Shown in pieces: positions 1 to 64,000 of a stretch of DNA of 64,000 bases. The DNA lies in the NCBI RefSeq assembly GCF_019797825.1, contig NZ_CP081855.1:1550001-1614000 (forward strand), written 5' to 3'. The position numbers and the translations under genes were made by a program. Each line of letters opens with the position of its first letter. The stretch's first letter is position 1. Below the pieces are notes generated by a model. That model was not told where the DNA came from. It saw nothing but the letters and a program-made list of their open reading frames with translations, and searched no databases. This DNA comes from Limosilactobacillus panis. Its GTDB lineage: Bacteria; Bacillota; Bacilli; Lactobacillales; Lactobacillaceae.

Positions 1-58
1 CCAGCGATGGCAGGTACGGTTTAATTGAGCAAAATTAACTTGTAAATGATGGCAATAG

Positions 59-150
59 TGGTTAGACTTAAGAAGGTTCAACATGATTAAGGCTCTTTTC
101 TATTTAAGTTTTGTATCACTTAATAGTCTAACCATGTTGGGCTTTTTTTG
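59..150 (+). terminator. Terminator-like hairpin at the left edge
   Basis: TGGTTAGACT (59-68) can pair with AGTCTAACCA (125-134), and a T-run follows at 143-149 on the plus strand. The loop is long, so this is a weaker terminator than the others in the window. It may end a plus-strand gene lying outside the window. Bases 1-58 and 151-200 show nothing I can name. Confidence 0.35.
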
Positions 151-200
151 TAAAATCAAACATACTAATGAGTACTAGCACCACGCGTATTTTAAGATAT

Positions 201-1736
201 TTATTCTTGTGGTTCCTGCAGTTTCTGGGCCTCAGGAAAGGCGCTTAAAACGAATTCACGGGGGCCCTTACTAAAGTCGAGGGGTTCTTCCGCCTGGTAC
301 ATTTCCTTATGGCCCCCAACATAGAGGGTAACCATATCCGGCTGCAATTCAAACTGAACCCCCAGCTCGATTGCCGCCCGCAACAGGCGTTGGACGTCAT
401 CCGAATAGTCCTTGCTGATGGCCTGGAGCGGGTGCTGGTAGTTGATATTGTTGGTGTACCGGTCATTGGCAATCTTCAAGCCGAAAGACAGAAGGTTACC
501 ATTTTCGATTCGATCAGCCAGTTGACCACTGATGGTCAGGGTCGGATCCTCCACCCGCCGCTTGACAAAGGTCAACGCCAGTTTGTACTCCCGCGGGGCA
601 TTGAACTCTTCCACAAAGGCCTGGAGCTCGTCAATCAGCTTGTTAGCGGCATCCTTCATCCAGCCGGTCTCATCCGTTGGCTTCTGTAGGGCAACCTCGT
701 TATTAAGCTCACGCGCTTTGGTCAGACGTGTCGTCAAGTCATCCGGAAGGGGTGAGACAATGGCGTCCAACAAGAGGAGCTCCAAGAAGTTCAGGGTATC
801 ATCACTGATTCCCGTCCGGGAGAGCGGGTCGAGGTCAAAATTGCGGAATTCGAGATAGTCGATTCCGGCTGCCATTACTCCCCGCAAGTCGCGCATATTC
901 TGATCATGATGACGTAGACGAACAGGCCCGAAGAATTCTTTGAGGCTGTAGAAGGTCCCGTTGTCGACGTACTCCTGCAGCTGGTCAACGTGCTCTTCTA
1001 GAGAGTTGTAGGTAATCCGTTCACTAGCTTTGTTATCGTCCCCGTACTCGCTGGCCCGAATACTCCGAACCGGAAGCTCAATGTTGTCCGGAAAGCTCTG
1101 CGGCATGTCCTCAGCAACCGGGCTGGCCCCATACAGGTAGGTGAACAGCCACTGGTAAAGATAATAGGCCTGGGCGAGTTTGAAGTAGAGGTGGTTACGG
1201 AAGTCAACTTCATTGCCGTACTCGTCAATATAAAAGCGCTGGTAGAGCGTTGATACAAGGTCGCTATCCAGACCAAAGTTGATATGGACATCGCCCATGA
1301 TTTCCTTGGCAACCCCATATTTATTTCCCAGGTAATCATGGTTAGCCTGGGCCCATGGCTTGGTGTAGGCATCCTTTAAGTAGTCCATGTCGTGTTGGTA
1401 AACCGGCGCGGGGGCCATGCTAAGTGGCCACAGGCGCTCATCGCTGTGGAGCTGCTCGATCATAATCTGTTCCAGCATCTTCAAGTGAGTTACCGCATGC
1501 CGGCTTCCCACTACCGGTGGTGTCTCAAAGTCAATCATGTCATCGGTAAACCCTGAATTCAGGTAAATGTTGTATTGACGCGACCGTAGATTAGCCGGAT
1601 ATGGGTACCGACTGGCCCGGCCGTTCGTCAAGACACGATGCTTTTTAGCTTCTAAGCCGAACTGACAGGCAAACATTTTGGCGTTCAGTTCGGGCTCTTT
1701 CAAAGCTGACTTGATTTGGTCATATTTATCAGCCAT
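201..1736 (-). CDS. gshA: Glutamate-cysteine ligase (GshA type)
   Basis: A 511-residue protein that should ligate L-glutamate and L-cysteine with ATP to gamma-glutamylcysteine, a cytoplasmic thiol used in redox defence. The length is close to E. coli GshA (about 518). Family blocks are visible: FGLEAK (26-31) in place of the GIERE block, DDMIDFETPP (65-74) like the DFAEALLEFITP block, DERLWPLSM (99-107) nearly identical to DERMWPLSM, then KYG, MGDVHINF and YLYGASP in the family order. No ATP-grasp GshB domain follows, so this is not the GshF fusion. A lone ligase without gshB nearby suggests gamma-glutamylcysteine is the end product here. The start ATG is preceded by GGGAGGATG. Confidence 0.82.
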   Translation of the reverse strand: MADKYDQIKSALKEPELNAKMFACQFGLEAKKHRVLTNGRASRYPYPANLRSRQYNIYLNSGFTDDMIDFETPPVVGSRHAVTHLKMLEQIMIEQLHSDERLWPLSMAPAPVYQHDMDYLKDAYTKPWAQANHDYLGNKYGVAKEIMGDVHINFGLDSDLVSTLYQRFYIDEYGNEVDFRNHLYFKLAQAYYLYQWLFTYLYGASPVAEDMPQSFPDNIELPVRSIRASEYGDDNKASERITYNSLEEHVDQLQEYVDNGTFYSLKEFFGPVRLRHHDQNMRDLRGVMAAGIDYLEFRNFDLDPLSRTGISDDTLNFLELLLLDAIVSPLPDDLTTRLTKARELNNEVALQKPTDETGWMKDAANKLIDELQAFVEEFNAPREYKLALTFVKRRVEDPTLTISGQLADRIENGNLLSFGLKIANDRYTNNINYQHPLQAISKDYSDDVQRLLRAAIELGVQFELQPDMVTLYVGGHKEMYQAEEPLDFSKGPREFVLSAFPEAQKLQEPQE

Positions 1737-1874
1737 CTAGCATCCTCCCAATCATAATATATCATTCTCACTCTAACACTTTTGGAACATAATGGACAAT
1801 CTTTTTAGAGACAATGTTAATAAATTATTTTACTAGATGTCTGTATTAGTCTTTGAAAGTGCCGGCAAAGGATC

Positions 1875-2363
1875 CTACAAGTCCAGAATTTGCACGGGGT
1901 TTCCCCATTCCTTAACGAGCTTGAGGAGACGGTCGACGGGAATGACCACCGTTTTAGTGTTGTCGTTGGGGTGGCAGCCAATTGGTAGACCACTGTGAAT
2001 AAGATTTCGGTCAAACACAAGAACGATATCATGGCTCTTATCATTAATTAGATTAAGCGGCGAAACCGCCCCACTTCGGATACCTAGGTACTTAGGTAAG
2101 TCATCACGTGAAACGAGTGACAGGCGACTAGTGTGGAGGGCCTTGCGTAAGGCGCGAAGGTCTAGCTGATGGTCATCGTGAAAGGTAACCAGGTAGAAGT
2201 GATGCTTGCCGTGTAAAAAGAGGTTCTTGGCGCGACCAAAGTGGCAATTGATGTAAATTTTATCTGCCGCTTCCGCAGTATAGACTGGGGGATGGTTAAT
2301 CAGTTGGTAGTCAATATGGTGTTGGTTAAGCAGGTTAAGAACCTCTTCTGATGGATTATTCAT
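1875..2363 (-). CDS. prdX: YbaK/PrdX-type aminoacyl-tRNA deacylase
   Basis: A 162-residue single-domain protein of the YbaK/ProRS-INS superfamily. Members hydrolyse misacylated tRNA, typically Ala-tRNA(Pro), in trans. The order HHIDYQLINHPPVYTAEAA, KNLFLH, FYLVTF, LDLRALRK, SRDDLPKYLGI, GAVSPLNLIND and a C-terminal strand is typical of the PrdX/ProX branch, and the SPLNLIND block is characteristic. TTGAGGA lies nine bases before the ATG. It stands alone on the minus strand between gshA and a small unknown gene. The exact tRNA substrate cannot be told from sequence. Confidence 0.8.
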   Translation of the reverse strand: MNNPSEEVLNLLNQHHIDYQLINHPPVYTAEAADKIYINCHFGRAKNLFLHGKHHFYLVTFHDDHQLDLRALRKALHTSRLSLVSRDDLPKYLGIRSGAVSPLNLINDKSHDIVLVFDRNLIHSGLPIGCHPNDNTKTVVIPVDRLLKLVKEWGNPVQILDL

Positions 2364-2429
2364 GTTTGTTTTTCCTCAAACAAGTGTATGCAGTTAAGTA
2401 GTTTTATTATAGGTTAAGAAGCCACTAAC

Positions 2430-2858
2430 CTAATGATTATTTCCCGGGAAATATGTGACGACTGCTGGTGGATGAACCGCGCGTAGAAAACTTTGGGCTG
2501 CGGGAGTTGGGTTGTTCGCAGCCTGCTGGATAAGGTAGCGGATGCGGGATGTAGCAATCCACTGGTCACCGACGAGGGTTTGGGCCATTCTAGGAGCAGC
2601 ATCTTTGCCATAGCCCTTTCCAGGATGGACACGGTTGAGTTGCCAGCTTGGGTAGGTGATGATTTGGGCGGTGGGGACCCGACTATGCCAGCGGGCCTCG
2701 TAATGCCAGCCGGCCGCTACCCAGGTGTATTTGACCTGGACGTAGCCATTCTTGGTCTGGCGCTGGACGGCAGCATAGCGTGGAATCGGCCACGGAGCCA
2801 GGTTACGGGAACTAGATGCCGCGCCAAAAACATTTTTGAATGTCGACATGGGTCGCAT
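2430..2858 (-). CDS. Hypothetical protein, Trp-rich, overlapping ogt
   Basis: I do not recognise this 142-residue protein. It is basic and rich in tryptophan and tyrosine, with a YTWVAAGWHYEARW stretch and a C-terminal AAQSFLRAVHP segment. It has no signal peptide or membrane helix. The ATG at 2858 has GGAGGGGG 12 bases upstream; a second ATG at 2849 gives three residues fewer. Its 5' end overlaps the last 47 bases of ogt in another frame, which suggests translational coupling with ogt. It could also be a remnant of a longer gene. Function unknown. Confidence 0.5.
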   Translation of the reverse strand: MRPMSTFKNVFGAASSSRNLAPWPIPRYAAVQRQTKNGYVQVKYTWVAAGWHYEARWHSRVPTAQIITYPSWQLNRVHPGKGYGKDAAPRMAQTLVGDQWIATSRIRYLIQQAANNPTPAAQSFLRAVHPPAVVTYFPGNNH

Positions 2859-3123
2859 CTTTGAACGGCACCCCCTCCGCTTCTAGCATGGGTCGTTGGT
2901 CAATCCAGCCAGGCACTAACCGACCGTTTGCAGTGACGACCCGGTGGCAGGGATGCTTACCGCACCCGCCAAATTTGCCCAGCGCCTTACCAACGAGGCG
3001 GGCGTTGCGCGGGCGGCAAATCATGCGGGCAATCTGGCCATAGGTTGTGACGCACCCGTACGGGATTAAGTCCACTGTGTTTAGGACGTCTTGGGTGAAT
3101 TGTTTGTCTAGCTTGGTTGCCAT
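2812..3123 (-). CDS. ogt: Single-domain O6-alkylguanine-DNA alkyltransferase-like protein (MGMT family)
   Basis: A 103-residue protein that equals only the C-terminal DNA-binding and active-site domain of Ogt/MGMT. It keeps the acceptor motif PCHRVV, so the catalytic cysteine is present, unlike ATL proteins where it is Trp or Ala. It also has YGCVTTYGQIA and the GRLVPGW/LEAEGV tail seen in ATL/YbaZ proteins. It probably repairs, or flags for repair, O6-alkylguanine. AGAGGTG sits five bases before the ATG. It begins only 25 bases from the trailer repeat of the CRISPR array and runs in the direction inferred for pre-crRNA transcription, so it may be co-transcribed with the array. Confidence 0.8.
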   Translation of the reverse strand: MATKLDKQFTQDVLNTVDLIPYGCVTTYGQIARMICRPRNARLVGKALGKFGGCGKHPCHRVVTANGRLVPGWIDQRPMLEAEGVPFKDATHVDIQKCFWRGI

Positions 3124-3148
3124 GGGGCACCTCTTTTTTGTAACTATA

Positions 3149-4308
3149 ATTCACGTTCTACTTCTATTAGATAAATACAGCTATAAGGTAAGACGTAAGT
3201 AATCAGGCATAAATATTTACATTCCACTTCTATTAGATAAATACTAAATGATTGCTTTTAACGTTAGAAGCATTAAGAGTATAGCATTTACATTCCACTT
3301 CTATTAGATAAATACGGGTTTTTGATTGCTTTCAAGTGGTGCATGACTACTTGAATTTACATTCCACTTCTATTAGATAAATACTGGTCATCTTAGTGAC
3401 CATATCTTGGTAAGTTGTATTTACATTCCACTTCTATTAGATAAATACCCACAGGTTAGCCATTCCGGAGTAAGAGTAAAAGACATTTACATTCCACTTC
3501 TATTAGATAAATACACTTATCCCAAAAATTGTAGTAGCAAGCCTGTGGCATTTACATTCCACTTCTATTAGATAAATACGCCATTTATCCAAGACAGAGG
3601 CTACAACTTGCAAATGATTTACATTCCACTTCTATTAGATAAATACATTACCATTCTCATCTTTTACATAAAGTTTGACGTGATTTACATTCCACTTCTA
3701 TTAGATAAATACATCGTTTGATTGAAGACTACGCTGTAAAGAACAATGAATTTACATTCCACTTCTATTAGATAAATACCATTCCGGACCAGGCCGGCAA
3801 GGAGATCAAAGAGATATTTACATTCCACTTCTATTAGATAAATACGAGCTAGATAAGATTACTTTTGCAAAAGATAACGAGATTTACATTCCACTTCTAT
3901 TAGATAAATACTGCTTCGGTTGAAGCTGATGGTACGCCTCTTTAAATATTTACATTCCACTTCTATTAGATAAATACCATGCCGTCGTCAAATTCTTCTT
4001 CGCCCATTATGAAATTTACATTCCACTTCTATTAGATAAATACAGCACCAGTTTGAGGGGCCTTACCAGCGGACGACTTGATTTACATTCCACTTCTATT
4101 AGATAAATACGGCGACCCATACCAGGACGCGGCTAGTGTTTGCAATATTTACATTCCACTTCTATTAGATAAATACTAGTTAACTCTAATAGTTTGCCTA
4201 TTCAAAATACGATATTTACATTCCACTTCTATTAGATAAATACTTATTGAAAACTTGATGTAAGAATTTATCCCATTCATTTACATTCCACTTCTATTAG
4301 ATAAATAC
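3149..4308 (-). CRISPR. Orphan CRISPR array, 18 repeats / 17 spacers, type I-B-like repeat
   Basis: Eighteen 30-bp repeats start at 3149, 3215, 3286, 3355, 3419, 3485, 3550, 3617, 3683, 3750, 3816, 3882, 3948, 4014, 4081, 4147, 4214 and 4279. The plus strand reads ATTTACATTCC, then ACTTCTATTAG, then ATAAATAC. Seventeen copies look identical. The copy at 3149 has three substitutions in its first half, as is usual for the trailer end. Spacers are 34-41 bp, mostly 36. Read on the minus strand the repeat begins GTATTTATC and ends GGAATGTAAAT, the 3' end typical of type I-B repeats (Clostridioides, Listeria). Transcription is therefore inferred leftward, with the leader expected right of 4308. No leader is there: an IS4-family element starts at 4309. 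No cas gene is present in the window. Confidence 0.97.
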
Positions 4309-5870
4309 CTGAAACTTGAAAGTATGAAGACAGACTGATCCCTTGGTATCACAGGGCATATTTTAATTAATTTAACCATTTAGCTTGCTGTTAACAGCGA
4401 AACTAACCGTTTCGGCAAAAATGTGAAGAACTGATTCATCATCTGAATAATTTGGGCTCTTCTTGCATAAACTTCATGATTAATAATCGTTTTTAACGAA
4501 TTTAGAAGCCATACCAGTGCTTGAGACAACTCAATATCTGGCATGGCTTCGTTCATTATAAAGAATAAATCCCCAATGGTGCGATCATCCTGATTTTGCC
4601 GTTCCTGCCAAGCTAATAGGTCATAAGTCATCATGACAATTGCTAAATGGCCACAAAGCCCGTCATAATTTTGAACTTGTGATTTGTCGAGCCGCAAGTA
4701 TTGCTTGGCAACTTTAAAGTAATTCTCAATTTGCCATCTTCGGGCGTATAGTTGAATGATCGCTTGTGGCTGAAGGCCTAACTGAGTCGTTGCCAGTACT
4801 AGGTAGTCATCTTGACGGACCCGATTAGCCACAAATACCAAGCGAAGCTTGAATTTTTGGTTCCCGACGTGCGCTTCGACAAAGCAGCTGTATTGATAAG
4901 CTTGCTTGGGTTGATATTTTGAGGCCTGCAGTCGCTTGTATAATGCTTTAACTGAATATTGCCGTCCGCGATATTGATAGTAAATTTTGCTGGACCGTTT
5001 AAGCATGCCCACGCCGTTTAATCCCAACTTGGTTAATTCATAGAACATTTTTGGTGAGCTATACCAGCTATCAAATAACACATAGTCAGCCAGAACGCCA
5101 TTTGCGAGGGCTTGCTTGACAAGTTGCAATGAAACGAGGTTCATTTTTTGCTGTGCTTGGCGACGTCTCCGGCCAGCAATTGTTCGTTGATCGGTTGTTT
5201 TAGCTGATTTTCCAAGGACGTTTTGTGGCTTCTTGGAAGACATTAATGCAAAGTTGATCGGTAAGAATGTATTGGCGTCACTCCAACCCAAAGTTAAAGC
5301 CCGGTATCCCTTAATATATAACTGTTTGTCATGGTCAAAGACTCGCGCTAGTAATTCGGTTTGGGTGGCGTACTCACGGGAAAAGAGTGTATCGTCAATG
5401 ATCAATGCTAACCGCCGCCGGCGGTCAATAAACGGTCGTAAATGCTTGATTAAATGACTCCCAACTTGACAAATCAAGCGTTGCCAATTGATCCGGCCAT
5501 CGTTCAAATTATTTCTGACGGTGCGACTGGTAAAGTTAGGTGTTTCATGGGCTCGATAAAGCGAGCGTCCCAGGAACTTTGTCGTGAGCAGCCATTCAAT
5601 GACCTTCATCAAGCTGATTTCTGAATTCCGGCGATAATTCACCAACTTGGTGAGTTTAGATAGACCAATGAGGGAAGTAAATTGATGAACAATATTGTGA
5701 AGCTCGTTTTCTGTATTTTTTTGTCTTATAATATTCATGACGTAAGTCTCCTTTGTATCTTGGTTTTGGTCGACTAAAGTATACAACGCAGGAGAGCTTG
5801 CGTTTATTTTTTTGCCAAAAAAGCCAATAACCACACGCCTTTGGCGTGATTATTAGCTTTCAAGTTTCAG
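4309..5870 (-). mobile_element. IS4-family insertion sequence, 1562 bp, no target duplication
   Basis: The ends are 14-bp perfect inverted repeats: CTGAAACTTGAAAG at 4309-4322 and its complement at 5857-5870. One transposase gene lies between them. The left end abuts the last CRISPR repeat exactly. The flanks (GATAAATAC on the left, TTAAAAGAA on the right) share no direct repeat, whereas IS4-family insertions normally duplicate about 9-12 bp. A deletion or rearrangement at one side after insertion is the simplest explanation. Confidence 0.85.
4380..5738 (-). CDS. IS4-family DDE transposase
   Basis: A 452-residue transposase. Catalytic blocks are visible: IIDDTLFSR (first Asp), LFDSWYSS (second Asp), and YARRWQIENYFKVAK, which fits the IS4 signature Y-(2)-R-(3)-E-(6)-K. 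The frame is open for 32 more codons upstream, but the ATG at 5738 is preceded by AAAGGAG at normal spacing, so that start is chosen. The gene looks intact. It is transcribed toward the CRISPR array, so read-through could supply array transcripts in place of the lost leader. Confidence 0.92.
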   Translation of the reverse strand: MNIIRQKNTENELHNIVHQFTSLIGLSKLTKLVNYRRNSEISLMKVIEWLLTTKFLGRSLYRAHETPNFTSRTVRNNLNDGRINWQRLICQVGSHLIKHLRPFIDRRRRLALIIDDTLFSREYATQTELLARVFDHDKQLYIKGYRALTLGWSDANTFLPINFALMSSKKPQNVLGKSAKTTDQRTIAGRRRRQAQQKMNLVSLQLVKQALANGVLADYVLFDSWYSSPKMFYELTKLGLNGVGMLKRSSKIYYQYRGRQYSVKALYKRLQASKYQPKQAYQYSCFVEAHVGNQKFKLRLVFVANRVRQDDYLVLATTQLGLQPQAIIQLYARRWQIENYFKVAKQYLRLDKSQVQNYDGLCGHLAIVMMTYDLLAWQERQNQDDRTIGDLFFIMNEAMPDIELSQALVWLLNSLKTIINHEVYARRAQIIQMMNQFFTFLPKRLVSLLTAS

Positions 5871-5919
5871 TTAAAAGAATAATTTTTGTCATATACGTCG
5901 AGTATACAACTCTCCTGCG
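5779..5919. repeat. GTATACAA plus inverted 10-mer, across the IS4 right end
   Basis: GTATACAA at 5779-5786 is followed by CGCAGGAGAG (5787-5796). The same octamer at 5902-5909 is followed by CTCTCCTGCG (5910-5919), the exact reverse complement of that 10-mer. The first copy lies inside the IS upstream of the transposase, the second 32 bp outside the IS end. The role is unknown. It may be a regulator site or a trace of the rearrangement at this junction. Confidence 0.5.
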
Positions 5920-6139
5920 AATTTTCGATATTCTAACCGAATTAGCATAAATTCAATATTATTTTTGTTAACTCAATCCTTAGTACCAAACTGACCGATT
6001 CGTACATACCACAAACGCTACCATATCAAGGCTCACCTCTACTTCCACTACCCTAATCGACACGACCTGCCAAACTGGACATTCACCTACTCGACTATCG
6101 AAATAGGACATAGAACACTCGACCCGCCAGCTTCAAATA
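5871..6139. other. Non-coding stretch between the IS4 element and rlmD
   Basis: No gene is supported. Bases 5871-5960 are AT-rich and could include decayed leader DNA. Bases 5980-6130 are unusually poor in G on the plus strand. No leader, cas fragment or second IS end could be recognised by eye. Confidence 0.4.
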
Positions 6140-6188
6140 GAAAAAGTGTACTTTTTCCAATAGCTCAGAAGGGAAAAAGTACACTTTC
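6140..6188 (-). terminator. Terminator downstream of rlmD
   Basis: A near-perfect stem pairs GAAAAAGTGTACTTTTTCC (6140-6158) with GGAAAAAGTACACTTTC (6172-6188). It lies 38 bp after the rlmD stop, and its 3' arm on the minus strand runs into a short T-rich tail. It is likely the intrinsic terminator of rlmD. Confidence 0.6.
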
Positions 6189-6225
6189 AATCATCTATAA
6201 ATGCCATTATAACGCGGTTTGTCGG

Positions 6226-7602
6226 CTATTTTTCTGTGCGTTCAAGGACAGTAACACTCTCAACATGCGTCGTCTGTGGGAACTGGTCGACGGGCTGGAT
6301 TGGCTTGACAACGTGGTAGCCCCGCTCACCGAAACGTTGAATATCCCGCACCAGGGTGGCCGGATTGCAGGAAACGTAAATCACTTTCCGTGGTGCCATC
6401 TTGCCAGTCGCCTCAATTAAAGATTCCGCAAGGCCCTTGCGTGGTGGGTCCACAATCACTACGTCCGGCTCCAGTCCCGCTGCTTGCCACTTGGTAAATT
6501 GTTCTTCCGCCTTACCGACCACGAATTCCGCATTCCGAATTCCGTTCCGCTTGGCGTTGTGCTTGGCATCTTCAATCGCGGCGGGCACAATTTCCACCCC
6601 ATAAACCTGCTTAGCATGCTTGGCCACGGCTAAGGAAATCGTCCCAATCCCGCAGTAGGCGTCAATCACCGTCTGACTACCATCCAGACCGGCATTATCA
6701 ATGGCAGTCTGGTAGAGGCGCTCCGTCTGTTGCGGGTTGACCTGGTAAAACGACAGCGGCGAAATAGCAAAGTCAATCCCCAGTAACTGGTCATGGATCT
6801 CGTCGGCACCCCACAAGGTCTGATCACGGTCACCTAGCAGGCGGTTCGTCTTCTTGTCATTAATATTCTGGACAATGCTCTTCACTTCCGGCACGCCGGC
6901 CACGATACCGGCCACAATCTCCTTAGCCATCGGGAGCCGCTTCGTGTTGGTGACCAAAACGACCATCACCTCATGGCTGTAGTAACCACGACGCACCATC
7001 ACCGTTCGAATGACGCCCTTGCCCGTCCGCTCGTCATACGGAGTCACATGGTACTTCCGTAAGAGGTCACGGACCACAACGATTGCTTTATCAATCTGCG
7101 GGTCTTGAATATAGAAGTCCTCAATCGGTACCAGGGTATGGCTCCCCCGCTTGTAAAAGCCAGTCTGCAGCTGGCCGCGCACCATCTTGACCGGGACTTG
7201 GGCCTTATTCCGGTAGTGGTAAGGTCGGTCCATCCCCATCGTTGGCAGGACTTCGATATCTCCCAGGTGGGCCTTTTCCAGAAGTTCTTTAATCTGGTGC
7301 TGCTTAAACTTCAGCTGAGCCGCATACTTCAGGTGCCCCAGAGGTGCAATCCCCGTCTGAATATACTTCTTATCTTTGACGTCGACCCGGTCCGGGCTCT
7401 TACTCTGCCATTCCATCACCCGGCCCCAGGCAAAGTGGCGGGCTACCTTGGTCACCCGCACGGTAATCTTTTCCCCCGGTAAGGCGTTGGGCAAGAAGAT
7501 TGGGAAGTCGTCAACCTTAACGACCCCATTGCCCTCGTAGGTCAGGTCGGTCACTTCTGCCTGGTAATCGTTGTTCTTATGTACTGGTATTTGAACCTTC
7601 AT
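6226..7602 (-). CDS. rlmD: 23S rRNA (uracil-5-)-methyltransferase, RlmD/RlmCD family
   Basis: A 458-residue SAM-dependent methyltransferase of the TrmA/RlmD family, expected to make m5U in 23S rRNA (U1939 and possibly U747, as in Gram-positive RlmCD). It has an N-terminal TRAM domain, the SAM motif DAYCGIGTISLAVA, VDPPRKG, and the catalytic cysteine in YVSCNPATLVRDI. The CGGC cysteine cluster that holds a 4Fe-4S centre in E. coli RlmD is replaced by TGIAPLGHLKY, so this is a cluster-free version. The ATG at 7602 follows GGAGGAAGAAAA; the in-frame upstream extension lacks a ribosome site. In Bacillus the orthologue directly follows dgkB; here the exporter/marR pair separates them. Confidence 0.9.
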   Translation of the reverse strand: MKVQIPVHKNNDYQAEVTDLTYEGNGVVKVDDFPIFLPNALPGEKITVRVTKVARHFAWGRVMEWQSKSPDRVDVKDKKYIQTGIAPLGHLKYAAQLKFKQHQIKELLEKAHLGDIEVLPTMGMDRPYHYRNKAQVPVKMVRGQLQTGFYKRGSHTLVPIEDFYIQDPQIDKAIVVVRDLLRKYHVTPYDERTGKGVIRTVMVRRGYYSHEVMVVLVTNTKRLPMAKEIVAGIVAGVPEVKSIVQNINDKKTNRLLGDRDQTLWGADEIHDQLLGIDFAISPLSFYQVNPQQTERLYQTAIDNAGLDGSQTVIDAYCGIGTISLAVAKHAKQVYGVEIVPAAIEDAKHNAKRNGIRNAEFVVGKAEEQFTKWQAAGLEPDVVIVDPPRKGLAESLIEATGKMAPRKVIYVSCNPATLVRDIQRFGERGYHVVKPIQPVDQFPQTTHVESVTVLERTEK

Positions 7603-7737
7603 TTTTCTTCCTCCATTAATGGTCTTACGCCCTATTATACACGGCACCCCCCGCTAGTAACCAGCCCCTCTTTAAGTCCGCATACCGGCTTAGTCACGTG
7701 TGCCGCACCGTTGACATTAATAAGGATTGGTTCCACC

Positions 7738-7793
7738 TTGACAAATAAGTGCATCTGCATCTATAATTTCACCCGTAAATACATGCAGATGCA
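7738..7793 (+). promoter_or_regulatory. Promoter with an 11-bp inverted operator for the exporter/marR operon
   Basis: TTGACA (7738-7743) and TATAAT (7762-7767) are 18 bp apart. TGCATCTGCAT (7750-7760) lies inside the spacer and its exact reverse complement ATGCAGATGCA lies at 7783-7793, just downstream of the start site. Such a placement would block RNA polymerase, so the likely ligand is the MarR protein encoded downstream, as autoregulation is usual in this family. The assignment to MarR is an inference. Confidence 0.8.
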
Positions 7794-7855
7794 TTTTATT
7801 ATGAGGAGGAATAATTATTCTTAACATTACTAACCGTCAACGAACTTTAACCGCG

Positions 7856-9169
7856 ATGCTTCTTTTGCTAGCATCATTTATCGGTCTAATGAGTCAGACG
7901 ATGATTGTCACCGCCATACCGGTGGTTCAAGCTGAGATGAAGCAGCCACTCAACCTGGTGCAGTGGCTCACTACCGGCTACACCCTCGTACTCGGAATTA
8001 CCACCCCGCTGTCGGCTAACCTTTACGAAAAGTATAATAACCGGCAGCTATTCTCGGGGATCATTAGCCTCTTTATTCTGGGTACCATCCTTGGTTGCCT
8101 GGCACCAAACTTTATCTGCCTTTTGATTGCCCGCCTCATCCAAGCCGCGGCTGGTGGGGTACTAATCTCCTTTCAGATGACTGTTCTGGTTTCAATCTAT
8201 CCACCACAGAAACGGGGAACCATTATGGGACTATCATCCCTCGTTATTGCGTTTGGTCCAGCGATTGGTCCCACACTGGCAGGTTTTACGATGCATCTTT
8301 GGGGATGGCGCTCAATTTTCTGGGTCGTTCTTCCCTTTATGATCTTCACCCTACTAGCCGGCTGGGCCGTGATGCCTGCCTTTACCGTCGCCCACCATCT
8401 CATGCTGGATCAACGCTCGATTATTGAGCTCATCTTGGGTCCTGGACTTTTCATGGCTGGCTTTTCTCTGGTCAGTACGACGCCACTCCTTGCTTGCCCA
8501 ATGCTATTAATTGGGGTTATAGTATCAATAGCTTTTTATCAGCACCAGCAGAAATTAACCAAGCTGCTCCTGGACTTCCGGGTTTTTCACTACTGGTCCT
8601 TTAGCTTAATGTTAATCGCCGGTGCCTTCCTGTTCATGACCCTCCTTAGTGCTGAACAGATGGTTTCGGTCTTTGCGCAAAACAGTCTCCACGTTTCTAG
8701 TATGGTAGCGGGATTAATCCTTTTCCCCGGTGCTTTTTTAGACGCGATCACGGGGATGATTGTCGGCCGATTATACGACCGCATTGGCGTTAACCGTCTG
8801 GCTATTCCGGGACTAATCTTATGTGTCGTTACGACGCCACCTACTCTGGTGATTACCGCTCATATTTCCTTACTAACCCTTACTCTCCTTTACACAGGAC
8901 GGATGATTGGTATCGGCATGGCGTTTGTACCTACAATGTCAGAGTCGTACCGGGGCATGCGTAAATCCGATATTGGGCAGGCAACCGCAATGAGCAACGC
9001 CCTTCGTCAAATTGCCGGTGCCCTAGCAGTTACGTTGGTCGTAGTCATTAGTGATGTTCCAAATAACTCGGTTATGGGAATGCGTTGGGCAATGGGATTG
9101 ACGTTGCTTTTCGCCATCTTATCACTGGCTGGCTGCTTAATATATGCATGTAAGAAAGGAGCACATTAA
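7856..9169 (+). CDS. DHA2-type MFS drug exporter
   Basis: A proton-driven membrane exporter, about 437 residues from the first ATG, with a helix-rich hydrophobic pattern of the EmrB/QacA type. Visible motifs are YEKYNNRQLF (loop 2-3), RLIQAAAGG, and the antiporter motif GPAIGPTLAG in helix 5. The start is uncertain. The ATG at 7856 lies at the edge of helix 1 and has no ribosome site. A perfect AGGAGG (7804-7809) stands seven bases before an in-frame ATT at 7817, which would add 13 residues (ILNITNRQRTLTA). Initiation at this AUU is plausible. marR follows after five bases. The substrate is unknown. Confidence 0.85.
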   Translation: MLLLLASFIGLMSQTMIVTAIPVVQAEMKQPLNLVQWLTTGYTLVLGITTPLSANLYEKYNNRQLFSGIISLFILGTILGCLAPNFICLLIARLIQAAAGGVLISFQMTVLVSIYPPQKRGTIMGLSSLVIAFGPAIGPTLAGFTMHLWGWRSIFWVVLPFMIFTLLAGWAVMPAFTVAHHLMLDQRSIIELILGPGLFMAGFSLVSTTPLLACPMLLIGVIVSIAFYQHQQKLTKLLLDFRVFHYWSFSLMLIAGAFLFMTLLSAEQMVSVFAQNSLHVSSMVAGLILFPGAFLDAITGMIVGRLYDRIGVNRLAIPGLILCVVTTPPTLVITAHISLLTLTLLYTGRMIGIGMAFVPTMSESYRGMRKSDIGQATAMSNALRQIAGALAVTLVVVISDVPNNSVMGMRWAMGLTLLFAILSLAGCLIYACKKGAH

Positions 9170-9174
9170 GAACG

Positions 9175-9597
9175 ATGCAAGAAGATTTTGTCGGGCAAGT
9201 AGCAATCCTAAACGCCCTAATTCGCCGGCGTTTAGACCACTTATTGCAGCCACTAGCGTTATCAGAAATCAACTATTATTACTTAATGATTATTGAAAAA
9301 ACACCGGGGGTTAGTCAATCCGGGCTCGCAACCAGGATTGTCCGGGACCAATCAAGTATTACACGGCAAGTCGACCGTTTAGCTAAACAAGGCTGGATCG
9401 AAAAGCGGCGTTCAGCAAACGATGGTCGACAGAGCGCACTATATTTAACCGCCAAGGGTACAGCAATCCTTCCACAGTTACACGCCATTACCGAACAAGT
9501 TAACCGCGAAGCACTGGCTACATTACCGATTGCGCAACAGAAAAAATTTCAACAACTACTCTATGATACTCGGCAAAACTTTATTAACCGTAAATGA
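9175..9597 (+). CDS. MarR-family transcriptional regulator
   Basis: A 140-residue winged-helix protein. The recognition region SQSGLATRIVRDQSSITRQ is followed by the wing RRSANDGRQSALYLT with the DGR motif typical of MarR, and by a C-terminal dimerisation helix. It is cotranscribed with the exporter five bases upstream and is the natural candidate for the operator at 7750-7793, to be released when a toxic ligand binds. GGAG lies 13 bases before the ATG, a rather long spacing. Confidence 0.9.
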   Translation: MQEDFVGQVAILNALIRRRLDHLLQPLALSEINYYYLMIIEKTPGVSQSGLATRIVRDQSSITRQVDRLAKQGWIEKRRSANDGRQSALYLTAKGTAILPQLHAITEQVNREALATLPIAQQKKFQQLLYDTRQNFINRK

Positions 9598-9622
9598 TTT
9601 AATCTTTTTATTTAGAATACAC

Positions 9623-9671
9623 AAAGAGCCGTTAGCTTTCAGAAAATTCCGAATACTAACGGCTCTTTTTT
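9623..9671 (+). terminator. Bidirectional terminator between marR and dagK
   Basis: AAAGAGCCGTTAG (9623-9635) pairs with CTAACGGCTCTTT, with T-runs beyond both arms, so it can serve the converging marR and dagK transcripts. The loop contains GAAAATTCCGAATACT, related to the loops of the terminators near 49300 and 53480. Confidence 0.9.
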
Positions 9672-9696
9672 GCTTACGGGTAAACTAAATTTTACC

Positions 9697-10701
9697 CTAC
9701 TTGCTTTTCTTATTAATCTTGTCGACCCCTTCGACGAAGTCCTTTTCGACTCGCCGGAAATCTGCCGACTCAGTAATGGCATCGTCCGGAATGGCGTCCA
9801 GGTTAGCTACCACTTCGATATGTTGCTTGAGGTCGTGGAACTTCATCGGCGCATCACCACCGTATTCGCCGTCCAGGTTGATCATCAGCCGGTCATCCTT
9901 GTTCAACGGCGTCACCTCAACATCGGTTGCCTTGGCATAGACAATCCGCGGATCATTGAGGTGCTTTCCTTGCAAGGCCTTCGCCATTAACCCCAGCATG
10001 TCCGCCAGGCTACTTTTCTTGACGATAATCATCGTGAACTTACCATCATCCAAAGAGGCGTCCGGCACAATTTGCTCAAAGCCCCCAACCGAATTCGTCA
10101 GGGCCAAGAAAATCGTTGAGGCCATCCCCCGGTACTCATTACCATCGTACTTGATGGAAACATCGACTGGCTTAACCTGCGGTAATAGCTCCGCCCCCTT
10201 GGCCAGGTACGCGGCATAGCCAAATAAGGACTTCATCTGGGACGGCACGTCATAGGTCAATTCGGTCAATGTGCCCCCGGCAGCAATGTTCATGAAGTAG
10301 TTGTCGCCCGCCTTACCGATATCAATCTTGAACTTCTTGTTCTTCCGTAAGATCAGCTTGGCGGCAGCGATCGGATCATCACGCGGAATCCGCAGTGCCC
10401 GGGCGTAGTCATTGGTCGTCCCGGCCGGAATAATCGCCATTGTGGGCCGCTTCTCTAAGCCGGCAATCCCATTAACGACCTCGTTCAACGTTCCGTCACC
10501 ACCGGCGGCCACAATCAGGTCAAAACCCTCCTTGGCTGCCCGGGTCGCCTCGTTCTTTGCCGAATTCGGTGCTGGTGTTGTCGCAAACGCACTCGTTTCG
10601 TAACCAGCCTTTTCATAGATATCCAAAATGTCTACTAGGTCGTTGCGGAGGGCTTCACGACCAGCAGTTGGGTTATAAATAATCCGTGCCCGTTTACGCA
10701 T
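9697..10701 (-). CDS. dagK: Diacylglycerol kinase, DagK/DgkB (YegS/BmrU) family
   Basis: A 334-residue soluble lipid kinase that phosphorylates diacylglycerol to phosphatidate, recycling the DAG made during lipoteichoic acid synthesis. The N-terminus RARIIYNPTAGRE and the nucleotide motif AAGGDGTLNEVVNG (65-78) define the DAGK catalytic domain. The C-terminal part carries LINLDGEYGGDAP, the block with the structural Asp/Glu of DgkB. AGGAGG precedes the ATG. It follows gatB by ten bases, as in Bacillus (gatCAB-dgkB), so it is part of that operon. Confidence 0.95.
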   Translation of the reverse strand: MRKRARIIYNPTAGREALRNDLVDILDIYEKAGYETSAFATTPAPNSAKNEATRAAKEGFDLIVAAGGDGTLNEVVNGIAGLEKRPTMAIIPAGTTNDYARALRIPRDDPIAAAKLILRKNKKFKIDIGKAGDNYFMNIAAGGTLTELTYDVPSQMKSLFGYAAYLAKGAELLPQVKPVDVSIKYDGNEYRGMASTIFLALTNSVGGFEQIVPDASLDDGKFTMIIVKKSSLADMLGLMAKALQGKHLNDPRIVYAKATDVEVTPLNKDDRLMINLDGEYGGDAPMKFHDLKQHIEVVANLDAIPDDAITESADFRRVEKDFVEGVDKINKKSK

Positions 10702-10711
10702 AGTAATCCTC

Positions 10712-12136
10712 CTACTTAGCCTTTAGGGACTTCATCAGTAACTGGGTAACAACTTGTGGATTGGCCTTTCCCCGGGTCTGCTTCATAATCTGACCCATCA
10801 GGTAACCAACTGCCCGGTCCTTCCCGTTCTTGAAGTCTTCGATGGATTGGGCATTGTTAGCCAAAACATCGTCAACGATTGGCTGTAATTGTGCTGGGTC
10901 AGACAGTTGAACCAGACCATGTTCCTTGGCGTATGCCTGTGGTTCTTCACCGGCCAGAATCCCCTTGAAGACCTTCTTAGCCATCTTGGAAGAAATCGTC
11001 CCGTCATCAATCAACTTAACCATCCCGGCCAGGTTGGCAGGAGTCAACTTGGTGTCCGGCAGGTCAATGTGCTTGTCGTTCAAGTAGGAGTTAACGTCGT
11101 TCATTAGGTAGTTAGCAACCCGCTTTGGATCGCCGCCATCCTTAACGGCCGCCTCAAAGAAGTCTGACATTTCCTTCGTCTGGGTCAGGACCATAGCGTC
11201 GTAGTCGGAAAGTCCCAGGTCGTCAACGTAGTGCTTACGCCGTTCACCCGGCATTTCTGGCATTTCGCCTTCGATTTCCTTGATCCAGTCGTCACTGACG
11301 TTCAAGTCCGGAATATCTGGTTCTGGGAAGTAACGGTAGTCATCGGCCCCTTCCTTGGTCCGCATAGAAACCGTGGTCCCGGTTGGTTCATCGTACCGCC
11401 GGGTTTCCTGGGCAATGTGCCCACCAGACATCAATACTTGCTGGTGACGCTTTTCTTCAAAGGCCAGAGCCTTGCGGACGTAGTTGAAGGAGTTGATGTT
11501 CTTCATTTCCGTCTTGGTCCCGAACTTGTCGGAGCCGACTGGGCGGATGGAGATGTTGGTATCAACCCGCATCGACCCTTCTTCCATCTTCACGTCAGAA
11601 ATCCCCGTGAACTGGATCCGTTGCCGCAGTGCTTCCAGGTAGGCCACGGCTTCATCTGGTGAAGCGATATCCGGCTTAGAAACAATTTCAATCAGGGGCG
11701 TCCCCTGCCGGTTCAGGTCCACGTAGGAGTACTTGCTGGTGTGGGTGTTCTTACCGGCATCTTCTTCGATGTGCATTTCGGCGATTCCAATTTTCTTCTT
11801 TTTGCCGTCGACTTCGATTTCAATCCAACCGTCGTGGGCAATTGGCGTATCAGACTGGGTGATCTGGTAGGCCTTCGGGTTGTCCGGATAGAAGTAGTTC
11901 TTCCGGTCAAAGTGCATGTGGTGGGCAATCTGAGCGTGAAGTGCAAGCCCGGCCATGATTCCGTCACGAACAACGCCCTTGTTCAGGGTTGGCAATACCC
12001 CCGGGTACCCCCAGTCAATGACGTTGGTGTTGGCGTTCGGTTGGTCACCAAAGTCAACCGGTGAAGGACTGTAAATCTTTGAATTCGTCTTCAATTCGAC
12101 GTGGACTTCTAGTCCGATGGTAGTTTGAAAGTTCAT
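10712..12136 (-). CDS. gatB: Asp-tRNA(Asn)/Glu-tRNA(Gln) amidotransferase subunit B
   Basis: A 474-residue GatB that binds and phosphorylates mischarged Glu-tRNA(Gln) or Asp-tRNA(Asn) and passes it ammonia from GatA. It opens with the family signature [13 protein letters not shown], followed by the cradle kinase domain ([24 protein letters not shown]) and a C-terminal YqeY-like domain ending [10 protein letters not shown]. It sits one base after gatA with AGGAGG upstream. Confidence 0.97.
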
Positions 12137-12137
12137 C

Positions 12138-13610
12138 TTAGTTTTGCCCTCCTAACTTTGGTGCCTTTTTGTGAAAATCAGTGGTTTGTTCAAAGACGTA
12201 ACCAGCGTTGTAGATGGTCTGTTCGTCAAATGGCTTCCCAATGATCTGCAGACCAACTGGCATCCCGTTCTTTTCAGAAAAGCCGGCCGGAACAGACATT
12301 GCTGGCAGGCCAGCCATGTTAACCGGCACGGTCAGGACATCGTTCATGTACATCGTCTTTGGATCATCAATTTCGGCCCCAATCTTAAAGGCGGTCGTGG
12401 CCCCGGTAGCCCCGATGATCAGGTCATAGTTCTCAAAGACCTTATCGAAGTCTTGGGCGATCAGGCGACGAACCTTAGCGGCCTTATTGAAGTAGGCATC
12501 GTAGAACCCAGCGGACAGGGAGAAGGTCCCCAGCATGATCCGCCGCTTGACTTCTTCACCGAAACCTTCCGTCCGGGACTTAACATAAACTTCATCCAGG
12601 TTCTTGGCATCCTTAGCCCGGAAACCGTAACGAATCCCATCGTACCGTTGCAGGTTCGATGAAGCTTCAGATGATGCCAAAATGTAGTAAGCTGGAACAC
12701 CGTACTTAGTGCGGGGCAGACTAACCTTGTCAACCGTAGCGCCCAGTGACTCCAGGTGGTCTAAGGCTGCCTTGACAACCTTCTTAACGTCGTCGTTTAA
12801 GTCATCGTAGTATTCCTTTGGAACGGCGATCTTCAGGCCCTTAACACTCGTGTCGTCATTCAGGTGGGCAGCCCAGTCTGGTACTTCCTTCAGAGAAGAC
12901 GTCATATCGTGCTTATCATTACCAGCAATCAGCGCCATCAAGTAGGCATTGTCCTTAACGGTCCGGGTCAGCCAGCCAACCTGGTCAAAACTGGAACCAA
13001 AGGCAATGATCCCCCACCGGGAAACCCGGCCGTATGTTGGCTTCATGCCGACGACTCCGTTGAAAGAGGCAGGCATCCGAATGGAACCACCAGTATCAGT
13101 ACCGAGGGCCCCGAGGACGTCGCCCGCTGCAACTGCCGCTGCAGAACCACCTGAAGAACCACCAGGAACCCGGGTCAGGTCCCATGGGTTGTGGGTGGTA
13201 AAGAAGGCTGAGTTTTCCGTGGACGAACCCATGGCAAATTCATCCAGGTTGGTCTTCCCGACGTTAATGAAGCCAGCCTGGTTTAACTTATCAACAACTG
13301 TGGCATCATAAACGGGATTGAAGTTTTCCAGGATCTTGGAAGCGGCCGTAGTCGTCAACCCCTTGGTCAGAATGTTGTCCTTAACAGCCAGTGGTACCCC
13401 ACTAACGAGTTGGTCAGCCGCAATCCCGGCATCATCAATTTCTTGGGCACGCTTAGTTGCGGCATCTTCGTTCAGGGTCAAGAAGGCCTTGACCTGGTCA
13501 TCATTGGCCTTGATGTGGTCGAAGGTTGCCTTCGTCAGTTCACTGGCACTAATCTTCTTATTGACCAGGTCATTGTGCAGCTGACTTAAGTCGGTTTGAT
13601 AGAAGTCCAT
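12138..13610 (-). CDS. gatA: Asp-tRNA(Asn)/Glu-tRNA(Gln) amidotransferase subunit A
   Basis: A 490-residue amidase-signature enzyme that hydrolyses glutamine to supply ammonia to GatB. The Ser-cisSer-Lys triad is visible in AVKDNI (Lys), [15 protein letters not shown] and [12 protein letters not shown] (serines). The length is standard. Its start overlaps the gatC stop by one base, so the two are translationally coupled. Confidence 0.97.
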
Positions 13611-13927
13611 TATTCGCCATCCTCACTTTCGTCAATGATTACAGGAACTCTGATGTAGCCGCCATCTTCGTCCGGAGCGTTCTTCAGCAGTGCTTCGGTC
13701 TCTTCCTTCGTGGCCTTGACAGCTTTATCTTCACGCATCACGTTAACCCGGTCGGTTGCTGAAGTCATTGGTTCAACACCATCGGTATCAACAGCAGTGA
13801 GGTCTTCAAACATGTCAATAATGCTTCCTAATTGTGTGGTAAACTTACCCAGCTCGTCCTTGGGGAATTCAAGCTTAGCAAGTTCAGCAACGTGTTCTAC
13901 TTGTTGCTCAGTGATTTTACTGGCCAT
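13610..13927 (-). CDS. gatC: Asp-tRNA(Asn)/Glu-tRNA(Gln) amidotransferase subunit C
   Basis: A 105-residue GatC that wraps around and stabilises the GatA-GatB complex. Typical features are [28 protein letters not shown] and a short C-terminal strand. Two ATGs are adjacent (13930 and 13927); AGAGGT is seven bases before the second and four before the first, so 13927 is preferred. It is the first gene of gatCAB-dagK. Confidence 0.95.
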
Positions 13928-14030
13928 CATTTCTACCTCTTTTCCAAAATTTAGGTATACATACAATTAACAATTTTAGCACAGAACTCGTCGTATTTTC
14001 AGCAATTTGCGGTCGGAGTTTGCGCAAATA

Positions 14031-14060
14031 AAAAGAGGCGGCTGAAAACCGACCTCTTTT
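14031..14060 (-). terminator. Terminator after camS
   Basis: AAAAGAGGCGG and CCGACCTCTTTT form a short stem about 13 bp beyond the camS stop, with a T-rich tail on the minus strand. It separates pcrA-ligA-camS from gatCAB. Confidence 0.7.
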
Positions 14061-14072
14061 AGTTTAAAAGTA

Positions 14073-15188
14073 TTAGTAAGAATCCAAAATGTGGGTGTGG
14101 AAAGTGTTAGATCCGGAATCCCGGTAAACAATCGCCTGCATCTCAGAGTCAGCCTGGATCCGGATATCAATCGGGATTCCGCTCGGCAGGTAACGCTTGG
14201 CGGCCCGGGCAATGTACTGGGTAAAACTGGTGATTTCCGTCTGACTGTAGAACTGGGTTGTCACCGTGATGTGCATTCCCGCCAGCTGACCATTATTATA
14301 CTGGGCCTGGGCGGTGACCCCACTCAGGTTCGGGAAGAAGCTCTGAATCTGACTCTTGAAGTTCGAGAAGTTGTCATTATCCTGTGAATCGGCGCTGGTC
14401 CGGGAGTTCGTTGCTGATGCCTTCGGAAGAACAACTGTCTTGTAGTGGAGGTTCGTCCAGCTACTGATCTTGTTACCGTTGTTCTTGCTGTAGGCAAAGT
14501 AACTTCCACCAACCAGGCTATCGTCGGGCGCCTGCTTATAGAGGGCAATTACAATCGGCACGTCACCGACGCCCTTAGTGTGCCGCAGGCGGGTCAAAAT
14601 CTTCTGGGCAGCAATTTCACCTTGTTGGCGCATTTCATCCTTGCTAATGTCCTTAGTGAAGGACGGACCATCCGTCTTCTTCTGGTAATTGTATTCGGAG
14701 TTGATTCCAACCCCGATAACGATTCCCTTCAGCTTCATCGACCGACCACTATCCGTCATGTAGTCCTGCTCCTCAATCTGCTGGATATATTCCGGATTCG
14801 GGTCGCTCTTCTTACCCCGGACTGGGTTAAGACCGTTCGGGTTCTTCTTCGACTTCCGGCCGAGCCAGCTCTGCAGGGTATTGGTGTTCAAGTATTGGCC
14901 TTCCTGGAAGATATAGGACTTCGGTGAAAAGACCCGCTTGGAAACCTGGGTCAAACCACTTTCAAAGCTCTTTTGGTTGTACGGATTATCGTTTTGGGCA
15001 ACGTTAATTCCCCGGGCCTTACTGGTCTTGTAGCGACCATTTTGAATAACCCCTTGATAATTTCCGTTGCCAGAGCCAGTCGTACTATAGTTTTTAGACG
15101 AACTGTGCCCAAAGCCACATGAAGCAAGGACGACCGTGCTCATCAAAAGGGCCGCAGCTGTTGCAATTTTCTTAACTTTTAACTTCAC
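14073..15188 (-). CDS. camS: CamS-family lipoprotein
   Basis: A 371-residue secreted lipoprotein. The N-terminus is a basic tip, a hydrophobic core and the lipobox LASC with the lipidated cysteine at residue 24. The mature protein has the CamS domain (KGIVIGVGINSEYNYQ, ITTQFYSQTEITSF-like segments). In enterococci the signal peptide of such a protein is processed to sex pheromone cAM373; in lactobacilli the role is unknown. It lies two bases after ligA, the conserved pcrA-ligA-camS order of Firmicutes. Confidence 0.9.
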   Translation of the reverse strand: MKLKVKKIATAAALLMSTVVLASCGFGHSSSKNYSTTGSGNGNYQGVIQNGRYKTSKARGINVAQNDNPYNQKSFESGLTQVSKRVFSPKSYIFQEGQYLNTNTLQSWLGRKSKKNPNGLNPVRGKKSDPNPEYIQQIEEQDYMTDSGRSMKLKGIVIGVGINSEYNYQKKTDGPSFTKDISKDEMRQQGEIAAQKILTRLRHTKGVGDVPIVIALYKQAPDDSLVGGSYFAYSKNNGNKISSWTNLHYKTVVLPKASATNSRTSADSQDNDNFSNFKSQIQSFFPNLSGVTAQAQYNNGQLAGMHITVTTQFYSQTEITSFTQYIARAAKRYLPSGIPIDIRIQADSEMQAIVYRDSGSNTFHTHILDSY

Positions 15189-15190
15189 GA

Positions 15191-19526
<4,336 letters not shown>

Positions 19527-19699
19527 GCCGTCCCATCCTCTCTAAAAAATCAGTCGGCTAATATTATACCAAATAATGCATTTACTTTTGACTAAAACGA
19601 ACATCTGTTACGAATTTTTCCAAAAAGCAAAAGGCTGGTAAAAAGTTTTAATTTGCCTGCCGGCTCCTGTTGTATTTCCAAACATTACCCAGTAATCGC

Positions 19700-19758
19700 A
19701 AAAAACGCACCCTATTGACTACCGAAACTGGCTTCAATACTAGTCAAAAGCGTGCGTT
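19700..19758 (-). terminator. Terminator after the PurK-like gene
   Basis: AACGCAC (19704-19710) pairs with GTGCGTT (19752-19758), and TTGACTA with TAGTCAA inside. The minus-strand transcript ends in six T. It ends the glucosaminidase-xpt-PurK-like unit before pcrA. Confidence 0.85.
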
Positions 19759-19781
19759 AATTTTTCAGTTTTACTTTCTAG

Positions 19782-20957
19782 TTAAAGTTGATCGTTGTCA
19801 TCTTCTGTCTTCTGCTCATCCTGTGCAGCGAGGGGTTCTGTCCAAACTTCGGTGTCATCCACCTGTTCCTCCAGTTCGGTCAGGCTGCTACCCGTAATCC
19901 AGACGAAGCCCAGCAGACTATCATCATCCGGATTACTGAGGTTAAAGAGACGGAACTGCCAGTTGTCTTTCAGCATCCACTGACGCTGGATTGCCTCCTC
20001 CTGTGAGTACCGGGCTACCATCAAGAGAGTCGGTTGTAGGGAACGGATAACGTGGAGGGGCATCCCCGCCGTTGCCCGAACCTGCTCCTCATACTGGGTC
20101 ACGTTGGCGGCACTGTCGTAAACGTTGGCAATCGAAGTCATGCCCAATTCAATATTCTTCACGTACAGCGAGCCGGTGGCCGTAACGTAAAAGTTAAGGG
20201 AGAAGACACCCCGGTATTCCAACGATGCCGCAACACTTTTCACGATTCGCTGCATCTCTGTCAACAGGTCATCATCCACTACGGCCAGCGTTTCAACAGC
20301 AATCAGCTTCCGATCCTGGGCAAACTTAAGCTTTGCCAGCGGGTAGATTTTGACGTCTTTCCCATCGGTTGCCGCCGTCATCGTGTATTCAGCAGTGTGG
20401 TCAATCCAAGATTCCAAAAGGTAGGTTCCCGTGTTGATGAAGTCACCGGCTCGGGCAATGTCCGACTGGCGGTTGATCATCATGGACTGCTCACCAATTC
20501 CCCGCTGAATTGGCTTCAATAAGGCCGGATAGCCGATGGAGTCAATTGACTGGTAAACATCATCCAGGCTAACGACCGTTACGTAGGGGGCAATGTTAAT
20601 GTTAATCTGGTCCAAAAAGGCCCGTTCCATCAGACGGTCTTGGACAATTTCCAGGCCATTGATTCCCTGAGGGATTACCGCAAACTGGCTTAAAAAGTGC
20701 AGGACCCGGGAGTCAACACTCGGCGTCTGGTAGATAATGGCGTCACAGTCCTGGCCAAACTCAGTTAGTTTGGCCTTATCATTGTAGGGCCCCACTATGG
20801 TAAAATCAGCCATCTTTGTTAATGCTGGCTGGGCGTGATCCAAGTAGACACCCACGTTAAAGCCAGCCTTCTTTGCTGCGGCAATCAGGGCCCCCACATT
20901 CCGGTTAACAGCAATTAAGCCAATCGTGCTTCCTGGATAAATAGCGTTTGTACTCAT
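19782..20957 (-). CDS. PurK-like ATP-grasp protein, divergent
   Basis: A 391-residue protein with the fold order of PurK (N5-CAIR synthetase): a Rossmann N-terminus, an ATP-grasp middle and a C-terminal domain. The match is partial. The GGGQLGRM substrate loop is replaced by IAVNRNVGAL, and the ATP-grasp glycine loop reads KPIQRGIGEQ rather than the canonical GGYDGKGQ. VYLDHAQPA and YNDKAKL still follow the PurK plan. I therefore call it PurK-like and leave the activity open. The ATG at 20957 has AGGGGG at good spacing; the upstream in-frame extension overlaps xpt and is not used. It is coupled to xpt, which suggests a link to purine metabolism. Confidence 0.7.
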   Translation of the reverse strand: MSTNAIYPGSTIGLIAVNRNVGALIAAAKKAGFNVGVYLDHAQPALTKMADFTIVGPYNDKAKLTEFGQDCDAIIYQTPSVDSRVLHFLSQFAVIPQGINGLEIVQDRLMERAFLDQININIAPYVTVVSLDDVYQSIDSIGYPALLKPIQRGIGEQSMMINRQSDIARAGDFINTGTYLLESWIDHTAEYTMTAATDGKDVKIYPLAKLKFAQDRKLIAVETLAVVDDDLLTEMQRIVKSVAASLEYRGVFSLNFYVTATGSLYVKNIELGMTSIANVYDSAANVTQYEEQVRATAGMPLHVIRSLQPTLLMVARYSQEEAIQRQWMLKDNWQFRLFNLSNPDDDSLLGFVWITGSSLTELEEQVDDTEVWTEPLAAQDEQKTEDDNDQL

Positions 20958-20967
20958 TGTCGTCCCC

Positions 20968-21564
<597 letters not shown>

Positions 21565-22188
21565 CTACTTGTCATAATTATATAACTTATAAGTCTGAAT
21601 TACCGAAATGAGCTTCTTGGCGTAGTCTGGATCGGTTGCGTAGCCCGATTTCTGCAAGGCCTCAGCCGCCTCCTTATAGTTCTTCGCATTGACCACGTCT
21701 TGGTAGTTCTGCTTGTTCATGTCGGTCCCGTTTAACATCAGCTTTGTATGATCCTTAATGGAATCACTCCAACTGTCATAAACCCGGAAACGACCCTTGG
21801 TGACAATCCAACGTCCGTTAATGTACTCCTTTGTCGTCATCACCTTAGAATTGCTGGGGTCTGTCCCCTTAATTCCAAAAAGGTTATGGTACTGGGATGC
21901 CAGCTGGCTTGTCCCCCACTGGGACTCCAGAATTGCCTGGGCAATGGTTACCGAAGCACAGACATGGTAAGTATTCTGCATTGCCTGGGCCTCAGGAGCA
22001 ACCTGCTTGATGAACAGACGCTTTGCCTCGCGGTCTTGATGCTCCATCTGGCGTTCAATCCGCTGTTGGTTCCAAATCCGGTAATAGTGATGTGCAGCGT
22101 AGACCCCCAGGAATAGAGCGATAATGACGAGTAGCCAAATTAACGTCTTCGTCCCTGATTTGCGCTTTTTTCCCTTTCGCCTTGCCAA
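21565..22188 (-). CDS. Membrane-anchored GH73 N-acetylglucosaminidase
   Basis: A 207-residue protein: a very basic start (RRKGKKRKSG), one transmembrane helix at about residues 14-34, then a GH73 (LytG/FlgJ type) domain. The catalytic glutamate lies in AILESQWGTSQLA, and FGIKG and YDSWSDSIKDH are family blocks. It should cleave peptidoglycan glycan strands from a membrane-tethered position. No LysM or SH3 wall-binding domain is present. It leads the unit with xpt. Confidence 0.88.
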   Translation of the reverse strand: MARRKGKKRKSGTKTLIWLLVIIALFLGVYAAHHYYRIWNQQRIERQMEHQDREAKRLFIKQVAPEAQAMQNTYHVCASVTIAQAILESQWGTSQLASQYHNLFGIKGTDPSNSKVMTTKEYINGRWIVTKGRFRVYDSWSDSIKDHTKLMLNGTDMNKQNYQDVVNAKNYKEAAEALQKSGYATDPDYAKKLISVIQTYKLYNYDK

Positions 22189-22273
22189 AAGAAATTGTCC
22201 TCCTCTACCAATTTTAAAATATCTACTTCAGATTATATCATTATTTTAATAACCAGCCCGTATGATTTTAAAA

Positions 22274-22303
22274 CAAAAAGAGATCGAGTAAACCTCGATC
22301 TCT
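22274..22303 (-). terminator. Terminator after rpsI
   Basis: A perfect 10-bp stem, AGAGATCGAG (22279-22288) with CTCGATCTCT (22294-22303), has a five-base loop and a T-run on the minus strand. It closes the unit ending in rplM-rpsI. Confidence 0.95.
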
Positions 22304-22326
22304 GATATTGAAGCGATAATCGAATA

Positions 22327-22722
22327 TTAACGCTTACTAAATTGAGCAGCCTTACGAGCCTTCTTCAGACCTGGCTTACGACGTTCCTTCATCCGAGGGT
22401 CACGAGTCAAAAGACCGGCCTTCTTCAAAGCGTCACGGAAGTCAGGATCAACGGTGAGCAGGGCACGGGCAATACCGTGACGAACTGCACCGGCTTGACC
22501 GGAGAATCCACCACCGTTGATGTTAGCAATAACGTCGTATTGACCGTTAGTCTTAGTAACATCAAATGGTTGGTTAACGATAGCACGTAAGTTGGCAAAT
22601 GGAATGTAGTCTTCGATTGCCTTACCGTTCATAGTAATCTTACCAGAACCTGGTACTAAGCGAACACGTGCGGTAGCGTCCTTACGACGACCAGTACCTC
22701 TGTATTGTACAGTTTGAGCCAA
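22327..22722 (-). CDS. rpsI: 30S ribosomal protein S9
   Basis: S9 of 131 residues with the conserved [17 protein letters not shown] start and the SKR tail that contacts P-site tRNA. AAGGAGG lies eight bases before a TTG at 22722 but only two before the in-frame ATG at 22728, so the TTG start is chosen (M-AQTVQY). It follows rplM by 13 bases. Confidence 0.97.
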
Positions 22723-22735
22723 TTCCATTCCCTCC

Positions 22736-23179
22736 TTAGATTAAGTTTGTAATGTCCAATGCTTCAGGCTTTTGTGCTGCATGACTGTGGTCTTCGCCAG
22801 CGTAGACATGAAGCTTTAAGCCCATCTTGTGACCCAGGGAGTTGTGGGGAAGCATACCCTTGATAGCAGTTTCCAATAACTTCTCTGGTTCCTTAGCACG
22901 GAAGTCACCGGCAGTCCGGGCCTTCAAACCACCAGGGTAGTTTGAGTGACGGTAGTACATCTTCTTAGATGCCTTCTTACCAGTTAACTTAACTTGTGCA
23001 GCGTTGATAACGATGACGTTGTCACCAGTGTCAACGTGGGGAGTAAATGTTGGCTTGTTCTTACCACGCAAAATAGATGCGACGACGGTAGCCAGACGAC
23101 CCATTGGGACATCCTTAGCATCGACAACGTACCACTTGCGATCAACTTCACCAGGTTTAGCGATGTATGTCGTTCTCAC
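22736..23179 (-). CDS. rplM: 50S ribosomal protein L13
   Basis: L13 of 147 residues ([20 protein letters not shown], then [14 protein letters not shown]). GGAGG precedes a GTG at 23179 at good spacing. The longer frame would start at a TTG within the ribosome site. First gene of the rplM-rpsI pair. The 104-bp gap to truA shows no clear promoter. Confidence 0.97.
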
Positions 23180-23283
23180 GATTAGTTCCTCCAATTTTGT
23201 TTTCTTTTACATATAATAGTGTACCGAGTTATTAGATGGAAAAGAAATACCAAGTGTTAGTATACCTTTTTCTTATTTGTTCG

Positions 23284-24054
23284 TCAATCATTCTCGCCAT
23301 TAGATCCATAATCAACCCTGACCAGGTATAAGCCGCTGGCGGGAGCTGTCATCCGGGCCTGGGTACGGTCCTTGGCCGCCAACACCCGCTTGACGTCACT
23401 GACCGGGCGCTGGCCGCTCCCCACTTCCAGTAGGAAGGCCACCATTATCCGGATCTGGTTATACAAGAACCCGTTCCCCGTAAACTCAAAAACGACCTCA
23501 TTTTGGGTGGGGTCCCGGTTAATGGTGATTTTCTCTACCGTTCTGACATTGCTCTTGGCCTGGCTTCCCGAGGCAACAAAGCTGGTAAAGTCATGTTCGC
23601 CGATGAAGTCCCGGGCCGCATTCCGCATTCTTGCAATATCAAGGGGGTATTTAAAGTGTGCTGTATAGTTACGCTTAAAAGGGTTAACGAATTCCCCCTG
23701 GTCAACCCGGTAACGGTAGGTCTTGCGGTGGGCACTAAAGCGGGCGTGAAAACTGGTGTCGACCAGTTCAGCCTTTTTCACCAGGATATCTAAGGGAAGG
23801 ATACTATTGAGGGCTTTGCGCATTGAATCATTACTCAGGTGATAAGGAATGTCAAAGTGGGCTACCTGGTTTAGGGCGTGGACACCGGCATCGGTCCGCC
23901 CAGACCCAATGACCGAAATCGGCGGATTAGGGTGTTTAGCAATCTTGTTGACCGCGTTTTTTAGGACCTGCTCAACAGTTCGCTTGTGCGGCTGAATCTG
24001 AAAGCCAGAGAAGTTTGCTCCATCATAGGCAAACGTGATCTTGTAACGGTACAT
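23284..24054 (-). CDS. truA: tRNA pseudouridine synthase A
   Basis: A 256-residue TruA that makes pseudouridine at positions 38-40 of tRNA anticodon arms. The catalytic aspartate is in GSGRTDAGVHAL, and ITFAYDGANFSGFQ and the C-terminal SGLYLVRVDY block are conserved. The ATG at 24054 has GGAGCGGCAGAA before it and is preferred to the ATG 18 bases upstream. It follows ecfT in the usual order but after an unusually long gap. Confidence 0.96.
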   Translation of the reverse strand: MYRYKITFAYDGANFSGFQIQPHKRTVEQVLKNAVNKIAKHPNPPISVIGSGRTDAGVHALNQVAHFDIPYHLSNDSMRKALNSILPLDILVKKAELVDTSFHARFSAHRKTYRYRVDQGEFVNPFKRNYTAHFKYPLDIARMRNAARDFIGEHDFTSFVASGSQAKSNVRTVEKITINRDPTQNEVVFEFTGNGFLYNQIRIMVAFLLEVGSGQRPVSDVKRVLAAKDRTQARMTAPASGLYLVRVDYGSNGEND

Positions 24055-24291
24055 TTCTGCCGCTCCTTTCATAAACTATCTCTCCTATTTTAGCTGGTCG
24101 TCTCTGGAGATACAAGTATGAAAAAAGGAGGCCAGCACGAAATTTAGACACGTTCAATTAATCCCCTATGCAATCAATTCGACCTAAAAAAATTACAGTC
24201 GAATCAAAAGTATAATTTATAGCTAAGTACCAGAATCATGATTTAGCGTTTTAAAAAGCTTGTTTATCTTTTTTATTTCAGTAGCGGACTT
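24055..24291. other. Intergenic gap between ecfT and truA
   Basis: The 237 bp are AT-rich and hold no gene. ATTCGAC (24177-24183) can pair with GTCGAAT (24198-24204). No promoter or terminator with good scores was seen. Confidence 0.4.
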
Positions 24292-25095
24292 TTATAAAAT
24301 AATTCGTAAGCCAATTAAAATAACGGTTACAACAGCGAACAGAAAGAGACTGATGGTGTCGCGCTTTGCCCAGTGGAGCTGGCGGTAGTGTGTCCGTGGT
24401 GCTGCCGGGTCATATCCCCGGGCCTCCATCGCGGTTGCCAATTCTTCCGCTCGCTTAAAGGAATCAACAAAGAGCGGAATCAAGATTGGTACCATCCGCC
24501 GGACCCGCCGGACGAGGTTACCTTCCGCAAAGTTCATCCCCCGGGAACGCTGGGCATTAGTGATTTTCCCCGTTTCCTCCATGATTGTAGGAATAAAGCG
24601 GAGCGCAATTGAGATCATCAGGGTAATCTGATTGACCGGCACCTTAACTACCCGCAATGGCTTCATATACCAAGAAAGAGCATCAGCAATCCGCAGGGTC
24701 GGCGTTGTCGCCGTTAAAACGGTGGAGGCGGTAATAATCACCATAAAGCGGAAAAAGATGATCATTGAGTTGACCAGGCCGTTATGGGTAATTGACATAA
24801 TTCCCCAGTGCCAATATACCTTTCCTCCCGTGCTAAACAGGATTTGAAAAGCAACCGTGATCAATATGATCCACATTAGAGGCCGGATACCACGCCAGTA
24901 AAGTCCAAAGCCCACTTGACTGAGGACCATCGTTACTAGCAAAGCTACCGTTAGCCATGCGCTAGTCACAAACGAGTTGGCAAAGAAAACCAATACCACG
25001 TATGCCACACACAAAAAAAGCTTCGTTCGCGGGTCGAGGCGGTGAAGGAGGGAGCCGCCAGGAACGTAACTCCCGAACACAATTGCGTTATTCAT
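24292..25095 (-). CDS. ecfT: ECF transporter transmembrane protein EcfT
   Basis: A 267-residue integral membrane subunit that links the EcfA1-EcfA2 ATPases to exchangeable S-components for vitamins and other micronutrients. Hydrophobic N-terminal helices are followed by the two coupling motifs RSRGMNF and MEARGYDP in the cytoplasmic coupling helices. It overlaps the end of ecfA2 by eight bases. Confidence 0.95.
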   Translation of the reverse strand: MNNAIVFGSYVPGGSLLHRLDPRTKLFLCVAYVVLVFFANSFVTSAWLTVALLVTMVLSQVGFGLYWRGIRPLMWIILITVAFQILFSTGGKVYWHWGIMSITHNGLVNSMIIFFRFMVIITASTVLTATTPTLRIADALSWYMKPLRVVKVPVNQITLMISIALRFIPTIMEETGKITNAQRSRGMNFAEGNLVRRVRRMVPILIPLFVDSFKRAEELATAMEARGYDPAAPRTHYRQLHWAKRDTISLFLFAVVTVILIGLRIIL

Positions 25096-25957
25096 CCATC
25101 ACACCTCCCATTCGGCTAGCCAGATTGTCTGCCAAATCATCGAGAGTTAGGGAAAGGGGCAAAGAAAGGCCCCGGTCTTGAAGGCGTTTCCGTATCTTAA
25201 TTGCCACCGGTTGAGCCAGGTGGTTATCCGCCAGTAACTGCGGGTTACTGAACAACTTTTGAGGAACAGTACTAGTTACTAGGTGGCCATGGTTCATTAC
25301 CACTACTTGGTCCGCGTAAGCAGCCACCTGTTCCATCTGGTGGGTAATCAAGATGATGGTCGTTCCGGCCGCATTTAGCTTAGCGACCAACGCCAGTAAC
25401 TGGTTAGTTGATTGGGCATCGAGGCCGGCCGTTGGTTCGTCCAGAATCAGGATTGACGGCTTCATCGCCAACACCCCGGCGATAGCCGCCCGCCGCATTT
25501 GCCCACCGGAGAGCATAAAAGGTGATCGCTTACCAATCTCTTCTGGTAAGCCGACATCGGCAATCGACTGTTTGACCGCTGCCTTAACCTCATCTGGAGA
25601 CCATCCCAAGTTTTCCGGTCCAAAGGCAACGTCCTGAGCGACCGTTTCCGCAAAAAGCTGTTGTTCAGGAAACTGAAAGACAAAGCCGACGTGCCGACGA
25701 AGGTGGGCCAAATCTGCCTGTTTGGCTTCACTCGTCACTGTCACCGGGCCAACTCTTACTTGACCGCTTGATGGTACCAATAAACCATCAATCAGCGATA
25801 CCAAGGTTGATTTCCCCGACCCGGTGTGACCGATGATTGCGGTATAACTTCCCGCGGCAATCGAAAGATTAATATCGGTAAGAGTATTAGTATCGCCTCG
25901 CTGCGAATTTGGGTAGGTAAAATTAACGTTGTTTAACTCAATTGCTGCCATAACCAT
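25088..25957 (-). CDS. ecfA2: ECF transporter ATP-binding protein EcfA2
   Basis: A 289-residue ABC ATPase. Walker A GHTGSGKST, Q-loop FQFPEQQLF, signature LSGGQMRRAAIAG, Walker B ILILDEPTAGLD and the switch histidine in ITHQM are all present. Its start lies within the last 25 bases of ecfA1. ATG codons at 25957 and 25951 are both possible. Confidence 0.95.
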   Translation of the reverse strand: MVMAAIELNNVNFTYPNSQRGDTNTLTDINLSIAAGSYTAIIGHTGSGKSTLVSLIDGLLVPSSGQVRVGPVTVTSEAKQADLAHLRRHVGFVFQFPEQQLFAETVAQDVAFGPENLGWSPDEVKAAVKQSIADVGLPEEIGKRSPFMLSGGQMRRAAIAGVLAMKPSILILDEPTAGLDAQSTNQLLALVAKLNAAGTTIILITHQMEQVAAYADQVVVMNHGHLVTSTVPQKLFSNPQLLADNHLAQPVAIKIRKRLQDRGLSLPLSLTLDDLADNLASRMGGVMDE

Positions 25958-26760
25958 TTCACCATTTCATCTTCCGTAAAGTACTGCTCGGGAACTGTGA
26001 CCCCCCTAGCAACTAATAAATCACGTAGGCGCTGACCGGTCGGGATACCAACACCAAGTTTTCTTAGTAAGGCCGTTCTTTGCAGGATATCTGCTGCTGG
26101 ACCATTTTCAATAACGTGGTGATCGCCCACGACCACAATTTGGTCCGCCATTTCCATTTCAACCGGGTCATGAGTAATCGAAATAATGGTCAACCCGCTA
26201 TCACGCCGCAACCTACTAATAAGATCAAGAATTGTCTGCCGACCAGCAGGGTCAAGCATACTCGTAGCCTCATCAAGAATGATTATTTCGGGCTCCAATG
26301 CTAAAATTCCAGCAATCGCGACCCGCTGCTTTTGACCGCCAGACAACATTCCCGGTTCCGCGTCGGCTAACGCAGTCATTCCAACCCGTTCCAGTGACCT
26401 TTTAATAAGGGACTCCATCTTCTTTCGGGGAACTTGGAGATTTTCTAAGCCAAAGGCAATGTCATCAGCCACCGTTGCCCCCACAAACTGGTTCTCTGGG
26501 TTCTGAAAAACGATCCCTACCTGCTGGTGGAGTTTACTAAGGTTTTTTTCTATCACCGTTAGGCCGTTAACCGTGATGCTCCCCTGACTTGGGACAAGGA
26601 GACCATCTATCAAGCGAGCAATGGTGCTCTTCCCACTCCCGTTTTTCCCAATTAAAGTTGTCCACCGGTTACGGGAAATTGTCAGGTTTAATCCGTTGAG
26701 GGCGGGAGTCGTGGCTCCCGGATATGTATATGTAATATCTTTTAAAACTATTCCGTCCAA
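25933..26760 (-). CDS. ecfA1: ECF transporter ATP-binding protein EcfA1
   Basis: A 275-residue ABC ATPase with Walker A GKNGSGKST, Q-loop FQNPENQFVG, signature LSGGQKQRVAIAG and Walker B IIILDEATSMLD. It starts with TTG at 26760 after AAGGGATC. In relatives it follows rplQ closely; here the nested IS66/ISL3 insertion stands 40 bp upstream, so its transcription probably depends on a new promoter. Confidence 0.95.
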   Translation of the reverse strand: MDGIVLKDITYTYPGATTPALNGLNLTISRNRWTTLIGKNGSGKSTIARLIDGLLVPSQGSITVNGLTVIEKNLSKLHQQVGIVFQNPENQFVGATVADDIAFGLENLQVPRKKMESLIKRSLERVGMTALADAEPGMLSGGQKQRVAIAGILALEPEIIILDEATSMLDPAGRQTILDLISRLRRDSGLTIISITHDPVEMEMADQIVVVGDHHVIENGPAADILQRTALLRKLGVGIPTGQRLRDLLVARGVTVPEQYFTEDEMVKWLWQQLS

Positions 26761-26790
26761 GTTACTGATCCCTTCACAGTTAGTATTTCC

Positions 26791-26820
26791 ATTTTAGCGT
26801 GAACTACGGTAAGCAGTCAA
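26791..26820 (-). promoter_or_regulatory. Possible hybrid promoter formed by the IS66 end, driving ecfA1
   Basis: On the minus strand the IS66 inverted repeat contains TTGACT (complement of 26815-26820). Eighteen bases on, outside the element, is TAAAAT (complement of 26791-26796). Together they make a credible outward promoter about 30 bp before ecfA1. This is inferred from sequence only. Confidence 0.55.
26801..26808. repeat. IS66 target-site duplication, left copy
   Basis: GAACTACG at 26801-26808 is repeated exactly at 30620-30627, flanking the IS66 inverted repeats. Eight bp is the standard IS66 duplication length. Confidence 0.95.
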
Positions 26821-26849
26821 TAACGATACGTATTGAAAACAAGTGAAAG

Positions 26850-26886
26850 GACGTGAGCCGCGGCTTCTTGCGGTTCACGCCCTTTC
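26850..26886 (-). terminator. Terminator at the IS66 left end
   Basis: AAAGGACGTGAGCCGC and GCGGTTCACGCCCTTT form a strong, slightly imperfect hairpin just after the tnpC stop. It would stop transposase read-through toward ecfA1. Confidence 0.75.
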
Positions 26887-26887
26887 T

Positions 26888-28429
26888 TTAGTTACGACAT
26901 ACTCGTTGCACTTCTTCTGCCCATGGTAAAAAAGCCTCAATATTGCTACTTTTCTGGTTGGGTAGTCGATCAAACAGGTATTTGAAATACTTATATACAT
27001 TTAGTTTATTAATTTTCGCTGTTGCCACTAACGTGTAATAAATCGCATTGGCTTCAGCTCCACGAATGCTTTTCGCAAACAAGCAGTTCTTACGAACCAA
27101 GGTTGTAAAACGGATCTCTCCTTCTAGCGAGTTATTGCTTAGGGGAATTTGTCCATTTTCAAAAATCCGATATACTCTTGTCCGAAGCTTTAAGGCATTC
27201 TTGATGGCTGCACATAGCCGGCCCTGTGGTGAAGTGATACTTCCCAAGTACTGGTAAAACCTATCAAGCAACGGTTTCACATGAGTAATTCTTTGCTGCC
27301 GCTTTTCCTCTTCAGTTTGATATACTAATCCGTTTTCCTTATGGAAAACGGCCCCGAGTAGTTTTACCGCATGGAGAGCTTTCGAATACTTTAATTGCTC
27401 CTTACTCAGTAATTTAGTGATTCGAATAAACTCCCGACGAATATGAACCAAGCATGAGCCAAATCGGGCATTGGGATATAAACGATTACTGTAACCGCCA
27501 TAGCCATCACACATGATAAAGCCCGGATAGTCCTGTCCGATAATATCGCCAATTACTTTCCCTGAGCGTGTATTACGATAGTGAAAAATCACCATATGAT
27601 GACGACTAAATTCGCTCGTCGTCTTGGTTGCCCAAAAATAGCTGGTGTTTTTAGCTTCATCAATGACCTTAAATGGCGTTTCATCCATTTGAATTACGTT
27701 TTCACCTTGCATTAATTGGGTTAGCCGGTCATACAGTGGCCTCAAGTATGTTTGACTAACTGTAATGATATTAGTTGCGAGTTGACGACCACTAACTGGC
27801 AAACCAACGGCTTGCCAGAGCTTTACTTGTCGATGAAAGGGTAAAGCTAAGGCAAATTTATATTCAGCTACTTTAGCCAAGATACTGCTAGAAACATAGC
27901 TGTGTGGTAATAACGACTGTGGCATCTCGCTACTAATGATGATATCTTTACCATCTTCGTCACAGTCATTACACTTATAGCTTTCTTGGTATAAATTCAC
28001 ACAATATAACTCGGCTGGCTTCAGCCGGACTTCGCGGCTATACAAATGATTACCAATCTTTTTCATCTGTTCATGGCACTTTGGACAATTCGTATTAGTT
28101 AAATGAATCGTCTTATCCACTTGAGGTAAACCATCCAAAAAAGCGGTTCGCTGACCAGAAGCCTTGGCTTTCCGGTGACGCACCACTTGTTTTGTCTGCT
28201 TTTCAATCACTTCCGTGATTGAAACATTAGAATCTTGCAGCTGAGCTAGTTCATCATCACTAAACAGTGATTGTTGACCATCAACTACGGACTCAATTAC
28301 TTCAGTTTTTTTCCCAAACATTTGGTTTTGTTGAAGCTTAATAATCGCCGTCAACTTATTAACCTGGTCCTTCAAAGCCTTGATTTGCTGCTTAAGCTCT
28401 CGATTCTCTTCTACTAAGCTCTTACTCAT
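26888..28429 (-). CDS. tnpC: IS66-family transposase TnpC
   Basis: A 513-residue transposase: an N-terminal leucine-zipper coiled coil (about 5-45), a zinc finger (CPKCHEQM, later CNDCDEDG), and the DDE domain with IQMDETPF, CDGYGGY and NNSLEGEIRF. GGGAGGTGACGTACC precedes the ATG. It appears intact. The damage to tnpA means the IS66 may no longer move on its own. Confidence 0.95.
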   Translation of the reverse strand: MSKSLVEENRELKQQIKALKDQVNKLTAIIKLQQNQMFGKKTEVIESVVDGQQSLFSDDELAQLQDSNVSITEVIEKQTKQVVRHRKAKASGQRTAFLDGLPQVDKTIHLTNTNCPKCHEQMKKIGNHLYSREVRLKPAELYCVNLYQESYKCNDCDEDGKDIIISSEMPQSLLPHSYVSSSILAKVAEYKFALALPFHRQVKLWQAVGLPVSGRQLATNIITVSQTYLRPLYDRLTQLMQGENVIQMDETPFKVIDEAKNTSYFWATKTTSEFSRHHMVIFHYRNTRSGKVIGDIIGQDYPGFIMCDGYGGYSNRLYPNARFGSCLVHIRREFIRITKLLSKEQLKYSKALHAVKLLGAVFHKENGLVYQTEEEKRQQRITHVKPLLDRFYQYLGSITSPQGRLCAAIKNALKLRTRVYRIFENGQIPLSNNSLEGEIRFTTLVRKNCLFAKSIRGAEANAIYYTLVATAKINKLNVYKYFKYLFDRLPNQKSSNIEAFLPWAEEVQRVCRN

Positions 28430-28500
28430 GGTACGTCACCTCCCTTTAACTTATTCTTCGGTAATTATATCAAAGAACAACGATTTTAAACAGAGGTAAT

Positions 28501-28857
28501 TCAATAAAAAGTACCTGGTTGGGCAGCTTTGATTTTACGAACTGGCAACGGGTTTAATCCCTTCAGTAACCAATCCAATTGCCTGGCTGATAGTTCTTTA
28601 GCTTCGCTACTATATCTTGGCCAACTCAGGTGACCATTCTCAAAGCGCTTATAAAGGAGAATAAAGCCTTCACCGTCCCAAAGTAACCCTTTGAACCGAT
28701 CATTACGTGACCCGCAAAAGAGGAACAGAGAATTATCGTATAATTCTAGTCCATAATTTTCCGCGACAACCATCGCCAGCCCATCAATTCCTTTACGTAA
28801 GTCGGTTTTCCCGCAAACCAGATAAACATGGTCTGGATCGTGCCAGTTAATGAGCAT
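28501..28857 (-). CDS. tnpB: IS66-family accessory protein TnpB
   Basis: A 118-residue IS66 Orf2 protein with the family blocks KTDLRKGIDGLA, LFLFCGSRNDRFK and LLWDGEGFILLYKR. This TnpB is unrelated to the IS200/605 nuclease of the same name. Its start overlaps the end of tnpA by 11 bases. Confidence 0.95.
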   Translation of the reverse strand: MLINWHDPDHVYLVCGKTDLRKGIDGLAMVVAENYGLELYDNSLFLFCGSRNDRFKGLLWDGEGFILLYKRFENGHLSWPRYSSEAKELSARQLDWLLKGLNPLPVRKIKAAQPGTFY

Positions 28858-29023
28858 AACGGACCACAGCCTTTACAATCTCGGCCGCAAGGCTGGGATT
28901 GGTGCCCTTGAAGATTGTTAATTGGATATTTCCAGCTTTCATTTTAACGACCGGTCGCGGTAAAAATTTAGGCTTATCAAGTGTCTCCTTTTTGGTTCTG
29001 AAAACCGGTGCTACAACGTCGTG

Positions 29024-29031
29024 CTTTTCTT
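29024..29031. repeat. ISL3 target-site duplication, left copy
   Basis: CTTTTCTT at 29024-29031 is repeated exactly at 30521-30528, next to the ISL3 ends. Eight bp is the standard ISL3 duplication. Confidence 0.95.
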
Positions 29032-30520
29032 GGTTCTACAATTTTAAGTACTGATGGATTTAACATCAGTGCTTATTTTGGTTTAAATTTAAAATAAAAA
29101 ACGAAAGATGGCTGACCCCCGTCTTCGTTTAAGAAAGGACCATCTTTCATGGATAATTCTATCAGAACTGCTCTCGGAATTAAAGACACTCATCTTGAAC
29201 TTGATACCAATACTAAAGAAGACTCGATTGCCGATCACGGCGATTATATTGTGGTCCATCTTGTTCAATCCTACCCCATGCATTGTCCTCATTGTGGCCG
29301 GCTAATGTACAAGAATGGCATTAAAATCGTTAACTATCATGGGGCAGACCTTCATTACAAGCCGACTGTTTGGTCGATTAAAAAGCAGAAGTATATTTGC
29401 CCAGCTTCTCCTCAATGTCCACAAACAGTGACGAAATTAGCTCCGGTCGAGGATGTCCAATATCGTCACCATATCGCCACGAGTATTAAGCAACGCATTA
29501 TGATGCAACTGGTTAAGAATGAATCCCAAACTGATATCGCCGATGATTTTTCTGTTTCGGGCTGGACCGTCAGGCGCGTAATTAATCACCTTGATCATGT
29601 CTTTAAGCCTAACTACCATTGGCTTCCCCGTCATATTGCCTTCGATGACTTTCATTCTGGTCGCTTTGCGCCCAGCGGAATGAGCATGATTCTCGTAAAC
29701 ATTGAGAACCATCGAACGCTCGATATCATTCTTTCACGCCGGAGTAGCTTTCTTCGCAATTACTTCCTGCGTTATAGTCACCGCGCTCGTTTAGCGGTTC
29801 AAACTGTTACGGTCGATCTCTATACTCCTTACCGCCGCTTGATTCAAGAGCTATTTCCGCATGCTTTAATTATCGCGGACCACTTCCATGTCGTAGCTCA
29901 AGCTTACCGTGCCCTGAACCAAACTAGGATTAAAGTAATGAACCGTGCCGGAAAAAGTTCCCGGCAATGGCGAGCTCTCAAACATTTTTGGAAACTGCTC
30001 TTAACCCCTAGTGCACTCCTCAAGTATGATAACTTTTGGCGCCGCCGCAATTTTGGTTACGCCCAGCTAACTGATATTGAGGTTATTCATCGTTTATTAG
30101 CTTTCGACGACGAGCTTAAGCAGGCCTATCAATATTACCAAGACCTGATTTTAGCAGTTAATCATCGGAGTAAGTCAGCTCTCAACCAACTATTAGCTAT
30201 CAAATGGACCGCGCTTCCCCAAGCGTTTCAGAAGGTCCAACGCACTCTGCGAACCCATCGTCAAGAAATCATCGCCAGCTTCAAATATGATCATTACACG
30301 AATGGTCCCGTTGAGGGTACAAACAATAAGATTAAAGTTATCAAACGGACTGCCTATGGCTTTCGTAACTTCTTCCACTTCCGCGTTCGTATCCTGATTT
30401 CCCTGCCGAATTCTTATATCGCCATTAATTGGCATAATAAAACAGCTCATGTCCAGGGTCAGGCAAGAGCTGCTTAGAAATTATTCAATTTATCTTATCA
30501 GTACTTCTTGACGAAGAGCC
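29032..30520 (+). mobile_element. ISL3-family insertion sequence, 1489 bp, inside IS66
   Basis: Imperfect 24-bp inverted repeats lie at 29032-29055 (GGTTCT...AGTACTGAT) and 30497-30520 (complement begins GGCTCTTCGTC), matching the GGNTCT start of ISL3 ends. The exact duplication and intact transposase gene point to a fairly recent insertion. It is opposite in direction to its IS66 host. Confidence 0.96.
29149..30477 (+). CDS. ISL3-family transposase
   Basis: A 442-residue transposase with the N-terminal zinc finger CPHCG...CPASPQCPQ, an HTH region, and DDE blocks HIAFDDFH, IIADHFHVV and NGPVEGTNNKIKVIKR...GFRNF. AGAAAGGA precedes the ATG. The leader holds GAAAGATGG (29102-29110), which can pair with CCATCTTTC (29140-29148) at the start codon and may dampen translation from outside transcripts. 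Confidence 0.96.
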   Translation: MDNSIRTALGIKDTHLELDTNTKEDSIADHGDYIVVHLVQSYPMHCPHCGRLMYKNGIKIVNYHGADLHYKPTVWSIKKQKYICPASPQCPQTVTKLAPVEDVQYRHHIATSIKQRIMMQLVKNESQTDIADDFSVSGWTVRRVINHLDHVFKPNYHWLPRHIAFDDFHSGRFAPSGMSMILVNIENHRTLDIILSRRSSFLRNYFLRYSHRARLAVQTVTVDLYTPYRRLIQELFPHALIIADHFHVVAQAYRALNQTRIKVMNRAGKSSRQWRALKHFWKLLLTPSALLKYDNFWRRRNFGYAQLTDIEVIHRLLAFDDELKQAYQYYQDLILAVNHRSKSALNQLLAIKWTALPQAFQKVQRTLRTHRQEIIASFKYDHYTNGPVEGTNNKIKVIKRTAYGFRNFFHFRVRILISLPNSYIAINWHNKTAHVQGQARAA

Positions 30521-30654
30521 CTTTTCTTCCATAAAGAAATCCTCCTGTACTGAATCTTGTGATTTTAGTATAGGAGGATTGGCTGATCGTGACTAGACGT
30601 GTCGTTATTGACTGCTTACGAACTACGCCAGTTGAACACCCATTTGCTCTAAAA

Positions 30655-30766
30655 CAATTTAAAATAAAAAATCACTTACCACTGCAGTGCACGGGGTTTC
30701 CGCATTCGAGCTAGACTAGGGAGTTCCCACCATCGTAACGCTCTATACCATCAGTGATAGTGATTC
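30655..30766 (-). ncRNA. Probable L17 downstream element (L17DE) RNA and terminator
   Basis: Right after rplQ the minus strand forms a long closed structure. AATCACTATCACTG (from 30765) pairs with CAGTGGTAAGTGATT (ending at 30670), encloses a GC-rich multi-stem core with GGGAACTCCC, and ends in a T-rich run. The L17DE motif is known from 3' ends of rplQ operons in Lactobacillales. Position and form fit; the name rests on recall, not a covariance search. Confidence 0.7.
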
Positions 30767-30792
30767 TTTATTACGTATTTAGTTAACAATAA

Positions 30793-31176
30793 TTAGTCAA
30801 CGAATTCCAAAATAACCATTGGTGCACCGTCACCACGACGAGGCATCGTCTTCAAAATCCGTGTGTAACCACCGTTACGGTCTGCATACTTTGGAGCAAG
30901 TTCTTCAAACAGGTGTTGAAGCGCAGATTGGATACGGATGTTGTCGCCGTCTTCCTTAACATCGGCAACGACATTGCGGATAAATGCAGCTGCCTTCCGC
31001 CGGGAAGCAAGGTCGCCACGCTTAGCAAGCGTAACCATCTTGTCAGCAGTCTTACGAACTTCCTTAGCCCGTGCTTCAGTAGTAGTAATTTGACCATTAA
31101 CGATTAAATCGGTAGTTAAATCACGTAATAAAGCCTTACGTTGTGAACTTGTACGTCCTAATTTACGGTAACTCAT
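30793..31176 (-). CDS. rplQ: 50S ribosomal protein L17
   Basis: L17 of 127 residues ([20 protein letters not shown] start, [15 protein letters not shown] end). Last gene of the S10-spc-alpha superoperon, followed by the L17DE-like structure rather than by ecfA1. Confidence 0.98.
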
Positions 31177-31208
31177 GAAGTGGTTCCCTCCTTTGCAATT
31201 GGTATCAA

Positions 31209-32153
31209 TTAATCATCTTGACGGAATGAAACGCCGAGATCATTTAATTTCAGTTTAATTTCTTCTAATGACTTCTGTCCTAAGTTCCGAACTTTCATCA
31301 TGTCTGAAACGGTACGGTCTGTCAGTTCCTTAACAGTGTTAATGCCGGCACGCTTAAGACAGTTGTAGGACCGAACAGAAAGGTCAAGTTCTTCAATTGT
31401 CATTTCAAGCGTCTTTTCTTTATGGGTTTCTTCTTTTTCAACCATCACTTGGGCATTTTGTGCCGTTTCCGTTAAGTTAACGAACATGTCCAAATGTTCA
31501 GTTAAAATCTTAGCACCCAAACTAACCGCTTCGATTGGCGTTAATGAACCATCAGTCCAAACATCCAAAGTCAGCTTATCGTAGTCGCTACGTTGACCAA
31601 CCCGCGCATTTTCAACGGTGTAGTTAACACGTTCAATTGGGGTGTAGATGGAATCAATCGGCAAAACACCAATCGGAAGATCTTCCATCCGGGCCTTATT
31701 ATCATTAGCTGAAAGGTAGCCACGACCTTTATCAGCTGTCATCTTAATGTGTAATTCAGCACCATCAGCGACATTTGCGATATGCAAGTCAGGGTTTAAG
31801 ATAGTTACTTCACTATCTCCCTGAATGTCACTGGCGGTTACCTCAGCAGGTCCCTTAACATCCAATTCCAAATCCTTTTGATCTTCAGAATTCAGCTTAA
31901 GAGAAACCTTCTTAAGATTTAAGATAATTTGGGTTACATCTTCAGTTACACCTTTAACAGTACTGAATTCGTGCAAAACGCCATCAATTTGCATGGTGGT
32001 AATTGCAGCACCTGGTAATGAAGCAATCAGAACCCGTCTCAGTGAGTTACCGAGAGTGGTCCCATAACCGCGTTCAAGTGGTTCTACAACAAATTTGCCG
32101 TAGTTATCCGTTTCTTCAACTTTATGAATGTTTGGCTTTTCAAATTCGATCAT
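31209..32153 (-). CDS. rpoA: RNA polymerase alpha subunit
   Basis: A 314-residue alpha subunit: the N-terminal dimerisation domain ([27 protein letters not shown] block) and the C-terminal domain with helix-hairpin-helix ([29 protein letters not shown]) that contacts UP elements and activators. Confidence 0.98.
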
Positions 32154-32236
32154 TCTATCCCTGTACCCCTTTCAAACGTGGTTCGTATTTTTTGCGAAAA
32201 GACAAATGTGGAAAACTCGTTCTCCACCAATGCCCA

Positions 32237-32626
32237 TTAAACACGACGACGCTTTGGAGGACGAGAACCATTATGTGGAACTGGAGTTACATCACGAATA
32301 GCAGTAACTTCCAAACCAGTTGTTTGAAGAGCACGAATTGCAGCTTCACGTCCAGAACCTGGACCCTTAACTTCAACTTCGACAGTCTTCATACCATGTT
32401 CCATTGCTTGCTTTGCAGCAGCTTCTGAGGCCATTTGAGCAGCAAATGGTGTCGACTTACGTGAACCTTTGAAGCCCAATACACCAGCTGAAGACCAAGC
32501 AACAGCGTTACCTTGAACGTCAGTGATCATGATCAAAGTGTTGTTGAATGTTGAGTGAATGTGAGCGACACCAGTTTCAACATTCTTTTTTGCACGACGC
32601 TTACGCGTACCCTTTTTGGTTGCCAT
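32237..32626 (-). CDS. rpsK: 30S ribosomal protein S11
   Basis: S11 of 129 residues with [16 protein letters not shown] and the C-terminal [17 protein letters not shown] tail; forms part of the platform near the mRNA exit. Located between rpsM and rpoA as in other Firmicutes. Confidence 0.98.
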
Positions 32627-32660
32627 ATCCAGTACTAACCTCCTTTTTTATAAAATTAAA

Positions 32661-33026
32661 TTATTTCTTCTTATTAGCGATGGTTACTGCCTTACCCTTA
32701 CGAGTCCGGGCGTTGTTCTTGGTGTGTTGACCACGAACTGGTAAACCACGACGGTGACGCATGCCACGGTAAGAACCAATTTCTTGGAGCCGCTTGATAT
32801 TCATGGAAACTTCACGACGTAAGTCCCCTTCAACTTCGATGTTTTCAACTTGACCACGGACCTTTTCTTCTTGGTCCGGAGTTAAGTCACGAACACGAAC
32901 ATCTTCTGAAACACCGGCTGCTTCCAGGATCTTCTTAGCCCGGGAATCACCAATACCGTAAATATAAGTTAAGCCGACCACGATTCGCTTGTCACGAGGT
33001 AAATCGACACCTGCAATACGAGCCAT
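32661..33026 (-). CDS. rpsM: 30S ribosomal protein S13
   Basis: S13 of 121 residues ([19 protein letters not shown] start, basic C-terminal tail [15 protein letters not shown]). It bridges the subunits and touches P-site tRNA. First in the alpha part after rpmJ. Confidence 0.98.
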
Positions 33027-33055
33027 TTAGTGCACCTCCATTCTAATTAATAAAA

Positions 33056-33175
33056 TTACTTGCCTTGACGTTGCTTGTGCTTAGGGTTAGCAGAGCAGAT
33101 AACCATAACACGTCCATGACGCTTAACGATCTTGCAGTGCTCGCACATCCGCTTGACTGATGGTCTTACTTTCAT
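33056..33175 (-). CDS. rpmJ: 50S ribosomal protein L36, zinc form
   Basis: A 39-residue protein, [15 protein letters not shown]...[12 protein letters not shown]. Cys11, Cys14, Cys27 and His32 form the zinc site, so this is the C+ version. AGGAGG lies before the ATG. It is between infA and rpsM, the usual place. Confidence 0.97.
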
Positions 33176-33214
33176 TCTTAATATCCTCCTAGAGAGTTTC
33201 TAGATTAACAATTA

Positions 33215-33433
33215 TTACTTAAACCGGAACGTAATCCGACCCTTAGTCAAATCATATGGGGACATTTCAACCTTTACTCGGTCACCAGGCAAGATCTTGA
33301 TGTAGTGCATCCGGATCTTCCCAGAAACGTGAGCAAGAATCTCCGCCCCATTTTCCAGTTCAACTTTAAACATCGCATTAGGCAGGGTTTCGGTAACCTT
33401 GCCCTCAACTTCAATCACATCGGCTTTTGCCAC
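33215..33433 (-). CDS. infA: Translation initiation factor IF-1
   Basis: A 72-residue OB-fold protein ([21 protein letters not shown], then [23 protein letters not shown] in parts). It blocks the A site during initiation. It has its own apparent promoter and a terminator-like hairpin in its leader. Confidence 0.98.
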
Positions 33434-33469
33434 GAAACGGTTCCTCCTTGCTTAATCAAGAAATTACGT

Positions 33470-33499
33470 AAAAACGGTGGGAAGCAGACCACTTCCCAC
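33470..33499 (-). terminator. Terminator-like hairpin in the infA leader
   Basis: GTGGGAAG (33477-33484) pairs with CTTCCCAC (33492-33499), with a seven-base loop. The minus strand continues CGTTTTTA. It lies between the infA promoter and infA, so it may act as an attenuator and not only end the adk transcript. Confidence 0.65.
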
Positions 33500-33522
33500 T
33501 GTCAGTTAGATAAACCTTGCCT

Positions 33523-33551
33523 AGTTTAGCATAATCCGCTCCCTATAGCAA
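33523..33551 (-). promoter_or_regulatory. Promoter for infA and the alpha segment
   Basis: On the minus strand TTGCTA (complement of 33546-33551) and TAAACT (complement of 33523-33528) are 17 bp apart. It lies just after the adk stop. Confidence 0.55.
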
Positions 33552-33565
33552 GGTATCCCACCTAA

Positions 33566-35538
<1,973 letters not shown>

Positions 35539-35539
35539 A

Positions 35540-35974
35540 TTACATCACCTCAGTTTTACCGCCCGCAGCTTCAATAGCAGAAACTGCAGAAGCAGAAAAC
35601 TTGTTAGCCTTAACAGTTAACTTCTTTTCAAGCTTACCGCTACCAAGAACCTTAACACCGCTCTTCAAGTTCTTAACAACCCCATTTTCAACAAGAACTT
35701 GTGGGGTAACTTCAGTACCGTCATCGAACTTGTTCAGAGCAGTCAAGTTAACAATAGCGTATTCCTTACGGTTAATGTTGGTAAAACCACGCTTTGGAAT
35801 TTGCCGGTAGAGTGGCATTTGGCCCCCTTCAAAACCAAGACGAGTCTTGCCGTGAGCCTTTTGCCCCTTAGTACCGCGTCCAGAAGTAAAACCATGACCG
35901 GATGAAAGGCCACGACCCTTACGAAGACGCTTTGAACGAGAACCTGCAGCAGGCTTCAATTCATTTAACTTCAT
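35540..35974 (-). CDS. rplO: 50S ribosomal protein L15
   Basis: L15 of 144 residues with the glycine/arginine-rich N-terminus ([20 protein letters not shown]) that threads through 23S rRNA. One base separates it from secY. Confidence 0.98.
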
Positions 35975-36006
35975 TTGGTAGGCACCTCCTTATTATTTAA
36001 TTTTAA

Positions 36007-36195
36007 TTACTTAACTTCTTCGATTGAAACTAAGTGTGCAACTTTGAAAATTTGACCACGTGTTGCAGCGTTGTCTGGTAGAATGTTTGAGCTACCGATC
36101 TTGCCTAAACCCAGAGCCTTAACGGTCTTACGTTGGGTAGGTTCACGGTGGGCAACACTGTGGATTAAGGTAACTTTAACTTTAGCCAAATTCAT
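36007..36195 (-). CDS. rpmD: 50S ribosomal protein L30
   Basis: L30 of 62 residues ([28 protein letters not shown]). Short beta-alpha-beta protein of the large subunit, seven bases after rpsE. Confidence 0.97.
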
Positions 36196-36202
36196 GCCCT
36201 CC

Positions 36203-36712
36203 TTATTCTGCCAAGTGATCTACTGAAACACCACGAAGCTTAGCAACTTCTTCGGCGCTCTTCAATTGCTTCAGGCCTTCAAATGTTGCCCGAACAACGT
36301 TAACAGGAGTGTTAGAACCGAGACGCTTGGAAGTAACATCGGCAACACCGGCGAGGTCCATAACGTTACGTACCGCACCACCGGCAGCAACCCCAGAACC
36401 TTCAACGGCTGGCTTCAACATAATCTTTCCACCGCCGTAAGTACCGATAACTTCGTGTGGAATAGTAGTACCAACGATTGGAACAGTGATCAGGCTCTTT
36501 TCAGCAGCAGCTTGGGCCTTACGAATAGCTTCAGGAACTTCTTGAGCCTTACCAGTACCAAAGCCAACGTGGCCCTTACGATCGCCGACGATAACTAATG
36601 CAGCGAAACGCATCCGACGACCACCCTTAACAACCTTAGTAATACGGTTGATGGCAACAACTTGATCGTCTAAGTCCAACTTTGCTGGATCAATGTATTC
36701 TGATGATGTCAT
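36203..36712 (-). CDS. rpsE: 30S ribosomal protein S5
   Basis: S5 of 169 residues with the double-stranded RNA-binding fold ([20 protein letters not shown]) and the [19 protein letters not shown] block. It shapes the mRNA entry channel and decoding accuracy. Confidence 0.98.
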
Positions 36713-36734
36713 TGCAGGTTATTCCTCCTTTTCT

Positions 36735-37100
36735 TTAGAATTTAAGTCCGTTTTCACGAGCAGCTTCAGCTAAAGCTTGAACACGTCCGTGGTACAGGTA
36801 ACCACCACGGTCGAAAACAACATTAGTAATGTTCTTAGCAGCAGCGCGCTTAGCAATTAAAGCACCAACACCACTAGCTTGTTCAGTCTTAGTCTTACCA
36901 CTTACTTCGCTGTCGTTTGTGGAGGCACTTGCGAGCGTCACACCCTTTACGTCATCAATTAATTGAGCGTAAATGTTTTTGTTTGAACGGTAAACACTTA
37001 AGCGTGGGCGCTCCGCAGTACCAGAAATCTTACCGCGAACGCGCATGTGACGGCGTTGACGGATCTTGTTCTTATCTGGTTTAGAAATCACAACAGTCAC
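36735..37100 (-). CDS. rplR: 50S ribosomal protein L18
   Basis: L18 of 121 residues ([19 protein letters not shown] start, [20 protein letters not shown] end). It binds 5S rRNA with L5. Confidence 0.98.
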
Positions 37101-37156
37101 CTCTTATTAAATAGTTTGTTTTTATTATTAGACGGCTAACTAATCTACTTAACAGA

Positions 37157-37693
37157 TTACTTACCAGTCTTACCTTCCTTACGGATGATGTGTTCGTTTT
37201 CATAACGAATACCCTTACCCTTGTATGGTTCAGGTGAACGAACGGAACGAACTTGGGCAGCAAAATCACCAAGGTGTTCCTTATTGATAGAACTTAGTTC
37301 AATGGTTGTGTTGTCAGGAACCTTGATATCAATATCATCAGGCTTGTCAATCTCAACTGGGTTAGAGTAACCAACAGTCAGGATCAGCTTTTGACCCTTA
37401 AATTGAGCACGGTAACCAACACCGACCAACTTAAGAACCTTCTTGTAACCATTAACAACACCTTCAACCATGTTGTTAATGTTAGCCCGGGTGGTACCGT
37501 GAATCATCTTCAACTTGTTAGTATCTTCATCACGGTCAAACTTAACAACGTTGTCAGCGACAGTCATCTTAATCAAAGGTGAGATTTCGCGAGACAAAGT
37601 ACCCTTTGGACCCTTAACAGTTACGACGTTACCATCTTGGGAAACTTCAACGCCCTTTGGTAAGTCAATTTCCTTGTAACCAATACGACTCAT
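37157..37693 (-). CDS. rplF: 50S ribosomal protein L6
   Basis: L6 of 178 residues with two repeated domains and the C-terminal [14 protein letters not shown] block that lies near the sarcin-ricin loop. Confidence 0.98.
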
Positions 37694-37722
37694 GCGTGCA
37701 CCTCCTAACTATATATAATTTA

Positions 37723-38121
37723 TTACCAAACGTAAGCGATAACTTCGCCACCAATGTTCTTGGCACGAGCTACCTTGTCAGTTACAACGCCTTCAGATGT
37801 TGAGATAATCGCAATACCTAATCCGTTAAGAACCTTTGGCACAGCATCAGCCTTGACATAGGTCCGCAGCCCTGGCTTGGAAATACGCTTTAAGCCGGAA
37901 ATAACCCGTTGACCATCTTTGCCGTATTTCAAGAACACACGGATGATGCCTTGCTTGTTATCGTCAACATATTCAACATCGCGAATGAAACCTTCGTTCT
38001 TCAAGATTTCGGCGATGTCCTTCTTCATCTTTGATGCAGGAGCCTCAACTGATTCGTGTTGCGCCATGTTGGCATTACGAATCCGTGTTAAGAAATCTGC
38101 AATTGGATCACTCATAGACAT
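37723..38121 (-). CDS. rpsH: 30S ribosomal protein S8
   Basis: S8 of 132 residues ([16 protein letters not shown] start, [20 protein letters not shown] end). It binds the central domain of 16S rRNA early in assembly. Confidence 0.98.
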
Positions 38122-38152
38122 CGATGTTTTCCTCCTTTTGTCGGTGATTTGT

Positions 38153-38338
38153 TTACCAGCTAGCCTTCTTTAAACCAGGAATTTGTCCCTTGTGGGCAAG
38201 TTCACGTAAGCAAATCCGGCATAGGTGGAATTTACGGTAAACTGAGTGCGGACGTCCACAACGTGCACAACGCGTGTATTCACGACTTGAGAACTTAGCT
38301 GGACGGTTGCACTTAGCAATCATTGATTTTTTAGCCAA
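38153..38338 (-). CDS. rpsN: 30S ribosomal protein S14, zinc type
   Basis: A 61-residue S14 of the short, zinc-binding type: CARCGRPH and CRICLRELA supply four cysteines. The zinc-free paralogue (about 90 residues) is not in this window. Confidence 0.98.
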
Positions 38339-38353
38339 TTTGTGGAACCTCCT

Positions 38354-38896
38354 TTATTTAGCAAATGGCATGCCGAGTTTGGCAAGTAATTCATGTGATT
38401 CTTCATCACTTTCAGCAGTAGTAACGATAACTACGTCTAAGCCCCGGACACGGTTAACCTTATCGTAATCAATTTCTGGGAAAATTAATTGTTCACGAAT
38501 GCCGAGAGTGTAGTTACCACGACCATCGAAGGCCTTGTTGCTTACACCGTGGAAGTCACGAACCCGTGGCAGAGCCACGTTGATCAACTTATCCAAGAAA
38601 TCATACATCCGTTCACCACGTAAGGTTACCTTAGCACCAATTGGCATTCCTTCACGAAGACGGAAACCGGCGATTGACTTCTTAGCCTTAGTAATTAGAG
38701 GCTTTTGACCGGCGATCAGGCCAAGTTCTTCAACGGCTTCATCCAAGTTCTTGGAATTAGTGGTAGCGTCACCAACACCCATGTTCAAGACAATCTTGTC
38801 AACCTTTGGTGCTTGCATTACTGAAGAGTAGTTAAACTTTTCAATCAAAGCGGGACGAATTTCGCTTTCGTATTTAGCTTTTAAACGGTTTTCCAT
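38354..38896 (-). CDS. rplE: 50S ribosomal protein L5
   Basis: L5 of 180 residues ([33 protein letters not shown]). It binds 5S rRNA and contacts P-site tRNA. Confidence 0.98.
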
Positions 38897-38921
38897 TGGT
38901 AGTTATTCCTCCTTTCCTCAA

Positions 38922-39230
38922 TTAGTCAAGAGTCTTGCCAGACTTCTTAGCAAAACGAACCTTCTTGCCATCAACGAACTTGAAACCAACACGGGTTGGT
39001 TCGTTGGTAGAAGGATCAATCAGCATAACGTTTGAAGCACTAATAGCAGCTTCCGTATCGATAACGCCACCATTTGGATTAGCGTTACTTGGCTTTTGGT
39101 GTTTCTTTACCTTGTTAATGCCTTCAACGATAACACGGTTTTGGGCAGCGAAAATCTTCTTAACGTTACCTTCCTTACCCTTGTCCTTACCGGCGATAAC
39201 GCGAACTTTGTCACCTGTTTTAATGAACAT
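38922..39230 (-). CDS. rplX: 50S ribosomal protein L24
   Basis: L24 of 102 residues with the N-terminal KOW motif ([18 protein letters not shown]). An assembly initiator of the large subunit, near the exit tunnel. Confidence 0.98.
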
Positions 39231-39264
39231 GTTGATTGTGCACCTCCTTATTTTTGGTTAAATC

Positions 39265-39633
39265 TTACAGAACTTCTGGAGCCAGAGAAACGATCTTCAT
39301 GAAGTCATCGCCACGAAGTTCACGAGCGATTGGTCCAAAAATACGGGTACCCTTAGGGCTCTTATCGTTGTTGATCAGAACAGCGGCGTTTTCATCAAAC
39401 TTAATGTAAGAGCCGTCCTTACGGTGCAGACCATGCTTAGTCCGTACTACGACCGCCTTAACAACGTCACCTTTCTTAACAACGCCACCTGGTGTTGCCT
39501 GCTTTACAGTAGCAACAATAATGTCACCAATATTACCAGTCTTAACCCGGGAACCACCCAAGATCTTGATAACAAGGATTTCACGGGCACCAGAGTTATC
39601 AGCGACCTTCAACCGACTTTCCTGTTGAATCAC
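39265..39633 (-). CDS. rplN: 50S ribosomal protein L14
   Basis: L14 of 122 residues ([26 protein letters not shown]-type block read as [15 protein letters not shown]). It forms an intersubunit bridge. Confidence 0.98.
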
Positions 39634-39697
39634 GGTTAATGTCCTCCTTCCATTTACAAATAAGAATTAGAATACGAATTTTAGAGTTATCTGCTAA

Positions 39698-39964
39698 TTA
39701 AAGGGTAGCAGCCTTTTCGACAATCTTTACAAGACGGAAACGCTTCTTAGCTGACAGTGGCCGAGTTTCCATGATTTGTACAGTGTCGCCGGTCTTTGCT
39801 TCGTTGTTTTCATCGTGGGCGTAGTACTTCTTTGAGTACTTAACACGCTTGCCGTAGATTGGGGCACTCTTGTAAGTGTCAATCACAACAGTGATGGTCT
39901 TGTCCATCTTGTCAGAAACAACGCGGCCTTGATAAACCTTACGTGCATTACGTTCTTCACTCAT
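39698..39964 (-). CDS. rpsQ: 30S ribosomal protein S17
   Basis: S17 of 88 residues, an OB-fold primary binder of 16S rRNA ([36 protein letters not shown]). Confidence 0.98.
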
Positions 39965-39988
39965 GCGCTAATCCTCCTTTTCGTATTC

Positions 39989-40195
39989 TTATTTGTTTAA
40001 TTCTTGTTGACGAAGAACTGTCTTAACCCGTGCAATGTCCTTACGTACTTGCTTCAGACTTGCAGTGTTTTCCAATTGACCAGTAGCTAATTGGAAACGT
40101 AAGTTAAACAATTGTTCCTTCAATTCCTTTTCACGGTCAAGTAGCTTGTCAGTGGTTAATCCATTCAGTTCTTGTACGTAATCTTTACTTTTCAT
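39989..40195 (-). CDS. rpmC: 50S ribosomal protein L29
   Basis: L29 of 68 residues ([32 protein letters not shown]). The ATG at 40195 has AGGTGG upstream; an in-frame GTG at 40207 overlaps that site and is not used. It overlaps the rplP end by 11 bases. Confidence 0.97.
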
Positions 40196-40619
40196 TAGAT
40201 TGTCCACCTACTTCCTCACGTTGTACGATCTTAGTGCGAACTGGCAACTTGTGACCGGCAAGACGTAAAGCTTCGCGAGCGACTTCTTCAGAAACGCCCC
40301 CTACTTCGAACATTACCTTGCCGCGCTTAACTGGTGCAACCCATCCTTCAGGAGCACCCTTACCATTACCCATCCGGACACCAACACCTTTGCTGGTGTA
40401 AGAAAGTTGAGGGAAGATCTTAATCCAAACCTTCCCGCCACGCTTCATGTAACGGGTAATTGCGATACGGGCAGCTTCGATTTGCCGGTTACTGATCCAG
40501 TGAGAATCAAGTGCTTGCAGACCGAAATCACCAAAGGCAACAGTCTTACCACCCTTAGCTTCACCACGCATGTGGCCACGTTGAACCTTACGGTGCTTTA
40601 CTCGCTTTGGTACTAGCAT
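40185..40619 (-). CDS. rplP: 50S ribosomal protein L16
   Basis: L16 of 144 residues ([39 protein letters not shown]). It helps place A-site tRNA. Confidence 0.98.
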
Positions 40620-40622
40620 GTT

Positions 40623-41288
40623 TTACTTCCCTCCTTCTTCATCATCGTTAGCGGTCTTCTTGGCAGGAAGAACTTCACCACGATAGATCCAAGTCTTAAC
40701 ACCCAGAACACCGTAAGTAGTATGTGCTTCATCCCAAGAATAATCAATATCAGCACGAAGAGTGTGCAAAGGAACAGTACCATCAGAGTATGATTCAACC
40801 CTTGACATGTCAGCACCATTCAAACGACCAGCAACCTGGGTCTTAACACCCTTTGCACCAGCACGCATTGCACGTTGCATAGCTCCACGCATTGCACGAC
40901 GGAAAGCAATACGAGCTTCTAGTTGACGAGCAATGCTTTCACCAACAAGGTGAGCATCCAAGTCTGGCTTCTTGATTTCCACAATATTGATGTGAACACG
41001 CTTGCCAGTTAACTTGTTTAATTCCTTACGAAGTGCTTCAACTTCTGAACCACCTTTACCAATTACCATTCCTGGCTTGGCAGTGTGAATTGAAACGTTG
41101 ACGCGGTTTGCGGCACGTTCAATTTCAACGGTTGATACAGAGGCATCAGCAAGTCGCTTTTCAAAGTACTTACGGATCCGAAGGTCTTCGTTCAGGTAGT
41201 TAGCAAAGTCCTTATCAGCGTACCACTTTGCAGTCCAATCACGAATGACTCCAACACGAAAACCATTAGGATTGATCTTTTGACCCAC
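40623..41288 (-). CDS. rpsC: 30S ribosomal protein S3
   Basis: S3 of 221 residues with a KH domain ([19 protein letters not shown]) and a C-terminal domain with [10 protein letters not shown]. It is part of the mRNA entry helicase. Confidence 0.98.
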
Positions 41289-41300
41289 TATTCATTCCTC

Positions 41301-41648
41301 CTATCGTTCTGTAACAACCACTGTAATGTGACTAGTCCGCTTGTTAATTGGCGAAGCAGAACCCTTTGCACGTGGACGGAACCGCTTCAGGGTTGGTCCT
41401 TCGTTTGCATAGGCTTCACTTACAACCAAAGAAGCACGATCTAAATCAAAGTTGTTTTCAGCGTTTGCAACAGCAGAACTTAATACTTTTTGAACGTCTG
41501 AAGCGGCACCACGGTTGGTGAACTTCAGAATAGCAAATGCTTCAGCAACGCTCTTGCCGCGAATTGCGTCTAAAACAAGACGAACCTTACGTGCAGGCAC
41601 GCGAACCATTTTAGCGGTTGCCTTAGCTGATGTAATGTTTTCAGCCAT
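41301..41648 (-). CDS. rplV: 50S ribosomal protein L22
   Basis: L22 of 115 residues ([18 protein letters not shown], and the beta-hairpin region [15 protein letters not shown] that lines the exit tunnel, where macrolide resistance changes arise in other species). No odd residue seen. Confidence 0.98.
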
Positions 41649-41665
41649 TTATTAATTCACCCTCC

Positions 41666-41953
41666 TTACTTAGTAGTAGTACCAGTCTTCTTGTCATCAG
41701 TTGCGTGACCGTGGAAAGTACGAGTTGGGACAAATTCACCCAACTTGTGACCTACCATGTCTTCTTGTACGTAAACTGGTACGTGCTTCCGACCATTGTA
41801 AACTGCAAAGGTGTAACCAATGAAGCTTGGGAAAATGGTTGAACGACGTGACCAGGTCTTGATGACTGTCTTCTTTTCAGAACCTTCTTGAGCCTTAACC
41901 TTCTTCAGTAATGAAGCATCAGCGAAAGGTCCCTTCTTCAAACTACGAGCCAT
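41666..41953 (-). CDS. rpsS: 30S ribosomal protein S19
   Basis: S19 of 95 residues ([38 protein letters not shown]). It lies in the head of the 30S subunit and contacts S13. Confidence 0.98.
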
Positions 41954-41989
41954 TTAGTGTACCTCCTCTCGGGTATTAGACGTAAATTA

Positions 41990-42835
41990 TTAACGAGTAT
42001 GTGGACCGCGCTTCCGACCACGAACAATGAACTTGTTTGAACGAGCCCTGTGTGAACGGGTCTTCTTACCAACAGTCTTCTTACCCCATGGAGACAGAGG
42101 AGATGGTAAACCAACTGGTTGCTTACCTTCACCACCACCATGTGGGTGATCATTAGGGTTCATTACAGAACCACGAACATGTGGACGCTGACCAGCGTAA
42201 CGGGTCCGACCAGCCTTACCCTTGATTAAGAGGGCGTGTTCGTCGTTACCAACAGTACCGATGGTTGCCCGGCAAGTTGCCAGAACCATCCGTACTTCAC
42301 CAGATGAAAGGCGTACCAGAACGTACTTTTCATCCTTACCAAGTAATTGAGCAGAGGCACCTGCTGAACGAGCAAGTTGACCACCCTTACCTGGCTTTAA
42401 TTCAATGTTGTGGATAATAGTACCAACTGGAATATTCTTCAATGGAAGAGCGTTACCAACTTTGATATCTGCATCTGGACCAGATTGAACAGTCATGCCA
42501 ACCTTCAAGCCCTTTGGAGCGATGATGTATGACTTAGTACCATCAGCGTAACCAAGCAAAGCAATGTTGGCAGTCCGGTTTGGATCATATTCGATAGCCT
42601 TAACGGTTGCAGGAACATCATCCTTGATCCGCTTGAAGTCAATGATCCGGTATTGACGCTTAACACCACCACCACGGTGACGAACAGTAATGTGACCATA
42701 ACTGTTCCGGCCGGCTGTGTGCTTTAATGGAGCCAATAATGACTTTTCCGGTGTGTTCTTCGTAATATCAGCGAAGTCATAACCGTTCATGTTCCGGCGA
42801 CCGTTAGTGGTAGGTTTGTACTTACGAATTCCCAC
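41990..42835 (-). CDS. rplB: 50S ribosomal protein L2
   Basis: L2 of 281 residues with the RNA-binding core and the C-terminal [14 protein letters not shown] block, whose histidine lies close to the peptidyl transferase centre. Confidence 0.98.
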
Positions 42836-42860
42836 TATGTTTTCCTCCTTTTTTTAATGA

Positions 42861-43157
42861 TTATTTTTCACTGTCATCGTTAAACAGTTTAATTTCATTT
42901 GAATCGGCAGAAAGAGTAACGATTGCCTTGCGACGACGCTTAGTGTAGCCGACGTAACGGCCTTGACGTTTCTTCTTACCCTTAACGTTCATGATGTTTA
43001 CCTTAACAACCTTAACGCCGAAAACTTCTTCAACGGCATTTTTGACTTGTGTCTTGGTTGCTCGTAAATCAACATCAAAAGTGTAACGCTTGTTGTCCAT
43101 GCCAGCCATTGAAGCTTCAGTAACTACAGGACGTAAAATAATATCGCGTGCTTCCAT
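42861..43157 (-). CDS. rplW: 50S ribosomal protein L23
   Basis: L23 of 98 residues ([20 protein letters not shown]). It is at the exit tunnel, where trigger factor and SRP dock. Its start overlaps the rplD stop by one base. Confidence 0.98.
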
Positions 43158-43780
43158 TATGCGAGCACCTCCTCTACTTGAGAAAGAGCTGACTTAGTAA
43201 TAACAATCTTTTGTGCGTCAGCAACGTTTAAGATGTTAACACCAGCAGGAGTAACAACAGTTGCGTTAGCAAGGTTGCGTGCAGATAAAGCAGCGTTCTT
43301 GTCATCGTCAGTTACGACAACCAGTGCCTTTTCAGCAACCTTCAAGTTGTTCATTACACCAGCAAATTCCTTGGTCTTTGGAGCATCAAAGTTCAATGCA
43401 TCAACAACAACTAATGCGTTGTCCAGGACCTTTTGGGAAAGTGCTGACTTGATAGCAAGTTGACGAACCTTACGAGGAAGGTTGTACTTGTAAGAACGAG
43501 GGGTAGGTCCGAGGACGATCCCACCGCCACGGAATTGTGGTGCCCGGATAGAACCTTGACGAGCACGACCAGTTCCCTTTTGACGCCATGGCTTCTTACC
43601 ACCACCGCTAACAGCAGAGCGGTTCTTTACGGCGTGAGTACCTTGACGCAGGGAAGCACGTTGACGCAAGATAGCATCAAATTCAGCATTTTGATTTGGT
43701 TCGATACCAAAAACATCAGCATTCAATTCGATAGTGCCGTTTTGGCTACCATCTTGCTTGTACAGATTAACGCTAGTCAT
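43157..43780 (-). CDS. rplD: 50S ribosomal protein L4
   Basis: L4 of 207 residues with the long loop [19 protein letters not shown] that reaches the exit tunnel. In E. coli L4 represses its own operon; no such site is proven here. Confidence 0.98.
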
Positions 43781-43801
43781 TATTTACTTCCTCCTTTCTT
43801 A

Positions 43802-44464
43802 TTATTTGTTGTGTTGCTTGCTCAGGCTCTTCTTAGTGTTAGCCTTCACAGAGTTCTTAATAGTAACGTATGACTTATTAGCACCAGGAACGTTACCCTT
43901 GATGAGTAATACATTGTTATCTAAGTCAACCTTAACAACTCGTAAGTGTTGCATAGTAACAGTCTTGTTACCCATCCGGCCAGGGAGCTTCATACCCTTG
44001 AATACACGGTTAATGATGGCACCCAATGAACCTGGACGACGGTGGTAACGAGAACCGTGAGCCATAGGTCCACGTGATTGGTTATCCTTGTGGATGTTAC
44101 CTTGGTAACCATGACCCTTGGTAGTACCCGTAACGTCGACAGTTTCACCTTCGTTGAAGATATCAGCCTTAACTTCGTCTCCAACCTTGATGTCATCCCC
44201 TAATTCAGCGTCACGGATTTCACCGATGAAGCGCTTAGGGGTCGTATTTGCTTTTGCTGCATGACCTTGTTCAGGCTTGTTACTCAAGATTTCACGCTTG
44301 TCATCAAAGCCAAGTTGAACAGCGTTGTAACCATCGTTTTCAACAGTCTTAATTTGCATAACAACGTTTGGTGTTACATCAATAACAGTAACTGGAACCA
44401 ATTCACCATTGTCAGTGAAGACTTGAGTCATTCCAACCTTTTTACCTAAGATTCCTTTGGCCAT
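43802..44464 (-). CDS. rplC: 50S ribosomal protein L3
   Basis: L3 of 220 residues ([38 protein letters not shown] loop near the peptidyl transferase centre). Confidence 0.98.
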
Positions 44465-44519
44465 GAGTACACCTCCAATTTCAATGTTTTAGTTTGTTCT
44501 TTTATATAGTAGAAAATAA

Positions 44520-44828
44520 TTACAATTTGATTTCGATGTCAACACCACTTGGCAGGTCGAGCTTCATTAATGAGTCAACAGTCTTTGGTGTTGGATCAAT
44601 GATGTCGATCAAACGCTTGTGAGTCCGCATTTCAAATTGTTCCCGCGACTTCTTGAATTTGTGTGGTGAACGGATAACAGTGTAGAGAGTCCGTTCAGTT
44701 GGTAACGGGATTGGACCTGAGATTTGAGCACCTGTCCGCTTAGCGGTATCAACGATCTTATCAGCAGATTGGTCGAGGATACGGTGTTCATAAGCCTTTA
44801 ACCGAATACGAATCTTTTGTTTTGCCAT
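44520..44828 (-). CDS. rpsJ: 30S ribosomal protein S10
   Basis: S10 of 102 residues ([40 protein letters not shown]). First gene of the superoperon. S10 (NusE) also joins antitermination complexes. Confidence 0.98.
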
Positions 44829-44996
44829 TATGTTCCCTCCTTCGTCAGATTTAAAATTTGACTAGCTCCGCGGAAATTACCGCCACATCCTGTGGCAAAG
44901 CGGCCGGGTGTGTCGCAACCTTCCGCATCATCGCTTCGCAGCTTAAACCGCTATGGGGGTAGGGCAAATCTACCTCCAACGCTCAAGCACCTATCC
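44829..44996 (-). promoter_or_regulatory. Structured 5' leader of the S10 operon
   Basis: About 160 nt of GC-rich RNA precede rpsJ. GCCACAGGATGTGGC (complement of 44892-44906 region) forms a clear hairpin, and further stems such as TTGCCCTACCCCC/GGTAGA segments are possible. Only the last 20 bases, with AAGGAGG, look unstructured. A ribosomal-protein or antitermination role is plausible; I know no named family for it. Confidence 0.5.
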
Positions 44997-45025
44997 ATAA
45001 TACTAAAGAATCGCCGTCATATCAA
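44997..45025 (-). promoter_or_regulatory. Promoter of the S10-spc-alpha superoperon
   Basis: On the minus strand TTGATA (complement of 45020-45025) and TATTAT (complement of 44997-45002) are 17 bp apart, 170 bp before rpsJ. Confidence 0.8.
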
Positions 45026-45091
45026 GTGTTTAAATCGATTATTTTTGAATGAAATTATTTTGTAATAGAAAATGGTTTCTTTTTTAAACCT

Positions 45092-45136
45092 AAAAAGGGG
45101 GTGAGAAAAAACTACAATTTTTCTCACCCCCTTTTT
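45092..45136. terminator. Long hairpin with A/T-runs on both sides
   Basis: AAAAAGGGGGTGAGAAAAA pairs almost perfectly with TTTTTCTCACCCCCTTTTT around a short loop. It can act in either direction and isolates the S10 promoter from the beta-lactamase-like gene. Confidence 0.9.
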
Positions 45137-45166
45137 GTATTTCTAGAATATTACATAGTAATCGCG

Positions 45167-45268
45167 GAAAAAAAGCACGCTCCTAGTGTCTAGTTACGGA
45201 CAATCGCCGGCCCGTAACGTGCCAACGATCGTCCTATACTAGCCATACGGAGCGCTCTGAAGCTTTTT
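45167..45268 (-). ncRNA. Candidate structured 3'-UTR RNA with two exclusive foldings
   Basis: An outer stem joins AGCACGCTCC (45174-45183) to GGAGCGCTCT (45249-45258), with A- and T-runs outside. Inside, GGACAATCG (45198-45206) can pair with CGATCGTCC (45226-45234), while GTTACGG (45193-45199) can pair with CCGTAAC (45212-45218). The two pairings share bases and exclude each other. It lies just after the beta-lactamase-like gene. It may simply be a terminator. Confidence 0.5.
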
Positions 45269-45285
45269 TCCCAGCTTCCTAAACA

Positions 45286-45990
45286 TTAGATACTATTTTG
45301 AGTTGCCCGTGCAAGGTCCTCGACCAAACTGACTCCGGAAGCGTAATTACGATTATTACGGGTATAAATAGCAATTATATAGCTTTCTTGACCATTTGGA
45401 ACATAACCAATACTGTGAACTTCCCATTTGCCATTGTCACTGGCGGGGCGCCAGCCGTTTTTAAGATAGTATTCACTCTTTCCGGTTGAAATTCCCCACT
45501 GCTGGCTGATTGCAACTTCTCCCATCAGTTTCTTGATATAGGCCCGTGATGAGTCACTCAAGTAGTTGGCAGGTGAGTTACAGTAGATCATCCGTAACAG
45601 TTTCAATTGGTCGCTTGGGACGGTTAATGTGGTCCCCCACCATGACGAAGCGGTGGTGTTATCCATCCCCAAATCCTGGTATAGGGACTGGAGTGAGAGC
45701 ATCCCGCCCAAGTAATTTTCCAGAATCGTCGTAGTCGCATCATTATCACTATAACGAATCATTCGTTCCGTAAGCTCTCGCTGGGTCGCGTTAAGCTGGC
45801 CACCCGTTTCCTTTAACAGGAGCGCTAGAACAGCTACTTTGACAGTGCTGGCCGTTTCGTAGCGAAAAGACGGCGCATTAGTGGTTGCCAGGACTTCATC
45901 GTCATTTACAAATTGAATAGCAACTGCCGCCTGGTTTCCGCACTTAGCCATTACCCTTTGCCACGCGGTCGTCAGCTTTTCTTTATCCAA
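45286..45990 (-). CDS. Class A beta-lactamase-fold serine hydrolase, cytoplasmic
   Basis: About 234 residues with the active-site order of penicillin-recognising enzymes: S-x-x-K in ETASTVKVAVL, SDN in IRYSDNDATT, and KNG (YYLKNGWRP) in place of KTG/KSG. No signal peptide, so it is probably not a periplasmic or surface beta-lactamase; a peptidase or esterase role is as likely. The TTG at 45990 is better spaced from AAGGGG than the GTG at 45999, which overlaps it. It follows dtpT by about 18 bases in the same direction, suggesting an operon with peptide uptake. Confidence 0.75.
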   Translation of the reverse strand: MDKEKLTTAWQRVMAKCGNQAAVAIQFVNDDEVLATTNAPSFRYETASTVKVAVLALLLKETGGQLNATQRELTERMIRYSDNDATTTILENYLGGMLSLQSLYQDLGMDNTTASSWWGTTLTVPSDQLKLLRMIYCNSPANYLSDSSRAYIKKLMGEVAISQQWGISTGKSEYYLKNGWRPASDNGKWEVHSIGYVPNGQESYIIAIYTRNNRNYASGVSLVEDLARATQNSI

Positions 45991-46008
45991 CTTCTTCACC
46001 CCTTTTTC

Positions 46009-47502
46009 TTACTCTTCGGTCAAACTACGAATCTTCTTGACAAAGAAGAACAGCAAAATACCAAACGCAATGCTAGTCGTCCCAATTGTCAGGAAGTAAG
46101 GCACCTCGGTAGCTGACGAGTAGAACTTAACAATCTGTGCGTTAACCGCTTGCCCAGCAGCGTCAGCTAGGAAGTACATACTCATCATCTGCGACTTAAA
46201 TGCTTGTGGGGCTAATGAGCTGGTAATCGATAGGCCAACTGGCGAAAGAGTAACTTCGCCAAGTTCAACAATGAACCAAGAACCCACCAGCCAGAATGGT
46301 GATACCCGTCCGGCAGTAGTACCATGAATTAATCCTGGTAAGGCCATAAAGGCATAGGATAATCCAGCAAAGACAAGGGCGAGGGCAAACATTGCCGGTG
46401 CACTTGGCCGTTTTTTGAGGTGGTCCCATAAAACGGCAAACAGTGGTGTTAAGATCATCATGAATAATGGATTAAGCGTCTGGAAATTGGCGGCGGCAAA
46501 ATGCCAGCTCCCAATATGAAGAACCGTCCGTTGAGCAGCAAACAGCGCAAGGACAACTGAACCAGATTCATCAATTATCCAGAAAATAACCGCCGCAAAG
46601 AATAATGGAATATAAGCCCGCACACGAGCCCGTTCAATCTTGGTAACTTTCTTGGAATGGAGCATCAAAACAAAGTAGTAAATTGGCAGTAAAATAGCAA
46701 CAATCGTAATCAACATGATGACGTTTGCAATGGTCAATTTACCGGCTAACCCCATAACACCAAGAATGATTGCTAGCAATACAACACCACAAACCGTCTT
46801 GTTAATTACCGGGCGACCTTGTCCCGCCTTCAGTGGATCTTCAGGCTTAAGACTTACTGACGGCAAGTATTTACGACCGTCAATTAGGTACTGGACTAAC
46901 CCAAAGAACATTCCAACAGCTGCCAAAGAAAAGCCGGCATGGAAATTCATCTGTCCATGAAAAAGTCCTAGACCAAAACCATCCGCCGCCCACGGTACTG
47001 CCCATGGTGCCACGGCAGCTCCCAAGTTGATTCCAAAAAGATATAAGGAGAATCCGGATGCCCGCCGGCTATCTTCATCACTGTAAAGACTACCGACCAT
47101 TTCAGAAACGTTGGGCTTCAGTAAGCCGGTCCCCATAACAATCAATGCAATTGAGGCAAACAATCCCCACCGACCAAAGGGGAGCGAAAGGGCAATGTGA
47201 CCAAACATGATCAAAACACCACCATAAAAGACTGTTCGCCGGGATCCCCAAATATGGTCCGAAAGCCAACCGCCAATTACGCTGGACAAATAAACCAGCG
47301 AGCCGTAAATCGACATGATTGAGGCAGCGGTTACCTGGTTAAAGCCTAAACCACCCTTTGTGACAGCATAGTACATATAAAATATCAGGATTGCCCGCAT
47401 TCCATAGTAACTAAACCGTTCCCACATTTCAGTAAAGAACAGGGTCGATAATCCACGAGGCTGTCCAAAAAATGCGGTGTCAATGTTTCTTTGTCTTCCC
47501 AT
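46009..47502 (-). CDS. dtpT: Proton-dependent di/tripeptide transporter (POT family)
   Basis: A 497-residue membrane protein, about 14 helices, importing di- and tripeptides with protons. The family motif ExxERFxYYG is present in FFTEMWERFSYYGMRAIL; GGWLSDHIWGSRRT and the FYLFGINLGA-like segment (FSLYLFGINLGAAV) are further PTR2 signatures. AGGTGTCG-type ribosome site with GGAGG before the ATG. A promoter lies at 47578-47607. Confidence 0.93.
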   Translation of the reverse strand: MGRQRNIDTAFFGQPRGLSTLFFTEMWERFSYYGMRAILIFYMYYAVTKGGLGFNQVTAASIMSIYGSLVYLSSVIGGWLSDHIWGSRRTVFYGGVLIMFGHIALSLPFGRWGLFASIALIVMGTGLLKPNVSEMVGSLYSDEDSRRASGFSLYLFGINLGAAVAPWAVPWAADGFGLGLFHGQMNFHAGFSLAAVGMFFGLVQYLIDGRKYLPSVSLKPEDPLKAGQGRPVINKTVCGVVLLAIILGVMGLAGKLTIANVIMLITIVAILLPIYYFVLMLHSKKVTKIERARVRAYIPLFFAAVIFWIIDESGSVVLALFAAQRTVLHIGSWHFAAANFQTLNPLFMMILTPLFAVLWDHLKKRPSAPAMFALALVFAGLSYAFMALPGLIHGTTAGRVSPFWLVGSWFIVELGEVTLSPVGLSITSSLAPQAFKSQMMSMYFLADAAGQAVNAQIVKFYSSATEVPYFLTIGTTSIAFGILLFFFVKKIRSLTEE

Positions 47503-47577
47503 TTACTACGACACCTCCAGGAAATCTTGAACATTATTAGCAGGATTAAAAGCAAATAATATTTTTGTAATGTTTTT

Positions 47578-47607
47578 ATTATAAAATTTCAAAGTTATTA
47601 AAGTCAA
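47578..47607 (-). promoter_or_regulatory. Promoter of dtpT
   Basis: On the minus strand TTGACT (complement of 47602-47607) and TATAAT (complement of 47578-47583) are 18 bp apart, about 75 bp before dtpT. Confidence 0.75.
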
Positions 47608-47681
47608 TTTCGTTTGACGATTCTTGTTTTACAGTGCAACAAAAACCGCAATTTATCTGCTCTCCTTCTTAACAATATTAA

Positions 47682-47797
47682 TGGAAGTGTTAAGTGGCGG
47701 TTTAAGATAATCACTATTTATTCATGATTAGTTAACTTCCATCAAATATTTTAAAAGTAAAAAGGACCGGGAAAAAGCGAAGTTTCCCCGTCCCTTG
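47682..47797 (-). terminator. Hairpins between the NCS2 permease and dtpT
   Basis: An imperfect GC-rich stem at 47758-47797 (AAGGACCGGG with CCCCGTCCCTT) with a T-run on the minus strand probably ends the permease transcript. A second inverted pair, TGGAAG-TTAA and TTAACTTCCA, lies at 47682-47743. The rest of 47608-47841 shows nothing else. Confidence 0.6.
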
Positions 47798-47841
47798 GCG
47801 AAATCATTTATAGTGATCTGCTTAGTTAGTTCTTGGTAGGA

Positions 47842-49167
47842 TTATAAATGCTGCCGACGTGGCATCAAAATGTTTAGGATAATGGCGGTAATTGCCGCAA
47901 TAGCAATTGGTGAACCGAGTAAGTACTGAAGCATCTGGGGAGATGCATTAAGAACATGTTTCGGTAGCAAGACCAGCGCAATTGTTAGGATAATTGGCAG
48001 ACCAATAACATAAATATCACTTTCACCAGTCTGCAAATTCCGGATAACGTTTAACCCGTTTAACATGATGGTAACCGTGATAATTGCAAAGACACCACCA
48101 ATCACCGGTGCCGGAATTGCCGCCAAAAATGCGGATAATTTTGTAAAGAAGCCCAGTACAATAAACCAGCACCCGGCAGAAATGAAAGCCCGTTTACTGG
48201 CAACCCCAGTAATTGAGATAATCCCCGCATTTGTTGAGTAGCCAGTAACTGGCGTGGTCCCACTAAAAGCCGCAATCAAGCAACTAAGCCCTTCGCCGAC
48301 AATCCCGTGATTCCACTGTCTCTTAGTAATTTTGTGGTTCGTTACCGCGCCCATTGCAAACCATGTTCCCGTGGTTTCCGTGGTCAGGATGGCGTAGATA
48401 ATAATGAAGGTGAAAATCGCGGTCATATTGAAATGGATTCCCCAGTGTAACATTGTTCGTTGAGGTAAGCTAAACCACGGGGATACGGCAACGGAATGCC
48501 AATCAAAGCGTCCCATGCTAGCACTCATTGCCGTTCCGACCAACAAGGCAATGACGATTGAGCCGGCCTTGAACAGCTTTTGCACGCGGGGAAAGCGAAT
48601 ACTAATTCCAACGCAAATTAATAAGGTTACCGCGGTTACCGTTGCTAGTTCCATGTTCTGGTAAACATTTCCCTGGGCCTCAAAGATGTTATCATTGAGG
48701 GCCGACGGAATTAGCGAGAGGCCAACACAGGTAATAATTGTTCCACCCACTACTGCTGGCACAAGATAGTTAATGATCTTTTGAAAAACACCACTCAAGC
48801 CAAGAATAATCAGCAGGAAGGCACCAATAACTAATGAGCCTAACAAAGTTGCCATCCCGCTTCCTTTTAACCCACCACTAGCAAGGACAACACCCGCCGC
48901 AGCACTCAGGGGAACGAAAGAGGGACCTTGGGAAACCGGCATCTTCATAAAAATTCCCGTTTGTAGGATGGTCCCAATTCCCGCAGCTAAGAAAGTTGCT
49001 TGCAGGAGACCGGTTGAGTCGGCCGCGCCCATGGAGAGCATCCCCGCCAAAATAATCGGTGGCACATACACATCCATTGCTAATACATGTTGCAAACCCA
49101 ACAGGGTCGCCTCGGTAAGTGAGATTTTATCATCTGGGCCAAACATTAGTTGTGCTTTTTCTTCCAT
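47842..49167 (-). CDS. NCS2-family nucleobase permease, probably purine
   Basis: A 441-residue transporter of the nucleobase:cation symporter-2 family, about 14 helices. The TM1 region GLQHVLAMDVYVPPIILAG, TM3 region SQGPSFVPLSAAAGV and TM10 region PAPVIGGVFAIITVTIM fit the UraA/PbuX group. The QNxG-like signature is not clear. A PurBox pair over its promoter indicates a purine substrate (xanthine, guanine or hypoxanthine), although sequence alone cannot separate it from uracil carriers. Confidence 0.85.
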   Translation of the reverse strand: MEEKAQLMFGPDDKISLTEATLLGLQHVLAMDVYVPPIILAGMLSMGAADSTGLLQATFLAAGIGTILQTGIFMKMPVSQGPSFVPLSAAAGVVLASGGLKGSGMATLLGSLVIGAFLLIILGLSGVFQKIINYLVPAVVGGTIITCVGLSLIPSALNDNIFEAQGNVYQNMELATVTAVTLLICVGISIRFPRVQKLFKAGSIVIALLVGTAMSASMGRFDWHSVAVSPWFSLPQRTMLHWGIHFNMTAIFTFIIIYAILTTETTGTWFAMGAVTNHKITKRQWNHGIVGEGLSCLIAAFSGTTPVTGYSTNAGIISITGVASKRAFISAGCWFIVLGFFTKLSAFLAAIPAPVIGGVFAIITVTIMLNGLNVIRNLQTGESDIYVIGLPIILTIALVLLPKHVLNASPQMLQYLLGSPIAIAAITAIILNILMPRRQHL

Positions 49168-49203
49168 TTCCTAATTACTCCTCATTACTTTAATATATTT
49201 CAT

Positions 49204-49247
49204 AGGATAACACGAACTATATTGCATGTAAAGAATTAAAAAGTTCG
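49204..49247 (-). promoter_or_regulatory. Promoter overlapped by a PurBox pair (PurR site)
   Basis: On the minus strand TTTACA (complement of 49227-49232) and TATCCT (complement of 49204-49209) are 17 bp apart. Two inverted CGAAC cores, 49213-49217 and complement of 49243-49247, are separated by 25 bp. With four flanking bases per box that leaves 17 bp between boxes, the spacing of Bacillus/Lactobacillales PurR PurBoxes. Flanks are A/T-rich as expected. Confidence 0.75.
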
Positions 49248-49285
49248 TTAAAACGTTTAACTTAGGACGCATTAGGAAACCCAAA

Positions 49286-49334
49286 CAAAAAAGGAGACTC
49301 AGTATCCGGACAAAACGGATACTGAGTCCCCTTT
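49286..49334 (-). terminator. Terminator after fusA
   Basis: AAAGGAGACTCAGTATCCG pairs with CGGATACTGAGTCCCCTTT around a short loop; the minus strand ends in TTTTTTG. It closes the str operon. Confidence 0.93.
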
Positions 49335-49384
49335 ATCTACCAAAAGCATCAGCAATTACTATCCTTTTGGCAATTCATTAAAAA

Positions 49385-51472
49385 TTAGTTGTTGTTACCA
49401 TTCTTCTTGATGATGTCTTCTTGGATAGACTTAGGAACAGCTGAGTAGTGATCGAAAGTCATCGTGAAGGTACCACGACCTTGCGTAGCAGAACGCAGGG
49501 CGGTAGCGTAACCAAACATTTCAGACAGTGGAACAAATGAGTGAATCAGTTGAGCGTTACCACGTTCTTCCATCCCATCGATCGTCCCACGACGAGCAGT
49601 AACTTGACCCATAACATCACCCATGTTGTCTTCTGGGACAACGATATCAACCTTCATGATTGGTTCAAGGATGACTGGGTCCGCCTTCTTAGCAGCATTC
49701 TTCAAAGCGAGGGATGCGGCAACCTTGAAGGCCGCTTCACTAGAGTCGACTTCGTGGTAACTACCATCGTAGAGCTTAGCGTGCATGTCAACAAGTGGGT
49801 AGCCCGCAAGAACACCGTTTTGCATAGCTTCCTTCAATCCTTGTTCAACAGCAGGGATAAATTCACGCGGAACAACCCCACCGACAATGGCATCTTCGAA
49901 TTCGAAGCCCTTACCTTCTTCAAGTGGTGTGAATTCGATCCATACATCACCGTATTGACCTTTACCACCAGATTGACGAACGAACTTACCTTGGGCACTT
50001 GCTTGCTTAGTAAATGCTTCACGGTAGGATACTTGTGGCTTACCAACCTTAACTTCAGCGTGGAATTCACGACGCAGACGTTCAACAATGATGTCTAGGT
50101 GAAGTTCACCCATTCCGGCAATCAGAGTTTCACCAGTTTCAGGGTTAGTTTCAGCCTTGAACGTTGGGTCTTCTTCAGCCAGCTTTTGCAGACCCTTGTC
50201 CATCTTATCTTGGTCAGCCTTGGACTTAGGTTCAACAGAAACTTGGATAACTGGGTCAGGGAAGTCCATGGATTCAAGTTGCAGTGGGTGGTCAGAATCG
50301 GTCAAAGAGTCACCGGTAGTGGTGTTCTTCAGACCGATAGCAGCAGCAATATCACCAGAGAATACTTCTGGGATTTCGTGTTGTTGGTTAGAGTGCATTT
50401 GCAGCAAACGACCAATCCGCTCACGCTTGTCCTTCGTAGCGTTCAGAACGTAGGAACCAGATTGCAGAGAACCAGTGTAAACCCGTAAGAAAGTTAGACG
50501 ACCAACGAATGGGTCGGTAGCAATCTTAAATGCCAAAGCAGCGAATGGCTTGTCGTCACCAGCAGTTAATTCAACTTCATTACCATCAGCATCGTGAGCA
50601 ACGAAGGGCTTAACATCCAGTGGTGATGGCAGGTAGTCGATAACGGCATCAAGCATCATCTGGATACCCTTATCCTTGTAAGCTGAACCAGCCAGTACAG
50701 GGAAGAGCTTTTCTTCCAGAGTCCCCTTACGGATAGCAGCCTTGATTTCATCAACGGAAATATCTTCACCTTCAAGGTACTTTTCCATGATGTTGTCGTC
50801 AATGTCGGCCAGGGTTTCAATCATGGCTTCGTGACGCTTTTGAGCTTCATCCTTCATGTCATCCGGAATATCATCAGTATCCCAGTGAGTACCAAGTTTA
50901 TCTTCATCGTAAACGTAAGCAACCATCTTAACCAGGTCAATTACCCCAACGAAGGAGTCTTCGGCACCAATTGGCATTTGGATTGGCAGTGGGGTAACGT
51001 TCAGACGGTCCTTGATCGTTTGAACGGAGTAGTCAAAGTTAGCACCCACCTTGTCCATCTTGTTAGCAAAAACAATCCGGGGAACGTTGAATTGGTCAGC
51101 TTGACGCCAAACAGTTTCAGTCTGTGGTTCAACACCGGCTTGGGCATCAAGAACCGTTACGGCACCATCAAGCACCCGCAATGCACGTTCAACTTCGACA
51201 GTGAAGTCCACGTGTCCTGGGGTATCAATAATGTTAATCCGGTGATCCTTCCAAACGGCCGTGGTGGCAGCGGAAGTGATAGTGATACCACGTTCCTTTT
51301 CTTCATCCATCCAGTCCATTTGTGAAGCACCATCGTGAGTTTCACCAATCTTGTGAATCTTACCAGTGTAGTAAAGAATCCGCTCAGTAGCAGTCGTCTT
51401 ACCGGCATCGATGTGGGCCATGATACCAATGTTACGAGTCTTAGCGAGTGGGTATTCACGTTTATTAGCCAT
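49385..51472 (-). CDS. fusA: Elongation factor G
   Basis: A 695-residue GTPase that drives translocation and, with RRF, recycling. G motifs [17 protein letters not shown] and NKMD are present, followed by domains II-V ([28 protein letters not shown]). Full length, no odd changes. Last gene of the str operon. Confidence 0.99.
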
Positions 51473-51530
51473 CTTAAGAATGTATCTCCTTCCAAAATAT
51501 GGTTATTATGAATAATTTCGTCATTTTTAG

Positions 51531-51594
51531 AAAAAGGGATGACGGTTATTAATCAACTACGTCACCCCTTTTTCGACCAGTTAAGCGACTGGTC
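51531..51594 (-). terminator. Two hairpins between rpsG and fusA
   Basis: GACCAGT/ACTGGTC (51575-51594) is followed on the minus strand by a stem between AAAAAGGGATGACG (51531-51544) and CGTCACCCCTTTTT (51560-51573) and a T-run. This looks like a partial terminator inside the operon that lets fusA be set apart from rpsL-rpsG. Confidence 0.7.
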
Positions 51595-51608
51595 TCAATT
51601 GACAGTGA

Positions 51609-52079
51609 TTACCAGCGGTAGTGTGCGAATGCACGGTTGGCTTCTGCCATCCGGTGCGTATCTTCACGCTTCTTAACTGAAGCACCTGTGTTGTTAGAAG
51701 CATCAATGATTTCACGTGCCAGACGTTCAACCATGGTGTGTTCCCCACGCAAACGTGCGTATTGAACAATCCAACGAAGGCCTAAAGTAGTCCGCCGTTC
51801 TGGACGAACTTCGATTGGAACTTGGTAGTTAGAACCACCAACACGCCGTGCCTTGACTTCCAGTACCGGCATAACGTTGTCCATCGCCTGTTGGAATACT
51901 TCAACTGGATCATTGCCAGTTTCTTCCTTAATTTGATCAAAAGCTGCGTACAAAATCTTTGTAGCAGTTCCGCGCTTACCATCAATCATCAAGTGGTCAA
52001 TCAGGCTGGTAACCAGCTTTGAGTTGTACATTGGATCCGGTAAGATTTCACGCTTTTGTACATGTCCTTTACGTGGCAT
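51609..52079 (-). CDS. rpsG: 30S ribosomal protein S7
   Basis: S7 of 156 residues ([39 protein letters not shown]). Binds the 3' domain of 16S rRNA; in E. coli it represses the str operon. Confidence 0.98.
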
Positions 52080-52100
52080 TACTTAACTCCTCCTTATAAA

Positions 52101-52517
52101 TTACTTCTTCTTCGGCTTCTTGGCACCGTACTTGGACCGTGATTGCATCCGGCCTTCAACACCAGCGGTATCGAGTGTACCACGGATGATGTGGTAACGA
52201 ACCCCTGGTAAGTCCTTAACACGACCACCACGAATTAAAACAACGGAGTGTTCTTGGAGGTTGTGACCGATACCTGGAATGTAAGCAGTAACTTCAATCA
52301 GGTTGGAAAGACGTACACGAGCGTACTTCCGCAGAGCTGAGTTTGGCTTCTTAGGAGTCATCGTCCCGACACGGGTAGCAACCCCACGTTTTTGTGGAGA
52401 AGGTGTCTTAACTTCTTCTTTCTTGAAAGTGTTGTAAACATAACCAAGAGCTGGTGACTTTGACTTGCCCTTGTGGCTCTTCCGGCCTTTACGTACCAAT
52501 TGGTTAATGGTTGGCAT
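52101..52517 (-). CDS. rpsL: 30S ribosomal protein S12
   Basis: S12 of 138 residues ([19 protein letters not shown]). The decoding-centre loop reads [11 protein letters not shown], the streptomycin-sensitive form, and [11 protein letters not shown] is also standard. First gene of the str operon. Confidence 0.98.
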
Positions 52518-52699
52518 AATTTTTCCCCTTCCTTAATTTAAGTCCACACATCCAGGTGGTTCTTTTTAATGAATAAAAAAAGTGCTGGATGAATATTAGA
52601 TTAGTGTGCCTTCGTTGACGCATTCGTCTGCCCAACGACAGACACTCGTTGCTAAAAAAGCACCTTAAATAGAGTATCACGACCAAAATAGAATGTCAA
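52518..52699 (-). promoter_or_regulatory. rpsL promoter and structured leader
   Basis: On the minus strand TTGACA (complement of 52694-52699) and TACTCT (complement of 52671-52676) are 17 bp apart. The leader that follows can fold GTGC...GCAC around an inner GTCTG/CAGAC hairpin (complement of about 52610-52660). No known family was recognised. Confidence 0.7.
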
Positions 52700-52770
52700 T
52701 GAACGGCGGATAGTTATTTTAGGTTAATTGGGCCTTTTTCCCGTTCTTTATAGGTAGGGAGGTGCTTATT

Positions 52771-53463
52771 TTGTTTTTCACCAGCTACTATTTTCTTATC
52801 GGAACCGTTCTCGCCTCGTTTGCCGCCCTTTGTGGTCAACGGATTGGCAACCAGCAGTGCCCCTGGGCTCCTCCACGATCCTATTGTGACGCCTGCCATA
52901 TCCGCCTGAGATGGTGGCAGCTCATTCCCATCCTTGGTTACCTCATTCAAGGTGGTCACTGTCATTATTGTCGTCAGCCGATTCCCGTCTTTTTCCCCCT
53001 CAGCGAACTGCTGGCGGGTACCGCGGCCGCTTTACTCTGTGGCCCCGGCCTTGGTGATTCAGCTGCTTTTTTTATAGTGATTACTACCCTCGTCGGCTTA
53101 GCTAGCAACGATTTCTTTTATCAGTTTATCTACCCCGTTGGCCTACTGGGTCTGTTTCCCCTTTTCTTTTGTACCCATCACCAGAACTGGACATGGGAAA
53201 ATATGATTGCATCGGCTCTGCTACTCCTGTTTCTAGCTTGCTGTTGTCTGACTAGTTATCTAGGAATTGGAGACGGCGAATTTCTCCTGGTCGTAACTTT
53301 CACTATTGGTTGGTACCCCACCCTTTACGTCATCATGCTTGGGTCCTTTTTCACGCTCCTACTCACCCTGCGAATGCCAATTAAAGAAAAGATTCCCTTT
53401 ATACCTGGGCTGGCTGCCGCCCTCGCGATGGTTCTGATTCTACTTAAAAATGAAATTATATAA
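52771..53463 (+). CDS. comC: Prepilin peptidase ComC (A24 family)
   Basis: About 230 residues, a polytopic membrane aspartyl protease that cleaves and methylates type IV pilin-like proteins of the competence pseudopilus. The N-terminal zinc-type cysteine pairs CDAC and CHYC are present, and the GxGD motif appears as YLGIGDGEF; the first catalytic Asp is probably in GLASNDFF. The frame is open from a GTG at 52762, but this lies inside the ribosome site GGGAGGTG, so the TTG at 52771 is chosen. It is the only plus-strand gene in this region. Confidence 0.88.
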   Translation: MFFTSYYFLIGTVLASFAALCGQRIGNQQCPWAPPRSYCDACHIRLRWWQLIPILGYLIQGGHCHYCRQPIPVFFPLSELLAGTAAALLCGPGLGDSAAFFIVITTLVGLASNDFFYQFIYPVGLLGLFPLFFCTHHQNWTWENMIASALLLLFLACCCLTSYLGIGDGEFLLVVTFTIGWYPTLYVIMLGSFFTLLLTLRMPIKEKIPFIPGLAAALAMVLILLKNEII

Positions 53464-53513
53464 AAAAGGGGCTCTAGTATTCGGATTTTCCGAACACTAA
53501 AGCCGATCCCTTC
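53463..53513. terminator. Terminator between comC and the DUF998-type gene
   Basis: AAGGGGCTCTAGTATTCGG and CCGAACACTAAAGCCGATCCCTT form an imperfect hairpin. A T-run stands on the minus strand side, so it suits the leftward gene best. Its loop arms match the terminators at 9623 and 49286 (AGTATTCGG type). Confidence 0.7.
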
Positions 53514-53600
53514 TAAAAACTTACTTCGCGTCGACGGGGGTTAGGCCTATTTCACTTTGAAAAACGAACTAGCAAGCTAGTTCTGTCTTATTCCCGTCAT

Positions 53601-54770
53601 TTATTTCTTTGAATCGTCCTTAACCGTTACGATAAAAAGGTTGTGACCAAAATTGGCCAGATTTTCAATGTTCTGAAGTAACAAAAGCAGCCAAGAAAAG
53701 GCTAGGCCAAATTCCAAAAGCTCAAACGCCGTTAATGATAGGTAATCAGTCAGTTTAAAAACGATGTACTCCACGCCCATTACCACACCTAACGTATAGG
53801 ACAGGGTTAAGAACTGCTTGGTAACCCGCGGCAGAATCCACCGGAGGGCAACGATGAGGATTAGGATGATGTAAACCAGCCACATCGAGATCCGGTCATG
53901 GAGAATGTGAAACTGCGGGTCATTCGGAAAGAGGCCAATCGAGGCGATGCACGCGGAAAGTGCATAGAGAAGCCAACGCAAAATCAGAATCCGCCGTCCC
54001 TTAAAGTTCTTTTGAAGGTTAACAAACAGGTAGTCCACCAGGGTCAACATCAACGCCCCAGAGAAAATCAAGGTTACGTTGAACTGAAAATTAGCAGAAT
54101 TCTCTGCTGTTCCCAAGAAGCTAAAGTTGTGCTTCCACCAGTCCCGGCTTGAGTTGGTCAGCATTGCAAACAGCATTCCGCCAATAATCATGATGGTCAG
54201 CAGGTTGGTGATAATACTAGTGGTTAGTGTCATGGCTAAGTTAATCATTACATAGTTAACAACCGCCAGGATCATGAAGATCATTACAGTTGACGTGTAG
54301 ATGTCGAAGCTAGCATCCATAAACAGGCGACCGAGCAACCAGAAGGCCGCCAAAAAGGAAAAAGCCAGAATCAGTCCACAAGCAATTACAATCGTCGGTA
54401 GGTTTCGCCAATACAATTCTTTAGTGGGCCCCGTTTGGTTAACTTTCGTCCAAATTGCCGCAATGACAAAGATCACAATCCCACTGATTGTTCCCAGCAA
54501 GGTCCCCGCGTTCGCAATCGAATAATCTTCTCCAGTTAGGGCCACCTGGTTAACGCCCAAACTCCGGCTATACACAAAGAAAATAACCATCATTAACAGG
54601 GCTGGTACCGTATAGAAGCCAATGTTGATTTGCGGTATCTGGTCAGTCACCTTTGCTGACCGGATAACAAACTGCTTATGACTAACGCTTAAGGAAAGGT
54701 CATCCCCCGGATCAAAGTCGGTCTCTTTTAAGGCCGCCGCCGGTATCTCAACTTTATATTTTTTTGCCAC
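53601..54770 (-). CDS. DUF998-type membrane protein with an AbrB-like N-terminus
   Basis: A 389-residue protein. The first 45 residues resemble a SpoVT/AbrB swapped-hairpin domain (KKYKVEIPAAALKETDFDPGD, read in parts), followed by about ten transmembrane helices of the DUF998 kind. The GTG at 54770 with GGGGGAG upstream is preferred over the longer frame, which would overlap the terminator of rpoC. Function unknown. It stands between rpoC and comC. Confidence 0.7.
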   Translation of the reverse strand: MAKKYKVEIPAAALKETDFDPGDDLSLSVSHKQFVIRSAKVTDQIPQINIGFYTVPALLMMVIFFVYSRSLGVNQVALTGEDYSIANAGTLLGTISGIVIFVIAAIWTKVNQTGPTKELYWRNLPTIVIACGLILAFSFLAAFWLLGRLFMDASFDIYTSTVMIFMILAVVNYVMINLAMTLTTSIITNLLTIMIIGGMLFAMLTNSSRDWWKHNFSFLGTAENSANFQFNVTLIFSGALMLTLVDYLFVNLQKNFKGRRILILRWLLYALSACIASIGLFPNDPQFHILHDRISMWLVYIILILIVALRWILPRVTKQFLTLSYTLGVVMGVEYIVFKLTDYLSLTAFELLEFGLAFSWLLLLLQNIENLANFGHNLFIVTVKDDSKK

Positions 54771-54793
54771 CTTACTCCCCCTCTTCATCGTAA

Positions 54794-54830
54794 TAAAAAA
54801 GGGCCATGACAAATGCCATAACCCTTTTTA
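54794..54830 (-). terminator. Terminator after rpoC
   Basis: AAAAAAGGGCCATGAC and GCCATAACCCTTTTT form a stem with a T-run on the minus strand, 15 bp after the rpoC stop. Confidence 0.88.
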
Positions 54831-54844
54831 TCAATTTTACAGAA

Positions 54845-58480
<3,636 letters not shown>

Positions 58481-58526
58481 AGGATGTTCCTCCTTATTTC
58501 GTAATATATGAGCGAAGAACTATAAA

Positions 58527-61500
58527 TTAATCTTGTTTGGTCTTATCTTCAGTCGAAGTGGATGTTGAAGAAGCCTTGTTTGCCGTCTTCTTGTCCTTGT
58601 TATCAGCGTTATGTTGCTCAGCGTACTTAGCCAATGCGTCGACACTAACAACTTCAGAATCATCTTCATCCATGTTCTTCAGTTGAATTTCCTTGTTATT
58701 ACCGTCAAGAACTTTCATATCCAAGCCAAGAGCTTGTAATTCCTTAACCAAGACACGGAATGATTCTGGAACACCAGGCTTTGGAATTGATTCACCATTG
58801 ATGATGGCATCGTAAGTCCGAACACGACCAACGGTATCATCAGACTTGTAAGTCAGGATTTCTTGAAGGGTGTAGGCAGCACCGTAAGCTTCAAGAGCCC
58901 AAACTTCCATTTCACCGAACCGCTGACCACCGAACTGTGCTTTACCACCCAATGGTTGCTGGGTAACCAGTGAGTAAGGACCAGTTGACCGGGCGTGAAT
59001 CTTATCATCAACCATGTGGGCCAGCTTCAGGTAGTGCATGGAACCAACGGCAATCCGGTTTTCAAATGGTTCACCAGTCCGCCCATCATAAAGGATGGTC
59101 TTACCATCTTCTGGGAAACCAGCTTCACGAACGGCATCCCAAACATCCTTGTCGGTGGCACCATCAAATACTGGTGTTGCCATGTGGATACCTAAGCGCT
59201 TGGCAGCCATCCCCAAGTGCAATTCAAGCAGCTGTCCAATGTTCATACGACTTGGCACACCCATTGGACTCAACATGATATCAATTGGTGTTCCGTCTGG
59301 CATGTACGGCATATCTTCTTCAGGGATAACAATGGAAACCGTCCCCTTGTTACCGTGACGACCAGACATCTTGTCACCAACCTGAATCTTCCGCTTTTGG
59401 GCGATGTAAACCCGCACCATGGTGTTAACACCTGGTGACAGTTCGTCCCCGTTTTCACGGGTAAAGATCTTAACATCCTGGATAATTCCGCCACCACCGT
59501 GAGGAACACGGAGTGAGGTATCACGAACTTCACGCGACTTTTCACCAAAGATGGCGTGCAGCAGCCGTTCTTCAGCAGACAGTTCGGTCATTCCCTTAGG
59601 AGTAACCTTACCAACTAAGATGTCACCATCATGAACTTCGGCACCAACACGAACGATCCCGTCTTCATCAAGGTCCTTCAAGGCGTCATCACCGACGTTT
59701 GGGATTTCCCGGGTCATTTCTTCAGGACCAAGCTTGGTTTCCCGGGCTTCAGATTCATAAGATTCAATGTGAATGGACGTGTAAACATCATCCTTAACCA
59801 GCCGTTCACTAATGGCAATGGCATCTTCGAAGTTGTACCCTTGCCAAGTCATGAATGCAATCAATGGGTTTTGACCAAGAGCTAATTCCCCTTGTTCCAT
59901 TGATGGACCATCAGCCAGTACGTCATCGGCATCCACATGTTCACCGACCTTAACAATTGGCCGTTGGTTATAGTTCTTACCACCGTTAGAACGACGGAAC
60001 TTCATCAGCTTGTAAGTGTCTAATGAACCATCATCTTCACGAACACGAACTTCACGAGCATCAACGTATTCAACAGTACCAGGCTTCTTAGCAATCAGGG
60101 CAACCCCAGAGTCGTGAGCTGCTTTGTAGTCGATACCAGTACTTACCAGTGGTGCGTGTGGGTTAATCAACGGTACAGCTTGACGCTGCATGTTGGCACC
60201 CATCAGGGCACGGTTGGAGTCATCGTTTTCAAGGAATGGAATACATGCGGAAGCGACGGAAACAACTTGCTTAGGAGAAACGTCCATGTAGTCGACGTTT
60301 TCAACATTAGTTTCAACGTATTCATCCTTATCACGAGCCATAACCCGTTCGTCAACGAAGGAACCATCATCGTTCAATGGTGAGTTGGCCTGAGCGATAA
60401 CATAATTATCTTCTTCGTCAGCAGTCAGGTAATCAATCTTGTCGGTAACCTTGTGCGTCTTCCAGGATACACGACGGTATGGTGTTTCAATGAAACCATA
60501 CTTATTAACACGAGCGTATGAGGAAAGACTGTTGATCAAACCGATGTTAGGACCTTCTGGCGTTTCAATTGGACACATCCGGCCGTAGTGCGTGTAGTGC
60601 ACATCACGAACTTCGTAACCAGCCCGGTCACGCGTCAAACCACCAGGTCCAAGGGCAGACAGACGACGCTTGTGGGTTAATTCACCCAGCGGGTTAGTTT
60701 GGTCCATGAATTGCGAAAGCTGGGAGGAACCAAAGAATTCCTTAATTGATGCAACCACGGGACGAATGTTGATCAGTTGTTGTGGAGTAACAGTGTCAGG
60801 GTCTTGGATAGACATCCGTTCACGAACAACCCGTTCCATCCGGGCAAGCCCAATCCGGAACTGGTTTTGCAGCAGTTCACCCACGGAACGAATCCGCCGG
60901 TTACCTAAGTGGTCGATATCATCCGTGCTCCCAATTCCTTCTTGCAAGTTGAAGAAGTAGTTCAAAGAAGCTAGAATATCTGCTGGTTCAATGTGCTTGT
61001 ATTCCAACGGAATGTGGCCGTTACCAATAATTGGTACAACCCGGTCTGGGTCAGTCTTAGAGTAAACTAAGATTTTTTGCAGCTTAACGGGTTCCGTAAC
61101 CACCGCTTCGTCAGATGGCGTGTAGGTAATCATCTTGAAGTCGTCGCGGTCAAGGTAAGGTTCCAACTTCTTGAGAGCTTCCTTGTCGACCGTGTCACCC
61201 TTTTGTGCCAGAACTTCACCGGTATCAGGATCAGCCAACGTTTCGGCAAGGGTTTGCCCTAACAGACGGTACTTCAGCATTAACTTCTTATTAGTCTTGT
61301 AACGACCAACCGGTGCCATGTCATAACGCTTTGGATCAAAGAAGCGGGCCGTCAGCAAGTTTCGTGCAGAATCGGCCGTCTTTGGTTCACCTGGACGCAG
61401 ACGTTCGTAGATGTCTTTCAACGATTCTTCAACCCGTGAGTCTTCAGCGTTCTTGTGGACATCCTTATCCAGGGTCAGCGACAGAGTTTCACTGTCGCCA

Positions 61501-62135
61501 CCAAACATATCAATAATTTCGTCATCAGAGCCAAAGCCAAGGGCCCGAACCAGTTCGGTCATTGGCAGCTTCCGGGTCCGGTCAATCCGGACGTAGGAAA
61601 CGTTCTTGGCATCCGTCTCGTATTCCAGCCAGGCACCACGGTTTGGAATAAAGGTAGCGCCATAGTTTGGCCGACCATTTTTATCTGTTTCTTCATTATA
61701 ATAGACACCAGGAGAACGAACTAATTGTGAAACAATAACCCGTTCGGCACCGTTAATAATGAAAGTCCCTTGGTCAGTCATCAGTGGGAAGTCACCAAAG
61801 AAGACATCCTGAGACTTGATTTCGCCGGTCTCGTGGTTGGTTAACCGCAAAGTAACGTGCAGGGGTGCTGAGTAGTTAGCATCGTGTTCGCGTGCTTCAT
61901 CGACAGTGTACTTAGGTTCCAAAAGTTGATAATCAACGAATTCGAGGGAAAGCTTTCCTTGGAAATCGTCAATCGGCATAATATCATCAAACATTTCCCG
62001 CAGGCCCTTGTCCATGAACCAATTGTAAGAATCGGTTTGGATTTCAATCAGGTTAGGTAACTCGAGAACTTCCTTAATTCGGGAGTAACTACGACGGGTA
62101 CGGTGTTTACCGTATTTTACTAAATGTCCGGCCAA
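58527..62135 (-). CDS. rpoB: RNA polymerase beta subunit
   Basis: A 1202-residue beta subunit. The rifampicin region reads [21 protein letters not shown] then LSALGPGGL, the rifampicin-sensitive form. The TTG at 62135 ([12 protein letters not shown]) is chosen as AGAGAGGTG lies six bases before it; the GTG at 62144 is inside that site. A lysine/threonine/serine-rich tail (about residues 1165-1202) ends the protein, as in many lactobacilli. Confidence 0.99.
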
Positions 62136-62219
62136 ACTGTTCACCTCTCTAATTTGTTGGGTGGGTTCATTCTAAATGTTACATTTTGATTACAATTGGG
62201 TCAAAATCCAACTTTTGGG

Positions 62220-62294
62220 CAAAAAAAATCCAAAAACAGTTTAAAAACTGTCTTTGGTTTTATTGCCAATCCCGATGGACAATAGATCACCGCG
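62220..62294 (-). ncRNA. rpoB leader element (probable Lacto-rpoB) ending in a terminator-like hairpin
   Basis: Between the promoter and rpoB the minus strand carries a compact motif (CTATTGTCCATCGGGATTGGCAA, 62264-62286 in parts) that fits my recollection of the Lacto-rpoB RNA. It is followed by a perfect-looking hairpin, CCAAAGACAGTTT with AAACTGTTTTTGG (62230-62257), and then eight T. The order suggests attenuation. The name is from memory, not a model search. Confidence 0.6.
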
Positions 62295-62325
62295 ATTAGA
62301 TGAACTCACAATTACATACTCTAAT

Positions 62326-62354
62326 AGTATACTAACTGCCCCGTCACCTGTCAA
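62326..62354 (-). promoter_or_regulatory. Promoter of rpoBC
   Basis: On the minus strand TTGACA (complement of 62349-62354) and TATACT (complement of 62326-62331) are 17 bp apart. The leader is about 180 nt. Confidence 0.85.
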
Positions 62355-62372
62355 TGATTTGGTCTAAAAATA

Positions 62373-62963
62373 TTAACACTTAGCTAAACCGTTAATGATG
62401 CAGTCTAAAATCAGCTTATCCCGTTGCTCCACCGTAATGGAATGACCACCGATTTGCTGATATGTACCAAAAATTGGAGAAAGACTAGCCAGGAACAACT
62501 CGGCGGCTTCCTTTGGTAAAAGGTCTGGTCGAAGCTTTACTGCTGGTTGCTTAAAATAGTCTCCAATTGGCTCCAGGTAATCCATGGTGAAAATCATATT
62601 CAACTTCTGCTGTGCACTTTTAGAAAGGAGCTGCATTGCTTGGTTGTATTGATCATAGATACTCAGTGGGTGGTGCTTCTTCAGGACCCGGACAATTTCA
62701 AAGAGTTGTTCTTCCGGCGTCAACTTGTGTTTACGCATGACCTTGTTAATCTCTTGACGAATTTTCCCCGATAATTTTGTCATGACATCCAGGTATAGAA
62801 CCTCCTTATCACTAAAGTGGTGGTAAAGTGCCGGTTGGGTAATCCCAATCTGCTTAGCGATATTCCTTGTTGATGTTTCTCCAAAGCCATTTTGCAAGAA
62901 TAACTTCGTTGCCGTTTTTAAAATCGCTTGACGGGTCTTTTCTAATTGCTCTGCCCTTTTCAT
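62373..62963 (-). CDS. TetR-family transcriptional regulator
   Basis: A 196-residue regulator. The N-terminal HTH reads FGETSTRNIAKQIGITQPALYHHF; the ligand domain is unassigned. ATG at 62963 has GAGGAGG seven bases upstream; a TTG three bases before is not needed. Target and ligand unknown. It is transcribed by itself between clpC and rpoB. Confidence 0.92.
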   Translation of the reverse strand: MKRAEQLEKTRQAILKTATKLFLQNGFGETSTRNIAKQIGITQPALYHHFSDKEVLYLDVMTKLSGKIRQEINKVMRKHKLTPEEQLFEIVRVLKKHHPLSIYDQYNQAMQLLSKSAQQKLNMIFTMDYLEPIGDYFKQPAVKLRPDLLPKEAAELFLASLSPIFGTYQQIGGHSITVEQRDKLILDCIINGLAKC

Positions 62964-62993
62964 CAAATTGCCTCCTCAAATTAGCTACTAACT

Positions 62994-63023
62994 ATTATAG
63001 AACTAATATTTATCATCTGACAA
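62994..63023 (-). promoter_or_regulatory. Promoter of the TetR gene
   Basis: On the minus strand TTGTCA (complement of 63018-63023) and TATAAT (complement of 62994-62999) are 18 bp apart. ATTAG/CTAAT half-sites overlap the -10 and may be the TetR operator. Confidence 0.65.
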
Positions 63024-63036
63024 CTATTTTTGAACA

Positions 63037-63076
63037 AAAAATGCCTAAAATCCCTGTTATTAAAGGATTTTAGGCA
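63037..63076 (-). terminator. Terminator after clpC
   Basis: TGCCTAAAATCC (63042-63053) pairs perfectly with GGATTTTAGGCA (63065-63076), followed by T6 on the minus strand. Confidence 0.95.
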
Positions 63077-63081
63077 ATATC

Positions 63082-64000
63082 TTAGTGACTAATTTTTACT
63101 AATTTAGGGGTAGTGGACTGCTTATTCTTAACCTTAATCGTGATCTGACCCCGATGTGCACCCACGGTAACGGTGTCACCGCTGGTAATTTGGCCGTCAA
63201 TCAGCGCCGTACTGAGGTCGTCTTCAATCTTATCCTGGATGGCCCGTCGTAATGGTCGGGCCCCATATTCGGGATCATAGCCAACGGTCGCAATCAAATC
63301 AACTGCTGCGGGAGTAACCCGGAGCTTGATTCCCTGTTCGGCAACCCGGTCACGAAGCTCATTGGTCATTAACTTGACGATTTGGTGTAACTCACCTTTA
63401 TTTAAGGAGTGGAAGATAATCGTCTCGTCAATCCGGTTCAAGAATTCTGGCCGGAAGTGAAGCTTCAACTGCTGACGAATTGCTGCCGCCATTGCGTTGT
63501 AGTCCTGACTGATGTCTTTGGCGCCAAAGCCAACCTCCTTCTCATCCTGGAGCTGGGTGGCCCCCAGGTTAGAAGTCATAATAATGATGGTGTTGCGGAA
63601 GTCAATCCGTCGTCCCTTTGAATCCGTCAGGTAACCATCGTCTAGAACTTGGAGGAGGAGGTTGAAGACATCAGGGTGAGCTTTTTCTGCTTCATCGAGC
63701 AGGACAACGGAATACGGGTGTTGACGAACCTTTTCGGTTAACTGGCCGCCCTCGTCATAACCCACGTAACCAGGGGCAGCCCCAATCAACCGGCTGGTAC
63801 TGTACTTTTCCATGTACTCGGACATGTCAATCCGGATCATGTTATCTTCGGAACCAAACATTGCCTCAGCAAGGGCTTTGGCTAGTTCAGTCTTCCCCAC
63901 CCCAGTTGGCCCTAGGAACATGAAGGAGCCAATTGGCCGGTTAGGGTTCTTCAAGCCACTCCGCGCTCGCCGAATGGCCTTGGCAACGGCATCAACAGCC
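63082..64000 (-). CDS. clpC: ClpC-type AAA+ unfoldase, C-terminal part (runs off the window)
   Basis: The second ATPase module of a class I Clp/Hsp100 protein. The frame is open to the window edge ([19 protein letters not shown] before the P-loop). Walker [12 protein letters not shown], Walker [12 protein letters not shown], sensor 1 MTSNLGA, and the sensor-2 [10 protein letters not shown] block are present. The position, and the lack of a long ClpB-like tail, favour ClpC, which works with ClpP in quality control. The N-terminal half is outside the window, so ClpE is not strictly excluded. Confidence 0.88.

Follow-up and report, generated by a model that had tools for sequence, protein, structure and literature searches.

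An orphan type I-B-like CRISPR array of Limosilactobacillus panis, very probably truncated at a repeat edge by an IS4-family element, and a parallel truncation in strain DSM 6035

The CRISPR array found near the left end of the window (the whole stretch of 64,000 nucleotides of Limosilactobacillus panis DNA analysed here) is very probably the dead remnant of a type I-B locus of this species (or of a very close relative), into which an IS4-family element inserted, and whose leader side was then removed by a deletion bounded by that element. Orphan arrays and the decay of CRISPR-Cas loci have been described, with insertion sequences in Shigella CRISPR-Cas cited (PMC8616872); the likeness is that of an array without cas genes whose decay is tied to mobile elements. 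It differs from the loci as treated in that paper in that the cut sits at a repeat edge, twice, in opposite orientations and within one species. Among open-access papers, none was found that deals by title or abstract with the present locus or with an insertion sequence (IS) at an L. panis array. Three further points described below are not visible from the window alone: L. panis DSM 6035 shows a parallel truncation, single repeats occur elsewhere, and one spacer comes close to matching a prophage of its own chromosome. The coordinates of the features are collected in Table 1.

Table 1. Features of the array and its surroundings, in positions of the window
Positions	Strand	Feature	Evidence
2812..3123	-	Flanking gene, trailer side; presumably methylated-DNA-cysteine methyltransferase-like, from its PCHRVV motif	99.7% identical over 337 bases in DSM 6035
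3149..4308	-	CRISPR array, 18 repeats/17 spacers, type I-B-like repeat GTATTTATCTAATAGAAGTGGAATGTAAAT on the minus strand	Differs by 1 mismatch from the G362 repeat, whose array follows a I-B cas operon
3149..3178	-	Decayed terminal (leader-distal) repeat, 3 mismatches	DSM 6035: similar decayed repeat, 4 mismatches, same place
3449..3484	-	Spacer 13, 4 mismatches each to the GH25 endolysin gene of the own-chromosome prophage, a G378 stretch and the lysozyme gene of plasmid pLRI02	
3713..3749	-	Spacer 9, matching a tail chaperone gene at 32/37 positions, in a prophage-like part of G231	
3978..4013	-	Spacer 5, matching weakly, with 7 mismatches, the gene for the major tail protein in that part of G231	
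4309..5870	-	IS4-family insertion sequence, 1562 bp, one of 8 full genomic copies, no target site duplication (TSD)	Perfect 14-bp ends 4309-4322 and 5857-5870
4380..5738	-	IS4 transposase gene	Start placed from annotated plasmid copies; longest window ORF starts at 5834
5871..6225	.	Intergenic stretch that follows the 23S rRNA methyltransferase gene and is no CRISPR leader	94-100% in L038 (DSM 6035), L049, L062, L042 and L046; no repeat copy there
6226..7602	-	Flanking gene, other side; presumably RumA/RlmD-like 23S rRNA methyltransferase (rumA)	Protein 99% identical in DSM 6035

The repeats are 30 nt long at a spacing of 64-71, and all but the leftmost are exact copies, which agrees with the count and the degenerate left-hand copy given in an earlier note made from the letters of the window alone. 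The 17 spacers are all unique and of uniform length (34-41 nt) between identical direct repeats, as in a CRISPR array, and 17 identical 30-mers at regular spacing are far beyond chance. A second array with the same repeat was sought in the genome (G000; three contigs, 99.5% complete), but within 3 mismatches only one further copy was found, matching at 27/30 positions and standing alone on the 10,959-base contig C3. At the same threshold the repeat occurs in 3 of 397 genomes of the family and in 4 of 50 of the genus (own genome included), and no viral contig gave an exact match to one 24-base pattern of the repeat.

The subtype and orientation of the array were read from a congener in the genus (genome G362, locus L034), in which the repeat is identical at 29 of 30 positions, the spacing is similar and the array has the same orientation towards its leader. 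There, 25 repeats, some of them decayed, lie directly downstream of a complete I-B operon (cas6-cas8-cas7-cas5-cas3-cas4-cas1-cas2); neither this operon nor the leader that G362 also owns was found for the L. panis array. The proteins of the G362 operon match models for Cas2, Cas1b, Cas4, Cas3, Cas5b, Cas7/Cst2 and Cas6, those for Cas1b, Cas5b and Cas7/Cst2 exceeding the cut-off, and an eighth protein, with a Pfam Cas_CXXC_CXXC domain and no NCBIfam match, was read as a putative Cas8. A repeat with one change thus stands beside a type I-B cas operon in a relative, which supports subtype I-B for the L. panis array and bears out the earlier description of its repeat as I-B-like. Because the G362 array follows its cas operon in a matching layout, the comparison supports a leader that would have lain at the right of the array and crRNA that would have come from the minus strand. 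The left is taken as the leader-distal end because the decayed repeat sits there, as expected of a terminal repeat, and the finding of CCA or CCG on the 5' side of protospacers (see below) agrees with minus-strand crRNA. The opposite arrangement, a rightward crRNA with a leader between 3124 and 3149, which had been put forward as grounds for refuting this reading, was rejected, as only 25 bases are available there and G362, the decayed repeat and the CCA/CCG side all speak against it.

No leader was found beside the array. The best BLAST match between the array flanks and three intact leaders had an E value of 0.38, the motif ATCGACAG which the intact leaders L034, L035 and L036 have in common (by eye) is absent from positions 1-8000 of the window, and the place upstream of the first repeat is occupied by the IS. 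A leader to the right of the IS was also considered and ruled out; the 356 bases there are not a leader because congeners share them where no such array follows (Table 1). In the stretches of L038, L049, L062, L042 and L046 that were examined, the repeat was not found with up to 6 mismatches, and this search, run over 42 loci, gave a single copy, that of L039 (the L049 stretch stops after another 163 bases). The DNA downstream of rumA (positions 5871-6225 of the window, and L062, L042, L046 and L153) looks like a hot spot in its own right: past one conserved edge the species carry differing cargo, namely an ApeA-like defence gene and what we take to be an IS30-type element and an ISL3-type fragment, and in L062 and L042 a 55-nt stretch of this DNA is repeated about 2.5 kb further on.

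Cas1 and Cas6 were each found in two of the five genomes searched (G362 and G012 both times) and not in G000, DSM 6035 (G410) or G404, the controls of both searches being detected; Cas7, searched for with the G362 query and without a positive control of its own, gave no match in G000. All eight G362 Cas proteins matched relatives in L035 of G012, and none matched in the window, contig C3 (L009), the first 20 kb of contig C2, L153, L152, L038 or 100 stretches of DSM 6035; in the L. panis genome itself, Cas proteins other than Cas1, Cas6 and Cas7 were covered in the window, C3 and the first 20 kb of C2. The lack of leader and cas genes reported from the window was thus borne out, and for Cas1, Cas6 and Cas7 it extends to the genome. 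Lacking a leader as well as Cas1, Cas6 and Cas7, the array would neither grow nor be processed. The earlier note had allowed that the array might still work with Cas proteins encoded elsewhere, and its 17 identical repeats without decay and the promoter-like sites nearby would suit an orphan array still in use, with a promoter from the IS and Cas proteins from elsewhere; but the promoter-like sites number 14 against 10.1 (sd 3.2) in shuffles, a resident prophage has a near match with CCA, and Cas1, Cas6 and Cas7 were not found in a genome that is 99.5% complete, with the controls of the Cas1 and Cas6 searches detected, so we regard continued use as extremely improbable.

The IS starts at the first base after the last repeat and has the ends CTGAAACTTGAAAG and CTTTCAAGTTTCAG, so that the earlier observation of an IS4 element with perfect 14-bp ends abutting the array without target duplication stands. 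Its longest ORF matches the NCBIfam model NF049925 'IS4 family transposase' with 464.8 bits (cut-off 250), DDE_Tnp_1 is also over its cut-off, and the IS4-type DDE transposase together with the 14-bp terminal inverted repeats and the TSDs at other copies places the element in the IS4 family. A TSD of 6-8 bp was seen at 6 of the 8 full copies in G000, the array copy and one other having none, while among nine plasmid copies (taken from 11 records holding at least 80% of the IS) three had a TSD of 8-9 bp and six had none, two of these six sharing one site. The missing TSD at the array is thus suggestive, but is not rare for this IS and is not proof. The eight near-identical copies point to a recently active element, DSM 6035 holds the ends of additional copies at other sites, and the loss suffered by the array is, as had been suggested, probably recent. 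The SNPs of the array copy gave no sign of a hybrid between two other copies.

The target preference of the IS was described by a matrix made from 40 flanks of other copies, with the two array copies excluded; many of these flanks are the two sides of one insertion and so not independent. Ranked by this matrix among all 8-mers of the window, the left flank ATAAATAC stands at 0.984, the right flank TTAAAAGA at 0.996 and GATAAATA at 0.948, and four known TSDs in the same matrix rank at 0.809-0.985; taking the IS as one base shorter at that end gives GTTAAAAG as the right flank, with a rank of 0.819. Each end of the IS thus resembles an insertion site in its own right, in keeping with a recombination of two copies. 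Target preference does not fully explain the exact repeat edge, because better sites exist inside the repeat (TTAGATAA and TAGATAAA score higher). Of 1153 positions in the array, 75 equal or exceed the score of ATAAATAC.

We suggest that the array was formerly transcribed, on the minus strand, from a leader at its right, and that its spacers of about 36 nt, with a PAM close to 5'-CCR, served against tailed phages of Limosilactobacillus. An IS4-family element would then have inserted at the leader-side end of a repeat, and the DNA from that insertion point to the TTAAAAGA site downstream of rumA would have been deleted. The likeliest route is that two IS copies pointing the same way, one inserted in the repeat and the other at TTAAAAGA, recombined and so left a single IS with unmatched flanks. 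A single copy inserted in the repeat, whose transposase made an adjacent deletion up to the rumA side with no second copy involved, would likewise leave one IS with unmatched flanks; a high-scoring IS4 target at the far end point is not needed for such a deletion, however, and TTAAAAGA is one, though the same end point read as GTTAAAAG is not high, and we consider this route possible but rather doubtful.

That the deletion was bounded by the IS is supported by comparison with DSM 6035 (its array contig and coordinates being the same in G410 as in G424, the genome of L038), which aligns with the window over 3751 bases at 99.1% and, further right, over 16.3 kb at 97.4%. On the rumA side DSM 6035 has the 356 bases that adjoin the IS without a single difference, and beyond them this strain enters what we take to be an ISL3-type transposase fragment and a cold-shock gene, and then an ApeA-like fragment (named by eye against a G404 protein in which Pfam finds ApeA domains). 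A deletion with one end at the IS is supported because G000 lacks these genes of DSM 6035 to the right of that sequence. The deletion would have taken the leader, such repeats as lay on the leader side, and the accessory genes that DSM 6035 retains there. The earlier note had the leader and probably the cas operon going in one IS-bounded deletion; the deletion holds, but the cas genes need not have gone in it, since DSM 6035 also lacks Cas1 and Cas6. The cas loss would have come in the same event or an earlier one, and may predate the IS, or the cas genes may have sat elsewhere. An intact leader or cas operon at this locus, which had been proposed for comparison in close strains, was found in none of the relatives compared.

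DSM 6035 has at the same locus, beside the same methyltransferase gene, an array of the same repeat (L152; 8 repeats and 7 spacers) with a decayed terminal repeat, and its leader-side end also runs straight into the same IS4 element. This array differs in that none of its 7 spacers is among the 17 of the present one, in that the opposite IS end is met, i.e. the IS lies in inverted orientation, and in that the contig ends 54 bases inside the IS. The junction falls at the same base or one off, one C being assignable to either side. Because the spacers of the two strains differ, the two truncations probably arose independently after the strains diverged. The mate of this IS junction, towards the leader side, was not found in 101 of about 150 contigs of DSM 6035 (covered by the first 20 kb of the longer contigs and, for the array contig, by its last 9.5 kb); on that other side of the IS a leader would be expected behind TATTTATC if it was a simple insertion, and the rumA segment if there was an inversion. 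At the place corresponding to position 9620 of the window, DSM 6035 joins an end of the same IS4 (54 bases at a contig end) that is absent from the window. Three predicted CRISPRs are mentioned in the genome paper of this strain (PMC4513149).

For spacers 9 and 13 the matches lie in tail and lysin genes of prophage type, and so does the weak one of spacer 5 (Table 1), as expected of spacers of mobile-element origin. The 5' neighbours of the five sites of these three spacers are CCA, CCG, CCG, CCG and CCA, few of the sites being independent. The near-match of spacer 13 in the own chromosome lies at C1:968120, with mismatches at positions 6, 12, 18 and 21 and a 5' CCA; in type I-E systems, mismatches at positions 6, 12 and 18 matter little. 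The prophage either entered after the immunity had died or has drifted away from the spacer. This prophage is also matched by the first spacer of the DSM 6035 array, with mismatches at positions 2 and 11 (2 in all) and CTA instead of CCR, and the G000 stretch C1:960001-976000 (L189) is a prophage-type region with the near-protospacers of both spacers. For the other 14 spacers no assignable source was found in phages (none at E 0.01, and nothing below E 0.09 with the limit set to 5), plasmids or 47 genomes of the genus. The phage matches obtained under relaxed limits, with E values of 0.09 and 0.1 at best, have the look of chance. These spacers bear on the possibility that the array was captured without cas genes, by horizontal transfer or as an anti-cas or regulatory orphan array, which would suit the lack of Cas1 and Cas6 in both L. 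panis genomes and the single repeats that a sister species and the plasmid-size contig carry; but at E 0.05 the spacers of the two arrays gave no match to the cas region of G362 or G012, those that can be assigned match phage genes, and the spacers of the two strains are entirely different, which suggests spacer uptake at the locus within the species, and so capture seems unlikely.

The lone repeats look like debris of arrays. The sister species G404 has one exact repeat (L153, 7258-7287) flanked by its rumA and methyltransferase genes, oriented like the L. panis array and joined at its leader-side edge to a 5'-truncated merR gene, the junction being placed to a few bases by protein alignment. 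The C3 repeat (L009, 9018-9047) has on one side a presumably mscL-like gene, in a stretch that G104 shares at 96% identity until about 7 bases short of the repeat, and on the other a truncated relE/parE-like gene (59% against an annotated RelE/ParE toxin over 59 residues). An origin of the repeat as coding sequence was considered, the G404 copy reading IYIPLLLDKY in frame and the three changes of the C3 copy being synonymous there, and was ruled out by two full-length MerR-type homologues among four matches; as these lack the peptide and their homology begins right after the repeat, the G404 frame consists of a repeat fused to a merR gene without its 5' part, and the frame at the C3 repeat has stops on both sides. 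Solitary repeat units, or Racr, are repeat mimics, often downstream of a promoter and matching the host subtype (PMC10651486), and the C3 copy, a candidate for such a unit, resembles those presented there in standing alone on a plasmid-size contig that belongs to the same cell. It is unlike them in having no promoter-like site upstream on that strand (none on the plus strand in L009 8500-9400) and its host has no Cas found, so that a Racr role finds no support beyond the repeat itself.

Since the same edge ends the array in two strains and the lone repeat in G404, repeat edges might be recurrent break points, perhaps because Cas1-Cas2 cuts there. The junctions in the present strain, in DSM 6035 (with the IS in opposite orientations) and in G404 (with the truncated merR) would fit, but IS4 target preference accounts fairly well for the two IS cases, the G404 junction is resolved to only a few bases, and each coincidence has, by estimate and not by computation, a chance of about 0.05-0.1 by position alone; we hold this to be very unlikely. 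The wider claim, that the leader-side edge of the I-B repeat is a recurrent chromosome break point at which three lineages (the present strain, DSM 6035 and G404) each lost the leader side, the IS lying in one orientation or the other or being absent altogether, is a shade less likely again; were it true, breakage there would fit Cas1-Cas2 strand transfer at the leader-repeat junction joining transposon or broken chromosome ends, and CRISPR loci would die by a self-inflicted route through their own Cas1-Cas2.

Truncation by the IS and an IS-bounded deletion, which we prefer, would presumably have affected the phage immunity of the strain, and makes the locus a natural record of the loss of CRISPR immunity, in which two strains with different spacers carry the same transposon, in opposite orientations, at the same repeat edge. 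A prophage nearly matched by an old spacer sits in the same chromosome. Two questions can be put to such a locus: do IS4 elements have a preference for CRISPR repeats, and does the loss of immunity admit the phages that were once targeted?
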